Shown in pieces: positions 1 to 64,000 of a stretch of 64,000 bases of DNA (positions are counted from its first letter, which is position 1; every line of letters begins with the position of its first letter). The position numbers and the translations under genes are program-made. The stretch is from Myxococcales bacterium (GTDB lineage: Bacteria > Myxococcota > Myxococcia > Myxococcales > Anaeromyxobacteraceae), in assembly GCA_021806645.1 (NCBI GenBank), contig JAJZQX010000003.1, positions 248,001 to 312,000 of the forward strand, read 5' to 3'. A model generated the notes under the pieces. That model searched no databases. It was not told where the DNA came from and saw only the letters and a list, made by a program, of their open reading frames with translations.

Positions 1-321
1 GCCGGCGTGGAGCCGCTCACCGGCCACGAGCCCGAGCCGCGATCCGGTGGCGCGGGCGGCCCGCAGGCTCACCGTCACCGGCGCGGCGGGATCCCAGTCC
101 CCCGTGAGCAGCACCAGCGCCGTCATCACCTTGGTGAGCGAGGCCGGCGGCCGGGCCGTGTCGGGGGCGCGGGCCCAGAGTACCCGTCCGCCCACGGAGA
201 CCAGGTAGGAGGCGGCCGCACCAGGGAACCGATCGACGGGCGGTGAAACGGACGGCGCCTCGCCCCCGGCCGTGGCGCCGCCCCAGGCGAGGGCGGCCAG
301 CAGCATGGCGGCGAGGCGCAC
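1..321 (-). CDS. D-alanyl-D-alanine carboxypeptidase (peptidase S11), 5' part
   Basis: This is the first 107 codons of a gene that runs off the left edge. Translation from the GTG at 321 gives a hydrophobic signal-peptide-like start (VRLAAMLLAALAWGGATA) followed by a serine DD-peptidase active-site motif SLTK at residues 61-64, within PPASLTKVMTALVLL. That context is typical of DacA/DacF-type low-molecular-weight penicillin-binding proteins, which trim peptidoglycan pentapeptides in the periplasm. The start is fixed on the 5' side by an in-frame TAG (337-339), which is the stop of the upstream gene 15 bases away, so the two are probably co-transcribed. The SxN and KTG motifs lie outside the window, so the carboxypeptidase rather than endopeptidase call is inferred. 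Confidence 0.85.
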   Translation of the reverse strand, partial: MRLAAMLLAALAWGGATAGGEAPSVSPPVDRFPGAAASYLVSVGGRVLWARAPDTARPPASLTKVMTALVLLTGDWDPAAPVTVSLRAARATGSRLGLVAGERLHAG

Positions 322-336
322 GGTGTGGACCCGGCC

Positions 337-1317
337 CTAGAAGCCCAGCACGCCCTTGAGCAGTTGCTTCCCCTGGTCCGCCGCCCCGTCAACGGCCTTC
401 CGCTTCGCCCCCTCCTGTCGCAGCTCCTCCGCGGCGTACCTGGAGCAGAAGCCGCGGTACTTCTCGCTCACCGCGTTCCCGCCCTCGCCGGTGTAGGTCC
501 GGCCGGCGCACTCCCGCTTCACCAGTGCCTTCGTCTGCGCCGGGCAGGCCAGGCCGATGAAGTCCAGGTCCTCGGGCTGGAGCGCCTCCTTGCAGAGCGT
601 GGCCTGGAGAGCCGGAAAGCCGAGGTGACAGAGCGTGCCCGCCTTCGCCTGCCGCTCCTTGCCCTGCCCATCCCCGTAGAACTTCCGGAAGCCAGGCCGG
701 GTGCGGAGCCGGTCGCAGAAGCCGCCCTTGCGGGTGGCGTCGGTGCAGTAGGCTGGCGTGCGATCGGCCGGAGGGAGGAACATCTCCACCGACATGTCCT
801 GGCCCGCCTTCTCGCAGATCTCGGCCTGCTGCCGCGCGGCCTGCGCCTGCTGCTCCCTGGCCTGCCCCTGGATCTGCGCCACCCTGGCGTCGAGCTCGCG
901 CTTCTGGGCACCGGGATCGCACGGGGTCCCGAGCTTCCGCCCCCTGGTCTTCATCTTCATGTCGCCGTCGCCGGTGTGCATGTTCATGGCGCCGGTGTAG
1001 GCGCTGGCCGTCCAGGTCATCTCGCCGTCGCCGGACATCTTCTGCTTCCCGGTGCAGGCCACCTTCCAGCGCATGGTGTTGCCGCTCCGCTTCACGTCGG
1101 TGACCTTGCAATCGCTCGACTTCTCTTGCTGCGCCGGCGGGTTGGTCCAGTCGCCGGCTGGCTTGCAGAACCGCTGGGTGGTGGGCGGCATGGCGAACGG
1201 CATGCCGGGCATCTCCATCTGCGAGGTGATCTCCCAGGTCTCGCCGGACGCGGCGGTGGCCGCCGCGGGGGCGAGCAGGGTGGCTGCCAGGAGCGAGAGG
1301 ATCGGGCGTCGGGTCAT
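337..1317 (-). CDS. DUF3617-like exported protein
   Basis: A 326-residue protein with a clear signal peptide (MTRRPILSLLAATLLAPAAATA). The N-terminal half (residues 24-150) has the features of DUF3617: a GETWEITSQMEMPGMPF start, a Cys-rich centre and a TWTASAYTGAMNMH stretch. The C-terminal half is Arg/Gln/Ala-rich, contains several Cys and is probably helical. The molecular function of the family is unknown; it is periplasmic by prediction. The ATG at 1317 is preferred over the upstream ATG at 1398 because it starts the signal peptide and is preceded by GAGGTG. The stop at 337 lies 15 bases before the carboxypeptidase start, suggesting co-transcription. Confidence 0.75.
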   Translation of the reverse strand: MTRRPILSLLAATLLAPAAATAASGETWEITSQMEMPGMPFAMPPTTQRFCKPAGDWTNPPAQQEKSSDCKVTDVKRSGNTMRWKVACTGKQKMSGDGEMTWTASAYTGAMNMHTGDGDMKMKTRGRKLGTPCDPGAQKRELDARVAQIQGQAREQQAQAARQQAEICEKAGQDMSVEMFLPPADRTPAYCTDATRKGGFCDRLRTRPGFRKFYGDGQGKERQAKAGTLCHLGFPALQATLCKEALQPEDLDFIGLACPAQTKALVKRECAGRTYTGEGGNAVSEKYRGFCSRYAAEELRQEGAKRKAVDGAADQGKQLLKGVLGF

Positions 1318-1399
1318 GACGGCACCTCGGGGGCGTCGGGTGGGGGCGGCGCGGGCCGCCAGGCGGATTGTCCAGCGTAGCCTGGCCCGGCGGGTCACG

Positions 1400-2889
1400 T
1401 CACTCCTTGGCCGCCCGCCGGAACAGGTCGACCACCGCGCCGGCCCGGCCGGCCACCCGGGCCCGGCCGCGGGCCCACTCGCGCAACCCCTTGATCTGCT
1501 CCTCGTAGGTCCGGAAGAGCGGCACCAGGTCCTGCGCCACGCGACGGAGGTCGGCGGTCTCCAGCTCGCGCGAGAGCGCGAAGGCGCGATGCAGTCCGCC
1601 CACCACCACCTGCTCCAGCTCGGCGCCGGAGTAGTCGGCGCAGAGCCCGGCCAGCGCCGCCAGGTCGAGCCTCCCCGGATCGCGCCCTCGCCGCAGGAGG
1701 TGGAGGGCCAGGATCTCGCGCCGCTCGTCGAGGCTCGGCAAGTCCACGAAGAAGAGCTCGTCGAAGCGGCCGCGCCGGAGCAGCTCGGGCGGCAGGCGGG
1801 TGACGTCGTTGGCGGTGGCCACCACGAAGACCGAACCCCGCCGCTCCTGCAGCCAGGTCGAGAACGCCCCCAGCAGCCGCGCCGCGCGCGCCTCGCCCCC
1901 CTGCCCCGGCGCGCTGCCCGCGAACCCCTTCTCGATCTCGTCCACCCAGAGCGCGACCGGGGAGATGGCCTCGGCCGCCTCCAGCGCCGCCGCCAGGCGC
2001 TCCTCGGCCCCCTGGTTTCCCAGCACCTGCGCCAGGTCCAGCCTGACCAGCGGGACGCCCAGCTGCGCCGCCGCCACCTTGGCCGCCAGCGACTTGCCGC
2101 ACCCCTGCACGCCCACCAGCAGCACGCCGCGAGGCGCCGGCAGCCCGAACCCGGCCGCCTCCGGCGCGAAGGCCTGGGCCCGCTCGGCCAGCCACCCCTT
2201 GAAGCTGGTGAGACCGCCGAGTTGCTCCACCGTCTCGTCCGAGTCCACCACCTCGAGCCCGAGATCGCGGGAGAGCAGCCGTCGCTTCTCCTCCAGGATC
2301 GAGGCCATGGCCGCCTCGCCCAGCGCCGGATCCTGCCGGACCGCCCGCGTGAAGGCTCGCCGCGCCTGCCCTTCCGAGAACCCGCGCGCCGCGGTCAGCG
2401 CCCGGTGGCGCGCGGTGGCGTCGAACTCCGCCGCCTCCGCGGCGTCGCGGACCTGGTCGAGCACCGCGGCCAGTTCGTCCAGGGCCGGGAGCGGCAGCCG
2501 CAGCGTCGCCACCGACTCGGCCAGCCCCTCTGGCAGCTCCAGCCGCGGCGCCACGATCAGCAGGCAGCGCCCCTCGGCCGCCAGCCGTGGCAGCGCGTCC
2601 CGGACTGCGCGCGCCACCGCCGGGTCGCGCAGGGCGATCTGGAAGTCGAGCAGCACGGCCAGCAGCGGCCCCGGGGCCGCCAGCAGCGCGTCGAGCGCCT
2701 CGATGGGCGAGCGGGCGTGCGGCGCCTGCGGCAGCAGTCCCCGCTGCGACGACCAGGTGGCGGTCTGGGCGTCGAACCCCTCGGCGGCGGCACGGGCCAG
2801 CGCCACGGCCCGCTCCTCCTCGGAGGTGACTAGGTAGACGATGGGCGAGCCCGACGACCAGAGCCCGGCCAGCTGGGTGGCGACGTCGT

Positions 2890-2893
<4 letters not shown>
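1400..2893 (-). CDS. AAA+ ATPase, FtsH/Ycf46-like
   Basis: A 497-residue AAA+ protein. The N-terminal 200 residues resemble a degenerate ATPase or sensor region, as in Ycf46/Slr0374 proteins (the LLAVLLDF strand near residues 77-84 looks like a relict Walker B). The active module follows: Walker A GVQGCGKS at 261-268, Walker B ALWVDEIEKG near 314-323, and a second region of homology (VVATANDVTRLPPELLRRGRFDE) carrying the arginine finger. No transmembrane segment or zinc-protease motif is visible, so it is a cytoplasmic remodelling ATPase rather than FtsH. The GTG start at 2893 overlaps the TGA of the upstream GspE-like gene (GTGA), implying translational coupling with that secretion ATPase. 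Its target is unknown. Confidence 0.8.
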
Positions 2894-4719
<1,826 letters not shown>

Positions 4720-4749
4720 GGCGGGGCGAGTCTACCCCGGCCGCCCAGG

Positions 4750-4763
4750 GTCACCAAGGTGAC
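4750..4763. promoter_or_regulatory. Short inverted repeat upstream of the GspE-like gene
   Basis: GTCACC-AA-GGTGAC is a perfect 6+6 dyad 31 bases upstream of the predicted start at 4719. It could be an operator for the gspE-AAA+ operon. No matching regulator is known to me; chance occurrence is possible. Confidence 0.3.
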
Positions 4764-4787
4764 GACTGGTCTCGACCGTGCTGGCGC

Positions 4788-4805
4788 GTCGCCCGACCGG
4801 GCGAC
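4788..4805 (-). terminator. Possible hairpin after the FmdB gene
   Basis: GTCGCCC-GACC-GGGCGAC is a perfect 7-bp stem with a 4-base loop located 12 bases beyond the stop of the zinc-ribbon gene. There is no T tract, so intrinsic termination is only a possibility. Confidence 0.35.
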
Positions 4806-4816
4806 CGTCAGATCCC

Positions 4817-5023
4817 TCAACCGATGGGCCCGCAGTTGGGCGGCGGCCCGCTGCTGGCGGAGCCTCCTCCCCGAGCCCGGGAGGCCGCCGGCCGCGACAT
4901 CTGCCGCTTCACCCGCCTGGATCCACAGGTGGGACACTCCACCTCGGCCTCGTCGGACTTGCGCAGGATCAGGGTCTCGAAGGCGGCGTCGCAGGCCGCG
5001 CAGGCGTATTCGTAAATGGGCAT
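4817..5023 (-). CDS. FmdB-family zinc-ribbon protein
   Basis: A 68-residue protein opening with MPIYEYACAACDAAFETL, the hallmark of the FmdB/CxxC_CxxC_SSSS regulatory family. Two CxxC pairs (CAAC and CPTC) form one zinc ribbon over residues 8-35; the tail is Gly/Ser/Pro-rich and ends in a NCGPIG-type sequence. Family members are small putative regulators of unknown mechanism. It sits between ppa and the secretion ATPase on the same strand, with about 54 bases to ppa. Confidence 0.9.
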   Translation of the reverse strand: MPIYEYACAACDAAFETLILRKSDEAEVECPTCGSRRVKRQMSRPAASRARGGGSASSGPPPNCGPIG

Positions 5024-5077
5024 CGCCCGGTGTGAGCCACTCCGGGCAGAAAGGGTTCAAGGGCCCGGCTGCCGCGT

Positions 5078-5680
5078 TCAGCGCCTCTTCGCGCTCTTCG
5101 CCTGCTTCGCGCGCTTCCTGGCCGGCGGCGAGGGCACGCCCTTGAGCCGGGCCTTCTCCTTCTCGTAGAGCTTCATGGCGTCGCGCAGCACCTGCAGCGC
5201 GATGGAGCGCCCCTGCGGCTCGTCAACCACCACCTTCTTGTTCTCCAGCGCCTTGTAGTCCTCGAAGAAGCGGCGCAGCTCGCGCAGCCGGTGCGGCGGC
5301 AGCTCGGAGACGTCGGAGTAGTCGGCGTAGTTGGGGTCGTCAGCGTGGACGGCGATGAGCTTGTCGTCGAGCCCCTTGTCGTCGCGCATCTTCATCACGC
5401 CGATCACCTTGGCGCGCATGATGGAGAGCGGCTGGATCACCTCGGAGCAGAGCACCAGGATGTCGAGGGGGTCGCCGTCGTCGCAGTAGGTCCGCGGGAC
5501 GAACCCGTAGTTGGCCGGGTAGTGGACCGCCGAGAAGAGGATCCGGTCCACCAGCAGCAGGCCGGTGGACTTGTCGAGCTCGTACTTCACCTTGGAGCCG
5601 GTGGCGATCTCGATCACCGCCGGGATGGCGTCCTCGATGTAGCGGGGAAGCTCGACGTCGTGCCAGGGGTGATGGGCCAC
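5078..5680 (-). CDS. ppa: Inorganic pyrophosphatase (family I)
   Basis: A 200-residue soluble pyrophosphatase that hydrolyses diphosphate to two phosphates and drives biosynthetic reactions forward in the cytoplasm. The metal-binding signature [11 protein letters not shown] is present, as are the upstream [10 protein letters not shown] and YPANYGFVP blocks that line the active site. The last 25 residues ([12 protein letters not shown]) form a basic tail that is longer than in E. coli Ppa. The start is a GTG preceded by AAGGAG at good spacing. Confidence 0.95.
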
Positions 5681-5728
5681 GGGTGACTCCTTCCGGCGGG
5701 GCTCCCCAGGCGGCGAGAGCGCGTCGCC

Positions 5729-6658
5729 TCAGATGCCGCCGCCCAGCGAGAACCGGATGTCCCGGAGCTCGGCCTGCGTGATGCGGCTGTTGGCCGGCAC
5801 CGGCTGGGTCAGCCAGACGTTGCCGCCGATCGACGACCCCTGGCCGATGACGATCCGGCCGAGGATGGTCGCGCCCGAGTAGATGACCACATCGTCCTCG
5901 ACGATGGGGTGCCGGTCGATGCCCTTGATGGGCTTGCCGTGCTCGTCGAGCGGGAAGCTCTTGGCGCCCAGAGTCACGCCCTGGTAGAGCCGGACGCGCG
6001 CGCCGATGACCGCGGTCTCGCCCACCACCACGCCGGTGCCGTGATCGATGAAGAACTTCTCGCCGATCCGGGCGCCCGGGTGGATGTCGATGCCGGTCAG
6101 GGTGTGGGCGTACTCGGTGATGATGCGGGGGATGAGCGGCACGCCCAGCACGTGGAGCCGATGGGCGATCCGCTGGTTGGTGGTGGCGAAGACGCCCGGG
6201 TAGGCGAAGATGGCCTCGTCGCGGGTCTTGAGCGCGGGGTCGCCCTCGTAGGCCGCCTCGACGTCGGAGCGGACCAGCCGCTGGATCTCCGGCACCATGC
6301 CGAGGAACCCCGCCGCGGCGTGGCGGGACGCCTCGGCACAGTGGGCGCACTGGTGGTAGTCGTGGCGCGCGAAGAAGGCGAAGGCTCGCCGCACCTGCTC
6401 CTCCAGCGAGTTGAGCGCCCGCTCCAGCGTGGCCCCCAGGTAGAAATGGAGCGCCTCGGCCCGGACGTCGGAGGTGCCGAAGTAGCCCGGGAAGAAGACC
6501 GAGCGCAGGTCCTCGACGATCTGGATGACCGCCTCGCGCGACGGGAGGATGGCCCGGCCGCCCGGGACACCCGCCAGCAGCGAGGCCTCCGAGGCCAGTT
6601 GCTCGACGACGCCGCGCAGGTCGGCCGCCAGCGGCCCGTTGCCGTTCGGTGTGCTCAC
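5729..6658 (-). CDS. cysE: Serine O-acetyltransferase (EpsC/CysE type)
   Basis: A 309-residue left-handed beta-helix acyltransferase that makes O-acetylserine from serine and acetyl-CoA, the first step of cysteine synthesis. A helical N-terminal domain (about 1-180) is followed by hexapeptide repeats; the catalytic His lies in FFIDHGTGVVVGETAVIG, and the C-terminal part has KGIDRHPIVEDDVVIYSGATILG. Length and N-terminus match the long EpsC-type proteins. The GTG start overlaps the stop of the cysK remnant (GTGA), so the original operon order cysK-cysE is preserved although the first gene is broken. Confidence 0.92.
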   Translation of the reverse strand: MSTPNGNGPLAADLRGVVEQLASEASLLAGVPGGRAILPSREAVIQIVEDLRSVFFPGYFGTSDVRAEALHFYLGATLERALNSLEEQVRRAFAFFARHDYHQCAHCAEASRHAAAGFLGMVPEIQRLVRSDVEAAYEGDPALKTRDEAIFAYPGVFATTNQRIAHRLHVLGVPLIPRIITEYAHTLTGIDIHPGARIGEKFFIDHGTGVVVGETAVIGARVRLYQGVTLGAKSFPLDEHGKPIKGIDRHPIVEDDVVIYSGATILGRIVIGQGSSIGGNVWLTQPVPANSRITQAELRDIRFSLGGGI

Positions 6659-6906
6659 CTCGGCTCCTCGAAGGGCCCGGCGCAGAGGTGGCGCGCGGGG
6701 GGGGCCGGGCGCACCGCCACGATCGGCGTGCCGGCCTTCCCGGCATCCTCGATCCTGGCGCCGCCGATCCGGTCCTTCACGCTGGAGGCCGGGTGGAAGC
6801 TTCCCCGCTTGGCCACCACCGCGCCCCCCACGCCATCGGTGATCAGGTCGAGCCGCGCCAGCGGCGTGTCGCCGCCGAGCAGGTTGATGTCGTCCGCCAT
6901 GTGCAT
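6655..6906 (-). pseudogene. Internally deleted cysteine synthase (cysK remnant)
   Basis: An 83-codon open frame that reads as both ends of O-acetylserine sulfhydrylase with the middle missing. Residues 3-52 match the CysK N-terminus, including GGDTPLARL and the PLP-lysine block PASSVKDRIG, ending IEDAGKAG. The next residues (TPIVAVRPAPPARHL, then CAGPFEE) match the usual last ~25 residues of CysK (IVVVLP..GERYLSt.LFee). About 230 residues are absent, including the TSGNTG substrate loop and the GTGGT phosphate loop, so it cannot be an active sulfhydrylase. A good ribosome site (AAGGGGGAAG) remains, and the frame is open into cysE. The call rests on recognising both ends, without alignment. Confidence 0.7.
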
Positions 6907-6985
6907 CGCTTCCCCCTTCGTGTCCGCCATAGCGGATACCACGCCACCAGGGCCGGTTCCAGTGCCGCGAGGCGGTCTCGGCGCG

Positions 6986-9049
6986 TCAGGCGCCGACCGC
7001 GTCCTCTTCCGCCAGGGCGGCGTCGATCTCGGCTTCGGTCGGCTCGGCCGTGACCGCCTCGGCCGGCGCCGGCGCGCCCACCGGCGGGTGGAAGAACCCG
7101 AAGACGGCCCGCGCCTGCTTCTCGCCGAACCCGTCCACCGCGGCCAGCTCGTCGAGCGTCGCCTCGCGGATCCGCTTGAGCGCCCCGAAGTGGCGCAGCA
7201 GCACCTTCTTGCGCCCCTCGCCGACGCCCGGGATGGTCTCGAGCACGCTCTGGAAGTTCCGCTCGCGCCGCAGCTTGCGGTGGAAGGTGATGGCGAACCG
7301 GTGGGCCTCGTCGCGCAGCCGCGTCAACAGGAAGAGCTCGGCCGAGTTCTGGCGCAGCACGACGGGGTCCTTGCGGACCGGCAGGAAGACCCTCTCCGGC
7401 GTCCGCTCCGCCTCGGCCACGAACCCCTTCTCGGCCGCCTCGGCCGCGTCGGCCAGCGCCCTCGCGCCCGGCACCGGCCTCCGCCCGCGCCGGCCCACCA
7501 CCCGGGTGGTGCCCAGGTCGGAGGCCACCAGCCGCGACTTGGCGAGGCCGACCAGCTCCACGAAGGGCGCCTCCGGGTTGCCCGGCACCGGCTTGACCGG
7601 CACGCCGAGGTCGCGCGCGGCCGCCAGCGCCGCCGAGAGCTGTCCCTTGCCGCCGTCGATCACCAGCAGGTCGGGGAAGTGCCCCTCGTGGATGGAGCGC
7701 TTCAGCCGGCGGGTGATCACCTCGTGGAGCATGGCGAAGTCGTCTTGGCCGGCCACCCCCTTCACCTTGTAGCGGCGGTACCCGGCCTTGTCCGGCTCGC
7801 CGTCGCGCATCGAGACGCCCGAACCGACCGCCAGCGACCCCTGGAACGTCGAGATGTCGTAGCACTCCATCCAGCGCGGCGGCCGCGCCAGGTGCAGCGA
7901 TCGCATCAGCGACACCAGCGCCTCCTCGCGCCGGGCGTCCTTCTCGTGCCAGCTGCGGAAGCTCTGCTCGGCGTTGCGCGCCGCCACCTCCAGCAGGTCG
8001 GCCTTGGCGCCGCGCTGCGGGGTCGCCAGCCGCACCTTGCCGCCGCGCCGCTCCGCCAGCACCTCGGCCAGGGCGCTCGCCTCGACCGGGTCGAGCGGCA
8101 CCAGCACCTCCTCCGGCACCGGGGCCTGCTCGTACCAGGCGGCGATGAACTGGCTGAGCAGCTCGGCGGCCGGCGCCTCCTGCCCCTTGAAGTGGAAGGC
8201 GCGGGCGTCGCCCAGCTTGCCGTGGCGCATCACCAGCACCTGGATGACCAGGTCCGGCCCCTCGCGGTGGAGGCCGATGATGTCGCGGTCGGCGCCGTCG
8301 CCCATCAGCACCCGCTGCGTCTCCAGGCTCCGCGCCACCGCCTGCAGCTGGTCGCGCAGCCGCGCCGCCGCCTCGAAGTCGAGCGCCCCGGCGGCCGCCT
8401 TCATGCGAGCCTCCAGCCGGGTCGCCAGCTCCGGCTCCCGCCCCTCCAGGAAGGCGACCGCGTCGTCCACGCTGGCCTGGTACTCCGGCGCCGGCACCTC
8501 GAAGACGCACGGCGCCGGGCAGCGGTGGATCTGGTAGAGGATGCAGGGCCGCTTGCGGGAGTCGAAGACGTGGTCGGTGCAGGTGCGGAGCTGGAAGTGG
8601 CGGTTGACCAGCTTGAGGGTCTCGCGGATCGACCAGGCCGAGCTGAACGGGCCGAAGTAGCGCGCCCCGGGAGCGCGCGCCTCGCGGGCCCGGCGCACCT
8701 CGAGGCGTGGGTACGGGTGGGCGCCGTCCAGCTTCAGGACGATGAAGTCCTTGTCGTCCCGCAGCACCACGTTGAAGCGGGGCCGGTGCTTCTTGATGAG
8801 CTGGTTCTCGAGGAGCACCGCCTCCTTCTCGGAGCGGGTGACGATCACCTCGATGGCGCCCAGCAGCTCGTCGAGCAGCGCCACGAAGGCCCGCTCGTCG
8901 GCGCGCGGCGCGCCGAAGTAGCTCCGGACCCGGCTGCGCAGGCTGGAGGCCTTGCCGACGTAGACCACCTTCCCGGCCCGATCCTTCATCAGGTAGCAGC
9001 CGGGCTCGGCGGGCAGCTCCTCCAGGGAGCGCTGGACGTTGGGATCCAT
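6986..9049 (-). CDS. uvrC: Excinuclease ABC subunit C
   Basis: A 687-residue UvrC, the dual nuclease of nucleotide excision repair. The N-terminal GIY-YIG domain reads [12 protein letters not shown] and [14 protein letters not shown], with GCY in place of the usual GVY/GIY. A Cys-rich segment ([20 protein letters not shown]) follows, then a UVR motif ([12 protein letters not shown]), then the RNase H-like C-terminal nuclease with [10 protein letters not shown] and [10 protein letters not shown] carrying acidic residues, and terminal helix-hairpin-helix motifs ([17 protein letters not shown]). About 45 extra residues ([20 protein letters not shown] and following) are inserted before the conserved [10 protein letters not shown] strand. 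ATG 9049 is preferred for its GGGAG; ATG 9064 is the alternative. uvrB lies 8 kb away. Confidence 0.95.
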
Positions 9050-9138
9050 CTCGGGCTCCCGCATAGCGCGAAGCGGGCTCCCGTGCCACGCTTGCCCGAG
9101 CGCGCTTCTCCCTGGCCGGCCTTCCGACCGGCCAGCGC

Positions 9139-10596
9139 TCAGGGCGGGTCCACCACGACCGACCGCGGCGGGCGGTACACCGGGCTGGCCAGGTCCGTCG
9201 TGGTCCCTCCCCCGAGCGCCTTGTACAGGTCGACCAGGTTGGTGAGGCGCGCCAGGCGCGTCTGGATGAGCTGCTGCCGCGCCGCGAAGAGGTCCCGCTG
9301 GGCGGTGAGCAGGACCAGGGAGCTGTCGATCCCGTTGCGGTAGCGGAGCCCGGAGAGCTGGTACCTCCTGGCCTCGGCTCTGACCCGCGCCTCCTGGGCT
9401 CGCAGCTGGGCTTCGATCCAGGCCCGGTCGGCCAGCGCGTCGGCGACCTCGCGGAACGCGCCCTGGATGGTGCGTTCGTACCGCGCCACCTCCGTCGACT
9501 TCCGGACCTCCGCGACGTCGAGGCTGGCACGGAGCGCTCCGGCCGCGAAGATGGGGATGGTGATGCGCGGCATGAAGCTCCAGCTCGTCGAGCCCGAGCC
9601 GAAGAGGCCGCCGAGACCGGCGCTGGCGGTCCCGCCGAAAGCGGTCAACGAGATGCTCGGGAAGAAGGCGGCGCGGGCCGCCCCGATCATCGCGTTGGCG
9701 GCCACCAGGGCGTGCTCGGCGGCGAGGACGTCCGGCCGCCGCGCCAGGACCTCGGATGGGACTCCGGCCCGCAGTTCGGCCACCACCTGCCCATCGTCCA
9801 GCGGCAGCGGCGGCGGGAGGTCCGCCGGAAGCGGGCCGCCCACCAGGAGGACGAGCGCGTTCCCGGCGCGGGTTCGCTGCTGCTCGGCGGCGGCCAGGTT
9901 GAACCGGGCCGTCTCCACCTGCGCCTCGGCGGTGCGGAGATCCAGCTCGGAGACCCGGCCGGCCTCGGCCATGCGCCGCGTCAGCTTGAGCGCCGCCTCC
10001 ACCGCCTCCAGCGTCTCCCTGGCCAGGGCCACCTGCTCCTCGAAGGCGCGGCCCGCCAGGTACTGGCTGGCCACGCCGGCCACCATCGACAGCTGGGCGC
10101 TGCGCCTCGCCTCCTCGCTGGCGAGGTACTGCTCGAGCGCGGCGTCGGAGAGGCTCCGCACCCGGCCGAAGAGATCGAGCTCGAAGCCGCTCAGGCCGGC
10201 GCCCACCGACCAGGCGTTGGAGGTGCGAGCCTTGCCGGTCGGGCTCAGGTCGGCCGGCGTGCGCTGGCGGGTGACGGCGGCGCTGCCACCGATCATCGGG
10301 ACCTGCTGGGCCCACTGGATGCGGTACTGCGCCCGCACCAGCTCGACGTTGAGCGAGGCCACTCGGAGGTCGCGGTTCCGCTCCAGCGCCAGCGCCACCA
10401 GCGCCTGGAGACGAGCGTCGCCGAACACCTCGCGCCACCCGAGGTCGGCGGTGGTGGCGGTGGTGGACGCCGGCCCCGCCGGCGTGGCCGGGAAGGCGGC
10501 GGCCACGGGTGCCGTGGGGCGCTGGTAGCGAGGCGCCAGGGAGCATCCCGCCCCGGTGAGCAGGAGCACGGCCAGCAGGGCCCGGGCGCTACGCAT
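9139..10596 (-). CDS. RND efflux outer-membrane factor (OprM/NodT family lipoprotein)
   Basis: A 485-residue TolC-like channel that forms the outer-membrane exit of a tripartite RND pump. It starts with a lipoprotein signal ([18 protein letters not shown]), with Cys18 as the lipidation site. Two OEP repeats follow, with the paired motifs [16 protein letters not shown] and [18 protein letters not shown] typical of NodT-family proteins. ATG 10596 starts the lipobox signal and overlaps the end of the pump gene by 8 bases, so the two are co-translated. It is the last gene of the adaptor-pump-channel operon. Confidence 0.93.
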
Positions 10597-13500
10597 GTGG
10601 CGCCCCCCGGGCCGCGGCCGCCGCCAGCCGGGCCTTCTCCTCGTCCTCCTCGGCGCGGGCATCGGCGTCGGCGTCGTGCGGTTCCCGGCGCGGCTCGGGC
10701 GGGTGGGCGCGCCGGGCGATCAGCATGAAGAAGAGCGGCACGAAGAGGATGGCCAGGGCGGTGGCCGACAGCATGCCGCCGATCACGGCGGTGCCGATGG
10801 CGATCTGGCCACCGGCGCCGGCGCCATGGGCGAGGGCCAGGGGAAGCACGCCGAGGACGAAGGCCATCGAGGTCATGAGGATGGGCCTGAGCCGCATGCG
10901 CGCGGCCTCGAGCGCCGCCTCCGCCACTCCCTTCCCGCGCTCGTGCAGCTCCTTGGCGAACTCCACGATGAGGATGGCGTTCTTGGCCGAGAGCCCCACG
11001 GTGGTGAGCAGGCCGACCTGGAAGAAGACGTCGTTGGAGAGCCCTCGCAGCAGCATGGCCAGCACCGCGCCCAGCACGCCGAGCGGCACCACCAGCATGA
11101 CCGAGACCGGGATCGACCAGCTCTCGTAGAGCGCCGCCAGGCAGAGGAAGACCACCAGCAGCGAGATGGCGTAGAGCGGCGCCGCGCCAGCGCCGGCCAG
11201 CTTCTCCTCGTAGGAGAGGCCGGACCACTCGAACCCGATGCCGGGTGGGAGCTTGGCCACCATCTCCTCCATGGCTGCCATGGCGTCGCCCGAGCTGCGA
11301 CCCGGCGCCGGTTCACCCTGGATGGCCATGGAGGGGATGCCGTTGAAGCGCTCCAGCTTGGGTGGGCCGAGGGTCCAGCGGCTGCTGGCGATGGCCGAGA
11401 ACGGCACCATCTCGCCGCCGCGGTTGCGCACGTACCAGCGATCGAGGTCCTGCGGGCTCATGCGGAAGGGGGCGTCGGCCTGCATGTAGACGCGCTTGGT
11501 GCGTCCCTTGTCCATGAAGTCGTTGACGTAGGCCACGCCCCAGGTCGAGGCCAGTGTCTGGTTCACGTCGGCCAGCGAGACGCCCAGCGCGGCGGTCTTC
11601 TCCTGGTCCACGTCCACGTTGAACTGGGGGGTGTCCTCCAGGCCCGAGGGGCGCACCTTGGTGAGGCGCGGGTCCTTGCGGGCCAGGTCGAGGAGCTGGT
11701 TGCGCGCCGCCATTAAGGCGCCGTGGCCCAGGTTGCCCCGGTCCTGCAGCTGCAGCTCGAAGCCGCTGGCGTTGCCGAGCTCGGTGACCGCCGGGGGAGT
11801 GAAGACGAAGACGTTGGCCTCCTTGATGTTCGAGAAGGCCTTCTGGACGCGGGCCGCCACCGCGTCGGCGCGCAGCCGCGGCCCGGGACGCTCGCCCCAA
11901 GGCTTGAGGCGGACGAAGCCCACGCCGGCGTTCTGGCCCCTGGAGCCGAAGTTGAAGCCGGCGATCGACAACACCGACTCGACGGCCTCCTTCTCCTCGG
12001 TGAGCAGGTGGGTGGAGATCCGCGCCAGCGTCTTCTTGGTCATCTCGAGCGTGCTGCCCGGCGGGAGGATGATCTGTGCGTACATCAGCCCCTGGTCCTC
12101 TTGCGGCAGGAAGCCGGTCGGCAGGCGGCTGAAGAGCCCGGCCAGCACCGCCACCAGCACGGCGTAGCCGATCATCCCGCGAACCCGCCGGCGCAGCAGG
12201 AGGCCGACGACCGCCTGGTAACGGCCGGCGCCGCGGTCGTAGGTCCGGTTGAACCAACCGAAGAAGCCTTTCTTGGCCAGCCCGTGCCCCTTCTCCACCG
12301 GCTTGAGGATGGTGGCGCAGAGCGCCGGCGTCAGGGTGAGCGCCACCAGCACCGAGAGCACCATCGACGAGACGATGGTGATGGAGAACTGGCGGTAGAT
12401 CACGCCCACCGAGCCGCCGAAGAAGGCCATGGGGATGAAGACCGCCGACAGCACCAGCGCGATGCCGACCAGGGCGCCGGTGATCTGGGTCATCGACTTG
12501 CGCGTCGCCGACCTGGGCGGGAGCCCCTCCTCGCTCATGACCCGTTCGACGTTCTCGACCACCACGATGGCGTCGTCCACCAGCAGGCCGATGGCGAGCA
12601 CCAGGCCGAACATGGTGAGCGTGTTGATGCCGAAGCCGAAGGCCGACAGCACCCCCATGGTGCCGAGCAGCACCACCGGCACGGCGATGGTGGGGATGAG
12701 CGTGGCCCGGAAGTTCTGCAGGAACAGGAACATCACCAGGAACACCAGCACGATCGCCTCGAGGAGCGTCTTGACCACCTCCTCGATGGAGAGCCGCACG
12801 AACGGCGTGGTGTCGACCGGGTAGACCACCTTCAACCCCGGCGGGAAGTAGCGGGCCAGCTCGTCGATCCGGGCCCGGACCGCGCTGGCCGTCCGCAGGG
12901 CGTTGGCGCCGGCCGCCAGCCGCACGCCGATGCCGGCCGAGGGCCGCCCGTTGATGAAGGTCTCGATCTCCGACGACTCGCCGGCCAGCTCCACCCGGGC
13001 CACGTCGCCGAGCCGGACCTGCGACCCGTCGGTGCTCACGCGGAGCAGGATGGCGCGGAACTGCTCGGGGGTCTGGAGGCGGGTCTGGGCGGTGATGGTC
13101 GCGGTGAGCCGCTGCCCGTCCACCGCCGGCAGGCCGCCGAGCTGGCCCGCCGACACCTGCGCGTTCTGGGCCTGCACCGCGCTCGAGACGTCTAGCGGCG
13201 TCAGCCGGTACTGGGCGAGCCGGGCGGGGTCGAGCCAGAGCCGCATGGCATACTGCGAGCCGAAGGTGTTCACCTCGCCCACGCCGGAGACCCGGCTGAT
13301 CTGGTCCTGCAGCGACGAGAAGGCGTAGTCGGAGATGTCGTTCCGGCTCATCGACCCGTCCTCGGAGACCAGGCCGATGATGAGCAGGTAGTTGGAGACC
13401 GACTTGGCCACCCGAAGGCCCTGCCGCTGCACCTCCTGCGGAAGCTGCGGTACCGCCAGCTGCAGCTTGTTCTGGACCTGCACCTGGGCGATGTCGGGAT

Positions 13501-13795
13501 TGGTCCCGGCCTCGAAGGTGAGGGTCACCTGGGCGCCGCCGGCCGAGTCGGACGAGGAGGCCATGTAGCGCAGGTTGTCGAGGCCGTTCATGCGCTGCTC
13601 GATGACCTGGGTGACGGTCTCCTCGAGCGTCCGGGCCGAGGCGCCGGGATAGGCGGCGTAGACGCTGATGGTGGGCGGCGCGATGGCCGGGTACTGCGAG
13701 ACCGGCAGCCTGAAGATCGAGAGGGCGCCGCCGAGCATCACCAGGATGCCGATCACCCACGCGAAGATCGGTCGGTCGATGAAGAACTGAGCCAC
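10589..13795 (-). CDS. RND multidrug efflux transporter, HAE1 family (AcrB/MexB type)
   Basis: A 1068-residue inner-membrane proton-drug antiporter. It starts with [17 protein letters not shown], as in AcrB/MexB, with two periplasmic porter loops and twelve predicted membrane helices. The TM4 proton-relay aspartates are present ([20 protein letters not shown]), as is the matching TM10-12 region ([17 protein letters not shown]). Full length with no breaks. The GTG start follows CAGGAG. The C-terminus is long, charged and Ala-rich. Substrate range cannot be read from sequence. It lies 49 bases after the adaptor gene and overlaps the outer-membrane factor gene. Confidence 0.96.
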
Positions 13796-13844
13796 GTGAC
13801 TCCTGCAGTCCGGGTGCGGGGTTCGGACGAGATCGCGGCGCCGG

Positions 13845-15005
13845 CTACTTCGCGCCGCCGGCGGGGACCGGATTGACCAAGGCGCCGGGGCGGACCTTCT
13901 GCAGCCCCTCGACGATCACCTGCTCCCCCGCCTTGATGCCCTCGGTGACCAGCCAGGCGTCGCCGATGGCCCGGTCAGTGACCAGCTGGCGGCGCTCCAC
14001 CTTCTTCTCGGCGTTCACCACCAGCGCCACCGGGACCCCCTTCTGGTCGCGAGTGACGCCCACCTGCGGCACCAGCAGCGCCCGAGGGCTCACCCCCTCC
14101 TCGAGCCGCGCCCGAACGAACATGCCCGGCAGGAGTTCGCCCTTGGGGTTTGGGAAGAGCGCCCGGAGAGAGATCGACCCAGTCCCCGGGTCCACGGTTA
14201 CGCCGGTGAACTGGAGCGTCCCGGCCTGAGCGTATTCGCGGCCGTCGCCGGTGACCAGCCGCACCCGGGCCTGCCCCTTCCCGGCGCCATGGAGCTTGCC
14301 GCTCTCGAGATCGCGCCGGAGCTTCAGCACCTCGTCGGTCGACTGGCTCACATCGACGTAGACCGGGTCGAGCTGCTGCACCGTGGCCAGCAGGGTCGCC
14401 TGCGCGGCCTGCACGTAGGCCCCCTCGGTCACCGCGGCTCGGCCGATGCGGCCCGACACCGGCGCCGTCACGGCCGTGTAGCCGACGTTGATCCGGGCCG
14501 CCTGCTCGGCGGCGCGCGCGGCCGCCACGTCGGCCTCGGCCGACTTCTGCGCGGCCATTGCGGTGTCGTACTCCTGCTGGCTCACGGCCTTGTCCTCCAC
14601 CAGGGCGGCGTAGCGCTGCCCCAGCAGCCGGGCGTTGGCAAGGTTGGCCTCGGCGCGGGCCAGGGCGGCCCTGGCGCCGTCGAGGGCGGCCTCGTACGGG
14701 GCCGAGTCGATGAGGAAGAGCCGCTGCCCCTCCTTCACGTCGCTCCCCTCGACGAAGAGCCTCTTCAGCACGATCCCGTTGACGCGGGCACGAACCTCGG
14801 CCACACGGAAGGCCGAGGTGCGCCCCGGGAGTTCGCGGGTGAGGGTCACGGAAGTCGGCGTGATGGTGACCACGCCCACCTCCACCGGCCCGGAGGCCGG
14901 CGGCGCCCCGCCCTTGCCGCCACAGGCGGCCACCAGGGCGGAGGCCACGAAGAACAGCTGCTTGGCCGCGCCAACGGGCCTGGAGGAACGGGTGCGGAGG
15001 GTCAT
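13845..15005 (-). CDS. RND efflux periplasmic adaptor (AcrA/MexA type lipoprotein)
   Basis: A 386-residue membrane-fusion protein linking the RND pump to its outer-membrane channel. The N-terminus is a lipoprotein signal ending [11 protein letters not shown]. Then come the barrel/lipoyl segment ([20 protein letters not shown]), a coiled-coil hairpin (about residues 100-170, Ala/Glu/Arg-rich), the lipoyl return ([19 protein letters not shown]) and the C-terminal beta-barrel ([15 protein letters not shown]). First gene of the operon. Its promoter must lie in the 15006-15060 interval, which also holds an imperfect dyad and the remnant of a divergent tetR. Confidence 0.95.
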
Positions 15006-15037
15006 GGCGGACGGGCAGGCTTACCGGGAATGAGGTT

Positions 15038-15064
15038 GGCCGTACAGTCTAGCGGGGTATGGCC
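15038..15064. promoter_or_regulatory. Candidate operator between the RND operon and the tetR remnant
   Basis: GGCCGTAC (15038-15045) and GTATGGCC (15057-15064) form an inverted repeat with one mismatch around an 11-base centre. It lies 33 bases upstream of the adaptor start and overlaps the start codon of the TetR-like remnant, the usual place for a TetR-type operator that controls a divergent pump. Seen directly; function inferred. Confidence 0.35.
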
Positions 15065-15148
15065 TTGCCCGCACACCGAACCGGGCTCACTCCGCTGAAA
15101 CGCCGGCAGATCCTCGAGGGCGCCCGCCTGGCCTTCGGTGAAAGTGGG
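15059..15148 (+). pseudogene. N-terminal remnant of a TetR-family repressor
   Basis: Thirty codons starting at ATG 15059 read like the first helix of TetR-type regulators: TGLTPLKRRQILEGARLAF, then GESG. The helix-turn-helix that should follow (SxxxIAxxAGVS..YxHF) is absent; the frame continues as Arg/Pro/Gln-rich sequence without similarity to the family. Position and divergent orientation next to an RND operon are what is expected for a local pump repressor, so this looks like a repressor truncated after about 30 residues. Recognition rests on a short motif, so confidence is moderate. Confidence 0.45.
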
Positions 15149-15560
15149 CCTCGAGGGAACAGGCGCCGGCACTCGCCGCCAGCCCAGGGCCAGCCGCAGC
15201 CCGGCCGCCGCCTCCAGGCGGCTTCCACCCGCGCCGTCGCGCAGGGCCAGCGACAGGAAGGCCGCCACCGGCTCGTCATTCACGGCGAGCACGACCCGCT
15301 CGACCAGCAGCGTCCCCTCGGCGAAGCCCCGCCAGCCGCCCGGGACGCGCAGCGCCGCGCCGGCCCGAGCGCGGTGCGTCCAATCACCGCAGGCGGGCCC
15401 AACGCCATCAGGACCGCCACCTCGACGAGGACTGCGGCGGCGAGCCGGAGCCGGTGGCGAGCGCGGCGACCGGAAACTCGATGACGTCGGGGTGACCGAT
15501 CCCGGTGGCGGTCGAGCTGCGCGGAATCGCCGTCGCTGTTCAGTTTCGCGTACCGCTGTA
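15149..15560 (-). pseudogene. Decayed coding stretch, function not recognised
   Basis: Between the tetR remnant and the HNH gene no intact gene is visible. On the minus strand, protein-like segments are split over all three frames. The first is near 15470-15520 (GIGHPDVIEFPVAALATGSG). The second, near 15395-15460, is a hydrophobic stretch (AAAVLVEVAVLMALGPPAVIG). The third, near 15170-15360, includes GTLLVERVVLAVNDEPVAAF and SLALRDGAGG. Read in order they could be one membrane-associated protein broken by two frameshifts. This is inference from composition; the product is unknown. From 15560 to 15775 nothing else is seen. Confidence 0.25.
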
Positions 15561-15775
15561 CCCGAATGTCCGGAATTTTCACTTGACGCGATTCGGGGCG
15601 GAAGCGCGCACGACGCGTGAAGTCTCGCGAGAAGGCCCGCCTGAAGGCCCCTGCGCCGCGCCTGAGAGCGTCCGGCGAGACCGGCTGGAGTCGCGAGGCC
15701 GGCGCCGCTTGCGCCGCGCCTGAAGCCAGCCCGCGCGTTTGGCGAGGGCCGAATTTCTCGTGAGACCATCGGTGC

Positions 15776-17035
15776 ATGAACACCGACAACCATTCGATCC
15801 CATCCCCGGCCGCAGCGGCGCCTCGCGCGTCGGCCACCCCGTCCCTCGAGCTCTCCGCCGCCCGCCAGGCCCGCGACGGCCTCGCTACCCTCCTCCGCTC
15901 GGAGCGCACCGTCGCTGCCGAGTTCCTCCTGGCGCTTTCCGACTTCGACCGGCGGCGAGGCTGGGAGCCGCTCGGGCATGCGAGCCTGTTCGCCTTCCTG
16001 AGGGTCGAGCTTGGGCTCTCCAGCGGCGCCGCCTTCTGGCGGATGAGCGCCTCCCGGCTGCTCCAGCGCTTTCCTGACCTCATCGGGCCGCTCCGGGATG
16101 GACGGCTCTGCCTCTCGACCACCGCCGAGCTGGCCAAGGTCCTCACCGACGAGAACCGGGCCGAGGTGCTGCCGCGCTTCTTCGGACTCTCGGCCCGGGA
16201 GGCCAGGGAGGTGACCGCCGCGCTCCTGCCACGGGAGGCGCCGCCGCTGCGTGCAGTGGTGACCAACCCTGGCGAGGCCAAGATCTTCAAGGTAGCTCAG
16301 GCGAGCGCGGCGGGCGAGTCGCTCCTGTTTCAGCCCGCGACTGCGGCCTCACGCGAAGACGAGCCGGTGCCGGCGACCGTGGCGTTTCGGACGTCCGAAA
16401 CGCGCCCGGCCGGCCCCGTCCGGGGCGGGCAACGCGACGACGTTGAGCCGCTCACCGCCGACCTGCGCCGGCTCCATGTCACCGTGTCGCGCCAGTTCCT
16501 CGAGAAGGTCGAGGCAGCGCGCGACGGCCTCTCCCACGCCCTCCCCGGTGCCACCACCGAGCAGGTCCTGGAGGCAGCGCTCGACCTGATGCTGCAGAAG
16601 CAGGCGAAGGCGCGCGGGCAGGTCAAGCGGCCCCGGACGTTCGCCACCGTCGGCATCGAAGCCGCACCGGAAGCTGTCCCCCCGTCACCCTTCGCCGAGC
16701 CCGCTCCGCCCCGCCGGGACGGTCCCCGCGAGCACGTGCCGGCCGCGGTTCGCCGCGCGGTCTGGGAGCGGGACGGCGGCCGGTGCCAGTGGCCACTCGA
16801 TTCGGGCGGCCGATGCGGCTCGACGCACCGGATCGAAATCGACCACCTTGAGCCGTGGGCACGGGGCGGTACACCTACGGTGGACGGACTGCGCCTCCTC
16901 TGTCGCCCCCATAACTTGTTGGCGGCGCGGCTGGCGTTCGGGGCGCGGTGCATGGAGCGGTACGCCGCGTCGCGAGCGGCGCCGCCACCCACTGGAACGG
17001 CACCGTCCGACAGGAGTGAGGGGTGTGCCGGATGA
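15776..17035 (+). CDS. HNH endonuclease-domain protein (13E12-repeat style)
   Basis: A 419-residue protein with a helical N-terminal domain (about 15-150, SLELSAARQARDGLATLL..., containing GWEPLGHASLFAFL), a variable middle, and a C-terminal HNH nuclease. The HNH core has CQWPLDSGGRCGSTHRIEID, HLEPWARGG and LRLLCRPHN, that is, two Cys, the catalytic His in EIDHLEPWA and the terminal HN. Proteins of this build occur in many copies in Anaeromyxobacter and in actinobacteria (13E12 repeat family); their role is unknown, and a mobile or defence role is often suspected. It stands alone, next to a decayed region, and no target-site duplication was seen. Confidence 0.8.
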   Translation: MNTDNHSIPSPAAAAPRASATPSLELSAARQARDGLATLLRSERTVAAEFLLALSDFDRRRGWEPLGHASLFAFLRVELGLSSGAAFWRMSASRLLQRFPDLIGPLRDGRLCLSTTAELAKVLTDENRAEVLPRFFGLSAREAREVTAALLPREAPPLRAVVTNPGEAKIFKVAQASAAGESLLFQPATAASREDEPVPATVAFRTSETRPAGPVRGGQRDDVEPLTADLRRLHVTVSRQFLEKVEAARDGLSHALPGATTEQVLEAALDLMLQKQAKARGQVKRPRTFATVGIEAAPEAVPPSPFAEPAPPRRDGPREHVPAAVRRAVWERDGGRCQWPLDSGGRCGSTHRIEIDHLEPWARGGTPTVDGLRLLCRPHNLLAARLAFGARCMERYAASRAAPPPTGTAPSDRSEGCAG

Positions 17036-17207
17036 GGGGCGAGGGATGAGGGGCTATTACCCTTGCTCGATATTGCGGGCGCTCGCCCACGCAGTTCGGC
17101 CCGCCCTCCGCGATGGTCTTCTCCGGCACTCCGCATCGCCCGGTCCCGATGAGCTGAGCTCTTTGCCAGAGCCCGGCGCCGCGGGCCATGCCAGTCCCTG
17201 ATCCCCC

Positions 17208-19295
<2,088 letters not shown>

Positions 19296-19358
19296 CGGCG
19301 AAACATAGCGCCAGAGTCGGACGCCCGCCTCCGCCCCTGCCGGCCCGCCTGCAGCGAC

Positions 19359-19652
19359 CTACCTGGAGCAGTCCTCCATGCAGGCGACCAGCCCGTGGAG
19401 CACCGGCTCCACCACGCGATACCTGGGCTCGCCGCCGACCTTCGACCGCGCCAGGAGCCCCTGTGTCACCAGGACCCGCAGGTGACGGGTCACCGCGGTC
19501 CTGGGGCGCCCCAGCCGCCCGGCCAGCTCGGTGGCGGTGGCGTCCTGCTCGCACAGCAGGGCCACCAGCCGCACCCGGTCCGGGTGGGCCAGAGCCCCCA
19601 CCACGGCGGCGGCCCGCTCCGCCCCTGCGGCGTCGTCGCGCAGCGAGCCCAT
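19359..19652 (-). CDS. ArsR-family transcriptional regulator
   Basis: A 97-residue winged-helix regulator. The segment ALAHPDRVRLVALLCEQDAT is followed by ELAGRLGRPRTAVTRHLRVL, the ArsR recognition helix, and then the wing (GLLARSKVGGEPRYRVVE). A pair of Cys near the C-terminus (VACMEDCSR) could bind metal or respond to redox, but the classical ELCVCDL metal site in the DNA-binding helix is missing. It lies 17 bases after the fadL-type gene on the same strand and may be co-transcribed with it. Ligand unknown. Confidence 0.85.
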   Translation of the reverse strand: MGSLRDDAAGAERAAAVVGALAHPDRVRLVALLCEQDATATELAGRLGRPRTAVTRHLRVLVTQGLLARSKVGGEPRYRVVEPVLHGLVACMEDCSR

Positions 19653-19669
19653 GGCCCTTTCCCGGGCGC

Positions 19670-20905
19670 CTAGAACTTCCAGCCGACGCCCAGGTCGATG
19701 GCGTACTGCAACATCGACGTCTCGTAGCTGGCGATCCCCTGGGCCGGGTTGGCGCCGGAGATGGTGCTCTTCGGTGAGTACGTGCCCGCCAGGTTGACCG
19801 CCAGGGTCTCGGTGGCGTTCCAGCCGAGCCCGAGCGAGACGTGGTGCTCGGCGAGGGCGGGGAAGGCGATGTTCTCGAAGCCCCGATCCCTGTTCAGCGG
19901 CTGCTTGCCGTAGTTGTAGCCGGCCCGAACCTTCCAGGCCGGCGTCACCGCGTACTCGGCGCCGGCCTTGAAGACCACCTGGTCCTTCCAGTCGAGGTTG
20001 AACGGCATGGCGCCGGTCATGTTGGTGTCATTGGTCCACTTCGGCTGGTTCGTGCCGTTGGTGGCCGACCACTGGATCCACTCGACGTCGAGCCCGAGGG
20101 CCAGCTCCGGCATCGCCTGGAAGGCCACGCCGCCGGCCAGCACCGCCGGCTGGTCGAACTTGAGCGTGTCCTTGCCGCCCGGGACGTCGGCGGTGGCGCC
20201 GGTGCTCGGGTCGACGACCACGGTGTGCGGCCCGACCGTCCACTCGAAGTCCTGGAAGGTGGTCTTGGTCTCGTAGGAGAGACCGAACGCGAGGGACCTG
20301 GTCGGCGCGTACTTCACGCCGACGGTGGCGCCGTAACCGAGCGAGCTGGTGGTGTCGTGAGGGACCTGGCCCATCGCCGAGGCGGCCTCGAACTTCATCT
20401 GCGCCCAGGCCAGGTTGACGGCCAGGCCGATGGAGAAGTCGCCCGTCTTGTAGGCCAGCGCGGGAGCCAGGCGCAGCTGCATGTAGGAGGTCACCAGCTT
20501 GCTGCCGAAGAGGTCGGGGTCGTAGTCGACGCCCATGCCGGCGATGCCGAAGGCGCCGAGGCCGGCGCTGAGCCCGCCGCCGAGCGGAAGCACCAGGCCG
20601 ACCGTGGGGATGGGCGAGCCGCCGCGCTTCGAGTCCTGCGTGGTGCCGGAGGCGGCGCCGGTGGCCTTGTAGTCCACGGTCGGCACGAACCAGGTCACCG
20701 AGGCGTCGAGCCGGCGCGACAGGTCGGACAGGCCGGCCGGGTTGGAGACGATGGTGGACGAGTCGAGCGTGAGGGCGGTGCCGAGGCCGCCCATGCCGTT
20801 CTGGACGGCTCCGAAGCCGGTCATGCGCATGCCATTGGTGGCCAGCGCGGGCATGGCGGCTACCGCCAGCAACAGGACGGCGAGGACGCGAAGCGATCGG
20901 TACAT
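19670..20905 (-). CDS. FadL/OmpP1/TodX-family outer-membrane transporter
   Basis: A 411-residue predicted 14-strand beta-barrel for uptake of long-chain fatty acids or other hydrophobic compounds. A signal peptide (MYRSLRVLAVLLLAVAAMPALA) precedes the FadL-type mature start TNGMRMTGFGAVQNGMGG and the conserved STIVSNPAGLSDL segment; the C-terminus ends in an aromatic (YAIDLGVGWKF), as expected for barrel insertion. ATG 20905 is preceded by GGGGAG. A sigma-54 promoter and two activator dyads lie directly upstream, and the enhancer-binding protein gene is adjacent, so expression is probably inducible. Substrate not determined. Confidence 0.9.
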   Translation of the reverse strand: MYRSLRVLAVLLLAVAAMPALATNGMRMTGFGAVQNGMGGLGTALTLDSSTIVSNPAGLSDLSRRLDASVTWFVPTVDYKATGAASGTTQDSKRGGSPIPTVGLVLPLGGGLSAGLGAFGIAGMGVDYDPDLFGSKLVTSYMQLRLAPALAYKTGDFSIGLAVNLAWAQMKFEAASAMGQVPHDTTSSLGYGATVGVKYAPTRSLAFGLSYETKTTFQDFEWTVGPHTVVVDPSTGATADVPGGKDTLKFDQPAVLAGGVAFQAMPELALGLDVEWIQWSATNGTNQPKWTNDTNMTGAMPFNLDWKDQVVFKAGAEYAVTPAWKVRAGYNYGKQPLNRDRGFENIAFPALAEHHVSLGLGWNATETLAVNLAGTYSPKSTISGANPAQGIASYETSMLQYAIDLGVGWKF

Positions 20906-20953
20906 GTTGTCTCCCCTGGTTGAGTGGTGCGCAAGCTTCCGCGCCCGCCCAGA

Positions 20954-20971
20954 GAAGCGTGATCCGTGCCG
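20954..20971 (-). promoter_or_regulatory. Sigma-54 (-24/-12) promoter of the fadL-type gene
   Basis: Read on the minus strand, CGGCACGGATCACGCTTC fits the consensus TGGCAC-N5-TTGCW: GG (-24) and GC (-12) are separated by exactly ten bases and the CGGCACG block is 6 of 7 correct. Predicted transcription start is about 20945, giving a 5' leader of about 40 bases that includes the GGGGAG ribosome site. The element lies between the gene and two dyads that resemble activator sites. Confidence 0.7.
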
Positions 20972-21020
20972 GCCGGCCGCTCCAGCAATTTCCACCTGTT
21001 GGGCAGGCCTCGGCAGCGAT

Positions 21021-21071
21021 TGAAACGTCCCGTTGCAACGTCGCGTCGCAGCGGTGTAACCGGACGTTTCA
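21021..21071. promoter_or_regulatory. Paired activator-binding dyads (UAS) upstream of the sigma-54 promoter
   Basis: Two 17-base dyads of the form TGNAAC-N5-GTTNCA occur: TGAAACGTCCCGTTGCA at 21021-21037 and TGTAACCGGACGTTTCA at 21055-21071. The second is a near-copy of the first in reverse orientation. Their centres are 34 bases apart, about three helical turns, and 55-110 bases upstream of the -24/-12 element, an ideal place for a sigma-54 activator. The distal site overlaps the stop codon of the enhancer-binding protein gene. Assignment to that protein is inference. Confidence 0.65.
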
Positions 21072-22460
21072 GCGGCTCAGCCGGTACTCGCGCATCCAGC
21101 GCCAGAGCGTGGTGCGCGAGACGCCCAGCGCGCCGGCGGCCTCGGTCACCCGCCAGTGGCTCGACTCCAGCGCGCCAACCAGCGCTTCGCACGGCGGTAC
21201 GGCGCCGTTGGACCTGGCCGCGCGCGGCCGCGCCACCGTTCGCTCCAGGGCGCCGGCCGGCGGCGGCGGTGGGCCGTCGGTGACGCCGGTCCGCCCCATC
21301 ACCTCGGGCGGAAGGTCCTCCGGCTGCAGGGTCTGCCCCGGGGCCACGGTGACCGCGTACTCGAGCGCGTTCTCGAGCTCGCGGACGTTCCCGGGCCACG
21401 GGTACGCCAGCAGCGCCCGGAGCGCCTCGGGCGAGAAGCGCAGCTCCCGCCCGCTCCGGGCCCCGACCCGGGCCAGCAGGTAGCGGGCCACCGGCTCCAC
21501 GTCCTCGCGCCGCGTTCGCAGCGGAGGGATCTCGATGGGGAAGACCCTGAGCCGGTAGAAGAGGTCCTCGCGGAAGCGCCCCTCCTCCACGGCGCGCTTC
21601 AGGTCGCGGTGCGTGGCGGCGATGACCCGGACGTCGGTGTCCTTGCTGCGGCTCTCCCCCACCCGCTCGTAGGTCCGCTCCTGCAGGGCGCGCAGCAGCT
21701 TGGCCTGGAGGTGGAGCGGCACGTCGCCGACCTCGTCGAGGAAGAGCGTGCCGCCCGCCGCCAGCTCGAAGCGGCCGACCCGGTCGCGCACGGCTCCGGT
21801 GAAGGCGCCGCGGACGTGGCCGAACAGCTCGGTCTCGAGGAGCTGCTCCGGCAGCGCGGCGCAGTTGACGGCGACGAACGGGCCGGCCCGGCGCGGCGAG
21901 TGGTCGTGGATGGCCCGGGCCAGGAGCCCCTTCCCCGTGCCGCTCTCGCCGGTCAGGAGGACGCTCGCCTCCGAGCTCTGGAGGCTCTGCACCAGCTTGA
22001 GCACCCGGGTCATCCCGTGGGAGCGGGCGATGACGCCGCCGAAGGCGGTGGGAGCGAGGCCGCGGGTGGCCTCGTCCTCCTCGGCGGGGCGCAGCACCAG
22101 CAGGTAGGCGGCCTCCTTCGGGCAGACCCCCGCGGGAGCGTGCTGCAGGGGCGCCACCGTGACCGAGCAGAGGAGCGTGCCGGAGGGCTCGACCCGCAGC
22201 CAGGCGCGCCACCCCTCCCGGCGCTCACCGGCCAGCAGTGCCTGCCGCAGCGGCCCGGCCTCGCCGAAGAGCTCGTCGCCCAGGAACTCGGCGATCGATC
22301 TCCCCGACCAGGCCCGGCTCGCGCCCGGACCGAGCAGGTCGTCGAGCGCGCCGGAGACGTGCAGGACCCGGAGTTGCCGGTCGAGCGCCAGGCAGACGCG
22401 CCCGAGCGAGCTGAACGCCACGCTGACGGCCGAGAATGCGGTCTCCTGGTTCGACTCCAC
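21069..22460 (-). CDS. Sigma-54-dependent enhancer-binding protein with PAS-like sensor
   Basis: A 463-residue transcription activator. An N-terminal PAS-like domain (about 15-125: VCLALDRQLRVLHVSGALDD...) is followed by an AAA+ central domain with Walker A GESGTGKG at 171-178, the sigma-54-contacting GAFTGA loop at 218-223 and Walker B TLFLDEVGD near 238-246. The C-terminal Fis-type helix-turn-helix is VTEAAGALGVSRTTLWRWM. There is no receiver domain, so activity is probably set by a ligand or redox signal at the PAS domain. The GTG at 22460 is chosen because GAGGG lies just upstream; GTG 22472 is an alternative. The adjacent fadL-type gene is its likely target. Confidence 0.92.
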   Translation of the reverse strand: MESNQETAFSAVSVAFSSLGRVCLALDRQLRVLHVSGALDDLLGPGASRAWSGRSIAEFLGDELFGEAGPLRQALLAGERREGWRAWLRVEPSGTLLCSVTVAPLQHAPAGVCPKEAAYLLVLRPAEEDEATRGLAPTAFGGVIARSHGMTRVLKLVQSLQSSEASVLLTGESGTGKGLLARAIHDHSPRRAGPFVAVNCAALPEQLLETELFGHVRGAFTGAVRDRVGRFELAAGGTLFLDEVGDVPLHLQAKLLRALQERTYERVGESRSKDTDVRVIAATHRDLKRAVEEGRFREDLFYRLRVFPIEIPPLRTRREDVEPVARYLLARVGARSGRELRFSPEALRALLAYPWPGNVRELENALEYAVTVAPGQTLQPEDLPPEVMGRTGVTDGPPPPPAGALERTVARPRAARSNGAVPPCEALVGALESSHWRVTEAAGALGVSRTTLWRWMREYRLSR

Positions 22461-22540
22461 GTTGTCCCTCACTCCGGTCGCCGACCCCTCATGGCCACGC
22501 GTGGGGCGCGCGACCGGCCCAGCCCCAGGACACCGGGGCA

Positions 22541-22586
22541 TGCGGCAAGAATGCACTGCAACCGGGTTCAGTGGCCTGCGGCAAGA
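22541..22586 (+). repeat. Direct repeat TGCGGCAAGA in the divergent intergenic region
   Basis: TGCGGCAAGA occurs at 22541-22550 and 22577-22586, 36 bases apart, in the 201-base region between the divergent enhancer-binding protein and Cys-rich lipoprotein genes. Nothing else was recognised in this region except a -10-like TATACT at 22648-22653. The repeat might be a regulator site; no consensus is known to me. Confidence 0.3.
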
Positions 22587-22661
22587 GCGCGCGGCATGCG
22601 GGTTCTCCCTTCCCGGCCTGCCTCGCGGTGAACTCACCCGGGTGCGCTATACTTGCGCGCC

Positions 22662-23875
22662 ATGGGCTCCCTCCGATCCGCCCGCCTCACCGTTGCGCTG
22701 GCCGCCGCCATCGCCTCCGCCGCGATCCTCGCTTGCTCCCCGACGAGCAAGCCAATCACCTGCCCACCGGCCAGACCGCCTGCGGCGGCATCTGCTTCGA
22801 CCTGCAGGCCGACCCGCTCTCCTGCGGCACCTGCCTGCACCGGTGCCCGACCGGCGCCACCTGCGTGGCAGGCGCTTGCACCTGCCCGGCCGGCGAGAGC
22901 GTGTGTGGAGCGCCGCCGGGCGCCTGCGTCAACCTGGCGGGCGACCCCACCAACTGCGGCACCTGCGGCGTGACCTGCGGCCTCGGCACCTGCGGAAGCG
23001 GCACCTGCACATGCGACTCGGGCACCACCACCTGCGCCAGCCCGGGGCCGATCTGCGTCAACACCCAGACCGATCCGGCCAACTGCGCCACCTGCCGGTT
23101 CACCTGCCCGACCGGCGCCTCGTGTACGGCCGGGACCTGCCAGTGCCCGGCCGGCGCACCCGACACCTGCGGCACCACCTGCGTCAACACCCAGACCGAC
23201 GAGCGCCACTGCGGCGCCTGCAGCAGTCCGTGCCCCACCGGCGCGACCTGCACGGCCGGGGCCTGCCACTGCCCGGTCGGCGCCCCGGACACCTGCGGCG
23301 GAGCGTGCGTCTCCACCGCCACCGACGAGGCCAACTGCGGTACCTGCGGTAACGTGTGCGCGACCGGAGCCACCTGCGTGGGTGGCGTCTGTGGCTGCCC
23401 GGCCGGTCAGTTCACGTGCGGCGGCGCACCTGGCGTGTGCGCCGATCTCTCCACCGACCGCGCACACTGCGGCACCTGCACCACCGTCTGCACCGCGGCA
23501 CAGGCCTGCACGCAGGGCACCTGCTGCGCGGCGGGCCAGTTCGTCTGCAACTCGGGTGGCGGCAAGTCCTGTTGCGTCGGAACCGCCTGCTGCGCCGACG
23601 GCTGCCAGCCCGCCCACTCCAACGGCCTCGGGCAGACCTATTACGACTGCAGCGCGCTCGGGACCTACAACGTCACGACGGCCAAGGAGGCCGCCGCCGC
23701 CTGGTCGCCGACGGGTACCGACACCGAGCCCTTCTTCGGCGGCGCATCCTGCCTCGCGCGGACCACGGCGTCAGCCTGCGCCACCTGGTGCTACGCAGGC
23801 ACCTACGTCGGACAGGTCAAGCTGAGCGCCTCCGTCGTCTGCTTGAGCCCCGACGGCACGTCCTCCTGGAACTGA
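22662..23875 (+). pseudogene. Cys-rich repeat lipoprotein, broken by a frameshift near its N-terminus
   Basis: ATG 22662 opens a lipoprotein signal peptide (MGSLRSARLTVALAAAIAS, then AAILAC) in one frame, while the Cys-rich body lies one frame over and has no signal of its own. Adding one C to the C-run near 22768-22771 would join them as ...SKPITCPTGQTACGGICF. The body (to 23875) has about six modules of 35-45 residues with a CPTGATC.AG.C.CP and NCGTCG pattern, seen in many myxobacterial surface proteins. The C-terminal 110 residues differ (SNGLGQTYYDCSALGTYNV...), with fewer Cys. Function unknown; predicted cell-surface protein. The break may be real or a sequencing error. Confidence 0.7.
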
Positions 23876-23947
23876 TCCACCGCCGAGCACCTCTCGCCCG
23901 GCCCTTCCTTCAGGGCAACCGGGATCGATTTTTCAGGAGGCAAGGGC

Positions 23948-23976
23948 TCGACTTTGCACGACAAGCAAATTAGATT
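23948..23976 (+). promoter_or_regulatory. Predicted promoter of the cold-shock gene
   Basis: TCGACT (23948-23953) and TAGATT (23971-23976) are separated by exactly 17 bases, in an A/T-richer pocket. The predicted start near 23984 gives a leader of about 70 bases before the cold-shock ORF, compatible with leader-based control, though no cold-box motif was identified. Confidence 0.45.
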
Positions 23977-24054
23977 GCGCCGGTCTCCCACGCCCAGAGT
24001 CGGCAACGGAGTCCGGCGCGGCACGTCGCCGCCCGAACAGAAATGAGTGTCGAG

Positions 24055-24258
24055 ATGGCCACTGGTGCCGTGAAGTGGTTCAATGACGCGAAGGGCTTCG
24101 GTTTCATCACCCAGGACGGCGGTGGCGAAGACGTGTTCTGCCACCACACCGCGATCGTCGCGGACGGTTTCCGCTCCCTCCAGGAGGGCCAGCGGGTCGA
24201 GTTCGAGGTGAAGAAGGGTCCGAAGGGCCTGCAGGCCGCCAACGTCAAGGCGATCTAG
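24055..24258 (+). CDS. Cold-shock domain protein (CspA family)
   Basis: A 67-residue single OB-fold RNA/DNA-binding protein. RNP1 KGFGFI is at residues 13-18. RNP2 is altered to DVFCHHTAI (usually DVFVHFSAI), placing Cys-His-His where Val-His-Phe is normal. ATG 24055 gives the standard [11 protein letters not shown] start; an in-frame ATG at 24043 would add four residues. It likely acts as an RNA chaperone. The gene is followed by a strong terminator hairpin. Confidence 0.95.
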
Positions 24259-24283
24259 CTTCGCCTTCGCAGCGACCACGGAG

Positions 24284-24314
24284 GCCCGGCCGCCTGGCCG
24301 GGCTTTCTCTTTTC
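24284..24314 (+). terminator. Intrinsic terminator after the cold-shock gene
   Basis: GCCCGGCC (24284-24291), a GCCT loop and GGCCGGGC (24296-24303) form a perfect 8-bp stem, followed by TTTCTCTTTTC. This is the clearest rho-independent terminator in the window. Confidence 0.85.
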
Positions 24315-24339
24315 CCCACCTGATTCACGGGAGGTCACC

Positions 24340-24528
24340 ATGGCTTTCAACCCCGGGCACCTGAAGCGGCAGAAGGAAGCGAAGCGCGCCGAGAAGCAGC
24401 GTGAGAAGGACGCCCGCCGCGAGGAGCGCAAGAAGGAGAAGTCGGAGCGTCCCGCCGGCACCGAGGGCGACATCGATCCGGACATCGCCGGGATCATCCC
24501 GGGGCCGCAGCCGAAGCCCGAGGAGTAG
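24340..24528 (+). CDS. Small, highly charged protein of unknown function
   Basis: Sixty-two residues, with a central Lys/Arg/Glu-rich helix (KRQKEAKRAEKQREKDARRE) and an acidic, Pro-rich tail (DIDPDIAGIIPGPQPKPEE). No transmembrane segment or Cys. It is preceded by an excellent ribosome site (GGGAGG, 6 bases from the ATG), so it is probably translated. It lies just downstream of the cold-shock gene but beyond its terminator, so expression may depend on read-through or a local promoter. The composition suggests a disordered or coiled nucleic-acid- or ribosome-associated protein; no family assigned. Confidence 0.7.
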   Translation: MAFNPGHLKRQKEAKRAEKQREKDARREERKKEKSERPAGTEGDIDPDIAGIIPGPQPKPEE

Positions 24529-24547
24529 CTTCGCGTCACCACTCCGC

Positions 24548-24575
24548 GCCCGGGCCGCCACGCCGTGGCCCGGGC
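24548..24575. terminator. Bidirectional hairpin between convergent genes
   Basis: GCCCGGGCC (24548-24556) pairs perfectly with GGCCCGGGC (24567-24575) across a 10-base loop, between the small charged protein gene and cysS, which converge. There is no T tract on either side, so it may be a GC-only terminator or a transcript stabiliser. Confidence 0.5.
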
Positions 24576-24589
24576 CGCCGGAGATCGAC

Positions 24590-26038
<1,449 letters not shown>

Positions 26039-26052
26039 CGCGTCGGTTCCGA

Positions 26053-26631
26053 TCAGTCGAACAGGCCCTTGGCCAGCGCCCGCAGGTTGACCGCGAGCAG
26101 GAGGAGCAGCAGCGCCGACCCGGCCACCGAGAGCCAGCGGTCGCCGGGCCGGTCGCCGTCGCGCAGCACCAGCCAGGTGTCTCCCAGCGCCGACCCGCGC
26201 GACCGGATGGCGCTCACCACCGGCGCGTAGTCGGCGCGGGAGCGGGACGGGACCAGCCGCCCCTCGTAGACCGGCGGCCCGCCGCGCCCCGGCCGGTCGA
26301 CCAGCAGGTTGGTGCCGGCCAGGCGCCCGACCGTGCGGGCCTGGCCGGTCCGGTCGACGGTCACCGGCACCGCGTCGGCCAGCTCGCCGCGCACCTGCAC
26401 CAGCCGGTTGTCGCGAGCCCGATCGAAGGCGTAGGTCCCGGGGCCACCGAGGTCGATGGGCGTGCGCGAGGAGAACGCGTACTGCGCGTCGGGTGCCAGC
26501 TCCCAGAGGAGCCAGCCGCAGACGGCCGCGACCAGGAAGGCGAAGACCGGCGACCGGGCCAGCAGCGGGGACTCCCGCCGGGGCGGTGGCGGGGGGAGCA
26601 GGGGCAGCTCGTCGAGCAGCGGCTCGCTCAT
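26053..26631 (-). CDS. Two-TM membrane protein of unknown function
   Basis: A 192-residue protein with a Pro-rich cytoplasmic start (LLDELPLLPPPPPRRESP), one membrane helix at about 26-47 (VFAFLVAAVCGWLLWEL), a periplasmic domain of about 100 residues and a C-terminal helix (WLSVAGSALLLLLLAVNLRAL). The loop (VQVRGELADAVPVTVDRTG..., GDTWLVLRDGDRPG) is beta-rich and could be an OB-like fold. The start ATG overlaps the ispDF stop (ATGA), so the two are translationally coupled. No family was recognised. Confidence 0.75.
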   Translation of the reverse strand: MSEPLLDELPLLPPPPPRRESPLLARSPVFAFLVAAVCGWLLWELAPDAQYAFSSRTPIDLGGPGTYAFDRARDNRLVQVRGELADAVPVTVDRTGQARTVGRLAGTNLLVDRPGRGGPPVYEGRLVPSRSRADYAPVVSAIRSRGSALGDTWLVLRDGDRPGDRWLSVAGSALLLLLLAVNLRALAKGLFD

Positions 26632-27788
26632 GGCGCCCTCCGGATCAGCAGCGCCACCGCGTGGGCGGCGATCCCCTCGCCGCGGCCGACGAACCCCATC
26701 CCCTCCCCGGTGGTCGCCTTGACGTTGACCTGGGAGGGCGAGACGCCGAGGGCCTCCGCCAGCCTCGACCGCATCTCGGCGGCGCGCGGCGCGATCCTGG
26801 GCCGCCTGGCCGCCAGCGTGACGTCGGCATTGCCGACCCGCCAGCCGGCCTCCGCCGCCCTGGCCGCGATCTCGCGGAGCAGCCGGAGCGACGAGACCCC
26901 CTTCCACCGCGGGTCGGTGTCGGGGAAGTGGCGGCCCAGGTCTCCCAGCCCAGCGGCGCCCAGGATGGCGTCGCCGATGGCGTGGGCGCAGACGTCGGCG
27001 TCGGAGTGGCCCAGCAGCCCGTCCCCCTCGAACTCGACGCCACCGAGGATCAGCTTCCGCCCCGGCTCGAACCGGTGGCAGTCGTAGGCGACGCCGCTGG
27101 CCACCGGCGCCTCGGTGAGCGCCCGCGCCCGCGCCACGTCCTCCGGCGAGGTGATCTTGAAGTTGCCCGGCTCGCCCGGCACCAGCGTCACCGGCGCGCC
27201 CAGCCGCTCCACCAGCGCGCACTCGTCGGTGACGGTCGAGGCCCCGGCCCCGGCCTCCCGGTAAGCGCGCAGCAGCAGGTCGCGGCGGAAGCCCTGCGGC
27301 GTCTGGGCCAGCCAGAGTTCGCGTCGATCGAGGGTGGCGGCCACGCGCGGCGGCTCGCCCGCGCCGGCCCGCTTCACCGTGTCGGTGACCTGGACGGCCG
27401 CCAGCGCCGCGCCGTCGCGTGCCGCCGCCTCGCCGACCAGGGCCACCAGCGCCGGAGTCGCGAAGGGCCGGGCCGCGTCGTGGACCAGCACCACGCCGCA
27501 CCCGGAGAGCGCCTCGAGCCCGTTGCGGACCGAGTCGGCCCGCGCCGGGCCACCTGCCACCGCGCGCCCCGGCTTGCCGAGGCCGGCCAGCGCCTCGGTG
27601 GCCCGTGGCTCGTCGCCGGCGGGGACCACCAGCACCAGTTCGTCGACCAGCGGGCAGTCGGCCAGCAGCCGGGCCGAGCGGCGCAGCACCGTCTCGCCAC
27701 CAAGCTCGAGCCACTGCTTGGCCAGCCCGGCCCGTTGCCCGGAGCCGCCGGCCGCCACGATCGCACCCACCCGCTCGCCGAGGATCAT
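26628..27788 (-). CDS. ispDF: Bifunctional IspD/IspF (MEP-pathway enzyme)
   Basis: A 386-residue fusion of two isoprenoid-pathway enzymes. Residues 1-225 are IspD (MEP cytidylyltransferase), with AIVAAGGSGQRAGLAKQW binding CTP and VLVHDAARPF. Residues 228-386 are IspF (MECDP synthase), with the metal-ligand blocks YDCHRF and LLGHSDADVCAHAIGDAILG, then GDLGRHFPDTDPRWKG. The intermediate enzyme IspE is not in the window. Fused IspDF is known from alpha- and epsilonproteobacteria and other groups. ATG 27788 gives the standard start. The 186 bases from 27789 to cdnL hold nothing recognisable. Confidence 0.96.
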   Translation of the reverse strand: MILGERVGAIVAAGGSGQRAGLAKQWLELGGETVLRRSARLLADCPLVDELVLVVPAGDEPRATEALAGLGKPGRAVAGGPARADSVRNGLEALSGCGVVLVHDAARPFATPALVALVGEAAARDGAALAAVQVTDTVKRAGAGEPPRVAATLDRRELWLAQTPQGFRRDLLLRAYREAGAGASTVTDECALVERLGAPVTLVPGEPGNFKITSPEDVARARALTEAPVASGVAYDCHRFEPGRKLILGGVEFEGDGLLGHSDADVCAHAIGDAILGAAGLGDLGRHFPDTDPRWKGVSSLRLLREIAARAAEAGWRVGNADVTLAARRPRIAPRAAEMRSRLAEALGVSPSQVNVKATTGEGMGFVGRGEGIAAHAVALLIRRAP

Positions 27789-27974
27789 CCCAGGGCCTCC
27801 GCCGGCCGGTCCGAGGCCCGGCCGTCGCTGGCATCTTCGCTGCAATCCTGACCCGCCATGACCAGCGCCGCCGGCATTCCGGGCCTCTTCCTGTCGAAAC
27901 GCGACCGCCGCGCGGACCTGCGTCCGTGCGGCGGCCACGACCATACCGCCCCGGCGCGCGGCCAGGGCGGCGGA

Positions 27975-28490
27975 TCAACAGTTGAAGATCTTCTTCAGGT
28001 CCGACTCGACGTCCTGCTCGTCGCAGTCCTTGGCGATGGCCAGCTCCTTGATGAGGAGCGACCGGGCCGTGTCGAGCATCTTCCGCTCGCCGAAGGAGAG
28101 GTCCTTGTCGGACCGGAGCAGGTAGAGATCGCGCAGCACCTCGGCGATCTCGAAGACCGAGCCGGTCTTGATCTTGTCCATGTACTCGCGGTAGCGGCGG
28201 TTCCAGGTCGTCGAGTCTACCGAGACCTCCTTCTCCCGGAGGATGGAGTAGACCTTCTTGACGTCCTTCTCGCCGATGATCTCGCGAAGGCCGACCGAGT
28301 TGACCTTGTTCATCGGGATCATGATCTTCATCCCGTTCTCGAGGATCCGGAGCACGTAGAAGGACTGCCGCTGGCCGGCGACCTCCTTGTGCTCGATCCC
28401 GAGGACCTCACCGACCCCCTGTCCGGGGTAGACGGCCATGTCCCCGACCTTGAAGCTCGGGGAGATGCTTGCAGACTGTGTTCCGGGCAT
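27975..28490 (-). CDS. cdnL: CarD-family transcription regulator (CdnL type)
   Basis: A 171-residue RNA-polymerase-binding protein. The N-terminal Tudor-like RID domain (FKVGDMAVYPGQGVGEVLGI..., YVLRILENGMKIMIPM) contacts the polymerase beta subunit; the C-terminal helical domain (WNRRYREYMDKI, DLYLLRSDKDLSFGERKML) contacts promoter DNA. It matches CdnL, which in Myxococcus is essential and stabilises open complexes at rRNA and other promoters, rather than the larger CarD, which has an AT-hook tail. ATG 28490 follows GGAGG. A sigma-70-type promoter is visible upstream. Confidence 0.95.
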   Translation of the reverse strand: MPGTQSASISPSFKVGDMAVYPGQGVGEVLGIEHKEVAGQRQSFYVLRILENGMKIMIPMNKVNSVGLREIIGEKDVKKVYSILREKEVSVDSTTWNRRYREYMDKIKTGSVFEIAEVLRDLYLLRSDKDLSFGERKMLDTARSLLIKELAIAKDCDEQDVESDLKKIFNC

Positions 28491-28562
28491 TCAGACCTCC
28501 GCTCGCCATGCGTTCCCGGCCCACTTGCGTCAATTGGGCCGAGGCGGGAGCTTAGTCGAAGC

Positions 28563-28591
28563 GAGATACCACACCTTTCCAGGAAAAGCAA
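28563..28591 (-). promoter_or_regulatory. Predicted promoter of cdnL
   Basis: On the minus strand TTGCTT (28591-28586) and TATCTC (28568-28563) are separated by 17 bases. The predicted start near 28556 leaves a 65-base leader. It lies in the 161-base divergent region shared with comEC, which is A/T-richer than its surroundings. Confidence 0.45.
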
Positions 28592-28651
28592 TATCGCTTG
28601 TGATTTCGGCCATGTGCCGGATGGGGGGCGAGAACTGGGGCTTTCGAGCCC

Positions 28652-30973
28652 ATGAGGTTGCGCGCCCCCCTCGTCCCGCTTGGGGTTGGCTTCCTGCTCG
28701 GAGCCACCGCTGGGCTGGCCGATTGGCCAAGCCCTCCGCCCCTCCCGGGGCTGCTCCTGCTCGCCGCCTCCCCCCCGCTGGCACCCGTAGCCTTCGCCAC
28801 GGCCGGCTGGCTGGCGACCGAGGCGGCCCGAGCAGCCCAGGAGGGGGTGCCAGGGGCGCCCGTGCAGGTCGAAGGGACCATCCGGTCGGTCCCATCGCCG
28901 ATGAGGGAGCGGCTCCGCTACACCCTGGTCGAGCCGAGCGGCCGGCGGCTGGAGCTGGTGACGCCACCCGCCGACTGGCCGCTGGCGATGGGCGACCGGG
29001 TCCGGCTCCTCGTCAGGCTCCGCCGGCCACCCGGCCCACGAAACCCGGGCGCCAGCGACCAGCGCGCCCGGCTCGCGGCGGTCGGGATCTCGCTGCTCGG
29101 CGATGGGTTGCTCCCACCGGTCCGCGTCGCCGCTCCGAGCCCGCTGGCCTGGCTGGAGCGTGGGCGCCAGCGATTCGCCGAGGCCGCCGACCGGCTGCCG
29201 GCCCGGGAGGCCTCCGTCATCCGGGCCATCGGCACCGGCGACCGTGGGGCCCTCGACGCGGCCACCAACGAGTCGTTCGTCCGGAGCGGCCTGGCCCACG
29301 TGCTGGCGGTCTCGGGGCTCCACCTGATCGTGGTGGCGGCGGGCCTCGAGCGGGTGCTGCGCTGGCTCCTGCTCCGCGCCGACCGGCTGTCCGGACGGCT
29401 CGAACCGCGCCGGACCGCCGCGGCCCTCGCCATCCCGGCCACGCTGCTCTACGCCGTGGCCACCGGAGCCGGCTTCTCCGTCATCCGCGCGGCCGTCGCC
29501 GCCGGGGCCGTCTTCGCTGGAACCGTCCTCGACCGGGAGGGCTCGCCCGCCAACGCCCTGGGGCTGGCCGCGCTGGTCTGCCTCGGCGCCGAGCCGGGCG
29601 CCCTGCTCGACCCCTCGCTCCAGCTCTCGCTCGCCTCGGTCGCCGGGCTGGTGTCGCTGGCCGGCCCCCTGCGCGGCGCGCTGCCGCTGGTACCACCGGC
29701 CGCGGGGACCTGGCGCGCGCGGCTGCTCGAACCGCTCCTCTCCGGCCTCTGCGCCACCGTGGCCGCCAGCCTCGCCACCGCGCCGATCCTCGCGCTCCAG
29801 TTCCGCCGGCTCCCGGCCCTGGGCCTCCTCGCCAACCTGGCCGGGATCCCCATCGGCACCGCGCTCACCGGCACCACCGCGCTGGCCGCCGTGGTCGCCG
29901 CCGCCTCGCCGTGGGCCGCGCAGCCGCTCCTCTGGCTGAGCTGGCCGCTGGCCCGCGCGCTGCTGTTGGTCTCCGACCTCGCGGCGGCGCCACGCTTCGC
30001 CGTGCTCGGCGTCGCCTCTCCCGGTCCCTTCCTCTGCCTGCTGGCCTGCGGCCTCATCCTGCTGGCGCCCCAGTTCACCGGGCGGGCGCGCTGGCTGGCG
30101 GTGGCCGGCTTCGTCGCCTGCCTCGCGCTCCCCGGACCGGTGCGCGCGGCGGCCGCCGCCTCGCGTGGTCAACTGGAGTGGATCGTGATCTCGGTGGGCC
30201 AGGGGGACTCGTCGCTGCTGCGGCTACCCGACGGCTCGGCCGTGCTGATCGACGGAGGCGGGACGTTCACGGGCGGGCCCGACCCCGGTGCCCGCGACAT
30301 CGTGCCGCTGCTGCGGGATCTCGGCGTGACGCGGCTGGCGGCGGTGGTGGTCTCGCACCCGCACCCCGACCACGTACTCGGACTGGCCAGCGTGGCGGCG
30401 GCGGTGCCGGTGGAGCGGCTGCTCACCGGCGAGGCGGAGATCCCGGAACCGGCCCAGGTGGCGCTGGCCGCCCTTCCCGCGCCCCGGCGGCTCCGGCCGG
30501 GCGAGGCGTGGGAGCGGGCCGGTGTCCGCTTCGAGGCGGTGGGCGGCCCGCTGGGCGACATGGTGGAGAACGACGCCTCCCTGGTGCTACGGGTCAGCTT
30601 CGGGAGCACCGCCCTGCTCTTCACCGGCGACGTCGAGGCGGCCGGCGAGGCGGCCGCCCTGGCCGGCGGGAGGAACCTGTCCGCCGACGCCGTGAAGGTG
30701 CCCCACCACGGAAGCCGCACCAGCTCCTCCGCCCGGTTCACGGCGGCGGTCCGTCCGCGCTGGGCGGCGGTGAGCGTGGGCGTCGGAAACCGGTTCGGCT
30801 TCCCGCACGCCGACGCGCTGGAGCGCTGGGAGGCGGTCGGCGCCAGCGTGGTCCGGACCGAGGAGGGGGCGCTCCGTTTCCTCTCCGACGGCGCGGCGGT
30901 GCGCCGGGTGGCCGCCGGGACGGTGCTCGACCCCGTGGCGACCTGGCGCGAAGGGCATGGAGGGGCGCGATGA
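28652..30973 (+). CDS. comEC: ComEC/Rec2-family DNA-uptake channel protein
   Basis: A 773-residue integral membrane protein for import of single-stranded DNA in natural transformation. N-terminal helices and an OB-like domain (VQVEGTIRSVPSPMRERLRY) are followed by the competence membrane domain (HVLAVSGLHLIVVAAGLERV and about eight helices to residue 510). The C-terminal metallo-beta-lactamase domain has ISVGQGDSSLLRLPDG, VVVSHPHPDHVLGL (metal site HPHPDH) and VKVPHHGSRTSS. All three domains appear intact. The other competence genes are not in the window. The gene overlaps the FHA gene downstream (ATGA). Confidence 0.92.
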   Translation: MRLRAPLVPLGVGFLLGATAGLADWPSPPPLPGLLLLAASPPLAPVAFATAGWLATEAARAAQEGVPGAPVQVEGTIRSVPSPMRERLRYTLVEPSGRRLELVTPPADWPLAMGDRVRLLVRLRRPPGPRNPGASDQRARLAAVGISLLGDGLLPPVRVAAPSPLAWLERGRQRFAEAADRLPAREASVIRAIGTGDRGALDAATNESFVRSGLAHVLAVSGLHLIVVAAGLERVLRWLLLRADRLSGRLEPRRTAAALAIPATLLYAVATGAGFSVIRAAVAAGAVFAGTVLDREGSPANALGLAALVCLGAEPGALLDPSLQLSLASVAGLVSLAGPLRGALPLVPPAAGTWRARLLEPLLSGLCATVAASLATAPILALQFRRLPALGLLANLAGIPIGTALTGTTALAAVVAAASPWAAQPLLWLSWPLARALLLVSDLAAAPRFAVLGVASPGPFLCLLACGLILLAPQFTGRARWLAVAGFVACLALPGPVRAAAAASRGQLEWIVISVGQGDSSLLRLPDGSAVLIDGGGTFTGGPDPGARDIVPLLRDLGVTRLAAVVVSHPHPDHVLGLASVAAAVPVERLLTGEAEIPEPAQVALAALPAPRRLRPGEAWERAGVRFEAVGGPLGDMVENDASLVLRVSFGSTALLFTGDVEAAGEAAALAGGRNLSADAVKVPHHGSRTSSSARFTAAVRPRWAAVSVGVGNRFGFPHADALERWEAVGASVVRTEEGALRFLSDGAAVRRVAAGTVLDPVATWREGHGGAR

Positions 30974-31503
30974 CGGGCGACCTGACCACGGCCGGGGAAG
31001 GCCCGCCGGGGATCGGACCGGGGGCCGGCGCGACCCGCCTCGACGCCGGGGCCTTGCTCCGTCGCGCCGCCGCCGGCGGGGCGGACCAGGCCGGGCCACA
31101 CCTCCTGGTCCGTGAGCCGCGCGGGGGTGAGCGGGTGGTGGCGCTGACCGGGGACTGCACGGTCGGGCGCGGGCGCCGGGCGGCGCTGCGGCTGGCCGAC
31201 CCGAGCGCCTCGCGCATCCACCTGCGGCTCCAGCTCGACGAGGCGGGCGCGTCGGTCGAGGACCTGGGGTCGCGCAACGGCCTGCGGGTAAATGGGGGGC
31301 GTGCGCGCGGCCGCCGCTGGCTGCGGAGCGGCGACGAGCTGGAGGTCGGCGAGACCCTCCTGCGCTACGTGGACCCGCTGGAGCCGGCCGGGGCCGCACC
31401 GGAACCGCCGGTGACGAGGCGTCGCCCGCCACCGCCCGCGGCGTTGCTGGCGGTGGCGTCGGGCCTGCTCGCCGCGGCCTCCGTGGCGCTGGTGCTGAGT
31501 TGA
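30970..31503 (+). CDS. FHA-domain membrane-anchored protein
   Basis: A 177-residue protein. A forkhead-associated phosphothreonine-binding domain spans about residues 45-135: GDCTVGRGRRAALRLAD, then SASRIHLRLQL and VEDLGSRNGLRVNG, with the conserved GR, S..H and NG residues. A Pro/Arg linker leads to a single C-terminal membrane helix (AALLAVASGLLAAASVALVLS), so the FHA domain faces the cytoplasm. The ATG overlaps the comEC stop. It probably reads a Ser/Thr-kinase signal; no kinase gene is in the window. Confidence 0.85.
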   Translation: MTGDLTTAGEGPPGIGPGAGATRLDAGALLRRAAAGGADQAGPHLLVREPRGGERVVALTGDCTVGRGRRAALRLADPSASRIHLRLQLDEAGASVEDLGSRNGLRVNGGRARGRRWLRSGDELEVGETLLRYVDPLEPAGAAPEPPVTRRRPPPPAALLAVASGLLAAASVALVLS

Positions 31504-31514
31504 GCGAAGCAGCG

Positions 31515-33380
31515 CTACTGCGCACCGAACTGCTCGGCCCGCTTGCGCGCCGTCTCGCGGAGTTCGGGCCGGACGTCGTTGGCGTCGCTCCTGGCGTATC
31601 GGGAGTAGTACTCGCCGGCCCTCGGATCATCCAGGTGACGGTAGGTCTCGGCCAGCCCGTATAGCGGCGTGGCCAGCTGGGGCACCAGCACCAGCGCCGT
31701 CTCGTAGTCGCGGGCCGCCTCCAGGTACCGCCCCAGCCCGTAGAAGGCCGTGGCGCGCGCCGAGATGGCGACGCCCATCTGGGGCGAGAGCTCGAGCGCC
31801 CGGTCGAGCTCGATGACGGCCCCCTTGAAGTCGCGGGCGCCGATCATGGTGAGTGCGTTCCGGTAGAGGCGCGACGCCTCCGGCTGGGCGGACGCGGCCG
31901 GCGAGGCAGGCGCCACGGCGTTGGTCACCCCGGCGCCGGCAGCCGCCTGGTTGACGTCGGGTGGCGGCCCGCCCACGTCGTCGGTGAGCCGGTAGACCAT
32001 CTGCGAAGGAGGCCGGGGCACGGCCGAGGCCGGTGGCGGCACGATGGCGGTGACCACGGGCGCCGGGGGCGGTGCAACCGGAGCCGGATTGGCCAGCTCG
32101 GCCATGAGCTTCCGCGCCTCGCCGTTGTCCGGGTCGAACTCGAGCGCCTGCGCCAGCTGCTGGTCGGCCTGCTCCCTGTGGCCGAGCTTCGCATAGGCGC
32201 GCGCCAGCTTGACGCGCGCTACCGCGCTGGTCGGGTCGAGGTAGACGGCGTCCTGGTAGGCGAAGAGCGCCGGGCGGTACTCACCGGAGAGGAAGGCCCG
32301 ATCGCCCGCGCCCAGCTTCTCGATGAGCGCACGCGTCGGCGCGGCGGGGGTGCGAGGCGCCAGGGCCGGCGCGGCCGCGACCAGCGTGGGCGCGACGGGC
32401 GGCGGCGGGCCTGGTGTCGGAATGGCGGCGGGCGCCGGAGGGAGCATCGTGACCGGCGCGGCCGGCGCCGCCACGATTGGCGAGGCTCGAGGCGTGTCGG
32501 TCGAGGCCGGTGCCGAAGGAGTCGCGGTCCTGGGCGCGGTCGCAGGCGCCGCATGAGGTGCCGTCGCAGGTGCCGTCGCAGGTGCCGTCGCAGGTGCCGC
32601 CGCAGGTGCCGTCGCAGGTGCCGTCGGAGGTACCGCCGCAGGTGCCGTCGGGGCCGATGTCGGAGGCGCGACCACCTGGACCGGCTTCGGGGCCGCCGGC
32701 GCCGCGGGAGAAGCCGACGCGGCACTGCCCGCTGTCGCGCCGGTCACGACCGCCGCGGTCGTGGCCGCCGCGGCCGTGACGGCTGGAGCGACCGGCACTG
32801 CCGCCGCGCCCACGGCGGCCGAAGCGGCCGGAGCCGCGGGGCTGCCGCTCCTCAGCTCCGCCTGCGCCGCACGGGCCTTCTCCACCCACGGCGCCTGGGC
32901 CGGCGTGGTCCTCGCGAGGTCGATGAAGAGCTGGTACTGGGCGATGGCCGCGTCCCGGTTTCCCAGCGCGCGCTGCGACTCGGCCAGGCCGTAGTGGCCG
33001 TCGGCATCGGTGGGGCGCAGCTTGACGTACTTCTCGTAGGCGGCCCGTGCCTTCTCGTGGTCGCCGGACCGGCGCGCCGCGAAGGCGAGGTTGTACCAGG
33101 CCAGCGCGTAGGTCGGGTCGATCTCGACGGCGTACCCGAACGACTCGACGGCCCTGGCCGTCTGCCTGGTGGCGAAGTAGAGCTCGCCCAGCCCTTCGTG
33201 GACCTCGGCGTAGCTGCCGTCGAGCTTGAGCGCCGCCTGGTAGGACTTGATGGCGCCGTCGACGTCGCCACCCTTGCGAAGCCGGTCGCCCTGCTCCTTC
33301 TGGGCGCGCGCCTCCGGCGTCGTCGCCGCGAAGGCGTCCGGCGCCGCGAGCACGAGGAGCGCGAGGAGTATGGAACGCAT
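31515..33380 (-). CDS. Exported TPR-repeat protein with Pro/Ala linker
   Basis: A 621-residue protein with a signal peptide (MRSILLALLVLAAPDAFA), four TPR-like repeats at about 25-175 (KSYQAALKLDGSYAEVHEGL and AWYNLAFAARRSGDHEKARA), a long low-complexity Pro/Ala/Thr linker at about 190-330, and further TPRs at 350-420 and 505-600. It is likely a periplasmic scaffold for protein complexes. The linker is encoded by a 12-bp minisatellite. ATG 33380 is chosen for the signal peptide. It lies 36 bases after purA on the same strand. Partner unknown. Confidence 0.8.
   Translation of the reverse strand: MRSILLALLVLAAPDAFAATTPEARAQKEQGDRLRKGGDVDGAIKSYQAALKLDGSYAEVHEGLGELYFATRQTARAVESFGYAVEIDPTYALAWYNLAFAARRSGDHEKARAAYEKYVKLRPTDADGHYGLAESQRALGNRDAAIAQYQLFIDLARTTPAQAPWVEKARAAQAELRSGSPAAPAASAAVGAAAVPVAPAVTAAAATTAAVVTGATAGSAASASPAAPAAPKPVQVVAPPTSAPTAPAAVPPTAPATAPAAAPATAPATAPATAPHAAPATAPRTATPSAPASTDTPRASPIVAAPAAPVTMLPPAPAAIPTPGPPPPVAPTLVAAAPALAPRTPAAPTRALIEKLGAGDRAFLSGEYRPALFAYQDAVYLDPTSAVARVKLARAYAKLGHREQADQQLAQALEFDPDNGEARKLMAELANPAPVAPPPAPVVTAIVPPPASAVPRPPSQMVYRLTDDVGGPPPDVNQAAAGAGVTNAVAPASPAASAQPEASRLYRNALTMIGARDFKGAVIELDRALELSPQMGVAISARATAFYGLGRYLEAARDYETALVLVPQLATPLYGLAETYRHLDDPRAGEYYSRYARSDANDVRPELRETARKRAEQFGAQ
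32557..32652. repeat. 12-bp tandem repeat (about 8 units) coding the Pro/Ala linker
   Basis: Eight imperfect copies of GGTGCCGTCGCA run head to tail. On the coding (minus) strand each adds four residues of an APAT-type Pro/Ala/Thr repeat. In-frame repeats of this kind can change length by slippage without breaking the protein. Confidence 0.85.
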
Positions 33381-33416
33381 GAAGGCAGTCTCCCGCGAGC
33401 GAGGCGTGTGGAGCAC

Positions 33417-34820
<1,404 letters not shown>

Positions 34821-35834
34821 CTAGCGACGAGGTGCCGCGCGGCGCGGCCTGGCGGTGGCCGCCCGCTCCAGCGCCTGGGTGGCGAACTCCAGGTCAATGC
34901 CGAAGCCGATGGCCGGCCCGGGCCGGCCAAACCGGCCGAGCAACTGGTCGTACCGGCCGCCGGTCGCCACCGCGGCCCCCGCCCCCGGCGCGTAGCCGGC
35001 GAAGGTGAGCCCGGTGTAGTAGCCCAGCCCCCTGGCCTCGCCGAGATCGACCGCCACCTCGCCCAGCCCCTGCCGCCTGGCCAGCTTGAGGGCGGCCTCC
35101 ACCTCGGCCAGCGCCGGGCCACAGCCCGGCACGGTGCGCGCGAAGACCCGAGCCCGCTTCAAGGCGCCGTCCCCGTAGAGCCCCGCCAGCCGCGGCAGGG
35201 CGTGGCGCGCCGAGACGGCCCCCCGCCCCTTGGCGGCCAGGGCCGTCAGCACCCCCTCGTCCTTTCGGGCCAGCGCGTCCCAGGCCTCGGCCAGCGCCTT
35301 CTTCGGCAGGCCGGCCGCCTCGATGGCCGCGGCCGCGAAGCGGGCGTGCCCCACCTCGATGACCGCCTGGCCCAGCCCGACACTGTCCAGCGCCTTGGCC
35401 AGCACCAGCAGCGCCTCGGCGTCGTACCTGGCGCCGCCGGCCCCCAGCAGCTCCACCCCGGCCTGGTAGACCTCGCGCGGCCGGCCCGCCCGAGCCTCTC
35501 GCGCGCGCAGCACCGGGCCGTCGTAGCAGAGCCGGGCCGGCGACGGCAGCGCGTCGGGGCGGGAGGCGTAGAGCCGGGCGATCTGCGGCGTGATGTCGGG
35601 CCGGATGGCCACCACCTCGCCCGAGCCCGGCTCGACGAACTTCATCACGTCGGCCAGGGCCGACGCCGAGAGGCCGCGCTCCACCACGTCGAGCCGCTCC
35701 AGCGTCGGCAGGAAGAGCCGCCGGTAGCCGAAGCTGGCGAAGACCTGCTGTAGCCGCCCCGAGAGCTCGGCCAGGTGGGCCGAGTGGTCGGGGAGCAGGT
35801 CGCGCAGGCCGGTGGGGAGCGAGAGGTCGAGCAT
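34821..35834 (-). CDS. hisZ: ATP phosphoribosyltransferase regulatory subunit (HisZ)
   Basis: A 337-residue catalytically inert relative of histidyl-tRNA synthetase that activates the short form of HisG, the first enzyme of histidine synthesis. LPTGLRDLLPDHSAHLAELS and the class II motif 2 region (PDITPQIARLY) are present, with a degenerate later part (GEARGLGYYTGLTFAGYAPG). The C-terminal anticodon-binding domain of HisS is missing, which supports HisZ. hisG is not in the window. Lies between serA and purA. Confidence 0.88.
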   Translation of the reverse strand: MLDLSLPTGLRDLLPDHSAHLAELSGRLQQVFASFGYRRLFLPTLERLDVVERGLSASALADVMKFVEPGSGEVVAIRPDITPQIARLYASRPDALPSPARLCYDGPVLRAREARAGRPREVYQAGVELLGAGGARYDAEALLVLAKALDSVGLGQAVIEVGHARFAAAAIEAAGLPKKALAEAWDALARKDEGVLTALAAKGRGAVSARHALPRLAGLYGDGALKRARVFARTVPGCGPALAEVEAALKLARRQGLGEVAVDLGEARGLGYYTGLTFAGYAPGAGAAVATGGRYDQLLGRFGRPGPAIGFGIDLEFATQALERAATARPRRAAPRR

Positions 35835-35847
35835 GGAGCCCCGGGCG

Positions 35848-37431
35848 TCAGAGGGTGATGGCCCTCACCGTCCGGACGTGCGGCAGGGCCTTCACCCTGG
35901 CCAGCAGCTCCGCGGTGGGGGTCGAGTCGATGTTGAGGAAGGCGAAGGCCCGGGTCCGGTCGTCGTTGCGCGAGAGCGAGATGCGGGCGATGTTGACGCC
36001 GGCGGCGCCCAGCGTGGTGCCGAGGTTGCCCACCACGCCGGGGGCGTCGTCGTTCTCGCAGAGCAGGATCTGCCCCTCGGGCACCGCCTCGAGCCGGAAG
36101 GCGCCGACCCGGACGATGCGCGCCTCGGCCTTGCCGTAGACGGTGCCGGCCACGGTGGCCTCTCCCCCCTGCCCCCGCACCGTCACGGTGAGGAGCCCGG
36201 CGTAGTCCTGCGAGGCGGTCACCCGCTCCTCGCGGATGGTGAGCCCGCGCTCGCGGGCCAGCTCCGGGGCGCTCACCTCGTTGACCGGCGTCTCGCTGGA
36301 GTGGCGCAGCAGGCCGACCAGCACGCGGCTGGCGAGCGGCCGGGCCGGGGCGCCGGCCAGGTCGCCGGCCAGCGAGACCACCACCTCGGTCGGCCCGGCC
36401 GGCACCAGCTGGCAGGCCAGGGCCCCCAGCTTCTCGGCCAGCGGCAGGTAAGGACCGAGCTGCGCCAGCACCTCGGCCGGCACGCTGGCGACGTTGACGG
36501 CGTTCTTGACCACGCCGGTCTCGAGGTAGGCCGCCAGCTGCTCGGCGACGGCGACCGCCACGGCGGCCTGGGCCTCCTCCGTGGAGGCGCCCAGGTGTGG
36601 CGTCAGCACCACGTTGTCGAGCTTGAAGAGCGGGTGGTCGGCCGGGGCCGGCTCCTGCTCGAAGACGTCGAGCGCCGCGCCGCCGAGCCGGCCGGCGGCG
36701 AGCGCCGCGGCCAGGGCCGTCTCGTCTACGATGCCGCCACGGGCGCAGTTGACCAGCAGCGCGGTCGGCTTCATGCGCGCCAGCGTGGTCGCGTTGATCA
36801 TGTGGCGGGTCTGCTCGGTGAGCGGGACGTGGAGCGAGATGACGTCGGCCTCGTCCCAGAGCTCGTCGAGCGCCACCAGCCGCACGCCCAGCTTGGCGGC
36901 CGCCTCGGGCGAGATGAACGGGTCGTAGGCGACCACCTTCATCTTCAGCGAGAGGCAGCGATCCACCAGGATCGAGCCGATGTTGCCGATCCCGACCACG
37001 CCGAGCGTCTTGCCCGCCAGCTCGCGCCCCTGGAACTTCCTCTTCTCCCACTTGCCCGCCTTGACGCTGGCCGTGGCGGCGGCGACGTGGCGGGAGAGCG
37101 AGAGGATCATCGCCAGCGCCAGCTCGGCCACCGTGGTGGCGGAGCCGCCCGGCGTGTTCATCACCACCACGCCCTTGCGCGTGGCCGCCGGCAGGTCGAC
37201 GTTGTCGACGCCGACGCCGGCCCGCCCGACCACCTTGAGCCGCGTGGCCGCGTCGATCACCCTGGCCGTCACCTTGGTGGCGCTCCGCACCGCCAGCCCG
37301 TCGTACTGGCCGATGATGGCCAGCAGCTCGTCCGGCTTGAGCCCGACCTTGACGTCCACCTCCAGCCCGGCGCTGCGGAGGATGGCGACGGCTTCGGGCG
37401 ACAGGTCGTCGGCGACCAGGACACGGGACAT
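35848..37431 (-). CDS. serA: D-3-phosphoglycerate dehydrogenase
   Basis: A 527-residue NAD-dependent enzyme for the first step of serine synthesis. The Rossmann loop GVVGIGNIG is at about 144-152; catalytic Arg (NCARGGIVDE), Glu (LDVFEQEP) and His (LTPHLGASTEEA) are present. The length and C-terminal allosteric-substrate-binding and ACT domains (QILLCENDDAPGVVGNLGTT) indicate the long, serine-regulated type. ATG 37431 is preceded by AGGAG at 8 bases. It lies 32 bases after a TetR gene. Confidence 0.97.
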   Translation of the reverse strand: MSRVLVADDLSPEAVAILRSAGLEVDVKVGLKPDELLAIIGQYDGLAVRSATKVTARVIDAATRLKVVGRAGVGVDNVDLPAATRKGVVVMNTPGGSATTVAELALAMILSLSRHVAAATASVKAGKWEKRKFQGRELAGKTLGVVGIGNIGSILVDRCLSLKMKVVAYDPFISPEAAAKLGVRLVALDELWDEADVISLHVPLTEQTRHMINATTLARMKPTALLVNCARGGIVDETALAAALAAGRLGGAALDVFEQEPAPADHPLFKLDNVVLTPHLGASTEEAQAAVAVAVAEQLAAYLETGVVKNAVNVASVPAEVLAQLGPYLPLAEKLGALACQLVPAGPTEVVVSLAGDLAGAPARPLASRVLVGLLRHSSETPVNEVSAPELARERGLTIREERVTASQDYAGLLTVTVRGQGGEATVAGTVYGKAEARIVRVGAFRLEAVPEGQILLCENDDAPGVVGNLGTTLGAAGVNIARISLSRNDDRTRAFAFLNIDSTPTAELLARVKALPHVRTVRAITL

Positions 37432-37463
37432 GGGGGTTGCTCCTGACGTGAGGGCCCCCATTC

Positions 37464-38132
37464 CTAACCGGCGCGTCGATCCTGCGCACGCACTCCCGCC
37501 AGCACCATGGCGACCAGCTGCCCCTTCACCACGTCGATCTGCTCTTCGGGCGGCCCGACCGGCCGCACCAGCCCGACCACCAGCCCGGTCACGGTCATCT
37601 CCAGCGCCCCGAGGATGCCGGTCGCGGCCAGCACCGGCTCGATGTCGTCGCGCAGCTCTCCCGTCTCCTGCCCCGCCTTCACCACGTCGGCGAGGATCCG
37701 GACGGCGATGAAGAAGGTCTCCGGGGTCGACCCGGAGCGGAGCACCCTGGGCGTGCGCGCCACCTCGAGGATGAGGACGCGGACCGCCGTGGGGGCGGTC
37801 TTGAAGACGTCGAGCACGAAGCCGAGCACTCCGGAGATCTTGTCGCTGGCGGTCCCGGGCCCTTCCTGGATGGCCTTCAGCGCCGCCAGCAGGATGGCCC
37901 ACTGCTCGGCGAAGACGCTCTCCAGCAGTTCGTCCTTGTTCTTGAAGTAGTGGTAGACGAGCCCGTAGGCGACGCCGGCGCCGCGGGCCACGTCGGCGAT
38001 GCGGCACCCGTGATAGCCCTTCTCGGCGAAGACCCGCACCGCGGCGTGCAGGATGGCGCGCCGCTTCTCCGGCTCCGGCGCGTCGGGCGGCAGGCGGTGC
38101 GGCGTGGCTCGGGGCGAGCGGGGGGACGTCAC
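37464..38132 (-). CDS. TetR-family transcriptional regulator
   Basis: A 222-residue repressor. The N-terminal helix-turn-helix is standard: RRAILHAAVRVFAEKGYHGC, then RIADVARGAGVAYGLVYHYF and KNKDELL. The C-terminal ligand domain is helical (VLGFVLDVFKTAPTAVRVLIL), of the YcdC/FadR-like style; ligand unknown. The start is a GTG. The 72 bases upstream reach the stop of lptD. It may co-transcribe with serA, but control of a distant target is equally possible. Confidence 0.92.
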   Translation of the reverse strand: MTSPRSPRATPHRLPPDAPEPEKRRAILHAAVRVFAEKGYHGCRIADVARGAGVAYGLVYHYFKNKDELLESVFAEQWAILLAALKAIQEGPGTASDKISGVLGFVLDVFKTAPTAVRVLILEVARTPRVLRSGSTPETFFIAVRILADVVKAGQETGELRDDIEPVLAATGILGALEMTVTGLVVGLVRPVGPPEEQIDVVKGQLVAMVLAGVRAQDRRAG

Positions 38133-38204
38133 GGTTGCTCCGGGTTGGACTGGCCCGTTTGTAGCAGAAGGCCCGCCGCGCCGGAAGCGGGACGCCGGGC
38201 CCGC

Positions 38205-40703
38205 TCACTGGACCCGGGACCCGCCGATGTCGCCAAACCCGAGGTCGACCCTGAAGCTGGGGATGCCACCGCAGTCGTTGACCCCGACCGCCACCTTGAG
38301 CTTGAAGCAGCGGCACGGCGAGTCCCACTGCGCCCAGCCGTTCTGCTGCTGGAGGTGCCACGGGCCGATGCTCCGCGCCGGGCCGCCAGCCTGGCAGGAA
38401 CCGACCTCGGTGATGCGGGCCGGCAGCAGCACGTCGTAGCCGAAGCTGGCCGGGCCGATCCGGACCCTGGCCCCGAGCGTCGCCGAGGCGAGCGCCTCCG
38501 CGCCGCCGCTCCCGCCCGCGATCTGGTCGAGGGGGCGGATCGAGATGGGCCGCGCGTCGAAGAGGGTGTCCACGCCGGCGCCGATCCGGCCCGAGCCGCC
38601 CGGCCCGAACGCCAGCAGCCCGCCGTGGAGGTCGTCGCCCCGGCCGTCTCCCAGCGAGAGCCGGAGCCGAAGCTCGGAGAAGCGATCGAGCCAGTTGATG
38701 GGCGCCGGCTTGGGCGCCGCATCCGGGCGTCCCGCGGTCCAGAACCTGACATCGGCCTCGCCGGTGAGGTAGCCGCGGGAGGCCGCCGCGCTGACGTACC
38801 CCTCGGCCAGCTTGCCGCGACCGAGGTCGACCTCCTGTCCCACCTCGCCACGCAGCAGCGCGAAGGCCGGGGAGTGGAGCCACGAAGCCAGCGCCAGCCG
38901 GAGCTGGATGGAGCGGCCGGGCGGAGCCGCCGAGGCGTAGCGCGGCGCCACGAAGGCGCTGGTGGTGCGGGCCGGCGTGGCGTCGGCGCGGTCCCAGGCG
39001 TCGTAGCCGAAGGCCGGGAGGGCCCGGCCCATCACCGGGCTGGCCAGCAGCCACTCCAGCCGGGGCTCCAGCACGTGGCGCAGCGTCCCGTAGCGCCGGC
39101 TCAGCAGCGTCGTGAGCTCGAGGCCTCCCACCCACCACCCGTTGACCCGGGCCGACTCGCCGGCGTCGAAGACGTAGCCGAGTGCGGCGCCCCGCACCCA
39201 CGGCACCACCGAGAGCCAGCCGAGCTGGAGCGGGGCGGCCAGCTCGGCCCGGGCGTCGAGCCGCGAGACCCCCAGCCGCTCGCCGGGCTGCCACTTCCCG
39301 TCGAGCTCGGTGGAATCGGCCGCGTCCCTCTTCCAGCCGCGATCGGCCGGGCCGACGCCGTCGGCGCCGCCGTCCGAGGTGACGCCGTGGAGCGGCGCGT
39401 CGCGCGTCGCACCGATGCGACCGGAGAGCAGCAGCGGCCCGGCCAGCCGCCACGGCGCCAGCGTGACCGCCAGCGACGGCCAGCGCTCGAAGCCGGGCAG
39501 CGCGCTCCCGAAGACCCCGTTGTCGATGACGTTGAGCGAACCGTTGGAAGCCACCGGCTGGAGCCACCCGGCCGCCAGCTCCAGCGCGAGGGCGTCGGTG
39601 CGGTGGGAGAGCAGCAGCGCCGAGCGTCGCGAGGTGGCATCGCGGAGCCGGACGTCGGAGTTGAAGTCGCGCACGTAGAGCGGGTCGCCCACGAGGTCGA
39701 GGGAGAGCCGCACCGAGGTCCGGTCGCTGAAGCGCTGGGCCCAGTCCCCGCGCAACGCCAGCCGGAGCCCGGTCCCGCTGGCCGGCACCGCCTCCTTGTC
39801 GAGGTCATCCTGCAGGTCGAGCCGCAGCTGGACCCCAGCGTCCGGGGCCGGCGCCCAGCGCCCTTCCGCCGACAGTCCCGGGCCGCGCACCGAGGCATTG
39901 CCGCGCTTGACGGCGGCGGACCCCTGGCCGAGGGCGTAGCTCGGGACCAGGGTGAGGTCGGCGGAACGGCCCAGGGTCAGGAAGACCGGCTGCCCCACCG
40001 ACCAGCCGGACGGGCCGGTCGAGCTGAGGATCGGGACCAGGAGGCCGGAGACGCGCGGCGCCAGGGGCACGGTGAGCCACGGCAGCGTCAAGACCGGCAC
40101 CGGACGGTCGATGAAGAGGAACCGGGGCGTGACGTAGAGCACCGGCCACTCCAGCCGCGCCTCCAGGCCGGGCCGGACGGTCGCCGACCGGGCCCGAAGC
40201 TCCCACGACGGCGACCCGCCGTCGGGGCAGTCGCAGAGCGAGAGCCGGGCCTGCTGGAGCTGGAGCCGGCCGTCGCCGACGCTGGTGACGTCGCGCCCCT
40301 CGGCGCGCAGGCTGTTGCGGCCACAGCGCGCGGCCTCCTCGAGCGTGACCGCCGAGCCGAACTGGGTTGGTTCCAGCTTGTAGTAGGCCACCACCTGGTG
40401 GGCCTCGAGCGGGCCATCGAGGACGGCGTGGACCTCCTCGGCGAAGAGCACCCGCGTCGGATCGACGAGCAGCACGCCGCCGCTGGCGGTCACCTCACCG
40501 GAGCGTGGATCGTAGGTGGCCTTCCCGGCCCGCAGCGTCGCCGCGCCGCGACTGATCACCACGTCGCCCTCCAGCCGGTAAGTGCCGGCGGCGACGTCGA
40601 AGACGGCCTTGGTGGCCCCGACCTTGGCCTCGCCGCCCCCGCCGGGTGGCGGCGCGGCGGCTGCGAGGAGCCCGGCGGCGGCCAGGGCGACGAGAATCGG
40701 CAC
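38205..40703 (-). CDS. lptD: LPS-assembly protein LptD (OstA/Imp family)
   Basis: An 832-residue outer-membrane protein that inserts lipopolysaccharide into the outer leaflet. A short signal peptide (MPILVALAAAGLLAAAAPPP) and an OstA-type beta-jellyroll (KAVFDVAAGTYRLEGDVVIS..., GEVTASGGVLLVDPTRVLFA) are followed by the C-terminal barrel. The Cys residues near the jellyroll/barrel junction (CGRN, LCDCPDG) and near the C-terminus (GSCQAGG, SPCRCFKLKVAV) fit the disulfide pattern of the family. The GTG start is 9 bases after the AMIN-protein stop, so they are likely one operon. Confidence 0.88.
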   Translation of the reverse strand: MPILVALAAAGLLAAAAPPPGGGGEAKVGATKAVFDVAAGTYRLEGDVVISRGAATLRAGKATYDPRSGEVTASGGVLLVDPTRVLFAEEVHAVLDGPLEAHQVVAYYKLEPTQFGSAVTLEEAARCGRNSLRAEGRDVTSVGDGRLQLQQARLSLCDCPDGGSPSWELRARSATVRPGLEARLEWPVLYVTPRFLFIDRPVPVLTLPWLTVPLAPRVSGLLVPILSSTGPSGWSVGQPVFLTLGRSADLTLVPSYALGQGSAAVKRGNASVRGPGLSAEGRWAPAPDAGVQLRLDLQDDLDKEAVPASGTGLRLALRGDWAQRFSDRTSVRLSLDLVGDPLYVRDFNSDVRLRDATSRRSALLLSHRTDALALELAAGWLQPVASNGSLNVIDNGVFGSALPGFERWPSLAVTLAPWRLAGPLLLSGRIGATRDAPLHGVTSDGGADGVGPADRGWKRDAADSTELDGKWQPGERLGVSRLDARAELAAPLQLGWLSVVPWVRGAALGYVFDAGESARVNGWWVGGLELTTLLSRRYGTLRHVLEPRLEWLLASPVMGRALPAFGYDAWDRADATPARTTSAFVAPRYASAAPPGRSIQLRLALASWLHSPAFALLRGEVGQEVDLGRGKLAEGYVSAAASRGYLTGEADVRFWTAGRPDAAPKPAPINWLDRFSELRLRLSLGDGRGDDLHGGLLAFGPGGSGRIGAGVDTLFDARPISIRPLDQIAGGSGGAEALASATLGARVRIGPASFGYDVLLPARITEVGSCQAGGPARSIGPWHLQQQNGWAQWDSPCRCFKLKVAVGVNDCGGIPSFRVDLGFGDIGGSRVQ

Positions 40704-40712
40704 CCGGAGACC

Positions 40713-42362
40713 CTACTTCTCCGGCGCCGGCTCCGTCGCGGGTTCCGCATCGCCGGCCGGTTCGGCGGCTTCGGCCTTCTCGTCCGGAGCGACGACCATC
40801 CCCTGTTCGTTCTCGAGGGTAGCCTCGCCGGGCGTCTCCTCGGCCCCGGAGGGGGTCGCGGCTTCGCCCGGAGTCGGCGCGGCCGGCGGCCGCTCGAAGT
40901 CGATAGCCAGCGTGTCCCCCTCAACCTTCTGCTGGTAGGGGACCCGCTTCCTGAGCTTGATGTCCACAACGTAGGAGGTGCCTTGCTTGCTCGGCGTGAT
41001 CATCGCCACCGCCGACTGGAAGAACGAGGTGTCGAGCGGGCGCGTGTCGTTGCGCCGGCTGGCCCGGGTGTTCTCCACCTCCAGCCGCACCACGTCGTCC
41101 CCGACGTCGGTGATGGTGAACTGGGGGGGGGCGCTGGTCTTGACGAAGACTCGCGAGACGGTGGGCAACTGCTCGAAACCGATGGCCCGCAACTTGGCCG
41201 GCCTGCCCGCCCTGGTGGCCTGGGCCGGAGCCGCGGACAACGAGGAGATGGAGGCGCTGGCTGGCGCCCGGGTGGGAGCCGGAGCCGGAGTTGCCGCGGG
41301 GACCGCGACCGTGACCGGGGCTGGAACCGGTGCCGGTGCCGGTGCCGGTGCCGGAGCTGGGGTCGGCGCCGGGGCCGGAGTCGCGACCGGAGCCCGCGGC
41401 GGCGGCGTGGCCGCCACGCTGGTCCGGGCCTCGGTGGCCTGCTGTGAGGCCAGCGCCTCCTCGATCTCCCGCCTGGCTTCGGCATCGGCCTCCGCCTGGG
41501 CACGGGTTTCGCGCTCGGCCTGGGCCGGAGACGGAGCGGCCGGCTCCTCCGCCTGCGGCTCCGGCTCGGCCTTCGGGGCGGGAGCTGCGGCGACGCGGGC
41601 CGCTTCCTCGGCCGCGGCCTTCTCGGCGGCGGCCTTCTCGGCGGCGGCCTTCTCGGCGGCGGCCTTCTCGGCGGCGACCTTCTCGGCCGCGACCTTCTCG
41701 GCGGCGACCTTCTCGGCCTCTCGGGCCCTGGCGTCGGCCTCGAGCTTGGCCTGCGCCTCGCGCTCCCTGGCGCTCGCCTCGGCCGCCAGCCGGGCCTGCT
41801 CCTGGACCTCGCGCTCGAGCTGCTCGCGAGCCCGCGCCTCCTGGAGCGCCGCCTCGTCGGCCTCGGCCTTGGCCGCTGCCGTGGCAGCCGCCGCCTTACC
41901 GTCGGCGCCGTCGGTCGGGGAGGCTCCCGGACCACCGGTCACCTCTGCGGGTTTGGCCGCGGCCACCGCTGCGCCGCCCGGCTTGGTCACCCGCACCAGC
42001 AGGGAGGTGCCCTCGGTCTGGACGTCGGGCGGCTCCACGTCGGCGGTGAATGCCAGCATCACCCGCGCGATGGCGGTCGCCCCCGAGCCGTAGGCCAGGT
42101 TCTTGATCACCCGGATCACGCCGTCTTCGCTGCGCAGGTCCTCGGGGACGCCCTGGAACTTCGACTCCGACAGGTCGATGACGAAGCGGGCCGGGTCGGC
42201 CATCGAGAAGGTGGTGAAGTTGGGCGGCTTGCTCCCCTTCACGGTCACCAGCACGCTGCCACCCTCGTCCTTCACCTCGACACCGGTGATGACGTTGAGA
42301 TCCTGCGCCTCGGCGGCGCCGGCGAGAAAGAGGCAGAAGGCCAGGGAAAGGCTGGATCGCAT
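40713..42362 (-). CDS. Two-AMIN-domain exported protein
   Basis: A 549-residue secreted protein. After the signal peptide (MRSSLSLAFCLFLAGAAEA), an N-terminal AMIN domain spans about 20-130 (NVITGVEVKDEGGSVLVTVK, RFVIDLSES). A coiled, repeat-encoded Ala/Glu/Lys segment (about 160-255) and Pro/Ala linker follow, then a second AMIN-like domain at about 395-495 (PTVSRVFVKTSAPPQFTITD, TSYVVDIKLRKRVPYQQKVE). AMIN domains bind peptidoglycan or anchor envelope proteins such as AmiC and PilQ. No catalytic or secretin domain is present, so it is probably an envelope scaffold. It lies between folC and lptD. Confidence 0.82.
   Translation of the reverse strand: MRSSLSLAFCLFLAGAAEAQDLNVITGVEVKDEGGSVLVTVKGSKPPNFTTFSMADPARFVIDLSESKFQGVPEDLRSEDGVIRVIKNLAYGSGATAIARVMLAFTADVEPPDVQTEGTSLLVRVTKPGGAAVAAAKPAEVTGGPGASPTDGADGKAAAATAAAKAEADEAALQEARAREQLEREVQEQARLAAEASAREREAQAKLEADARAREAEKVAAEKVAAEKVAAEKAAAEKAAAEKAAAEKAAAEEAARVAAAPAPKAEPEPQAEEPAAPSPAQAERETRAQAEADAEARREIEEALASQQATEARTSVAATPPPRAPVATPAPAPTPAPAPAPAPAPVPAPVTVAVPAATPAPAPTRAPASASISSLSAAPAQATRAGRPAKLRAIGFEQLPTVSRVFVKTSAPPQFTITDVGDDVVRLEVENTRASRRNDTRPLDTSFFQSAVAMITPSKQGTSYVVDIKLRKRVPYQQKVEGDTLAIDFERPPAAPTPGEAATPSGAEETPGEATLENEQGMVVAPDEKAEAAEPAGDAEPATEPAPEK
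41611..41717. repeat. 15-bp tandem repeat (about 7 units) coding AAEK[A/V]
   Basis: About seven copies of a 15-base unit similar to GCGGCCTTCTCGGCG occur, each coding AEKAA or AEKVA on the minus strand. The repeat forms the centre of the helical stalk of the AMIN protein and is in frame, so copy-number changes would alter stalk length. Confidence 0.85.
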
Positions 42363-42453
42363 CGGAGGCTCCGTCGGTCGAATCCGGCCGAAAAGATAGC
42401 ACGCACCCCCGGGCGCCCGAAGAATCCGGCCCCGGCGATATCGGGTGGTGCTC

Positions 42454-43665
42454 TCAACGACGCCACAGCAGCGCCCTCGCCTCGCCCACCAGGTAGAGCG
42501 ACCCGGCCACCACCACCGGCGCCCCGTCGCCCGCCGCAGCGCGCGCGCCGGCGAGGGCCTCGGCCAGCCCGCCATAGGCAACCGCCGGCACCCCCAGCGC
42601 CTCGGCCGCGGCCCTCAGCTCCGCCACGGCGCGGGCGCGCGGCGTCACCGGCGCCACCAGGTGGAGCCTCCGCACCGCGCCGGCCAGCGCCGCCAGCATG
42701 GCGCGGTGGTCCTTGTCCCCCAGCGCCCCGAAGACCAGCTCGGCAGGACGTCCGGGATGGAAGTCCGCCAGCGCGGCGGCCAGCGCCCGCGCGCCGTCCG
42801 GGTTGTGCGCCCCGTCCAGGAGCACGCCGCCCATCAGCTCGAGCCGGCCCGGCCAGCGGGCGGTGGCGATCCCGCGGGCGATCTCCCATTCACCCACGGT
42901 CACCCCGCCGCGCCGCAGGGCCCGCAGCGCGGCGGCGGCCAGCCCGGCGTTGCCGCGCTGGTGCGCCCCGGCCAGCGCCAGCGGCCCGTCCCAGCCCGCC
43001 GGGGCCACCTCGAACGGCGCGCCGGCCCGCTCCGCCGCGTCGCGCAGCACCTCGAGCACGCCCGGCGGCTGGACCGCGTGGACCACCGCCGGGACCCCGG
43101 CCTTGAAGATGCCGGCCTTCTCCCGCGCCACCGCCTCGACCGTCTCGCCGAGCCACTGGGTGTGATCGAGCCCGATGGCGGCCACCGCGGTCACCGCCGG
43201 CGTCACCGCGTTGGTGGCGTCGAGCCGGCCGCCCAGCCCCACCTCGAGCACCGTCACCCCGACCCCGGCCCGGGCGAAGTGGACCAGCGCCGACAGCGTG
43301 GCGAACTCGAAGTAGCTGAGCCGGTCCTCCGGCTCGCCGCCGTCGTGCCACGGGCAGCAGGCCCGGACCTCGGCCACCGCATCGGCCAGCGCCGCGTCGG
43401 AGATGGACTCGCCGCCGACGGCGATCCGCTCGTTGAAGCGCTCGAGGTGGGGCGAGGTGTAGAGCCCGGTCCGGTGCCCGGCCGCGCCCAAGGCGGCCGC
43501 CGCCATGGCGCAGGTGGAGCCCTTCCCGTTGGTGCCGGCGACGTGGAGGATCGGCGCCACCCGCTCGGGGTGGCCGAGGTCGTCGAGCGCCCGGGCCATG
43601 CGCGTCAGCCCGAAGCGCATCGCCAGCGGCGAGAGCGCCTCGAGATACCGGTGCGGATCGATCAT
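42454..43665 (-). CDS. folC: Folylpolyglutamate/dihydrofolate synthase
   Basis: A 403-residue Mur-ligase-like enzyme that adds glutamates to folates (and makes dihydrofolate from dihydropteroate). The P-loop GTNGKGST is at residues 44-51; other family blocks are FFNERIAVGG-like RFNERIAVGG, VTVLEVGLGGRLDATN and LDGAHNPDGARAL. Full length. It lies 21 bases after accD; accD-folC is a common operon. Confidence 0.96.
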   Translation of the reverse strand: MIDPHRYLEALSPLAMRFGLTRMARALDDLGHPERVAPILHVAGTNGKGSTCAMAAAALGAAGHRTGLYTSPHLERFNERIAVGGESISDAALADAVAEVRACCPWHDGGEPEDRLSYFEFATLSALVHFARAGVGVTVLEVGLGGRLDATNAVTPAVTAVAAIGLDHTQWLGETVEAVAREKAGIFKAGVPAVVHAVQPPGVLEVLRDAAERAGAPFEVAPAGWDGPLALAGAHQRGNAGLAAAALRALRRGGVTVGEWEIARGIATARWPGRLELMGGVLLDGAHNPDGARALAAALADFHPGRPAELVFGALGDKDHRAMLAALAGAVRRLHLVAPVTPRARAVAELRAAAEALGVPAVAYGGLAEALAGARAAAGDGAPVVVAGSLYLVGEARALLWRR

Positions 43666-43686
43666 GCCGCGCCGCCGGCCGTGGTC

Positions 43687-44544
<858 letters not shown>

Positions 44545-44774
44545 GGGTGCTGAACTCCTCGGAACGGTCGTGCCGGTGCGGCGGTGCGTCCAGGCCGGGC
44601 CTGTTTACACCCGGGAGCGGGGTCGGGGGAACGGGGTTGGCGCGCCGGCGGATCGACGGGGCGCGTCAAGAGCAGGTGGGTGAGGCGCCTGCTGGATTCC
44701 GACCGCCCGCCTGGAGCGCCCTGGCAATTCGCGATCGGACGTCGATGCCCACCCCTTGCGGGGCGGTATGGGCC

Positions 44775-44867
44775 ATGGTCGATTCCTCCTCCGAGGTGGG
44801 GCAGAAGGCGACCCTCACCATCACTCACGACGTGGCGTCCGCCTTCGCCACGACCACCTGCCCATAG
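44775..44867 (+). other. Short ORF, possible thioesterase-like remnant
   Basis: Thirty codons read MVDSSSEVGQKATLTITHDV, then ASAFATTTCP. The VGQKATLTITHDVASAF pattern vaguely recalls the start of hot-dog thioesterases (FlK-like), but the frame stops before any catalytic segment. It may be a gene fragment or chance. The rest of the 454-base gap between accD and the phosphodiesterase gene (44545-44998) holds only the palindrome at 44903-44926. Confidence 0.2.
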
Positions 44868-44902
44868 TGGCCCGGAGACTGAACCACCGATCCCGAGTCC
44901 CG

Positions 44903-44926
44903 GGTGTCATCAAACTTGATGACACC
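44903..44926. promoter_or_regulatory. Perfect 11+11 palindrome, operator-like
   Basis: GGTGTCATCAA (44903-44913) and TTGATGACACC (44916-44926) are exact inverted repeats around AC. The A/T content is high for this genome. It lies about 70 bases beyond the end of the phosphodiesterase gene and about 360 bases upstream of accD. It could be an operator for a TetR/MarR/GntR-type dimer; no T tract follows, so it is not a standard terminator. Confidence 0.5.
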
Positions 44927-44998
44927 GCCGAGCGAGAGACCAGGCGCCGGCCACGAGCGCTGTCTGCGGTGAGGGGGGCACGGGCCGCGACGCACCAC

Positions 44999-45763
44999 TC
45001 AAAACGTGAAGGTGTCGCCGACTTCCAGGATCCGCACGTTCGGAAGCCTGAGCGCGGCCACCTCGCGGCGCAACGCCGGAACGTAGGCCGGCTTCAGGTG
45101 GTAGAGCAGGATGGGCAGGTCGGCGCGCTGCAGCTTGGCCAGCTCGCGCGCCAGGGTCCTTGGCGTGAGGTGGCCGGACAGGTCGGCCAACCGCTGCAGG
45201 CGGTTGGGGAAGGAGACCTCGACCAGCAGGGCCTTGAGGCCCGGCGTCGAGTTGACCTGCTTCCAGAACCGGGTGGTCGGGCCGGTGTCGCCGGAGATGG
45301 CGAACGCGCTGCGCCCCCTGGAGACCACGAACCCGACCGACTCGACCGGGTGGCGGACCGGCACCGGCTGGAAGGTCAGGCCGCCGGCCTGGAAGGCGCG
45401 CTCGGTGGAGAAGGGGCGCAGCTCCATCACCGGAGACCGGGCCGACGGGATGCGCGTGAAGTCTGGCCAGAGCTTGCCGTTGAAGACGCTCTTGTGGAGC
45501 GTGCGGGCGCACTCGGTCGAGGCGTGGACCCGCACCGGGGTCTTGCGCAGCCCCACCAGCAGGTCGGCCAGCAGCGGGACGTCCTTGACGTGGTCGAAGT
45601 GGCTGTGGGTCAGCACCACGTCGTCCACCTTCAGCAGCTTGGCGAGCGGCAGCGAGGAGGTGAGGGCCCCGGCGTCGATGGCCAGCCGCCCGTCCACCAG
45701 GAAGCAGGTGGTCCGGTGGTCCGGAAGCTCGCCGCCCGAGCAGCCGAGGACGCGGAACCTCAC
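44999..45763 (-). CDS. Metallo-beta-lactamase-fold hydrolase, putative class II cAMP phosphodiesterase
   Basis: A 254-residue protein with the fold and start of class II cyclic-nucleotide phosphodiesterases (MRFRVLGCSGGELPDHRTTC). The metal site is HSHFDH at 53-58 (VVLTHSHFDHVKDVPLLADL), with later ligands in FAISGDTGP and LLYHLKP. The EVSFPNRLQRLADLSGHLTP segment resembles the family's EvSFP..R....GHLtp block. It lacks the full PROSITE class II signature, so cAMP as substrate is inferred from this and from context: the GTG start overlaps the stop of a Crp-type gene, which follows an adenylate cyclase gene. Confidence 0.7.
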   Translation of the reverse strand: MRFRVLGCSGGELPDHRTTCFLVDGRLAIDAGALTSSLPLAKLLKVDDVVLTHSHFDHVKDVPLLADLLVGLRKTPVRVHASTECARTLHKSVFNGKLWPDFTRIPSARSPVMELRPFSTERAFQAGGLTFQPVPVRHPVESVGFVVSRGRSAFAISGDTGPTTRFWKQVNSTPGLKALLVEVSFPNRLQRLADLSGHLTPRTLARELAKLQRADLPILLYHLKPAYVPALRREVAALRLPNVRILEVGDTFTF

Positions 45764-46407
45764 CCGAGGTCTCCGAACTGCGCCTTCATCTGGAGGAACT
45801 CCAGGAAGTGGCGGAGCTTGTCGGTGTCGGGCACCACGAAGCCGTCGGGGTGGACCGAGACGATCTTGGCCTTGAGCAGCTTCATGAGCGCCTCGTCGGC
45901 CTGGTCGGGCTTGACGCCGACGCGGGCCGCCAGGTCGCGCGGGGCCATGTCGATCTTCATCCCGGCGGCGGTCCTGGTGCCGCGCTCGGCCGCCACCGAC
46001 AGCCAGTGGACCACCCGCGAGGCCGCGTCGGTGAGCAGCAGGTTCTCGATCTGCTCGTTGGCCTCGGCCAGCCGGTCGGAGAGCTTCTTGATGAGCCGGA
46101 CCGCGATCTCGGCGTTGGACCGGATCATGGTCTCGAAGGTCCTGGCGTCGATCACCAGCAAGCGGCAGTCGTCGTCGCAGATGGCGGTGGCGCTGCGCGG
46201 CCTGTTGTTGAGGATGGCCATCTCGCCGAGGAACTCGCCGGGGCCGAGCCTGGAGAGGATCTTCTCCACCTCGCCCACCCGCTTGCTGATGGTCACGCTC
46301 CCGGCGTTGACGACGAACATCTCCCGCCCCTCGTCTCCCTCGCGGAAGAGGACGGTGCCGCTGGGGAACTCCCGGCCGAAGCGCTGGAAGAGGGGATCGT
46401 CGGACAT
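45760..46407 (-). CDS. Crp/Fnr-family cyclic-nucleotide-binding regulator
   Basis: A 215-residue protein. The cNMP-binding domain (residues 10-115) has a phosphate-binding cassette FLGEMAILNNRPRSATA at 59-75, with Glu62, Arg71 and Ser72 that bind the ribose and cyclic phosphate, so cAMP binding is credible. A long dimerisation helix (about 100-135) leads to a winged-helix region at about 152-190 (MAPRDLAARVGVKPDQADEA), which resembles but is weaker than a canonical Crp recognition helix. ATG 46407 is chosen over the ATG 46479. It overlaps the phosphodiesterase gene (GTGA) and follows the cyclase gene by 94 bases. Confidence 0.88.
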   Translation of the reverse strand: MSDDPLFQRFGREFPSGTVLFREGDEGREMFVVNAGSVTISKRVGEVEKILSRLGPGEFLGEMAILNNRPRSATAICDDDCRLLVIDARTFETMIRSNAEIAVRLIKKLSDRLAEANEQIENLLLTDAASRVVHWLSVAAERGTRTAAGMKIDMAPRDLAARVGVKPDQADEALMKLLKAKIVSVHPDGFVVPDTDKLRHFLEFLQMKAQFGDLG

Positions 46408-46501
46408 GTCGGGGCGCGTCACCTCGTGGTCACTTAGCCGACGTGACTCGGGGCTGTCAACGAAAGGGCCAGGCGCCACGCACCCTTGAACGGCACGCCG
46501 C

Positions 46502-48850
46502 TCACTTGCTCTCCATCGTGAACGCTCCGTCCCAGTCCGGCCCAGGCGGCTCGCGCCGCATCCGCTCGCAGCGCGCCAGGTAGACCTGCGAGCACTCGTC
46601 GCCGCCGCGGAGCCGATCGGCCTCGCGGAAGTGCGCGATGGCCTCGTCCCAGCGCTGCGCCTGCCACGCGCCGTAGCCCCAGCCGAAGGCCTCGAGGAAG
46701 GCGGCGTCGGCCGCCGAGACCGGCCCCACCCCGAGCAGCTCGTAGATCCGGACCGGGTCCTGCTTCCCCTTCACCCGCGCCAGGTCGAGCGGCCGCGCCA
46801 CCACCCGCCCCTGCACCTTGGCGTAGGTCTCCGGCCCGATGATGATGCGCGTGCCGTACTGCTTGTTGGCCCCCTCCAGCCGCGAGGCCAGGTTCACCGC
46901 GTCACCGAGGATGGTGTAGTTGTAGAAGCGGTCCTGGCTGCCGACGAAGCCGACCGACATCGAACCGGTGTTGAGGCCGATGCCGATGTCGATGTCGGGC
47001 AGCCCGGCGGCGCGCCAGCCCGGCCGGAGCCGCTCCAGCTCCGTGAGCATGTCGAGCGCCGCGCGGCAGGCCCGCAGCGCGTGATCGGGCTGGGCCCTGG
47101 GCGCGCCCCAGAACGCCATGATGGCGTCGCCCATGTACTTGTCGAGCGTCCCCTGGTGGCGCGAGACGATGACGTCGGTCATGGGCGTCAGGTACTGGTT
47201 GAGCAGCTCCAGCAGCCGGTGCGGGTCGAGCCGCTCGGAGATGGTGGTGAAGCCGCGGATGTCGGCGAAGAGCGCGGTCAGCTCGCGCTTCTCTCCGCCC
47301 AGCTGCAGGGACCCCTCGTTCCCCAGCACCTCGTCCACGATGGCCGGCGCCAGGAAGCGCGAGAAGGATTCGCGCGCCTTGCGCTTGGCCCGCTCCTCCG
47401 AGAAGAACCGGTAGGTGGTTGCGGTGAGGAACATGCTCAGCACCTGCAGCAGTGGCAGGCCGGTGGCCAGCACCAGGTTGAAGCGGCGCAGCGCCAGCAC
47501 CGACACCGCCGCCCAGAGCGCGGCGACCGCCAGCAGCGCCGGCGCCGCCGCCACCGGGCCGACCCGCGAGAAGAGCCAGGCCAGCGCCACCGAGGCCAGC
47601 GCCATGGCCAGCACCTCGCCCAGCACCACCCACTGCGAGCGCTCCAGCAACTGCCCGTGCAGCACGTTGTCGACGAAGGTGGCGTGGGTGATGACGCCCG
47701 GCGCGCTGTCGTCGAACGAGGTGACGCGCTGGTCCCACGTGCCCGGCGCGGTGGCGCCCACCAGCACCAGCTTGCCGCGGAGCCGCGCCGGCGGGACGCG
47801 CCCGGTGAGCACGTCGGTGGCGGAGATGGTGGGGAAGTCGCGGAAGCTGCCGTAGTAGGAGAGCGGCGCCCGCCCGAAGTCGTCGGTGGCGATCTCCAGG
47901 TCGCCGACCCGCACCCCCACCAGCACGCTGGAGCCGGCCACGCCGACCGGCACCACCGGCGCCGGGATCCCGTCGCGCCCCTTGACCCGCGCCAGCAGCG
48001 CCAGCCCGAGCCCCGGGAAGGTGCTCCCGCCCGCGCTGGCCAGCAGCAGGTAGCGCCGGATGACCCCGTCGGCGTCGGGCAGCACGGTGAAGTAGCCGCC
48101 GCTGTCGGAGACCTTCAGCACCTCGCCGACCGGCGCCAGCACGCCCGGGAAGGAGCGGCCGGCCCCGCCCCGCCCGCCGGCCGGGTCGGCCACGATCCGG
48201 CCATCGGCGCCCAGGACGTGCACCGCCTCGGTCCGGAAGAAGCGGAGCCGCTCCACCGCCTCTCGCGCGGCCGCGGGGCTGCTCACGTCGCTGCGGAACA
48301 TGAAGCCGACGGTGACGTTGTGGGCCTTCTCGATGGCGTCGGCCAGCAGGCCGGTCGGGTCGGCGTCGGGCGGGATGGTCGGGTCGCTGCCCTGCGAGGC
48401 CCGCCAGATCCGGTCGAGCCGCTCCGCCTCCTCGCCGCTGGCCTGGGCCCGGGCCTCCTTGACCCGCCGGGCCACCTCGGCGGCCCGGGAGCCCTGGACG
48501 TCGGCGTCGCTCCAGATCATGTCGAAGCCGACCGCGGCGGCGCCGGCGGCGGCGAGCGCGTCCACCAGCCGCGCCATCCGGGCCCGGCTCCAGGGCCAGA
48601 TCCCCTCCACCTCGATGGATCGCTCGTCGATGGCCACGATCACCACGTCGCCCGACGGCGCGCGCGGCCCCCGCAGCGTGGTGAGGGCGTAGTCCTGCGC
48701 CGCGTACTCGATGCGCGAGACGACCGGGAACTGGGAGCCCTTGCGCGCCCAGAGGACGTCGAGCACGTGGAGGCCGGTCAGGAGCAGCCCGACGTAGAGC
48801 GCCAGCCGGAAGGCGTCGATGCGGAACAGGGCGCGGCGGCGGGCGACCAT
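46502..48850 (-). CDS. CHASE2-domain adenylate cyclase (class III)
   Basis: A 782-residue membrane cyclase. A first membrane helix (about 12-32) leads into an extracytoplasmic CHASE2 sensor (about 45-400: [49 protein letters not shown]), three C-terminal membrane helices (about 405-480) and the catalytic domain (525-700). Metal Asp530 (LFADIRGF) and Asp575 ([13 protein letters not shown]) are present. Lys571 and Asp650 (TILGDAVN) are the adenine-selecting pair; Asn653 and Arg657 stabilise the transition state. So it should make cAMP, not cGMP. A C-terminal helical segment follows. ATG 48850 is chosen; ATG 48946 would overlap purM. Confidence 0.92.
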
Positions 48851-48935
48851 CGGGTTCGCCCATGGTACCAGACGGGCGGGCTTGGCCCACGCGAACGCCT
48901 TGCGGCCCCGCCCCTGCCCGGGGTACAGGGGGCGC

Positions 48936-49970
48936 ATGTCCCTCACCTACCGCGACGCCGGCGTCGACATCGACGAGGGCGACCGGCTCGTCGAGCTGAT
49001 CAAGCCCCACGCCAGGCCCACCATGCGGCCGGAGGTGCTGGCGGGCATCGGCGGCTTCGGCGGCCTCTTCGCCCTCGACGTGTCGAAGTACAAGCAGCCG
49101 GTGCTGGTCTCCGGCACCGACGGCGTCGGCACCAAGCTCAAGGTGGCGTTCGCCGCCAACCGGCACGCCACCGTGGGCATCGACCTGGTCGCCATGTGCG
49201 TCAACGACATCGCCGTGGTCGGCGCCGAGCCGCTCTTCTTCCTCGACTACTACGCCACCGGCAAGCTCTCCGCCGAGCAGGGGGCCGAGGTGGTCAAGGG
49301 GATCGCCGCCGGCTGCCTGCAGGCCGGCTGCGCCCTCATCGGCGGCGAGACCGCCGAGCTGCCCGGCTTCTACGAGCGCGGCGAGTACGACCTGGCCGGC
49401 TTCGCCGTCGGGTGCGTGGACCGGCCCCGCATCGTCGACGGCACGCGCGTCGTCCCCGGCGACGTGGTGATCGGGGTCGCCTCCTCGGGGCTCCACTCCA
49501 ACGGCTACTCGCTGGCCCGCAAGGCGCTGCTGGAGAAGCACCCGCTCGACTGGCGCGTCGAGTCCTGCGGCGGCCAGACGCTGGCCGACCTGCTGCTCGA
49601 GCCGACCCGCATCTACGCCAAGGACGTGCTGGCCCTGCTGGAGCGGGTGGCGGTCAGGTCGTTCGGCCACATCACCGGCGGCGGCCTGCCCGGCAACATG
49701 CCGCGCAACCTCCCCGACGGCACCCGCGCGGTGCTGGAGGAGAAGCGCTGGGAGCGGCCGCCGGTCTTCGACCTCATCGAGCGCGAGGGGAACGTCCCGC
49801 GCGACGAGATGTACCGGACCTTCAACATGGGGCTCGGCCTCACCATCGTGGTCTCGCCCGGCGACGAGGCGGTGGTCCACGAGGTGCTGGGCGGCCGCGG
49901 CCTGAAGTGCTGGACCGTGGGCGCCATCGAGAGGGGCGCCGGCGAGGCCACCTGCGAGGTGGTCCGGTGA
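48936..49970 (+). CDS. purM: Phosphoribosylformylglycinamidine cyclo-ligase (AIR synthase)
   Basis: A 344-residue enzyme of purine synthesis that closes the imidazole ring (FGAM to AIR). Family blocks include [28 protein letters not shown] (ATP-binding), [20 protein letters not shown] and [11 protein letters not shown]. Full length. The GTGA overlap with purN couples the two steps. It is divergent from the cyclase gene; the ATG at 48936 leaves only 85 bases between the two starts. Confidence 0.98.
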
Positions 49971-50644
49971 TCCGCCTCGGCGTCCTGGCCTCGGGCGGGG
50001 GGACCAACCTCCAGGCCCTGCTGGACGCCTGCGCCGCGCGCCGCGTTGACGCCGAGGTGGCGCTGGTCCTCTCCAACGTCCCGGAGGCCGGCGCGCTGGC
50101 GCGGGCGGCGCGGGCCGGGGTTCCCACCTCATGCCTCCCGTCGAAGGGCGTGACCGACCGGGCCGCCTACGACGAGGCCGTGGTGGCCAGCCTGCGCGAG
50201 GCGCGGGTCGAGCTGGTCTGCCTGGCCGGCTACATGCGGCTCGTGACCCCCGCCTTCCTGCGCGCCTTCGGCCCCTCGCCCAGCACGCGCGGCTGTCCAC
50301 GTGTGGTGAATATCCACCCGGCCCTGCTGCCGTCCTTCCCCGGGCTGCACGCCCAGCGCCAGGCGCTCCAGGCCGGCGTGAGGATCTCGGGCTGCACCGT
50401 CCACTTCGTAGACGAGGGGACCGACACCGGTCCGGTCATCACCCAGGCCGCCGTGCCGGTGCTCGACGACGACACCGAGGCCACCCTGGCGGCGCGCATC
50501 CTCGAGCAGGAGCATCGGCTCTACCCGCAGGCGATCCAGTGGATCGCCGAGGGGCGTCTCTCGCTCGATGGCCGCCGGGTTCGGCTCGACCGCGCCATTC
50601 CACCCGCCGAGCGGCTCCGCTCCCCCGCCGCCGAGCTGGCCTGA
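49967..50644 (+). CDS. purN: Phosphoribosylglycinamide formyltransferase
   Basis: A 225-residue enzyme that uses 10-formyl-tetrahydrofolate to formylate GAR. The catalytic Asn115, His117 and Asp153 are present ([14 protein letters not shown] and [11 protein letters not shown]). [14 protein letters not shown] binds the phosphate. A short insertion (SPSTRGCPR) precedes the VVNIHP strand. The GTG start overlaps purM's stop. Its folate substrate links it to FolD and the Gcv system encoded 5 kb on. Confidence 0.96.
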
Positions 50645-50645
50645 G

Positions 50646-52133
50646 ATGGCCACCACCTTCAAGCCGCCCGCCACCCAGCGCGTCTACGACGTCTGCGTCA
50701 TCGGCGGCGGCGTGGGCGGCGCGGCCGCCGGCGCCCTGCTCTCCCGCCGCGGCTTCCGCGTCCTGCTGATCGACGAGGGGAGCGCCAGCCAGCCCGTGGC
50801 CGACGGCGGCTGGCTCTTCCCGGCCGGACCGACGCTCCGGCCTTCGCCGCGCGCCCTCCCCGCCGCCGAGGCCCTGCTGGCCGACCTCGGGCTGACGACC
50901 GACGCCGTCCGCTCCATCGCGCCGCTCGATCCGCCGCTCCAGGTGCTGCTGCCGCGCCACCGGCTGGAGCTGGCCCCCGACGCCGACGCGCTCGGACGTG
51001 AGCTGCGACGCGAGTGGCCGGCCGGCGCCGGGGCACTGGCCGACGGCCTGGCCCGGCTGGCCTCCGCCGCCGAGCTGGGCGGCGCGCTGCTCAAGGGGGC
51101 CCCGCCGCTCCCACCGGCCGGCCTGCTCGATCGCTGGACCCTCCGGCGCGCCATCGTCCGCGCCGCCAGGGAGACCGGGCTCGACCAATCGCTGCTCACC
51201 GGGGCCTCGCCACTCGCCGAGCTGGGCGACGCCCCGCTGACCGCGGCCCTCACCGCCCTGGCCGGCTTCCTCGGCCGGATCGACGGGCCGCCCTCGGCGT
51301 TCGTCCTGGCCCGGCTGGCCGGGCTGGCGCTCGGGGGGCTCCATCGCCCCATCGCCGGCGCGGCCGGCGTCGAGGACGGGCTGCGCCGGCGCATCACCGA
51401 GGCCCGCGGAGAGGTGATCGGCTCGCCGGCCGAGCCGGCGCGCGTCGAGTCGATCGGGATCGAGCACGGCCGGCTCGCGATGGCACGCGTGGCCGGCACC
51501 TCGGACCCCCGGCTGGCGAGGGCCTTCGTCATCGCCACGCCGCTGGCGCGCGTCGCCGAGCTGCTCCCGGTGGAAGGGCGCTCCAGCCGCCTGGCGCGGT
51601 CGCTGGCGGCGGTGCGCCCGGGGGCCCGGCTGGCCGCCTGCCACCTCCTGCTCCGCGACGCCGCCCGCCCGCCCGGGCTGGGCGACGCCGCCCTGCTCCT
51701 CGACGCCGATGGGGCTCCGGCCGGAGCGGTCCTCCTAGAGCTGTCGCCGGCCCGCCGCGAGTCCCGCCACGGAGCGCCGGGCGAGACGACCCCGGACCAC
51801 ACCACCGCGTCGGCCTTCACGCTCATCCCGGCCGGCTCCGACGAGGCGGCCACCCGGGTCCGCCTGCGGCGCGCCCTCGAGGCCGCGCTCCCCTTCCACG
51901 AGCGCCACCTGGTCCACCGCGCCGAGCCGCCGCCGGTCGCACACCTCCTCCACTTCGAGGCGCCCGCGACGCTGGGCGCGGGGGGGCTGCCGGTCCGCTC
52001 CCCGTGGAAGAACGCCTTCCTGGCCAGCGGCGAGGTGCTGCCGGGGCTCGGGATGGAGGGCGAACTCTTCGCCGGGCTCCAGGCGGCGGCCCACGTAGGG
52101 GCCCTCCTCGGCGTGAAGGCCCGCCCGAGCTAG
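50646..52133 (+). CDS. FAD-dependent oxidoreductase, phytoene-desaturase-like
   Basis: A 495-residue flavoprotein. The FAD-binding dinucleotide fold is near the N-terminus (YDVCVIGGGVGGAAAGALLS, LLIDEGS), and the C-terminal FAD block reads FLASGEVLPGLGMEGELFAG, similar to carotenoid desaturases and related NAD(P)/FAD oxidoreductases. The GG(R)...GGR block that normally follows the first strand is not obvious (PVADGGWLFPAGPTLR). It starts one base after the purN stop and is probably co-transcribed with it, but no carotenoid genes are nearby, so the substrate is unknown. Confidence 0.75.
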   Translation: MATTFKPPATQRVYDVCVIGGGVGGAAAGALLSRRGFRVLLIDEGSASQPVADGGWLFPAGPTLRPSPRALPAAEALLADLGLTTDAVRSIAPLDPPLQVLLPRHRLELAPDADALGRELRREWPAGAGALADGLARLASAAELGGALLKGAPPLPPAGLLDRWTLRRAIVRAARETGLDQSLLTGASPLAELGDAPLTAALTALAGFLGRIDGPPSAFVLARLAGLALGGLHRPIAGAAGVEDGLRRRITEARGEVIGSPAEPARVESIGIEHGRLAMARVAGTSDPRLARAFVIATPLARVAELLPVEGRSSRLARSLAAVRPGARLAACHLLLRDAARPPGLGDAALLLDADGAPAGAVLLELSPARRESRHGAPGETTPDHTTASAFTLIPAGSDEAATRVRLRRALEAALPFHERHLVHRAEPPPVAHLLHFEAPATLGAGGLPVRSPWKNAFLASGEVLPGLGMEGELFAGLQAAAHVGALLGVKARPS

Positions 52134-52155
52134 GTCCAAGCTTTCCAGGCCCCCC

Positions 52156-52183
52156 TTGCTTTTCGGGCACGGATCCGTAATAT
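52156..52183 (+). promoter_or_regulatory. Predicted promoter of rpmB
   Basis: TTGCTT (52156-52161) and TAATAT (52178-52183) are separated by 16 bases; transcription would start near 52190, 27 bases before the rpmB ATG. The interval is A/T-richer than its surroundings. Confidence 0.5.
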
Positions 52184-52216
52184 GCCGCGCTCTTTCGGTT
52201 TTCGGAGAATCAGACC

Positions 52217-52435
52217 ATGGCACGCCGCTGCGCTGTATGTGGGAAGGGGCCGCTCGTCGGCAACAACGTCTCCCACGCGAACAACAAGTCGAAGACCCGG
52301 TCGCTCCCCAACCTCCGCTCCGTCCGTGTCAACGACGCGGGCGAGGTGAAGCACGTCCGCGTCTGCACCCGCTGCCTGAAGGCCAACAAGGTCCAGAAGG
52401 CTGGCCGTCGCACCACCGTCACCGCGTCCGCGTAG
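52217..52435 (+). CDS. rpmB: 50S ribosomal protein L28
   Basis: A 72-residue ribosomal protein. The N-terminal block [20 protein letters not shown] and [17 protein letters not shown] are diagnostic. Two CxxC pairs (CAVC and CTRC) mark the zinc-binding (C+) form. CGGAGA precedes the ATG. It is a separate unit with its own promoter; the gene for L33 usually found with it is not seen. Confidence 0.97.
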
Positions 52436-52460
52436 CGCCGGGCGCCTCGAGCGCCCACCC

Positions 52461-54080
52461 ATGGCGAAGGACCTCGAACAGCCCCTGACACCGGCGCAGC
52501 TGGGGCTGATCCGTGCCCAGCTCTCCGCGACGACCGGGAGCCGGCGGCTCGACCTCATCCTCAGCGCGCCCAATCCGGGCGCGCTGGTCCGGGCGCTCCC
52601 TGCCGACGAGCTCTACTTCACCATCCGCGAGATCGGCCTGGCCGACGCGGTGGAGCTGGTCCAGCTGGCCTCGGCCGAGCAGTTCCGGACCTTCATCGAT
52701 CTCGACGCCTGGCGGCAGGGGCGGTTCGAGCCGCGCCGCGCCCTCCCCTGGCTGCGAGCGGCCCGCTCCGGCGCCCCCCTCGACTCCAGGCTGGCGGTCC
52801 GGCTGGCCCGCAAGATGCGAGCGCTCGACCAGGAGGTGGTCTACCTGGTGCTGCGCGACGCCATCCGCATCCATGACCTGAAGGTGGAGGAGGACCCGGA
52901 CGTCGAGAGCGACCAGGCCTGGCGCACCTCCGACGGCGCCTACCTGGTCGACTTCGTGGTCGAGGGGAGCGACTACGTGGCGATTCGCGGCCTCCTCGAC
53001 GACCTCGAGGCCGAGGATCCGTTCAAGTCCTCCCGGCTGCTCGGGGCGCTCGCCTGGGAGCTCCCCAGCGAGCTGGAGGAGACGGCGCTGCGCTGGCGGC
53101 AAGGGCGGCTCGCCGACCTCGGCTATCCTTCGCTGGAGGAGGCGCTCTCCTGGTACGCCCGGCCACCGACCCGGCCGGCCGAGGCGCCGGGCCAGCCCCG
53201 GCGGGCGCCCGGCTTCTTCCTCGCGCCGCTGGGCGACCGGACGTTGCTGGCGCGTGCCGCCGCCACCCTCGACGCCGGCGACCGCGAGGCGCTCGACATG
53301 CAGCTCGTCACCGCCGGCAACGCCGTGCTGGTGGCCGACGGCATCGACCCGGTCGACCTCGACCAGGTCCGGGCGGCGGTGACCGGCGCGCGCGCCATGG
53401 TGGAGCTCGGGCTGGAGCGGCTGGCGGGGGGCGACGAGGCCAGGGCGGCGGAGGTGCTGGCCAGCACGCCGGTGAAGCGGCTCTTCCAGGAGGGGTTCGG
53501 GCGGGTCCTGGAGCTCTCCTGGCGCGCCGACCGGCTCTACCGGGCTGGCGGGGCGGGCCGGCGGTCGGTGCCGCTCCTCGACGCGCCGCTCGGCGAGCTG
53601 CTGGCGGCGCTCTCCTCCCGCCGCCCCCGCTTCCACCCCGGGATCGAGCGGCCGCGCGACGAGTGGGGCTCGCCGAACGTCGCCGCGCTGGAGCCGCGCC
53701 GCTTCCTCACCACCAGCGACCTCACGCTTACAGCCACCGCGCTCGACCTCTGCGAGGGACTGGCGACCACGGCGCGCGAGCTGGGGCTGGTCCCGACGCA
53801 GGCCGAAGGGGACGCGCCGCGCCTGTCGAGCCTCTACCTGACCGCCCTCGCCAACGAGCGGCTGGGGCGGCGCTTCGAGCCCGTGCCCATCCCGGTGAGC
53901 GACCTGCCCGCGGTGACCGCGGCGCTGGGGCGGATCGAGGATCCCCGGCTCGCCTCGCGCGGCGAGGCCGGGGCGCTGCTGCAGACCCTGGCCCGACGGC
54001 AGGCCGAGGAGCTGGCGGCCAACCTCGACCGGGCCGCCGCGACGCCGGAGCTGGTGACCGCGCTCCTGCTGCGCCGCTGA
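52461..54080 (+). CDS. DUF6178-like protein of unknown function
   Basis: A 539-residue, mainly alpha-helical cytoplasmic protein with no signal peptide or membrane helix. Recognisable segments include LPADELYFTIREIGLADAVE, LVQLASAEQFRTFIDLDAW and MRALDQEVVYLVLRDAI. The middle region has a disordered stretch (PTRPAEAPGQPRRAPG) and the C-terminal third a second helical block. It resembles the DUF6178 family, found mostly in deltaproteobacteria; the family assignment is from memory of those motifs. It lies 25 bases after rpmB and may be co-transcribed. Role unknown. Confidence 0.6.
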   Translation: MAKDLEQPLTPAQLGLIRAQLSATTGSRRLDLILSAPNPGALVRALPADELYFTIREIGLADAVELVQLASAEQFRTFIDLDAWRQGRFEPRRALPWLRAARSGAPLDSRLAVRLARKMRALDQEVVYLVLRDAIRIHDLKVEEDPDVESDQAWRTSDGAYLVDFVVEGSDYVAIRGLLDDLEAEDPFKSSRLLGALAWELPSELEETALRWRQGRLADLGYPSLEEALSWYARPPTRPAEAPGQPRRAPGFFLAPLGDRTLLARAAATLDAGDREALDMQLVTAGNAVLVADGIDPVDLDQVRAAVTGARAMVELGLERLAGGDEARAAEVLASTPVKRLFQEGFGRVLELSWRADRLYRAGGAGRRSVPLLDAPLGELLAALSSRRPRFHPGIERPRDEWGSPNVAALEPRRFLTTSDLTLTATALDLCEGLATTARELGLVPTQAEGDAPRLSSLYLTALANERLGRRFEPVPIPVSDLPAVTAALGRIEDPRLASRGEAGALLQTLARRQAEELAANLDRAAATPELVTALLLRR

Positions 54081-54159
54081 CCACCACGCCGGAAAAGACG
54101 AAGCGCGCCGGCCCCGCTCTCGCGGAACCGGGCGCGCCTCGGCACGACCAGGGAGCTGG

Positions 54160-54360
54160 TTACTTCTTCGCCTCGGCCTTCTTCACGGCCTTCTTCACGG
54201 CCTTCTTCACGGTCTTGACGGGTTCGACCTTCTTCTCCTCCTTCGCGGCGGCGGCGACCGGGGCGGTGGCCGGAACAGCGGCCGGCTGGGCCACCTCGGC
54301 GAAGGCCGGGGCGACGAAGGCGAAGGCGGCGAGGGCGGCGGCGATCTTGGCAAACTTCAT
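54160..54360 (-). CDS. Small exported Lys/Ala-rich protein
   Basis: Sixty-six residues: a signal peptide (MKFAKIAAALAAFAFVAPAFA), an Ala/Pro/Val middle and a strongly basic C-terminus (KTVKKAVKKAVKKAEAKK). The KKAV repeats resemble histone-H1-like tails, but the signal peptide places the mature protein (about 45 residues) outside the cytoplasm. An AAGGAG ribosome site is just upstream. The 27-base interval at 54174-54215 that encodes the basic tail is itself repetitive. Function unknown; envelope or polyanion binding is possible. Confidence 0.75.
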   Translation of the reverse strand: MKFAKIAAALAAFAFVAPAFAEVAQPAAVPATAPVAAAAKEEKKVEPVKTVKKAVKKAVKKAEAKK

Positions 54361-54488
54361 GTGGTGTTCTCCTTGGTTGGCCGCTCCAGCGGCCTGGTTC
54401 GCAGCCTCTCCGACGCGCTCCCCTGCCCGCTTATTCATCTGCCGGAGCGATTTGGGCGCCACGGTGCCGCCGGCGTGGCCGCGGGACC

Positions 54489-54959
54489 CTAATGCTCCTC
54501 TCCCGCGGCCGGCTCGCCGGGAGCGCCTAGCGAGAGCCCGCACTCCGGGCACTCGGCCCGGGCGGCCGACGCCACGAAGCGGTGGCCGCAGGCCGGGCAC
54601 TCGATCTCGCCCCCCTGGTCGAGGTCCACGCCGGCCGCACCTCGCGCCGCGGCCTCTCGCGCCCCGGCGTCGCCGAGCAGCGTCGCCCAGTCGCGGCCCA
54701 GGAAGGCGCGGGCCGCCTCCACCTCCGCCCCGGGGACGTAAAGGTTCCACTTCGGGTCATGGCGCTCCTGCGGCGTCGTCCCCGGCACCTTCTCCATCTC
54801 CGCCGCCAGCCCCTGATCCTCCAGCAGGGCCATCAGCTCCCGCACCTGCGGGTAGGCGCCACGGAAGAGCAGGCTGAGCCCCTCCGCCTTCGCCGCACAG
54901 GTCACACACGCCTCCCCCTCGTCCATCGGGGTGCCACACACCTTGCAGTCCGCGCCCAT
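54489..54959 (-). CDS. Zinc-ribbon/DUF2007-like protein
   Basis: A 156-residue protein with a zinc ribbon at each end: [20 protein letters not shown] at 5-24 and CPACGHRF ... CPECGLSLG at about 120-145. The middle ([37 protein letters not shown]) resembles DUF2007, a small putative signal-transducing fold. The protein ends in an acidic tail (GEPAAGEEH). It is cytoplasmic by prediction and lies 92 bases from folD, which runs the opposite way. Function not known. Confidence 0.7.
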
Positions 54960-55036
54960 CGACGCCTCCTCTCCGGGTTCCCGATGATAGCCTGAAGCCC
55001 CCCGGCCGACTCCGCCCCGACGGGTCTGAAGGCAGC

Positions 55037-55042
55037 TATACT
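55037..55042 (+). promoter_or_regulatory. -10 element of folD, probably leaderless
   Basis: TATACT lies 9 bases before the folD ATG, with no ribosome-binding site in between. Transcription would therefore start at or one base from the start codon. No good -35 is visible. The same TATACT spacing (8 bases) occurs at the Cys-rich lipoprotein gene. Confidence 0.45.
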
Positions 55043-55051
55043 CCGCCCCCC

Positions 55052-55894
55052 ATGATCATCGACGGCAAGGCGGTGGCCGCCCGGGTCCGGGCCGAGGTGG
55101 CGGAGCAGGTGGCGGCCCTGAAGCTGAAGGGGGTGGCGACCGGCCTGACCGTGGTCCGCGTCGGCGATGACCCGGCCTCGGCGGTCTACGTCCGGAACAA
55201 GATCAGGGCCTGCGCCGAGACCGGCATCGTCTCGACCGAGCACCACCTGCCCGACACCACCACGCAGGCCGAGCTGCTCGCCCTGATCGGGACGCTCAAC
55301 GACGACCCGGCCGTCCACGGCATCCTCGTCCAGCTCCCGCTGCCGAGGCAGATCGCGGAGCATGCGGTCCTGGTGGCCATCTCGCCCGCCAAGGACGCCG
55401 ACGGCTTCCACCCCTTCAACGTCGGCTGCCTCTGGACCGGCAAGCCGGCGCCGCGCGCCTGCACGCCCCACGGCGTGATGCGGCTGCTCGACGAGGCCGG
55501 GGTGGAGCTCAAGGGCAAGCACGCGGTGGTGGTCGGCCGCTCCAACATCGTAGGCAAGCCCCTGGCGGCCATGCTGCTGGAGCGCCACGCCACCGTCACC
55601 ATCGCCCATTCGCGCACCCCCGACCTCGCCGCCGAGGTGGCCCGCGCCGACGTCCTGGTCGCCGCGGTCGGCAAGGCCGGGATCATCAAGGGGGCCTGGG
55701 TGAAGCCGGGCGCGGTGGTGATCGACGTGGGGATGAACCGCGGCGCCGACGGCAAGCTGGTGGGCGACGTGGAGTTCGGCGAGGCCTCGACGCGCGCCTC
55801 CGCCATCACGCCGGTCCCGGGCGGAGTCGGCCCGATGACCATCGCCATGTTGCTGGCCAACACGGTGGAGCTGGCGGCGCGGACGGTGAGGTGA
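55052..55894 (+). CDS. folD: Methylene-tetrahydrofolate dehydrogenase/cyclohydrolase
   Basis: A 280-residue bifunctional enzyme interconverting 5,10-methylene- and 10-formyl-tetrahydrofolate with NADP. The catalytic Lys region reads [19 protein letters not shown]; the NADP site is [19 protein letters not shown], and the [14 protein letters not shown] block ends the protein. Full length. It precedes the glycine cleavage operon and supplies the same one-carbon pool, but has its own promoter and is separated from gcvT by 138 bases. Confidence 0.97.
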
Positions 55895-55961
55895 GCCTCC
55901 GGCAGACCCGCCGCCTCGCCTGGGGCGCGGCACTGGGGCGACGATTCCTCCCAGGGATCGC

Positions 55962-55989
55962 TTGATTCCGGGGTCGGCGCCGCTACAAT
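55962..55989 (+). promoter_or_regulatory. Predicted promoter of the gcv operon
   Basis: TTGATT (55962-55967) and TACAAT (55984-55989) with 16 bases between; the -10 matches TATAAT in 5 of 6 positions. The expected start near 55996 leaves a 37-base leader, too short for a glycine riboswitch, and none of its conserved elements are seen. Confidence 0.6.
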
Positions 55990-56032
55990 CCGCCCGCTTC
56001 TCCGTCCCCTCCTTCCCGAGGCACCGATTCCC

Positions 56033-57121
56033 ATGGCCCTCCGCACGCCGCTCCACGCCGCCCACCTCCGCCACGGCGCGCGGATGGTGGAGTTCGCAGG
56101 CTGGGACATGCCCGTCCAGTACGCTGGCCTCATCGAGGAGCACGAGGCCGTGCGCGGCGCCGTCGGCCTCTTCGACGTCTCGCACATGGGCGAGGTGGTG
56201 TTTCGCGGTCCCAGGGCGCTGGCGGCCCTCCAGGCCATCTTCACCAACGACCTCTCCAGGGTGGCCGACGGGCAGGCGCAGTACGGCTGCCTCTGCCGCG
56301 AGAACGGCGGCATCGTCGACGACGTGGTGATCTACCGGCGCTCCGCCGAGGACCTGCTGGTCTGCGTGAACGCGGCCAACCGCCAGAAGGACTTCGAGTG
56401 GCTGAAGTCGCATGCCAGCGGCGCCGACGTCCGCAACGAGTCGGACGACTGGGCCCAGGTGGCGCTGCAGGGGCCGAAGGCGCTGGCGGTGCTGAAGAAG
56501 CTCACCGCGACCGACCTCGACGCCATCAAGACCTACCGCCACGCGCCGGGCACGGTGGCCGGCATCACCTGCCTCATCGCCCGCACCGGCTACACCGGCG
56601 AGGACGGCTTCGAGCTCTTCTGCCCGGCCGCGCAGGCCGAGAAGCTCTGGGACGCGCTGATGGCGGCCGGCAAGCCGGAGGGGATCCAGCCGGCCGGCCT
56701 CGGCTGCCGTGACACGCTCCGGCTCGAGATGGCCTACCGGCTCTACGGCTCCGACATGGACGACGACGCCTCGCCGCTCGAGGCCGGGCTGGCCTGGGTG
56801 GTCAAGTTCGACAAGGGCGACTTCATCGGCCGAGCCGCGCTCCAGAAGCAGAAGGAGCAGGGGCTGTCGCGCAAGCTGGTCGGCTTCCAGCTCACCGAGC
56901 CCGGCATCGCCCGCCATGGCCACCCGGTGGTCCACGACGGCCGCGCCGTCGGCGTGGTCACCAGCGGCACCCGCTCCCCGTCGCTCAAGACGTCGATCGG
57001 GCTGGCCTACGTCCCGCCGGCGCTGGCCGCCGAGGGCTCGGCCCTGGCCGTCGAGATCCGCGGCAAGCCGGTGGCCGCGGTGGTGGTGAAGACCCCCTTC
57101 CTTTCCCGCAAAGGCAGCTGA
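56033..57121 (+). CDS. gcvT: Glycine cleavage system T protein (aminomethyltransferase)
   Basis: A 362-residue enzyme that releases ammonia from the lipoyl-bound aminomethyl group and forms methylene-tetrahydrofolate. The folate-site Asp is in the N-terminal domain (VGLFDVSHMGEV), and the G...RTGYTGEDGFE and GLGCRDTLRLEM blocks are present. The barrel-like C-terminal domain (GIARHGHPVV..., VTSGTRSPSLKTSIGLAYV) is complete. It heads gcvT-gcvH-gcvPA-gcvPB; 12 bases to gcvH. Confidence 0.97.
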   Translation: MALRTPLHAAHLRHGARMVEFAGWDMPVQYAGLIEEHEAVRGAVGLFDVSHMGEVVFRGPRALAALQAIFTNDLSRVADGQAQYGCLCRENGGIVDDVVIYRRSAEDLLVCVNAANRQKDFEWLKSHASGADVRNESDDWAQVALQGPKALAVLKKLTATDLDAIKTYRHAPGTVAGITCLIARTGYTGEDGFELFCPAAQAEKLWDALMAAGKPEGIQPAGLGCRDTLRLEMAYRLYGSDMDDDASPLEAGLAWVVKFDKGDFIGRAALQKQKEQGLSRKLVGFQLTEPGIARHGHPVVHDGRAVGVVTSGTRSPSLKTSIGLAYVPPALAAEGSALAVEIRGKPVAAVVVKTPFLSRKGS

Positions 57122-57133
57122 CCAGGAGCGACC

Positions 57134-57520
57134 ATGACCATCCCCGACGACCTCAAGTACACCAAGGACCACGAGTGGGCCCGCCCGAAGGGGGCCAGGG
57201 TCCTGGTCGGCATCACCGACTTCGCCCAGGACCAGCTCGGGGACGTGGTCTTCGTCGAGCTGCCGGCCGTGGGTGACGAGGTGAAGAAGGGCGAGTCGTT
57301 CGGCGTGGTCGAGTCGACCAAGGCCGTCTCCGAGCTCTTCGCCCCCATCTCCGGCAAGGTGGTGGAGGTGAACGACCCGCTGGTCGAGGCCCCCGAGAAC
57401 ATCAACGAGGACCCGTACGAGGAGGGCTGGATGATCGCCATCGAGCCGTCCGATCCCAAGGAGCTGACCGAGCTGCTCGACGCCAAGGCCTACAAGGCCC
57501 ACGTCGACGAGCAGGGCTAG
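57134..57520 (+). CDS. gcvH: Glycine cleavage system H protein
   Basis: A 128-residue lipoyl carrier that shuttles the aminomethyl group. The lipoylated Lys is Lys63 in VVESTKAVSEL; the fold is the single hybrid barrel (LVGITDFAQDQLGDVVFVEL, EPSDPKELTELLD). AGGAG precedes the ATG. The lipoate-attaching enzyme is not in the window. Confidence 0.98.
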   Translation: MTIPDDLKYTKDHEWARPKGARVLVGITDFAQDQLGDVVFVELPAVGDEVKKGESFGVVESTKAVSELFAPISGKVVEVNDPLVEAPENINEDPYEEGWMIAIEPSDPKELTELLDAKAYKAHVDEQG

Positions 57521-57565
57521 CCCCACCTCCACCGTCGCGGCGCGCCGCGCCGTTGAGGAGCTCCG

Positions 57566-58896
57566 TTGCGCTACCACCCGCACACACCCGAAGACGTCCG
57601 CGCCATGCTGGACGTGGTCGGGAAGAAGTCGGTCTCCGAGCTCTTCCGCTCCATCCCCACCCCGCTCCGCCTGCAGCGGCCGCTCCAGGTGCCGCCGGCG
57701 CTCGACGAGATCGCCCTCTTCGGCGAGCTGGGCCGGATGGCGGCGCGCAACGTGGTCAGCCACCCGCCCTTCGTCGGCGCCGGCTCCTACCCGCACCACG
57801 TCCCGCCCACGGTCGACCAGCTGCTGCTGCGCGGCGAGTTCTTCACCGCCTACACGCCCTACCAGCCGGAGATCGCCCAGGGGACGCTGCAGGCCCTCTT
57901 CGAGTGGCAGACCTTCGTCTGCCTGCTCACCGGCCTCGACGTCTCCAACGCCTCGGTCTACGACGGCGCCACCGCCACCGCCGAGGCGGCGCTGATGGCG
58001 ACCCGCGTGACCGATCGCTCCAAGGTGGTGATCTCGGCGGCGGTCCACCCGGCTTACCGGGACACCCTCGCCACCTACCTGCGCTCCACCGGCGACGAGA
58101 TCGTCACCGTCCCGTTCGGCGCCGACGGCCGCACCGACCTGGCCGCGCTGGCCCGCGCCGCCGAGGGAGCGGCCGCCGTCATCGTCGGCTGGCCCAACGC
58201 GCTCGGCGTAATCGACGCGCTCCCAGAGGCGGCCGCCATCGCCAGGAAGGCCGGCGCGCTCACCGTGGCGGTCACCGCCGAGGCAGTCTCGCTCGGCCTG
58301 CTGCAGGCCCCAGGCGCGCTCGGCGCCGACGTGGCGGTCGGCAGCTTCCAGAGCTTCGGCAACTCCATGGCCTACGGCGGGCCGGCCCCGGGCTTCTTCG
58401 CCATCCGCGAGAAGTACGTCCGGCAGATGCCGGGGCGGGTCTGCGGCGCCACCGTAGACAAGCACGGCCGCCGCGGCTTCGTGCTCACCCTCTCCACCCG
58501 CGAGCAGCACATCCGGCGCGAGAAGGCGACGTCCAACATCTGCACCAACGCCGGGCTCTGCGCGCTGGCGTCCACCATGCACCTGGCGCTGCTCGGCAGG
58601 CAGGGGCTGGCCGACCTGGCCCGGCTCAACCACGAGCGGGCGCGGCTGCTGCGCGACGAGCTGGGGAAGGTGGGCGTCAAGCCGATCTTCGCCGGCCCGG
58701 TCTTCAACGAGCAGGCCTTCGACGTCGGTGACGCCGAGGCGGTGGTGGCCAGGCTGGCCAAGCGCGGCCTCGCCGCCGGGCTGCCGCTGGCGCGCTGGTT
58801 CCCCGACCATCCGCGAGCCAGGGGGGCGCTGCTCTGCGTCGCCACCGAGCTCCACTCCCCCGAGCTGATCCAGCTCTTCGCCAAGGCGGTGAAGCC

Positions 58897-58900
<4 letters not shown>
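57566..58900 (+). CDS. gcvPA: Glycine dehydrogenase (decarboxylating) subunit 1
   Basis: A 444-residue N-terminal half of the two-subunit glycine decarboxylase. Blocks include [40 protein letters not shown] and a C-terminal [20 protein letters not shown]. It has the PLP-enzyme fold but lacks the PLP-Lys, which is in subunit 2. The start is a TTG preceded by GAGGAG; no closer ATG exists. It overlaps gcvPB (GTGA). Confidence 0.96.
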
Positions 58901-60453
<1,553 letters not shown>

Positions 60454-60457
60454 TCGT

Positions 60458-60485
60458 GCTGGCGCCGGCTTCTGGTGGCGCCAGC
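60458..60485 (+). terminator. Hairpin after the gcv operon
   Basis: GCTGGCGCC (60458-60466) and GGCGCCAGC (60477-60485) form a 9-bp stem with a 10-base loop, starting 5 bases after the gcvPB stop. There is no T tract, so termination is likely but not certain. Confidence 0.55.
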
Positions 60486-60887
60486 GCAATACTCGAGAAC
60501 CTGCTGCCACCGTGACACGTGGCGGAAGGTGCCTTCCCGAGCCCGGCGGTTCGGCGCGTCCTTCCACCCGGCGGCGCCTGCGGGCGGGAGGCTGTCCCGC
60601 GCCGGCACACGGCCTGCGCGCGCGGTCGGTTGCTCGCCGGCCTCGGCGCGCGGCCCGCTGGAGATGCGGGGCGCGCCGGCAAGGGTCGCCTCGCTGGAGC
60701 GGCCTGCGGCTTCAGCGACCGAGCCCGGGCGAGGCTCCGGTTGCCGTCGCGCACGCTGGACCCGGGCGCGCCTCGGCAGCGCATCCTAGCGGGCGTGCTC
60801 GGCAAGTGTGCCTTCGCGCGACAGCCCCGCCCGACTTCGGCGCCTGTGCGATTGGACGCCGAACCGCCGGGCCCCTGGCCGGCGCCG
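60486..60887. other. Intergenic stretch with no recognised gene
   Basis: Four hundred bases of GC-rich sequence between the gcv operon and the broken ORF after mgsA. All frames give Arg/Pro/Gly-rich translations without family motifs; no tRNA, riboswitch or repeat was found. It is probably decayed or non-coding sequence. Confidence 0.4.
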
Positions 60888-61110
60888 TCATGCCGCCGGC
60901 GAGCGCGGCGCCAATCTCCTCCACATCATCAGGACCCCGACGGCGAGGAGCACCGAGGCCAGCAGCGCCAGCGGATTCCCCGGCGTCTCGCGCACCCGCA
61001 GCGCCACCGCCGGGACCACTGCGGTCTCCACCAGCAGGAGCGGCCGCCTGCAACAGCAGGACCAGCGCCGGCGGCGCCGGGGGCCCCATCGTACCCGGAG
61101 GGCCCGTCAC
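60888..61110 (-). pseudogene. Broken small membrane-protein ORF after mgsA
   Basis: A GTG at 61110 overlaps the mgsA stop (GTGA), and its first ~20 codons read [21 protein letters not shown]. The frame then becomes Gly/Ala-rich, while a frame one base away reads RPLLLVETAVVPAVALRVRE and then TPGNPLALLASVLLAVGVLM followed by MWRRLAPRSPAA and a stop at 60888-60890. A single-base frameshift near 61040-61050 would join both. The C-terminus (hydrophobic helix then RR) resembles a surface-sorting anchor tail. Reading is tentative. Confidence 0.35.
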
Positions 61111-61583
61111 GCCTTCAGTTTCTCCGCGAGGAAGGCGGCGCGCTCGGAGTCATGATCGGCCACCTGCCGGTCATAGGCGCCGTGGAAGAGCGGCGCGGCC
61201 ACCAGGAAGTCGGCGGTGGCGCGGTTGCACGCGGTGGGGATGTTGTAGAGCACCGCCAGCCGCAGCAGCGCCTTGACGTCCGGGTCGTGCGGCTGCGGCT
61301 CGAGCGGATCCCAGAAGAAGACGAGGACGTCGATCTCCCCCTCGGAGATGCGGGCGCCCACCTGCTGGTCGCCGCCGAGCGGGCCGGAGCGGAAGCAGGT
61401 CACCGGCAGGCCGGTCCGCTCCGCCACCAGCGCCCCGGTGGTCCCGGTGGCGAAGAGCTCGTGCTCCACCAGGACGGGCCGGTTGTAGGCCACCCAGTCG
61501 AGCAGGTCGGGCTTGCGCCGATCGTGGGCGATGAGCGCCAGCCGCTTGCGCGCCGGCATGGCCATCCGGAAAGTCTTGCTCAA
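61107..61583 (-). CDS. mgsA: Methylglyoxal synthase
   Basis: A 158-residue enzyme that converts dihydroxyacetone phosphate to methylglyoxal and phosphate. The catalytic block [14 protein letters not shown] is present, with Asp72; H20 ([13 protein letters not shown]) and ATGTTGALV bind phosphate; CNRATADFL near the end is conserved. The TTG at 61583, preceded by GGGAGAG, is chosen because no good ribosome site lies before the in-frame ATGs at 61565 and 61559. It follows the TonB-like gene by 31 bases. Confidence 0.95.
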
Positions 61584-61614
61584 GGCCGGCTCTCCCGGGC
61601 CGCGCGCATCGACC

Positions 61615-62784
61615 TCACGGTCCGCCCCGGAAGATCTGGAACCCGCCGTGGCCGACCTCGAGATAGAAGCCGAAGGTGAAGCGGATCTCCCCGTTCGGCT
61701 CGACGATGCCGGGCGGCGGGTTGGCGAAGGGTTGGGCCCGCTTGAAGGCCTCGACGGTGGTCTTGTCGAGGAACTCCATCCCGCTGGTCCTCTTCACCAC
61801 CACGCCCTTGAGCGCGCCGGTGTCGTCGAGCGTCACGGTGAGGAGCGTGTAGCGATCGCGGTTGCCGAAGACCGTCCGGTCGGGGTCGCGCTGGTCGAGC
61901 GCGCGCTGCGGGTTCCAGGTGGACGAGACCGCCTGCTTGATCCGGTTGAAGTAGGTCGCGTACTTCCACTCCCGGGTGTTGAGGAAGGTGCCGTCCCCCT
62001 CGTCGACGTTGTCGAGCTTGTCGGGCGAGCCGCCGCCGGCCAGCCGCGCCAGCGTCCGCGGGGTGAGCGCCAGCCGCGGGTCGTACTGGCCCGGCCGCCG
62101 CAGGCCGCCGTCGCCGGCGCCCGACGCGCCCGAGGACCGGTCAGCCTCGGTGGTCAACTTCGGCTCCCAGGGCAGCGTCGGGATCTCGCCGCCGGCGACC
62201 GGCGGCGGACGATCGCCCCGTGGCACGGCCCTGTTCATGGCCTGCCTCCGGTCCTGGCCGGCGCGCTCACCGACCCGTCCCTCGACCGACCGCTCCGACT
62301 TCCCGTCCTGGCCGCCGCGAGCCGTGCTGGCCGCCGCCCCTTTCCCGACCGGCCCCGGCGGCGCCGCCGGGGCGCCCGGACCGCGGAAGCGGGAGCGCGT
62401 CTCCTTGTCCACGGCGTTGTCGCGATCGGAGACGTACCTGGTGTCCTTTGGAGTCCTGGCGTTGGAGGTGGCGGTCTCGACCACCTGCCCGGGGAACTTG
62501 CGCTGCTCCTCCGGCGGCGGCTGGCGCGGCGGAGGCGGCACGCTGGGCGCCGGTGCGGCCTTGGGGTCCCGGATGGACCGGTTGGCGGTCCAGTCGGAGG
62601 CGCTCAGCGCCGCCAGGTCGACCGGCTGGATCTCCTTGACCGGGCCGAGCCCGAGCGAGCTCGGATCGACGCGCGACACCAGCAGCCAGTTGGCCAGCAG
62701 GGAGACGACCAGCGCCACGACCGTCCGGAGGCCGGGGCGGTCGGAGCGCTTTCGGCGGCGAAGGGTAGGTCCAAAGTGGGGCAT
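61615..62784 (-). CDS. TonB-like energy transducer protein
   Basis: A 389-residue protein with a single N-terminal membrane helix ([16 protein letters not shown]), a long disordered, Pro- and charge-rich periplasmic region ([20 protein letters not shown]) and a C-terminal TonB-type domain (about 300-380: [53 protein letters not shown]). ExbB/ExbD and a TonB-dependent receptor are not in the window. Proteins of this form (AgmX-like) are also used in myxobacterial motility, so the role is open. A -10-like TAAGAT lies upstream. Confidence 0.85.
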
Positions 62785-62881
62785 CGTGCCTTTCGAATCT
62801 TAACAGGAAAGTGGCCCCGCGCCTTACCTCCGACGGGACGTTGCCTCCGGGAAGGCCCCCGGCTAGACCTTTGACCCAACG

Positions 62882-64000
62882 ATGGAATTCCATGCCGACC
62901 CCGATCCGGGACCTCCCGGGCCCGCCGCGCCTGACCGGCTGTCCTGGCGGGCCCGGGGCGGATTGATCGCCACCGCGCTGGTGGCGCTGCTCTGGGTCTC
63001 TCTCCACGCCGCGGTGGACCGCCCGGCCGTCCGCGCCCGGATCCAGGCCCGCGCGCTGGCCCTGCTCCGGACGAAGCTGGGGACGGTGCAACTGGCCGGC
63101 CCCGTGGAGATCGACTGGGCCTTTCGCGCCTGGCTGGGACCGCTGCGCGTGCCCTCCACGACCCCCGGCGCCGAGCCGCTGCTCAGCGTCGAGCGGATCC
63201 GGGTCCGGGCCAGCCTGCTGGCCGCCCTGTCCGGCCGGCTGGAACCGGCCTCGGTCAGGCTCTACGACGTCCGGCTGGCGCCGGGCGAGCGTGGCCAGGA
63301 ACTGGATGCCGCGATGGAGCGGTGGCGCTCGCCCCGCGGTCCGCCCGGCCCGCCGGCGCCTCCGGGCCGTTCGCGCGATCCGGAGATCCACGTCCGCCGC
63401 CTCACCGTGGCCGTGCCATGGCAGGGCCGGACCGTCGTGGTGGGCCCGGTGGACGGGCGGCTGGAACGCAGCGGCGCCGCCGGCGCCTCGCGGATCGAGG
63501 CCGAGGCCTGGCTCCCGCGGGGCGGTCACCTCGAGCTTCACCTGCGCCGGTCGCCAGCGGAGCGCGGCTGGACCTTCGACGCCACGGCGACTCTGGAGGC
63601 CGCCGACCTGCCCGCGGCGGCCCGAACCGCGGGGCTGTGGGCCGAGGGCGGCGACCTGGTGCTGGAGGTGAGCGGCACCTCCAGCGGCGAAGACGCGCGG
63701 GCCACCTTGCGCGGCACGCTGACCCGGCTCCGGCTGCGGGGCGATCGCCTCGGTCCCGAGCCGCTCGGCCCGCTGGCCGCCAGCGGCGAAGCCGAGCTCG
63801 GCTGGACGGGCGCGACCAGGCGGCTCGAGCTGCGTCGCGGACGGATCGCAGCACTCGGGCCGCTGCGCCTCGAGGTGGACGGGGCGCTGGCGCTCGGCGC
63901 CAGGCCTTCCTTCACGCTCTCCATCGTGGTCCCGCCGGTGGACTACCTCGCCCTGGTGGCGGCCCTCCCCGCCGCGCTGGCACCGCCGCCAGCCGCCCCG
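62882..64000 (+). CDS. Membrane-anchored AsmA-like protein, 5' part
   Basis: The first 373 codons of a long gene cut by the right edge; the frame is open throughout. After a short cytoplasmic start, one membrane helix (GLIATALVALLWVSLHAAV) leads to a periplasmic region with the AsmA/TamB pattern of repeated beta-strands: LAGPVEIDWAFRAWLGPLRV, LLSVERIRVRASLLAALSG and ASVRLYDVRLAPGE. Some myxobacterial proteins of this kind continue into a glycosyltransferase-51 domain, which cannot be seen here. It is divergent from the TonB-like gene. Confidence 0.65.
   Translation, partial: MEFHADPDPGPPGPAAPDRLSWRARGGLIATALVALLWVSLHAAVDRPAVRARIQARALALLRTKLGTVQLAGPVEIDWAFRAWLGPLRVPSTTPGAEPLLSVERIRVRASLLAALSGRLEPASVRLYDVRLAPGERGQELDAAMERWRSPRGPPGPPAPPGRSRDPEIHVRRLTVAVPWQGRTVVVGPVDGRLERSGAAGASRIEAEAWLPRGGHLELHLRRSPAERGWTFDATATLEAADLPAAARTAGLWAEGGDLVLEVSGTSSGEDARATLRGTLTRLRLRGDRLGPEPLGPLAASGEAELGWTGATRRLELRRGRIAALGPLRLEVDGALALGARPSFTLSIVVPPVDYLALVAALPAALAPPPAAP

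Follow-up and report, generated by a model that had tools for sequence, protein, structure and literature searches.

The window analyzed here is a 64,000-nucleotide stretch of DNA from a member of the Myxococcota, and the locus of interest is a head-to-tail run of three genes on its minus strand, for a nucleotidyl cyclase, a Crp-like CNB protein, and an MBL-fold enzyme (44999–48850). The original prediction had described three consecutive minus-strand genes, the last two overlapping by a GTGA and the first separated from them by 94 bases. Re-examination of the open reading frames and strand gave the same picture, and the shared strand, the overlap, and the 94-bp gap between the cyclase and CNB genes bear out the operon-like arrangement that had been proposed. 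Upstream, purM is the divergent neighbor of the trio; accD and folC lie downstream on the same strand. When a shared regulatory palindrome was sought in relatives, the single candidate was absent from all relatives fetched. The features of the locus are as follows.

46502..48850, minus strand: CHASE2-class III nucleotidyl cyclase, 782 aa (Pfam CHASE2 and Guanylate_cyc), with an N-terminal TM segment, extracytoplasmic CHASE2, further TM segments, a catalytic domain at about residues 515–707, and a C-terminal extension
47138..47140, minus strand: codon of Lys571, adenine-selecting residue predicted for the cyclase
46913..46915, minus strand: codon of Thr646, second predicted adenine-selecting position, from alignment to solved class III cyclases
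45760..46407, minus strand: CNB winged-helix (Crp-like) protein, 215 aa (PF00027, sub-threshold HTH_Crp_2, AlphaFold model)
46195..46224, minus strand: phosphate-binding cassette of the CNB protein, Glu62 to Arg71
45862..45909, minus strand: degenerate recognition helix of the CNB winged helix, residues 167–182
45775..45825, minus strand: C-terminal helix after the wing of the CNB protein, residues 195–211, KLRHFLEFLQMKAQF type
45760..45763, minus strand: GTGA overlap of the MBL start (GTG) and CNB stop (TGA)
44999..45763, minus strand: MBL-fold class II cyclic-nucleotide phosphodiesterase-like enzyme, 254 aa (PF02112, PDE1 profile and fold matches)
45590..45607, minus strand: HSHFDH metal-binding motif of the MBL enzyme, residues 53–58
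45461..45484, minus strand: FNGKLWPD motif of the MBL enzyme, residues 94–101, aligned to FNDLIWPD of yeast PDE1

The cyclase matches two Pfam families above their cut-offs, CHASE2 (PF05226, residues 39–421, 178 bits) and Guanylate_cyc (residues 522–703, 76 bits). Hydrophobic segments at residues 15–35 and 405–478 bracket CHASE2 as an N-terminal TM segment and a second TM block, the layout of CHASE2 sensor proteins, in agreement with the extracytoplasmic sensor originally assigned to this protein. The catalytic domain carries the complete residue set of a class III adenylate cyclase: the metal-binding aspartates Asp530 (A3) and Asp575, both invariant in alignments; the base-selecting Lys571 and Thr646; and the transition-state residues Asn653 (present in 47/48 orthologs) and Arg657 (invariant). 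Lys571 and Asp650 had been named as the adenine-selecting pair. The assignment of Lys571, and with it the adenylate type, stands; the second selecting residue is instead Thr646, which aligns with mammalian Asp1018, and Asp650 is its neighbor four residues downstream (Lys571, Thr646, and Asp650 are each invariant in 48/48 orthologs). Lys/Thr is a known adenine-selecting pair in bacterial class III cyclases, so that cAMP would be the expected product.

In the CNB protein, the cNMP_binding domain (PF00027) scores 86 bits, above its cut-off. All three residues of the Glu62/Arg71/Ser72 cassette that had been called intact are present; Glu62 and Arg71 recur in 64/64 full-length orthologs, and at position 72 they have Ser (40), Asn (18), Thr (4), or Ile (2). 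Ala replaces the adenine-contacting Thr127 of E. coli CRP in 62 of the 64, which leaves cAMP as only a presumptive ligand of this reader, and Asp replaces Ser128 in 52. On the DNA-binding side, HTH_Crp_2 reaches 24.3 bits, under its cut-off of 27. Residues R180 and R185 of E. coli CRP correspond to P167 and E172; both positions are basic in 0/64 orthologs, none of which therefore keeps the DNA-contacting arginine pair, and the recognition helix is net negative on average. The segment is thus weaker than that of canonical Crp, as anticipated. Among Crp/Fnr hallmarks, the protein has a CNB domain with the cassette Glu and Arg, and lacks an HTH over the cut-off with R180/R185-type base contacts.

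Conservation along the CNB protein is distributed accordingly: mean column entropy is lowest in the cassette (0.71) and the C-helix (0.90), intermediate in the C-terminal helix (1.41), and highest in the winged helix (2.0–2.25; 2.06 for the recognition helix). The C-terminal helix, with L202 kept in 97% and L205 in 100% of orthologs, is better conserved than the winged helix preceding it. The AlphaFold model (pLDDT 85.9) has CRP architecture with a winged helix plus the extra helix 195–211, and its top full-length fold matches include MtbCRP–cAMP and GlxR. The gene evolves under low dN/dS, at 0.19 in the genus of the window and 0.11–0.23 in the one resembling A. dehalogenans. The entropy pattern and the lost arginines together indicate that selection maintains ligand sensing in this Crp-like receptor, but not canonical operator recognition. 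Judged by its sequence, the CNB protein is not a canonical Crp regulator. A role in Pycsar defence was rejected; the similarity is a generic cyclase/CNB resemblance, and the CNB protein has no TIR or TM effector domain.

The MBL enzyme matches Lactamase_B_2 (PF12706, 61 bits) above its cut-off and PDEase_II (PF02112) at 45.8 bits against a gathering score of 23.7. Residues H53, H55, D57, H58, H138, D159, and H222, which make up a two-metal site, are invariant among 24 aligned homologs, as are F94, N95, W99, P100, and D101 of the second motif. The strict HXHLDH signature reads HSHFDH in the window enzyme and HSHLDH in several orthologs. When a 24-sequence profile was compared with the PDB, yeast PDE1 came out best (5.5e-14, 55 bits), followed by YhfI (35) and RNase Z (34). 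Likewise, the top structural match of the model (pLDDT 92.5) is yeast PDE1 (4ojv; Z 27.4 over 249 aa, 2.1 Å, 25% identity), and YhfI-type structures (Z 26) and RNase Z (Z 25) follow closely. The score against the NF041851 equivalog (atypical class II phosphodiesterase, Rv1339) is 43.3, below the cut-off of 400. An identity as RNase Z was rejected: TIGR02651 gives 35.4 against a cut-off of 293, and a separate full-length RNase Z is encoded elsewhere in the window's genome. Since PDE1 leads in both profile and fold, PF02112 is above cut-off, and RNase Z is a separate gene, we read the MBL enzyme as a putative class II cyclic-nucleotide phosphodiesterase. The earlier identification of a putative cAMP phosphodiesterase from its HSHFDH motif is thereby supported as to motif and predicted class. 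In seven Myxococcaceae-type genomes no gene other than the ortholog exceeds the PF02112 cut-off, and a title cited in PMC13087886 describes M. xanthus PdeE as a class II 3',5'-cyclic nucleotide phosphodiesterase. Hence the MBL gene is probably the ortholog of PdeE, an assayed class II phosphodiesterase.

An MBL homolog (E ≤ 1e-10) occurs in 152/195 Myxococcota genomes, as a single copy in nearly all. From the positive genomes we sampled 53 loci, 46 of which had enough upstream sequence to score the cyclase. At 48/53 loci, in many genera and far beyond chance, the MBL gene is immediately preceded on the same strand by the CNB gene; the cyclase directly precedes the pair at 26/46 loci and does not at the other 20. 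At two of these it lies 1.8–3.2 kb farther upstream. The gene order that the original prediction had proposed to look for in relatives is therefore conserved. Downstream, accD immediately follows the MBL gene at 21 of the 53 loci, and folC lies within 6 kb at 41. Cyclase-bearing loci are spread across many family-level groups and fall in all major branches of the MBL protein tree, on which parsimony needs nine changes or more, three of them forced by starred branches. The trio order thus appears, most simply, to be ancestral in Myxococcota, with repeated loss of the cyclase, for example from Myxococcus-, Corallococcus-, and Archangium-like genomes. Of the three genes, that of the cyclase is the one most readily dispensed with. 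Among Acidobacteriota MAGs, a sequence search of the neighbors of MBL homologs found no CNB- or cyclase-like genes.

The original prediction held that writer, reader, and eraser form a self-contained circuit with an insulated signal, and this part did not survive. Besides the cyclase of the trio, the window's genome encodes three other class III cyclase domains; the trio has repeatedly shed its cyclase; and two genomes, G042 (closed, a single contig, 99% complete) and the draft G045 (also 99%), retain the CNB and MBL genes with their sites intact and yielded no class III cyclase with Pfam or with an 18-sequence profile at E ≤ 0.1. In the A. dehalogenans-like genomes G031 and G032, the CNB gene alone is left of the trio, immediately before accD. 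A class I or class IV (CYTH) cyclase was not found as a hidden writer in any of these four genomes. Absence from profile searches does not prove a lack of cyclase activity; nor can a 3',5'-cAMP pool be asserted where no cyclase is detectable. Either these genomes encode an unrecognized cyclase, or the pair has another ligand, or the CNB domain has a ligand-independent role.

We consider it reasonably probable that the locus is an ancestral Myxococcota cyclic-nucleotide operon in which the CHASE2 cyclase writes, the CNB protein reads, and the class II MBL phosphodiesterase erases, with reader and eraser as its core. From its residues, the outward-facing class III cyclase would make cAMP; the CNB protein, as a dimer, would bind the cyclic nucleotide through its conserved phosphate-binding cassette; and the PDE1/PdeE-type MBL enzyme, whose probable orthology to PdeE supports this role, would hydrolyze it and reset the sensor. 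The reader and eraser would form the core unit, often accompanied by the cyclase, which can be replaced; the signal that they read is therefore probably a cellular cyclic-nucleotide pool and not a private one. Having lost the Crp DNA contacts and kept the C-terminal helix, the reader probably acts by contacting a protein or by binding an atypical DNA site.

Several other explanations bear on parts of this reading. The CNB protein could be a Crp-type transcription factor of the usual kind whose operator has diverged; the trio would then amount to a conventional cAMP-CRP regulon equipped with a cyclase and phosphodiesterase of its own. The full CRP architecture and winged helix of the model, with MtbCRP and GlxR among the top full-length matches, would fit; the sub-threshold HTH_Crp_2 score, the on average net negative recognition helix in which no ortholog is basic at both arginine positions, and the poor conservation of the winged helix, the lowest anywhere in the protein, speak against it, and we think it improbable. 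The substrate of the eraser offers somewhat more latitude. Instead of or besides 3',5'-cAMP, the MBL enzyme might act on 2',3'-cyclic nucleotides from RNA decay and so shield the CNB protein, as proposed for SpdA, which is encoded at a cyclase/Clr locus, was expected to act on 3',5'-cAMP, and acts on 2',3'-cNMPs (PMC4222275). The related MBL enzyme Rv1339 hydrolyzes both isomers (PMC9293780). Gene adjacency, given these precedents, does not settle the MBL substrate, and a 2',3'-activity would account for the persistence of CNB and MBL genes without a detectable cyclase. However, SpdA has a different fold (class III metallophosphoesterase), the nearest solved relative, yeast PDE1, is by name a 3',5'-cyclic-nucleotide phosphodiesterase, and the published title on PdeE specifies 3',5'-cyclic nucleotides, leaving this an unlikely alternative.

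It is similarly doubtful that the reader–eraser pair needs no dedicated cyclase, senses a cyclic nucleotide of other origin, and acts through protein contacts, possibly on AccD; the latter is suggested as a partner because the CNB gene stays beside accD in A. dehalogenans-like genomes after loss of the cyclase and phosphodiesterase. Other origins proposed for the ligand of the pair are 2',3'-cNMPs from RNA decay or the product of an undescribed cyclase. Finally, the MBL enzyme could be some other hydrolase, for instance one like RNase Z, that is found next to accD–folC only through housekeeping inertia. RNase Z and YhfI are close in fold, accD and folC often lie downstream, and the gene is without CNB neighbors in Acidobacteriota; yet PDE1 is ahead by 20 bits in the profile search and has the FN..WPD and GHL.P segments in common with the MBL enzyme, and the CNB link persists in lineages where accD no longer adjoins, making this explanation very improbable. 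We favor the ancestral operon with a reader–eraser core as the most probable reading.

The trio is a real, ancestral, conserved module, all of whose parts are of known kinds. Three things about it are new: its arrangement has been conserved, the Crp DNA contacts have been lost, and reader and eraser persist where no writer can be recognized. It provides a phylum-wide three-gene handle on myxobacterial cyclic-nucleotide signaling, for which, as far as titles indicate, mainly single parts have been described (CyaA, PdeE, and CbpB). An apparently intact receptor and phosphodiesterase without a recognizable cyclase also pose a testable question: which ligand do they use, and by what means does the receptor act, given that it is Crp-like but lacks the Crp DNA contacts?

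Our literature search found no paper on a cyclase–CNB–MBL trio. The statement that no pathway had been described is partly right; it needs amending for PdeE, the probable ortholog, and for a Sinorhizobium locus of cyclase, Crp, and phosphodiesterase genes (PMC4222275). The likeness to M. xanthus PdeE (Kimura et al., 2011) lies in the MBL ortholog being the sole PF02112 gene in Myxococcus-type genomes. The difference is that in those genomes the cyclase is not beside the CNB–MBL pair. PdeE reportedly hydrolyzes both cAMP and cGMP with micromolar Km, and its mutant is said to be delayed in development. At the S. meliloti cyaD1-clr-spdA locus, a cyclase, a Crp-type cAMP receptor, and a phosphodiesterase are likewise found together, a proximity conserved in sinorhizobia; in contrast to the trio, SpdA is a class III enzyme active on 2',3'-cNMPs and Clr is a proven cAMP-dependent DNA-binding protein (PMC4222275). 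The CNB protein has the CNB and winged-helix architecture of MtbCRP and GlxR, but differs from them in the missing base-contacting arginines, the Ala at the Thr127 position, and the conserved extra C-terminal helix. Rv1339, YhfI, and C. glutamicum CpdA (atypical class II; PMC9293780) resemble the MBL enzyme in fold, PF12706 match, and similar length, and their [T/S]HXHXDH motif reads THSHFDH in it; it nevertheless scores higher with PDE1 than with this type. Yeast PDE1 itself (4ojv/4ojx), with which the MBL enzyme has the FN..WPD and GHL.P segments in common, is about 115 residues longer and has HXHLDH in place of HSHFDH.

At three loci of Anaeromyxobacter dehalogenans-like genomes (L126, L127, and L128), both the cyclase gene and the gene for the MBL enzyme are gone, while the gene for the Crp-like CNB protein is retained, and accD-folC follow immediately after it. 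No cyclase was found in two of the corresponding genomes (G031 and G032). At L129, a locus of genome G163, the genes are ordered as cyclase, additional CNB-like matches, CNB ortholog, and accD-folC, with the CNB ortholog adjoining accD; no MBL homolog was detected in G163 at E ≤ 1e-10.

The converse arrangement was observed at L075 (genome G040), where the CNB gene is lost and the MBL gene remains beside purM and accD. MBL homologs with 43%–46% identity are also present in Acidobacteriota/Thermoanaerobaculia MAGs (L101–L109); wherever flanking sequence was available, neither a CNB nor a cyclase gene could be recognized adjoining them.

In two CNB orthologs (L088:3646–4053 and L090:6279–6686), a premature stop or a frameshift cuts the reading frame short after only ~130 residues. 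In both, the CNB domain remains and the winged helix is missing, which could be due to an assembly error or to genuine loss.

Between the MBL stop codon and accD lies a 24-bp perfect palindrome, GGTGTCATCAA-GT-TTGATGACACC (window positions 44903–44926). Its 18-bp core has no second exact copy across the genome and is absent from the relatives fetched; the number expected by chance in the window is 0. The palindrome is a possible accD operator. The cyclase-CNB gap (46408–46501) contains TTGACA followed by GTCAC-N9-GTGAC, motifs that might represent a putative promoter with an autoregulatory site.
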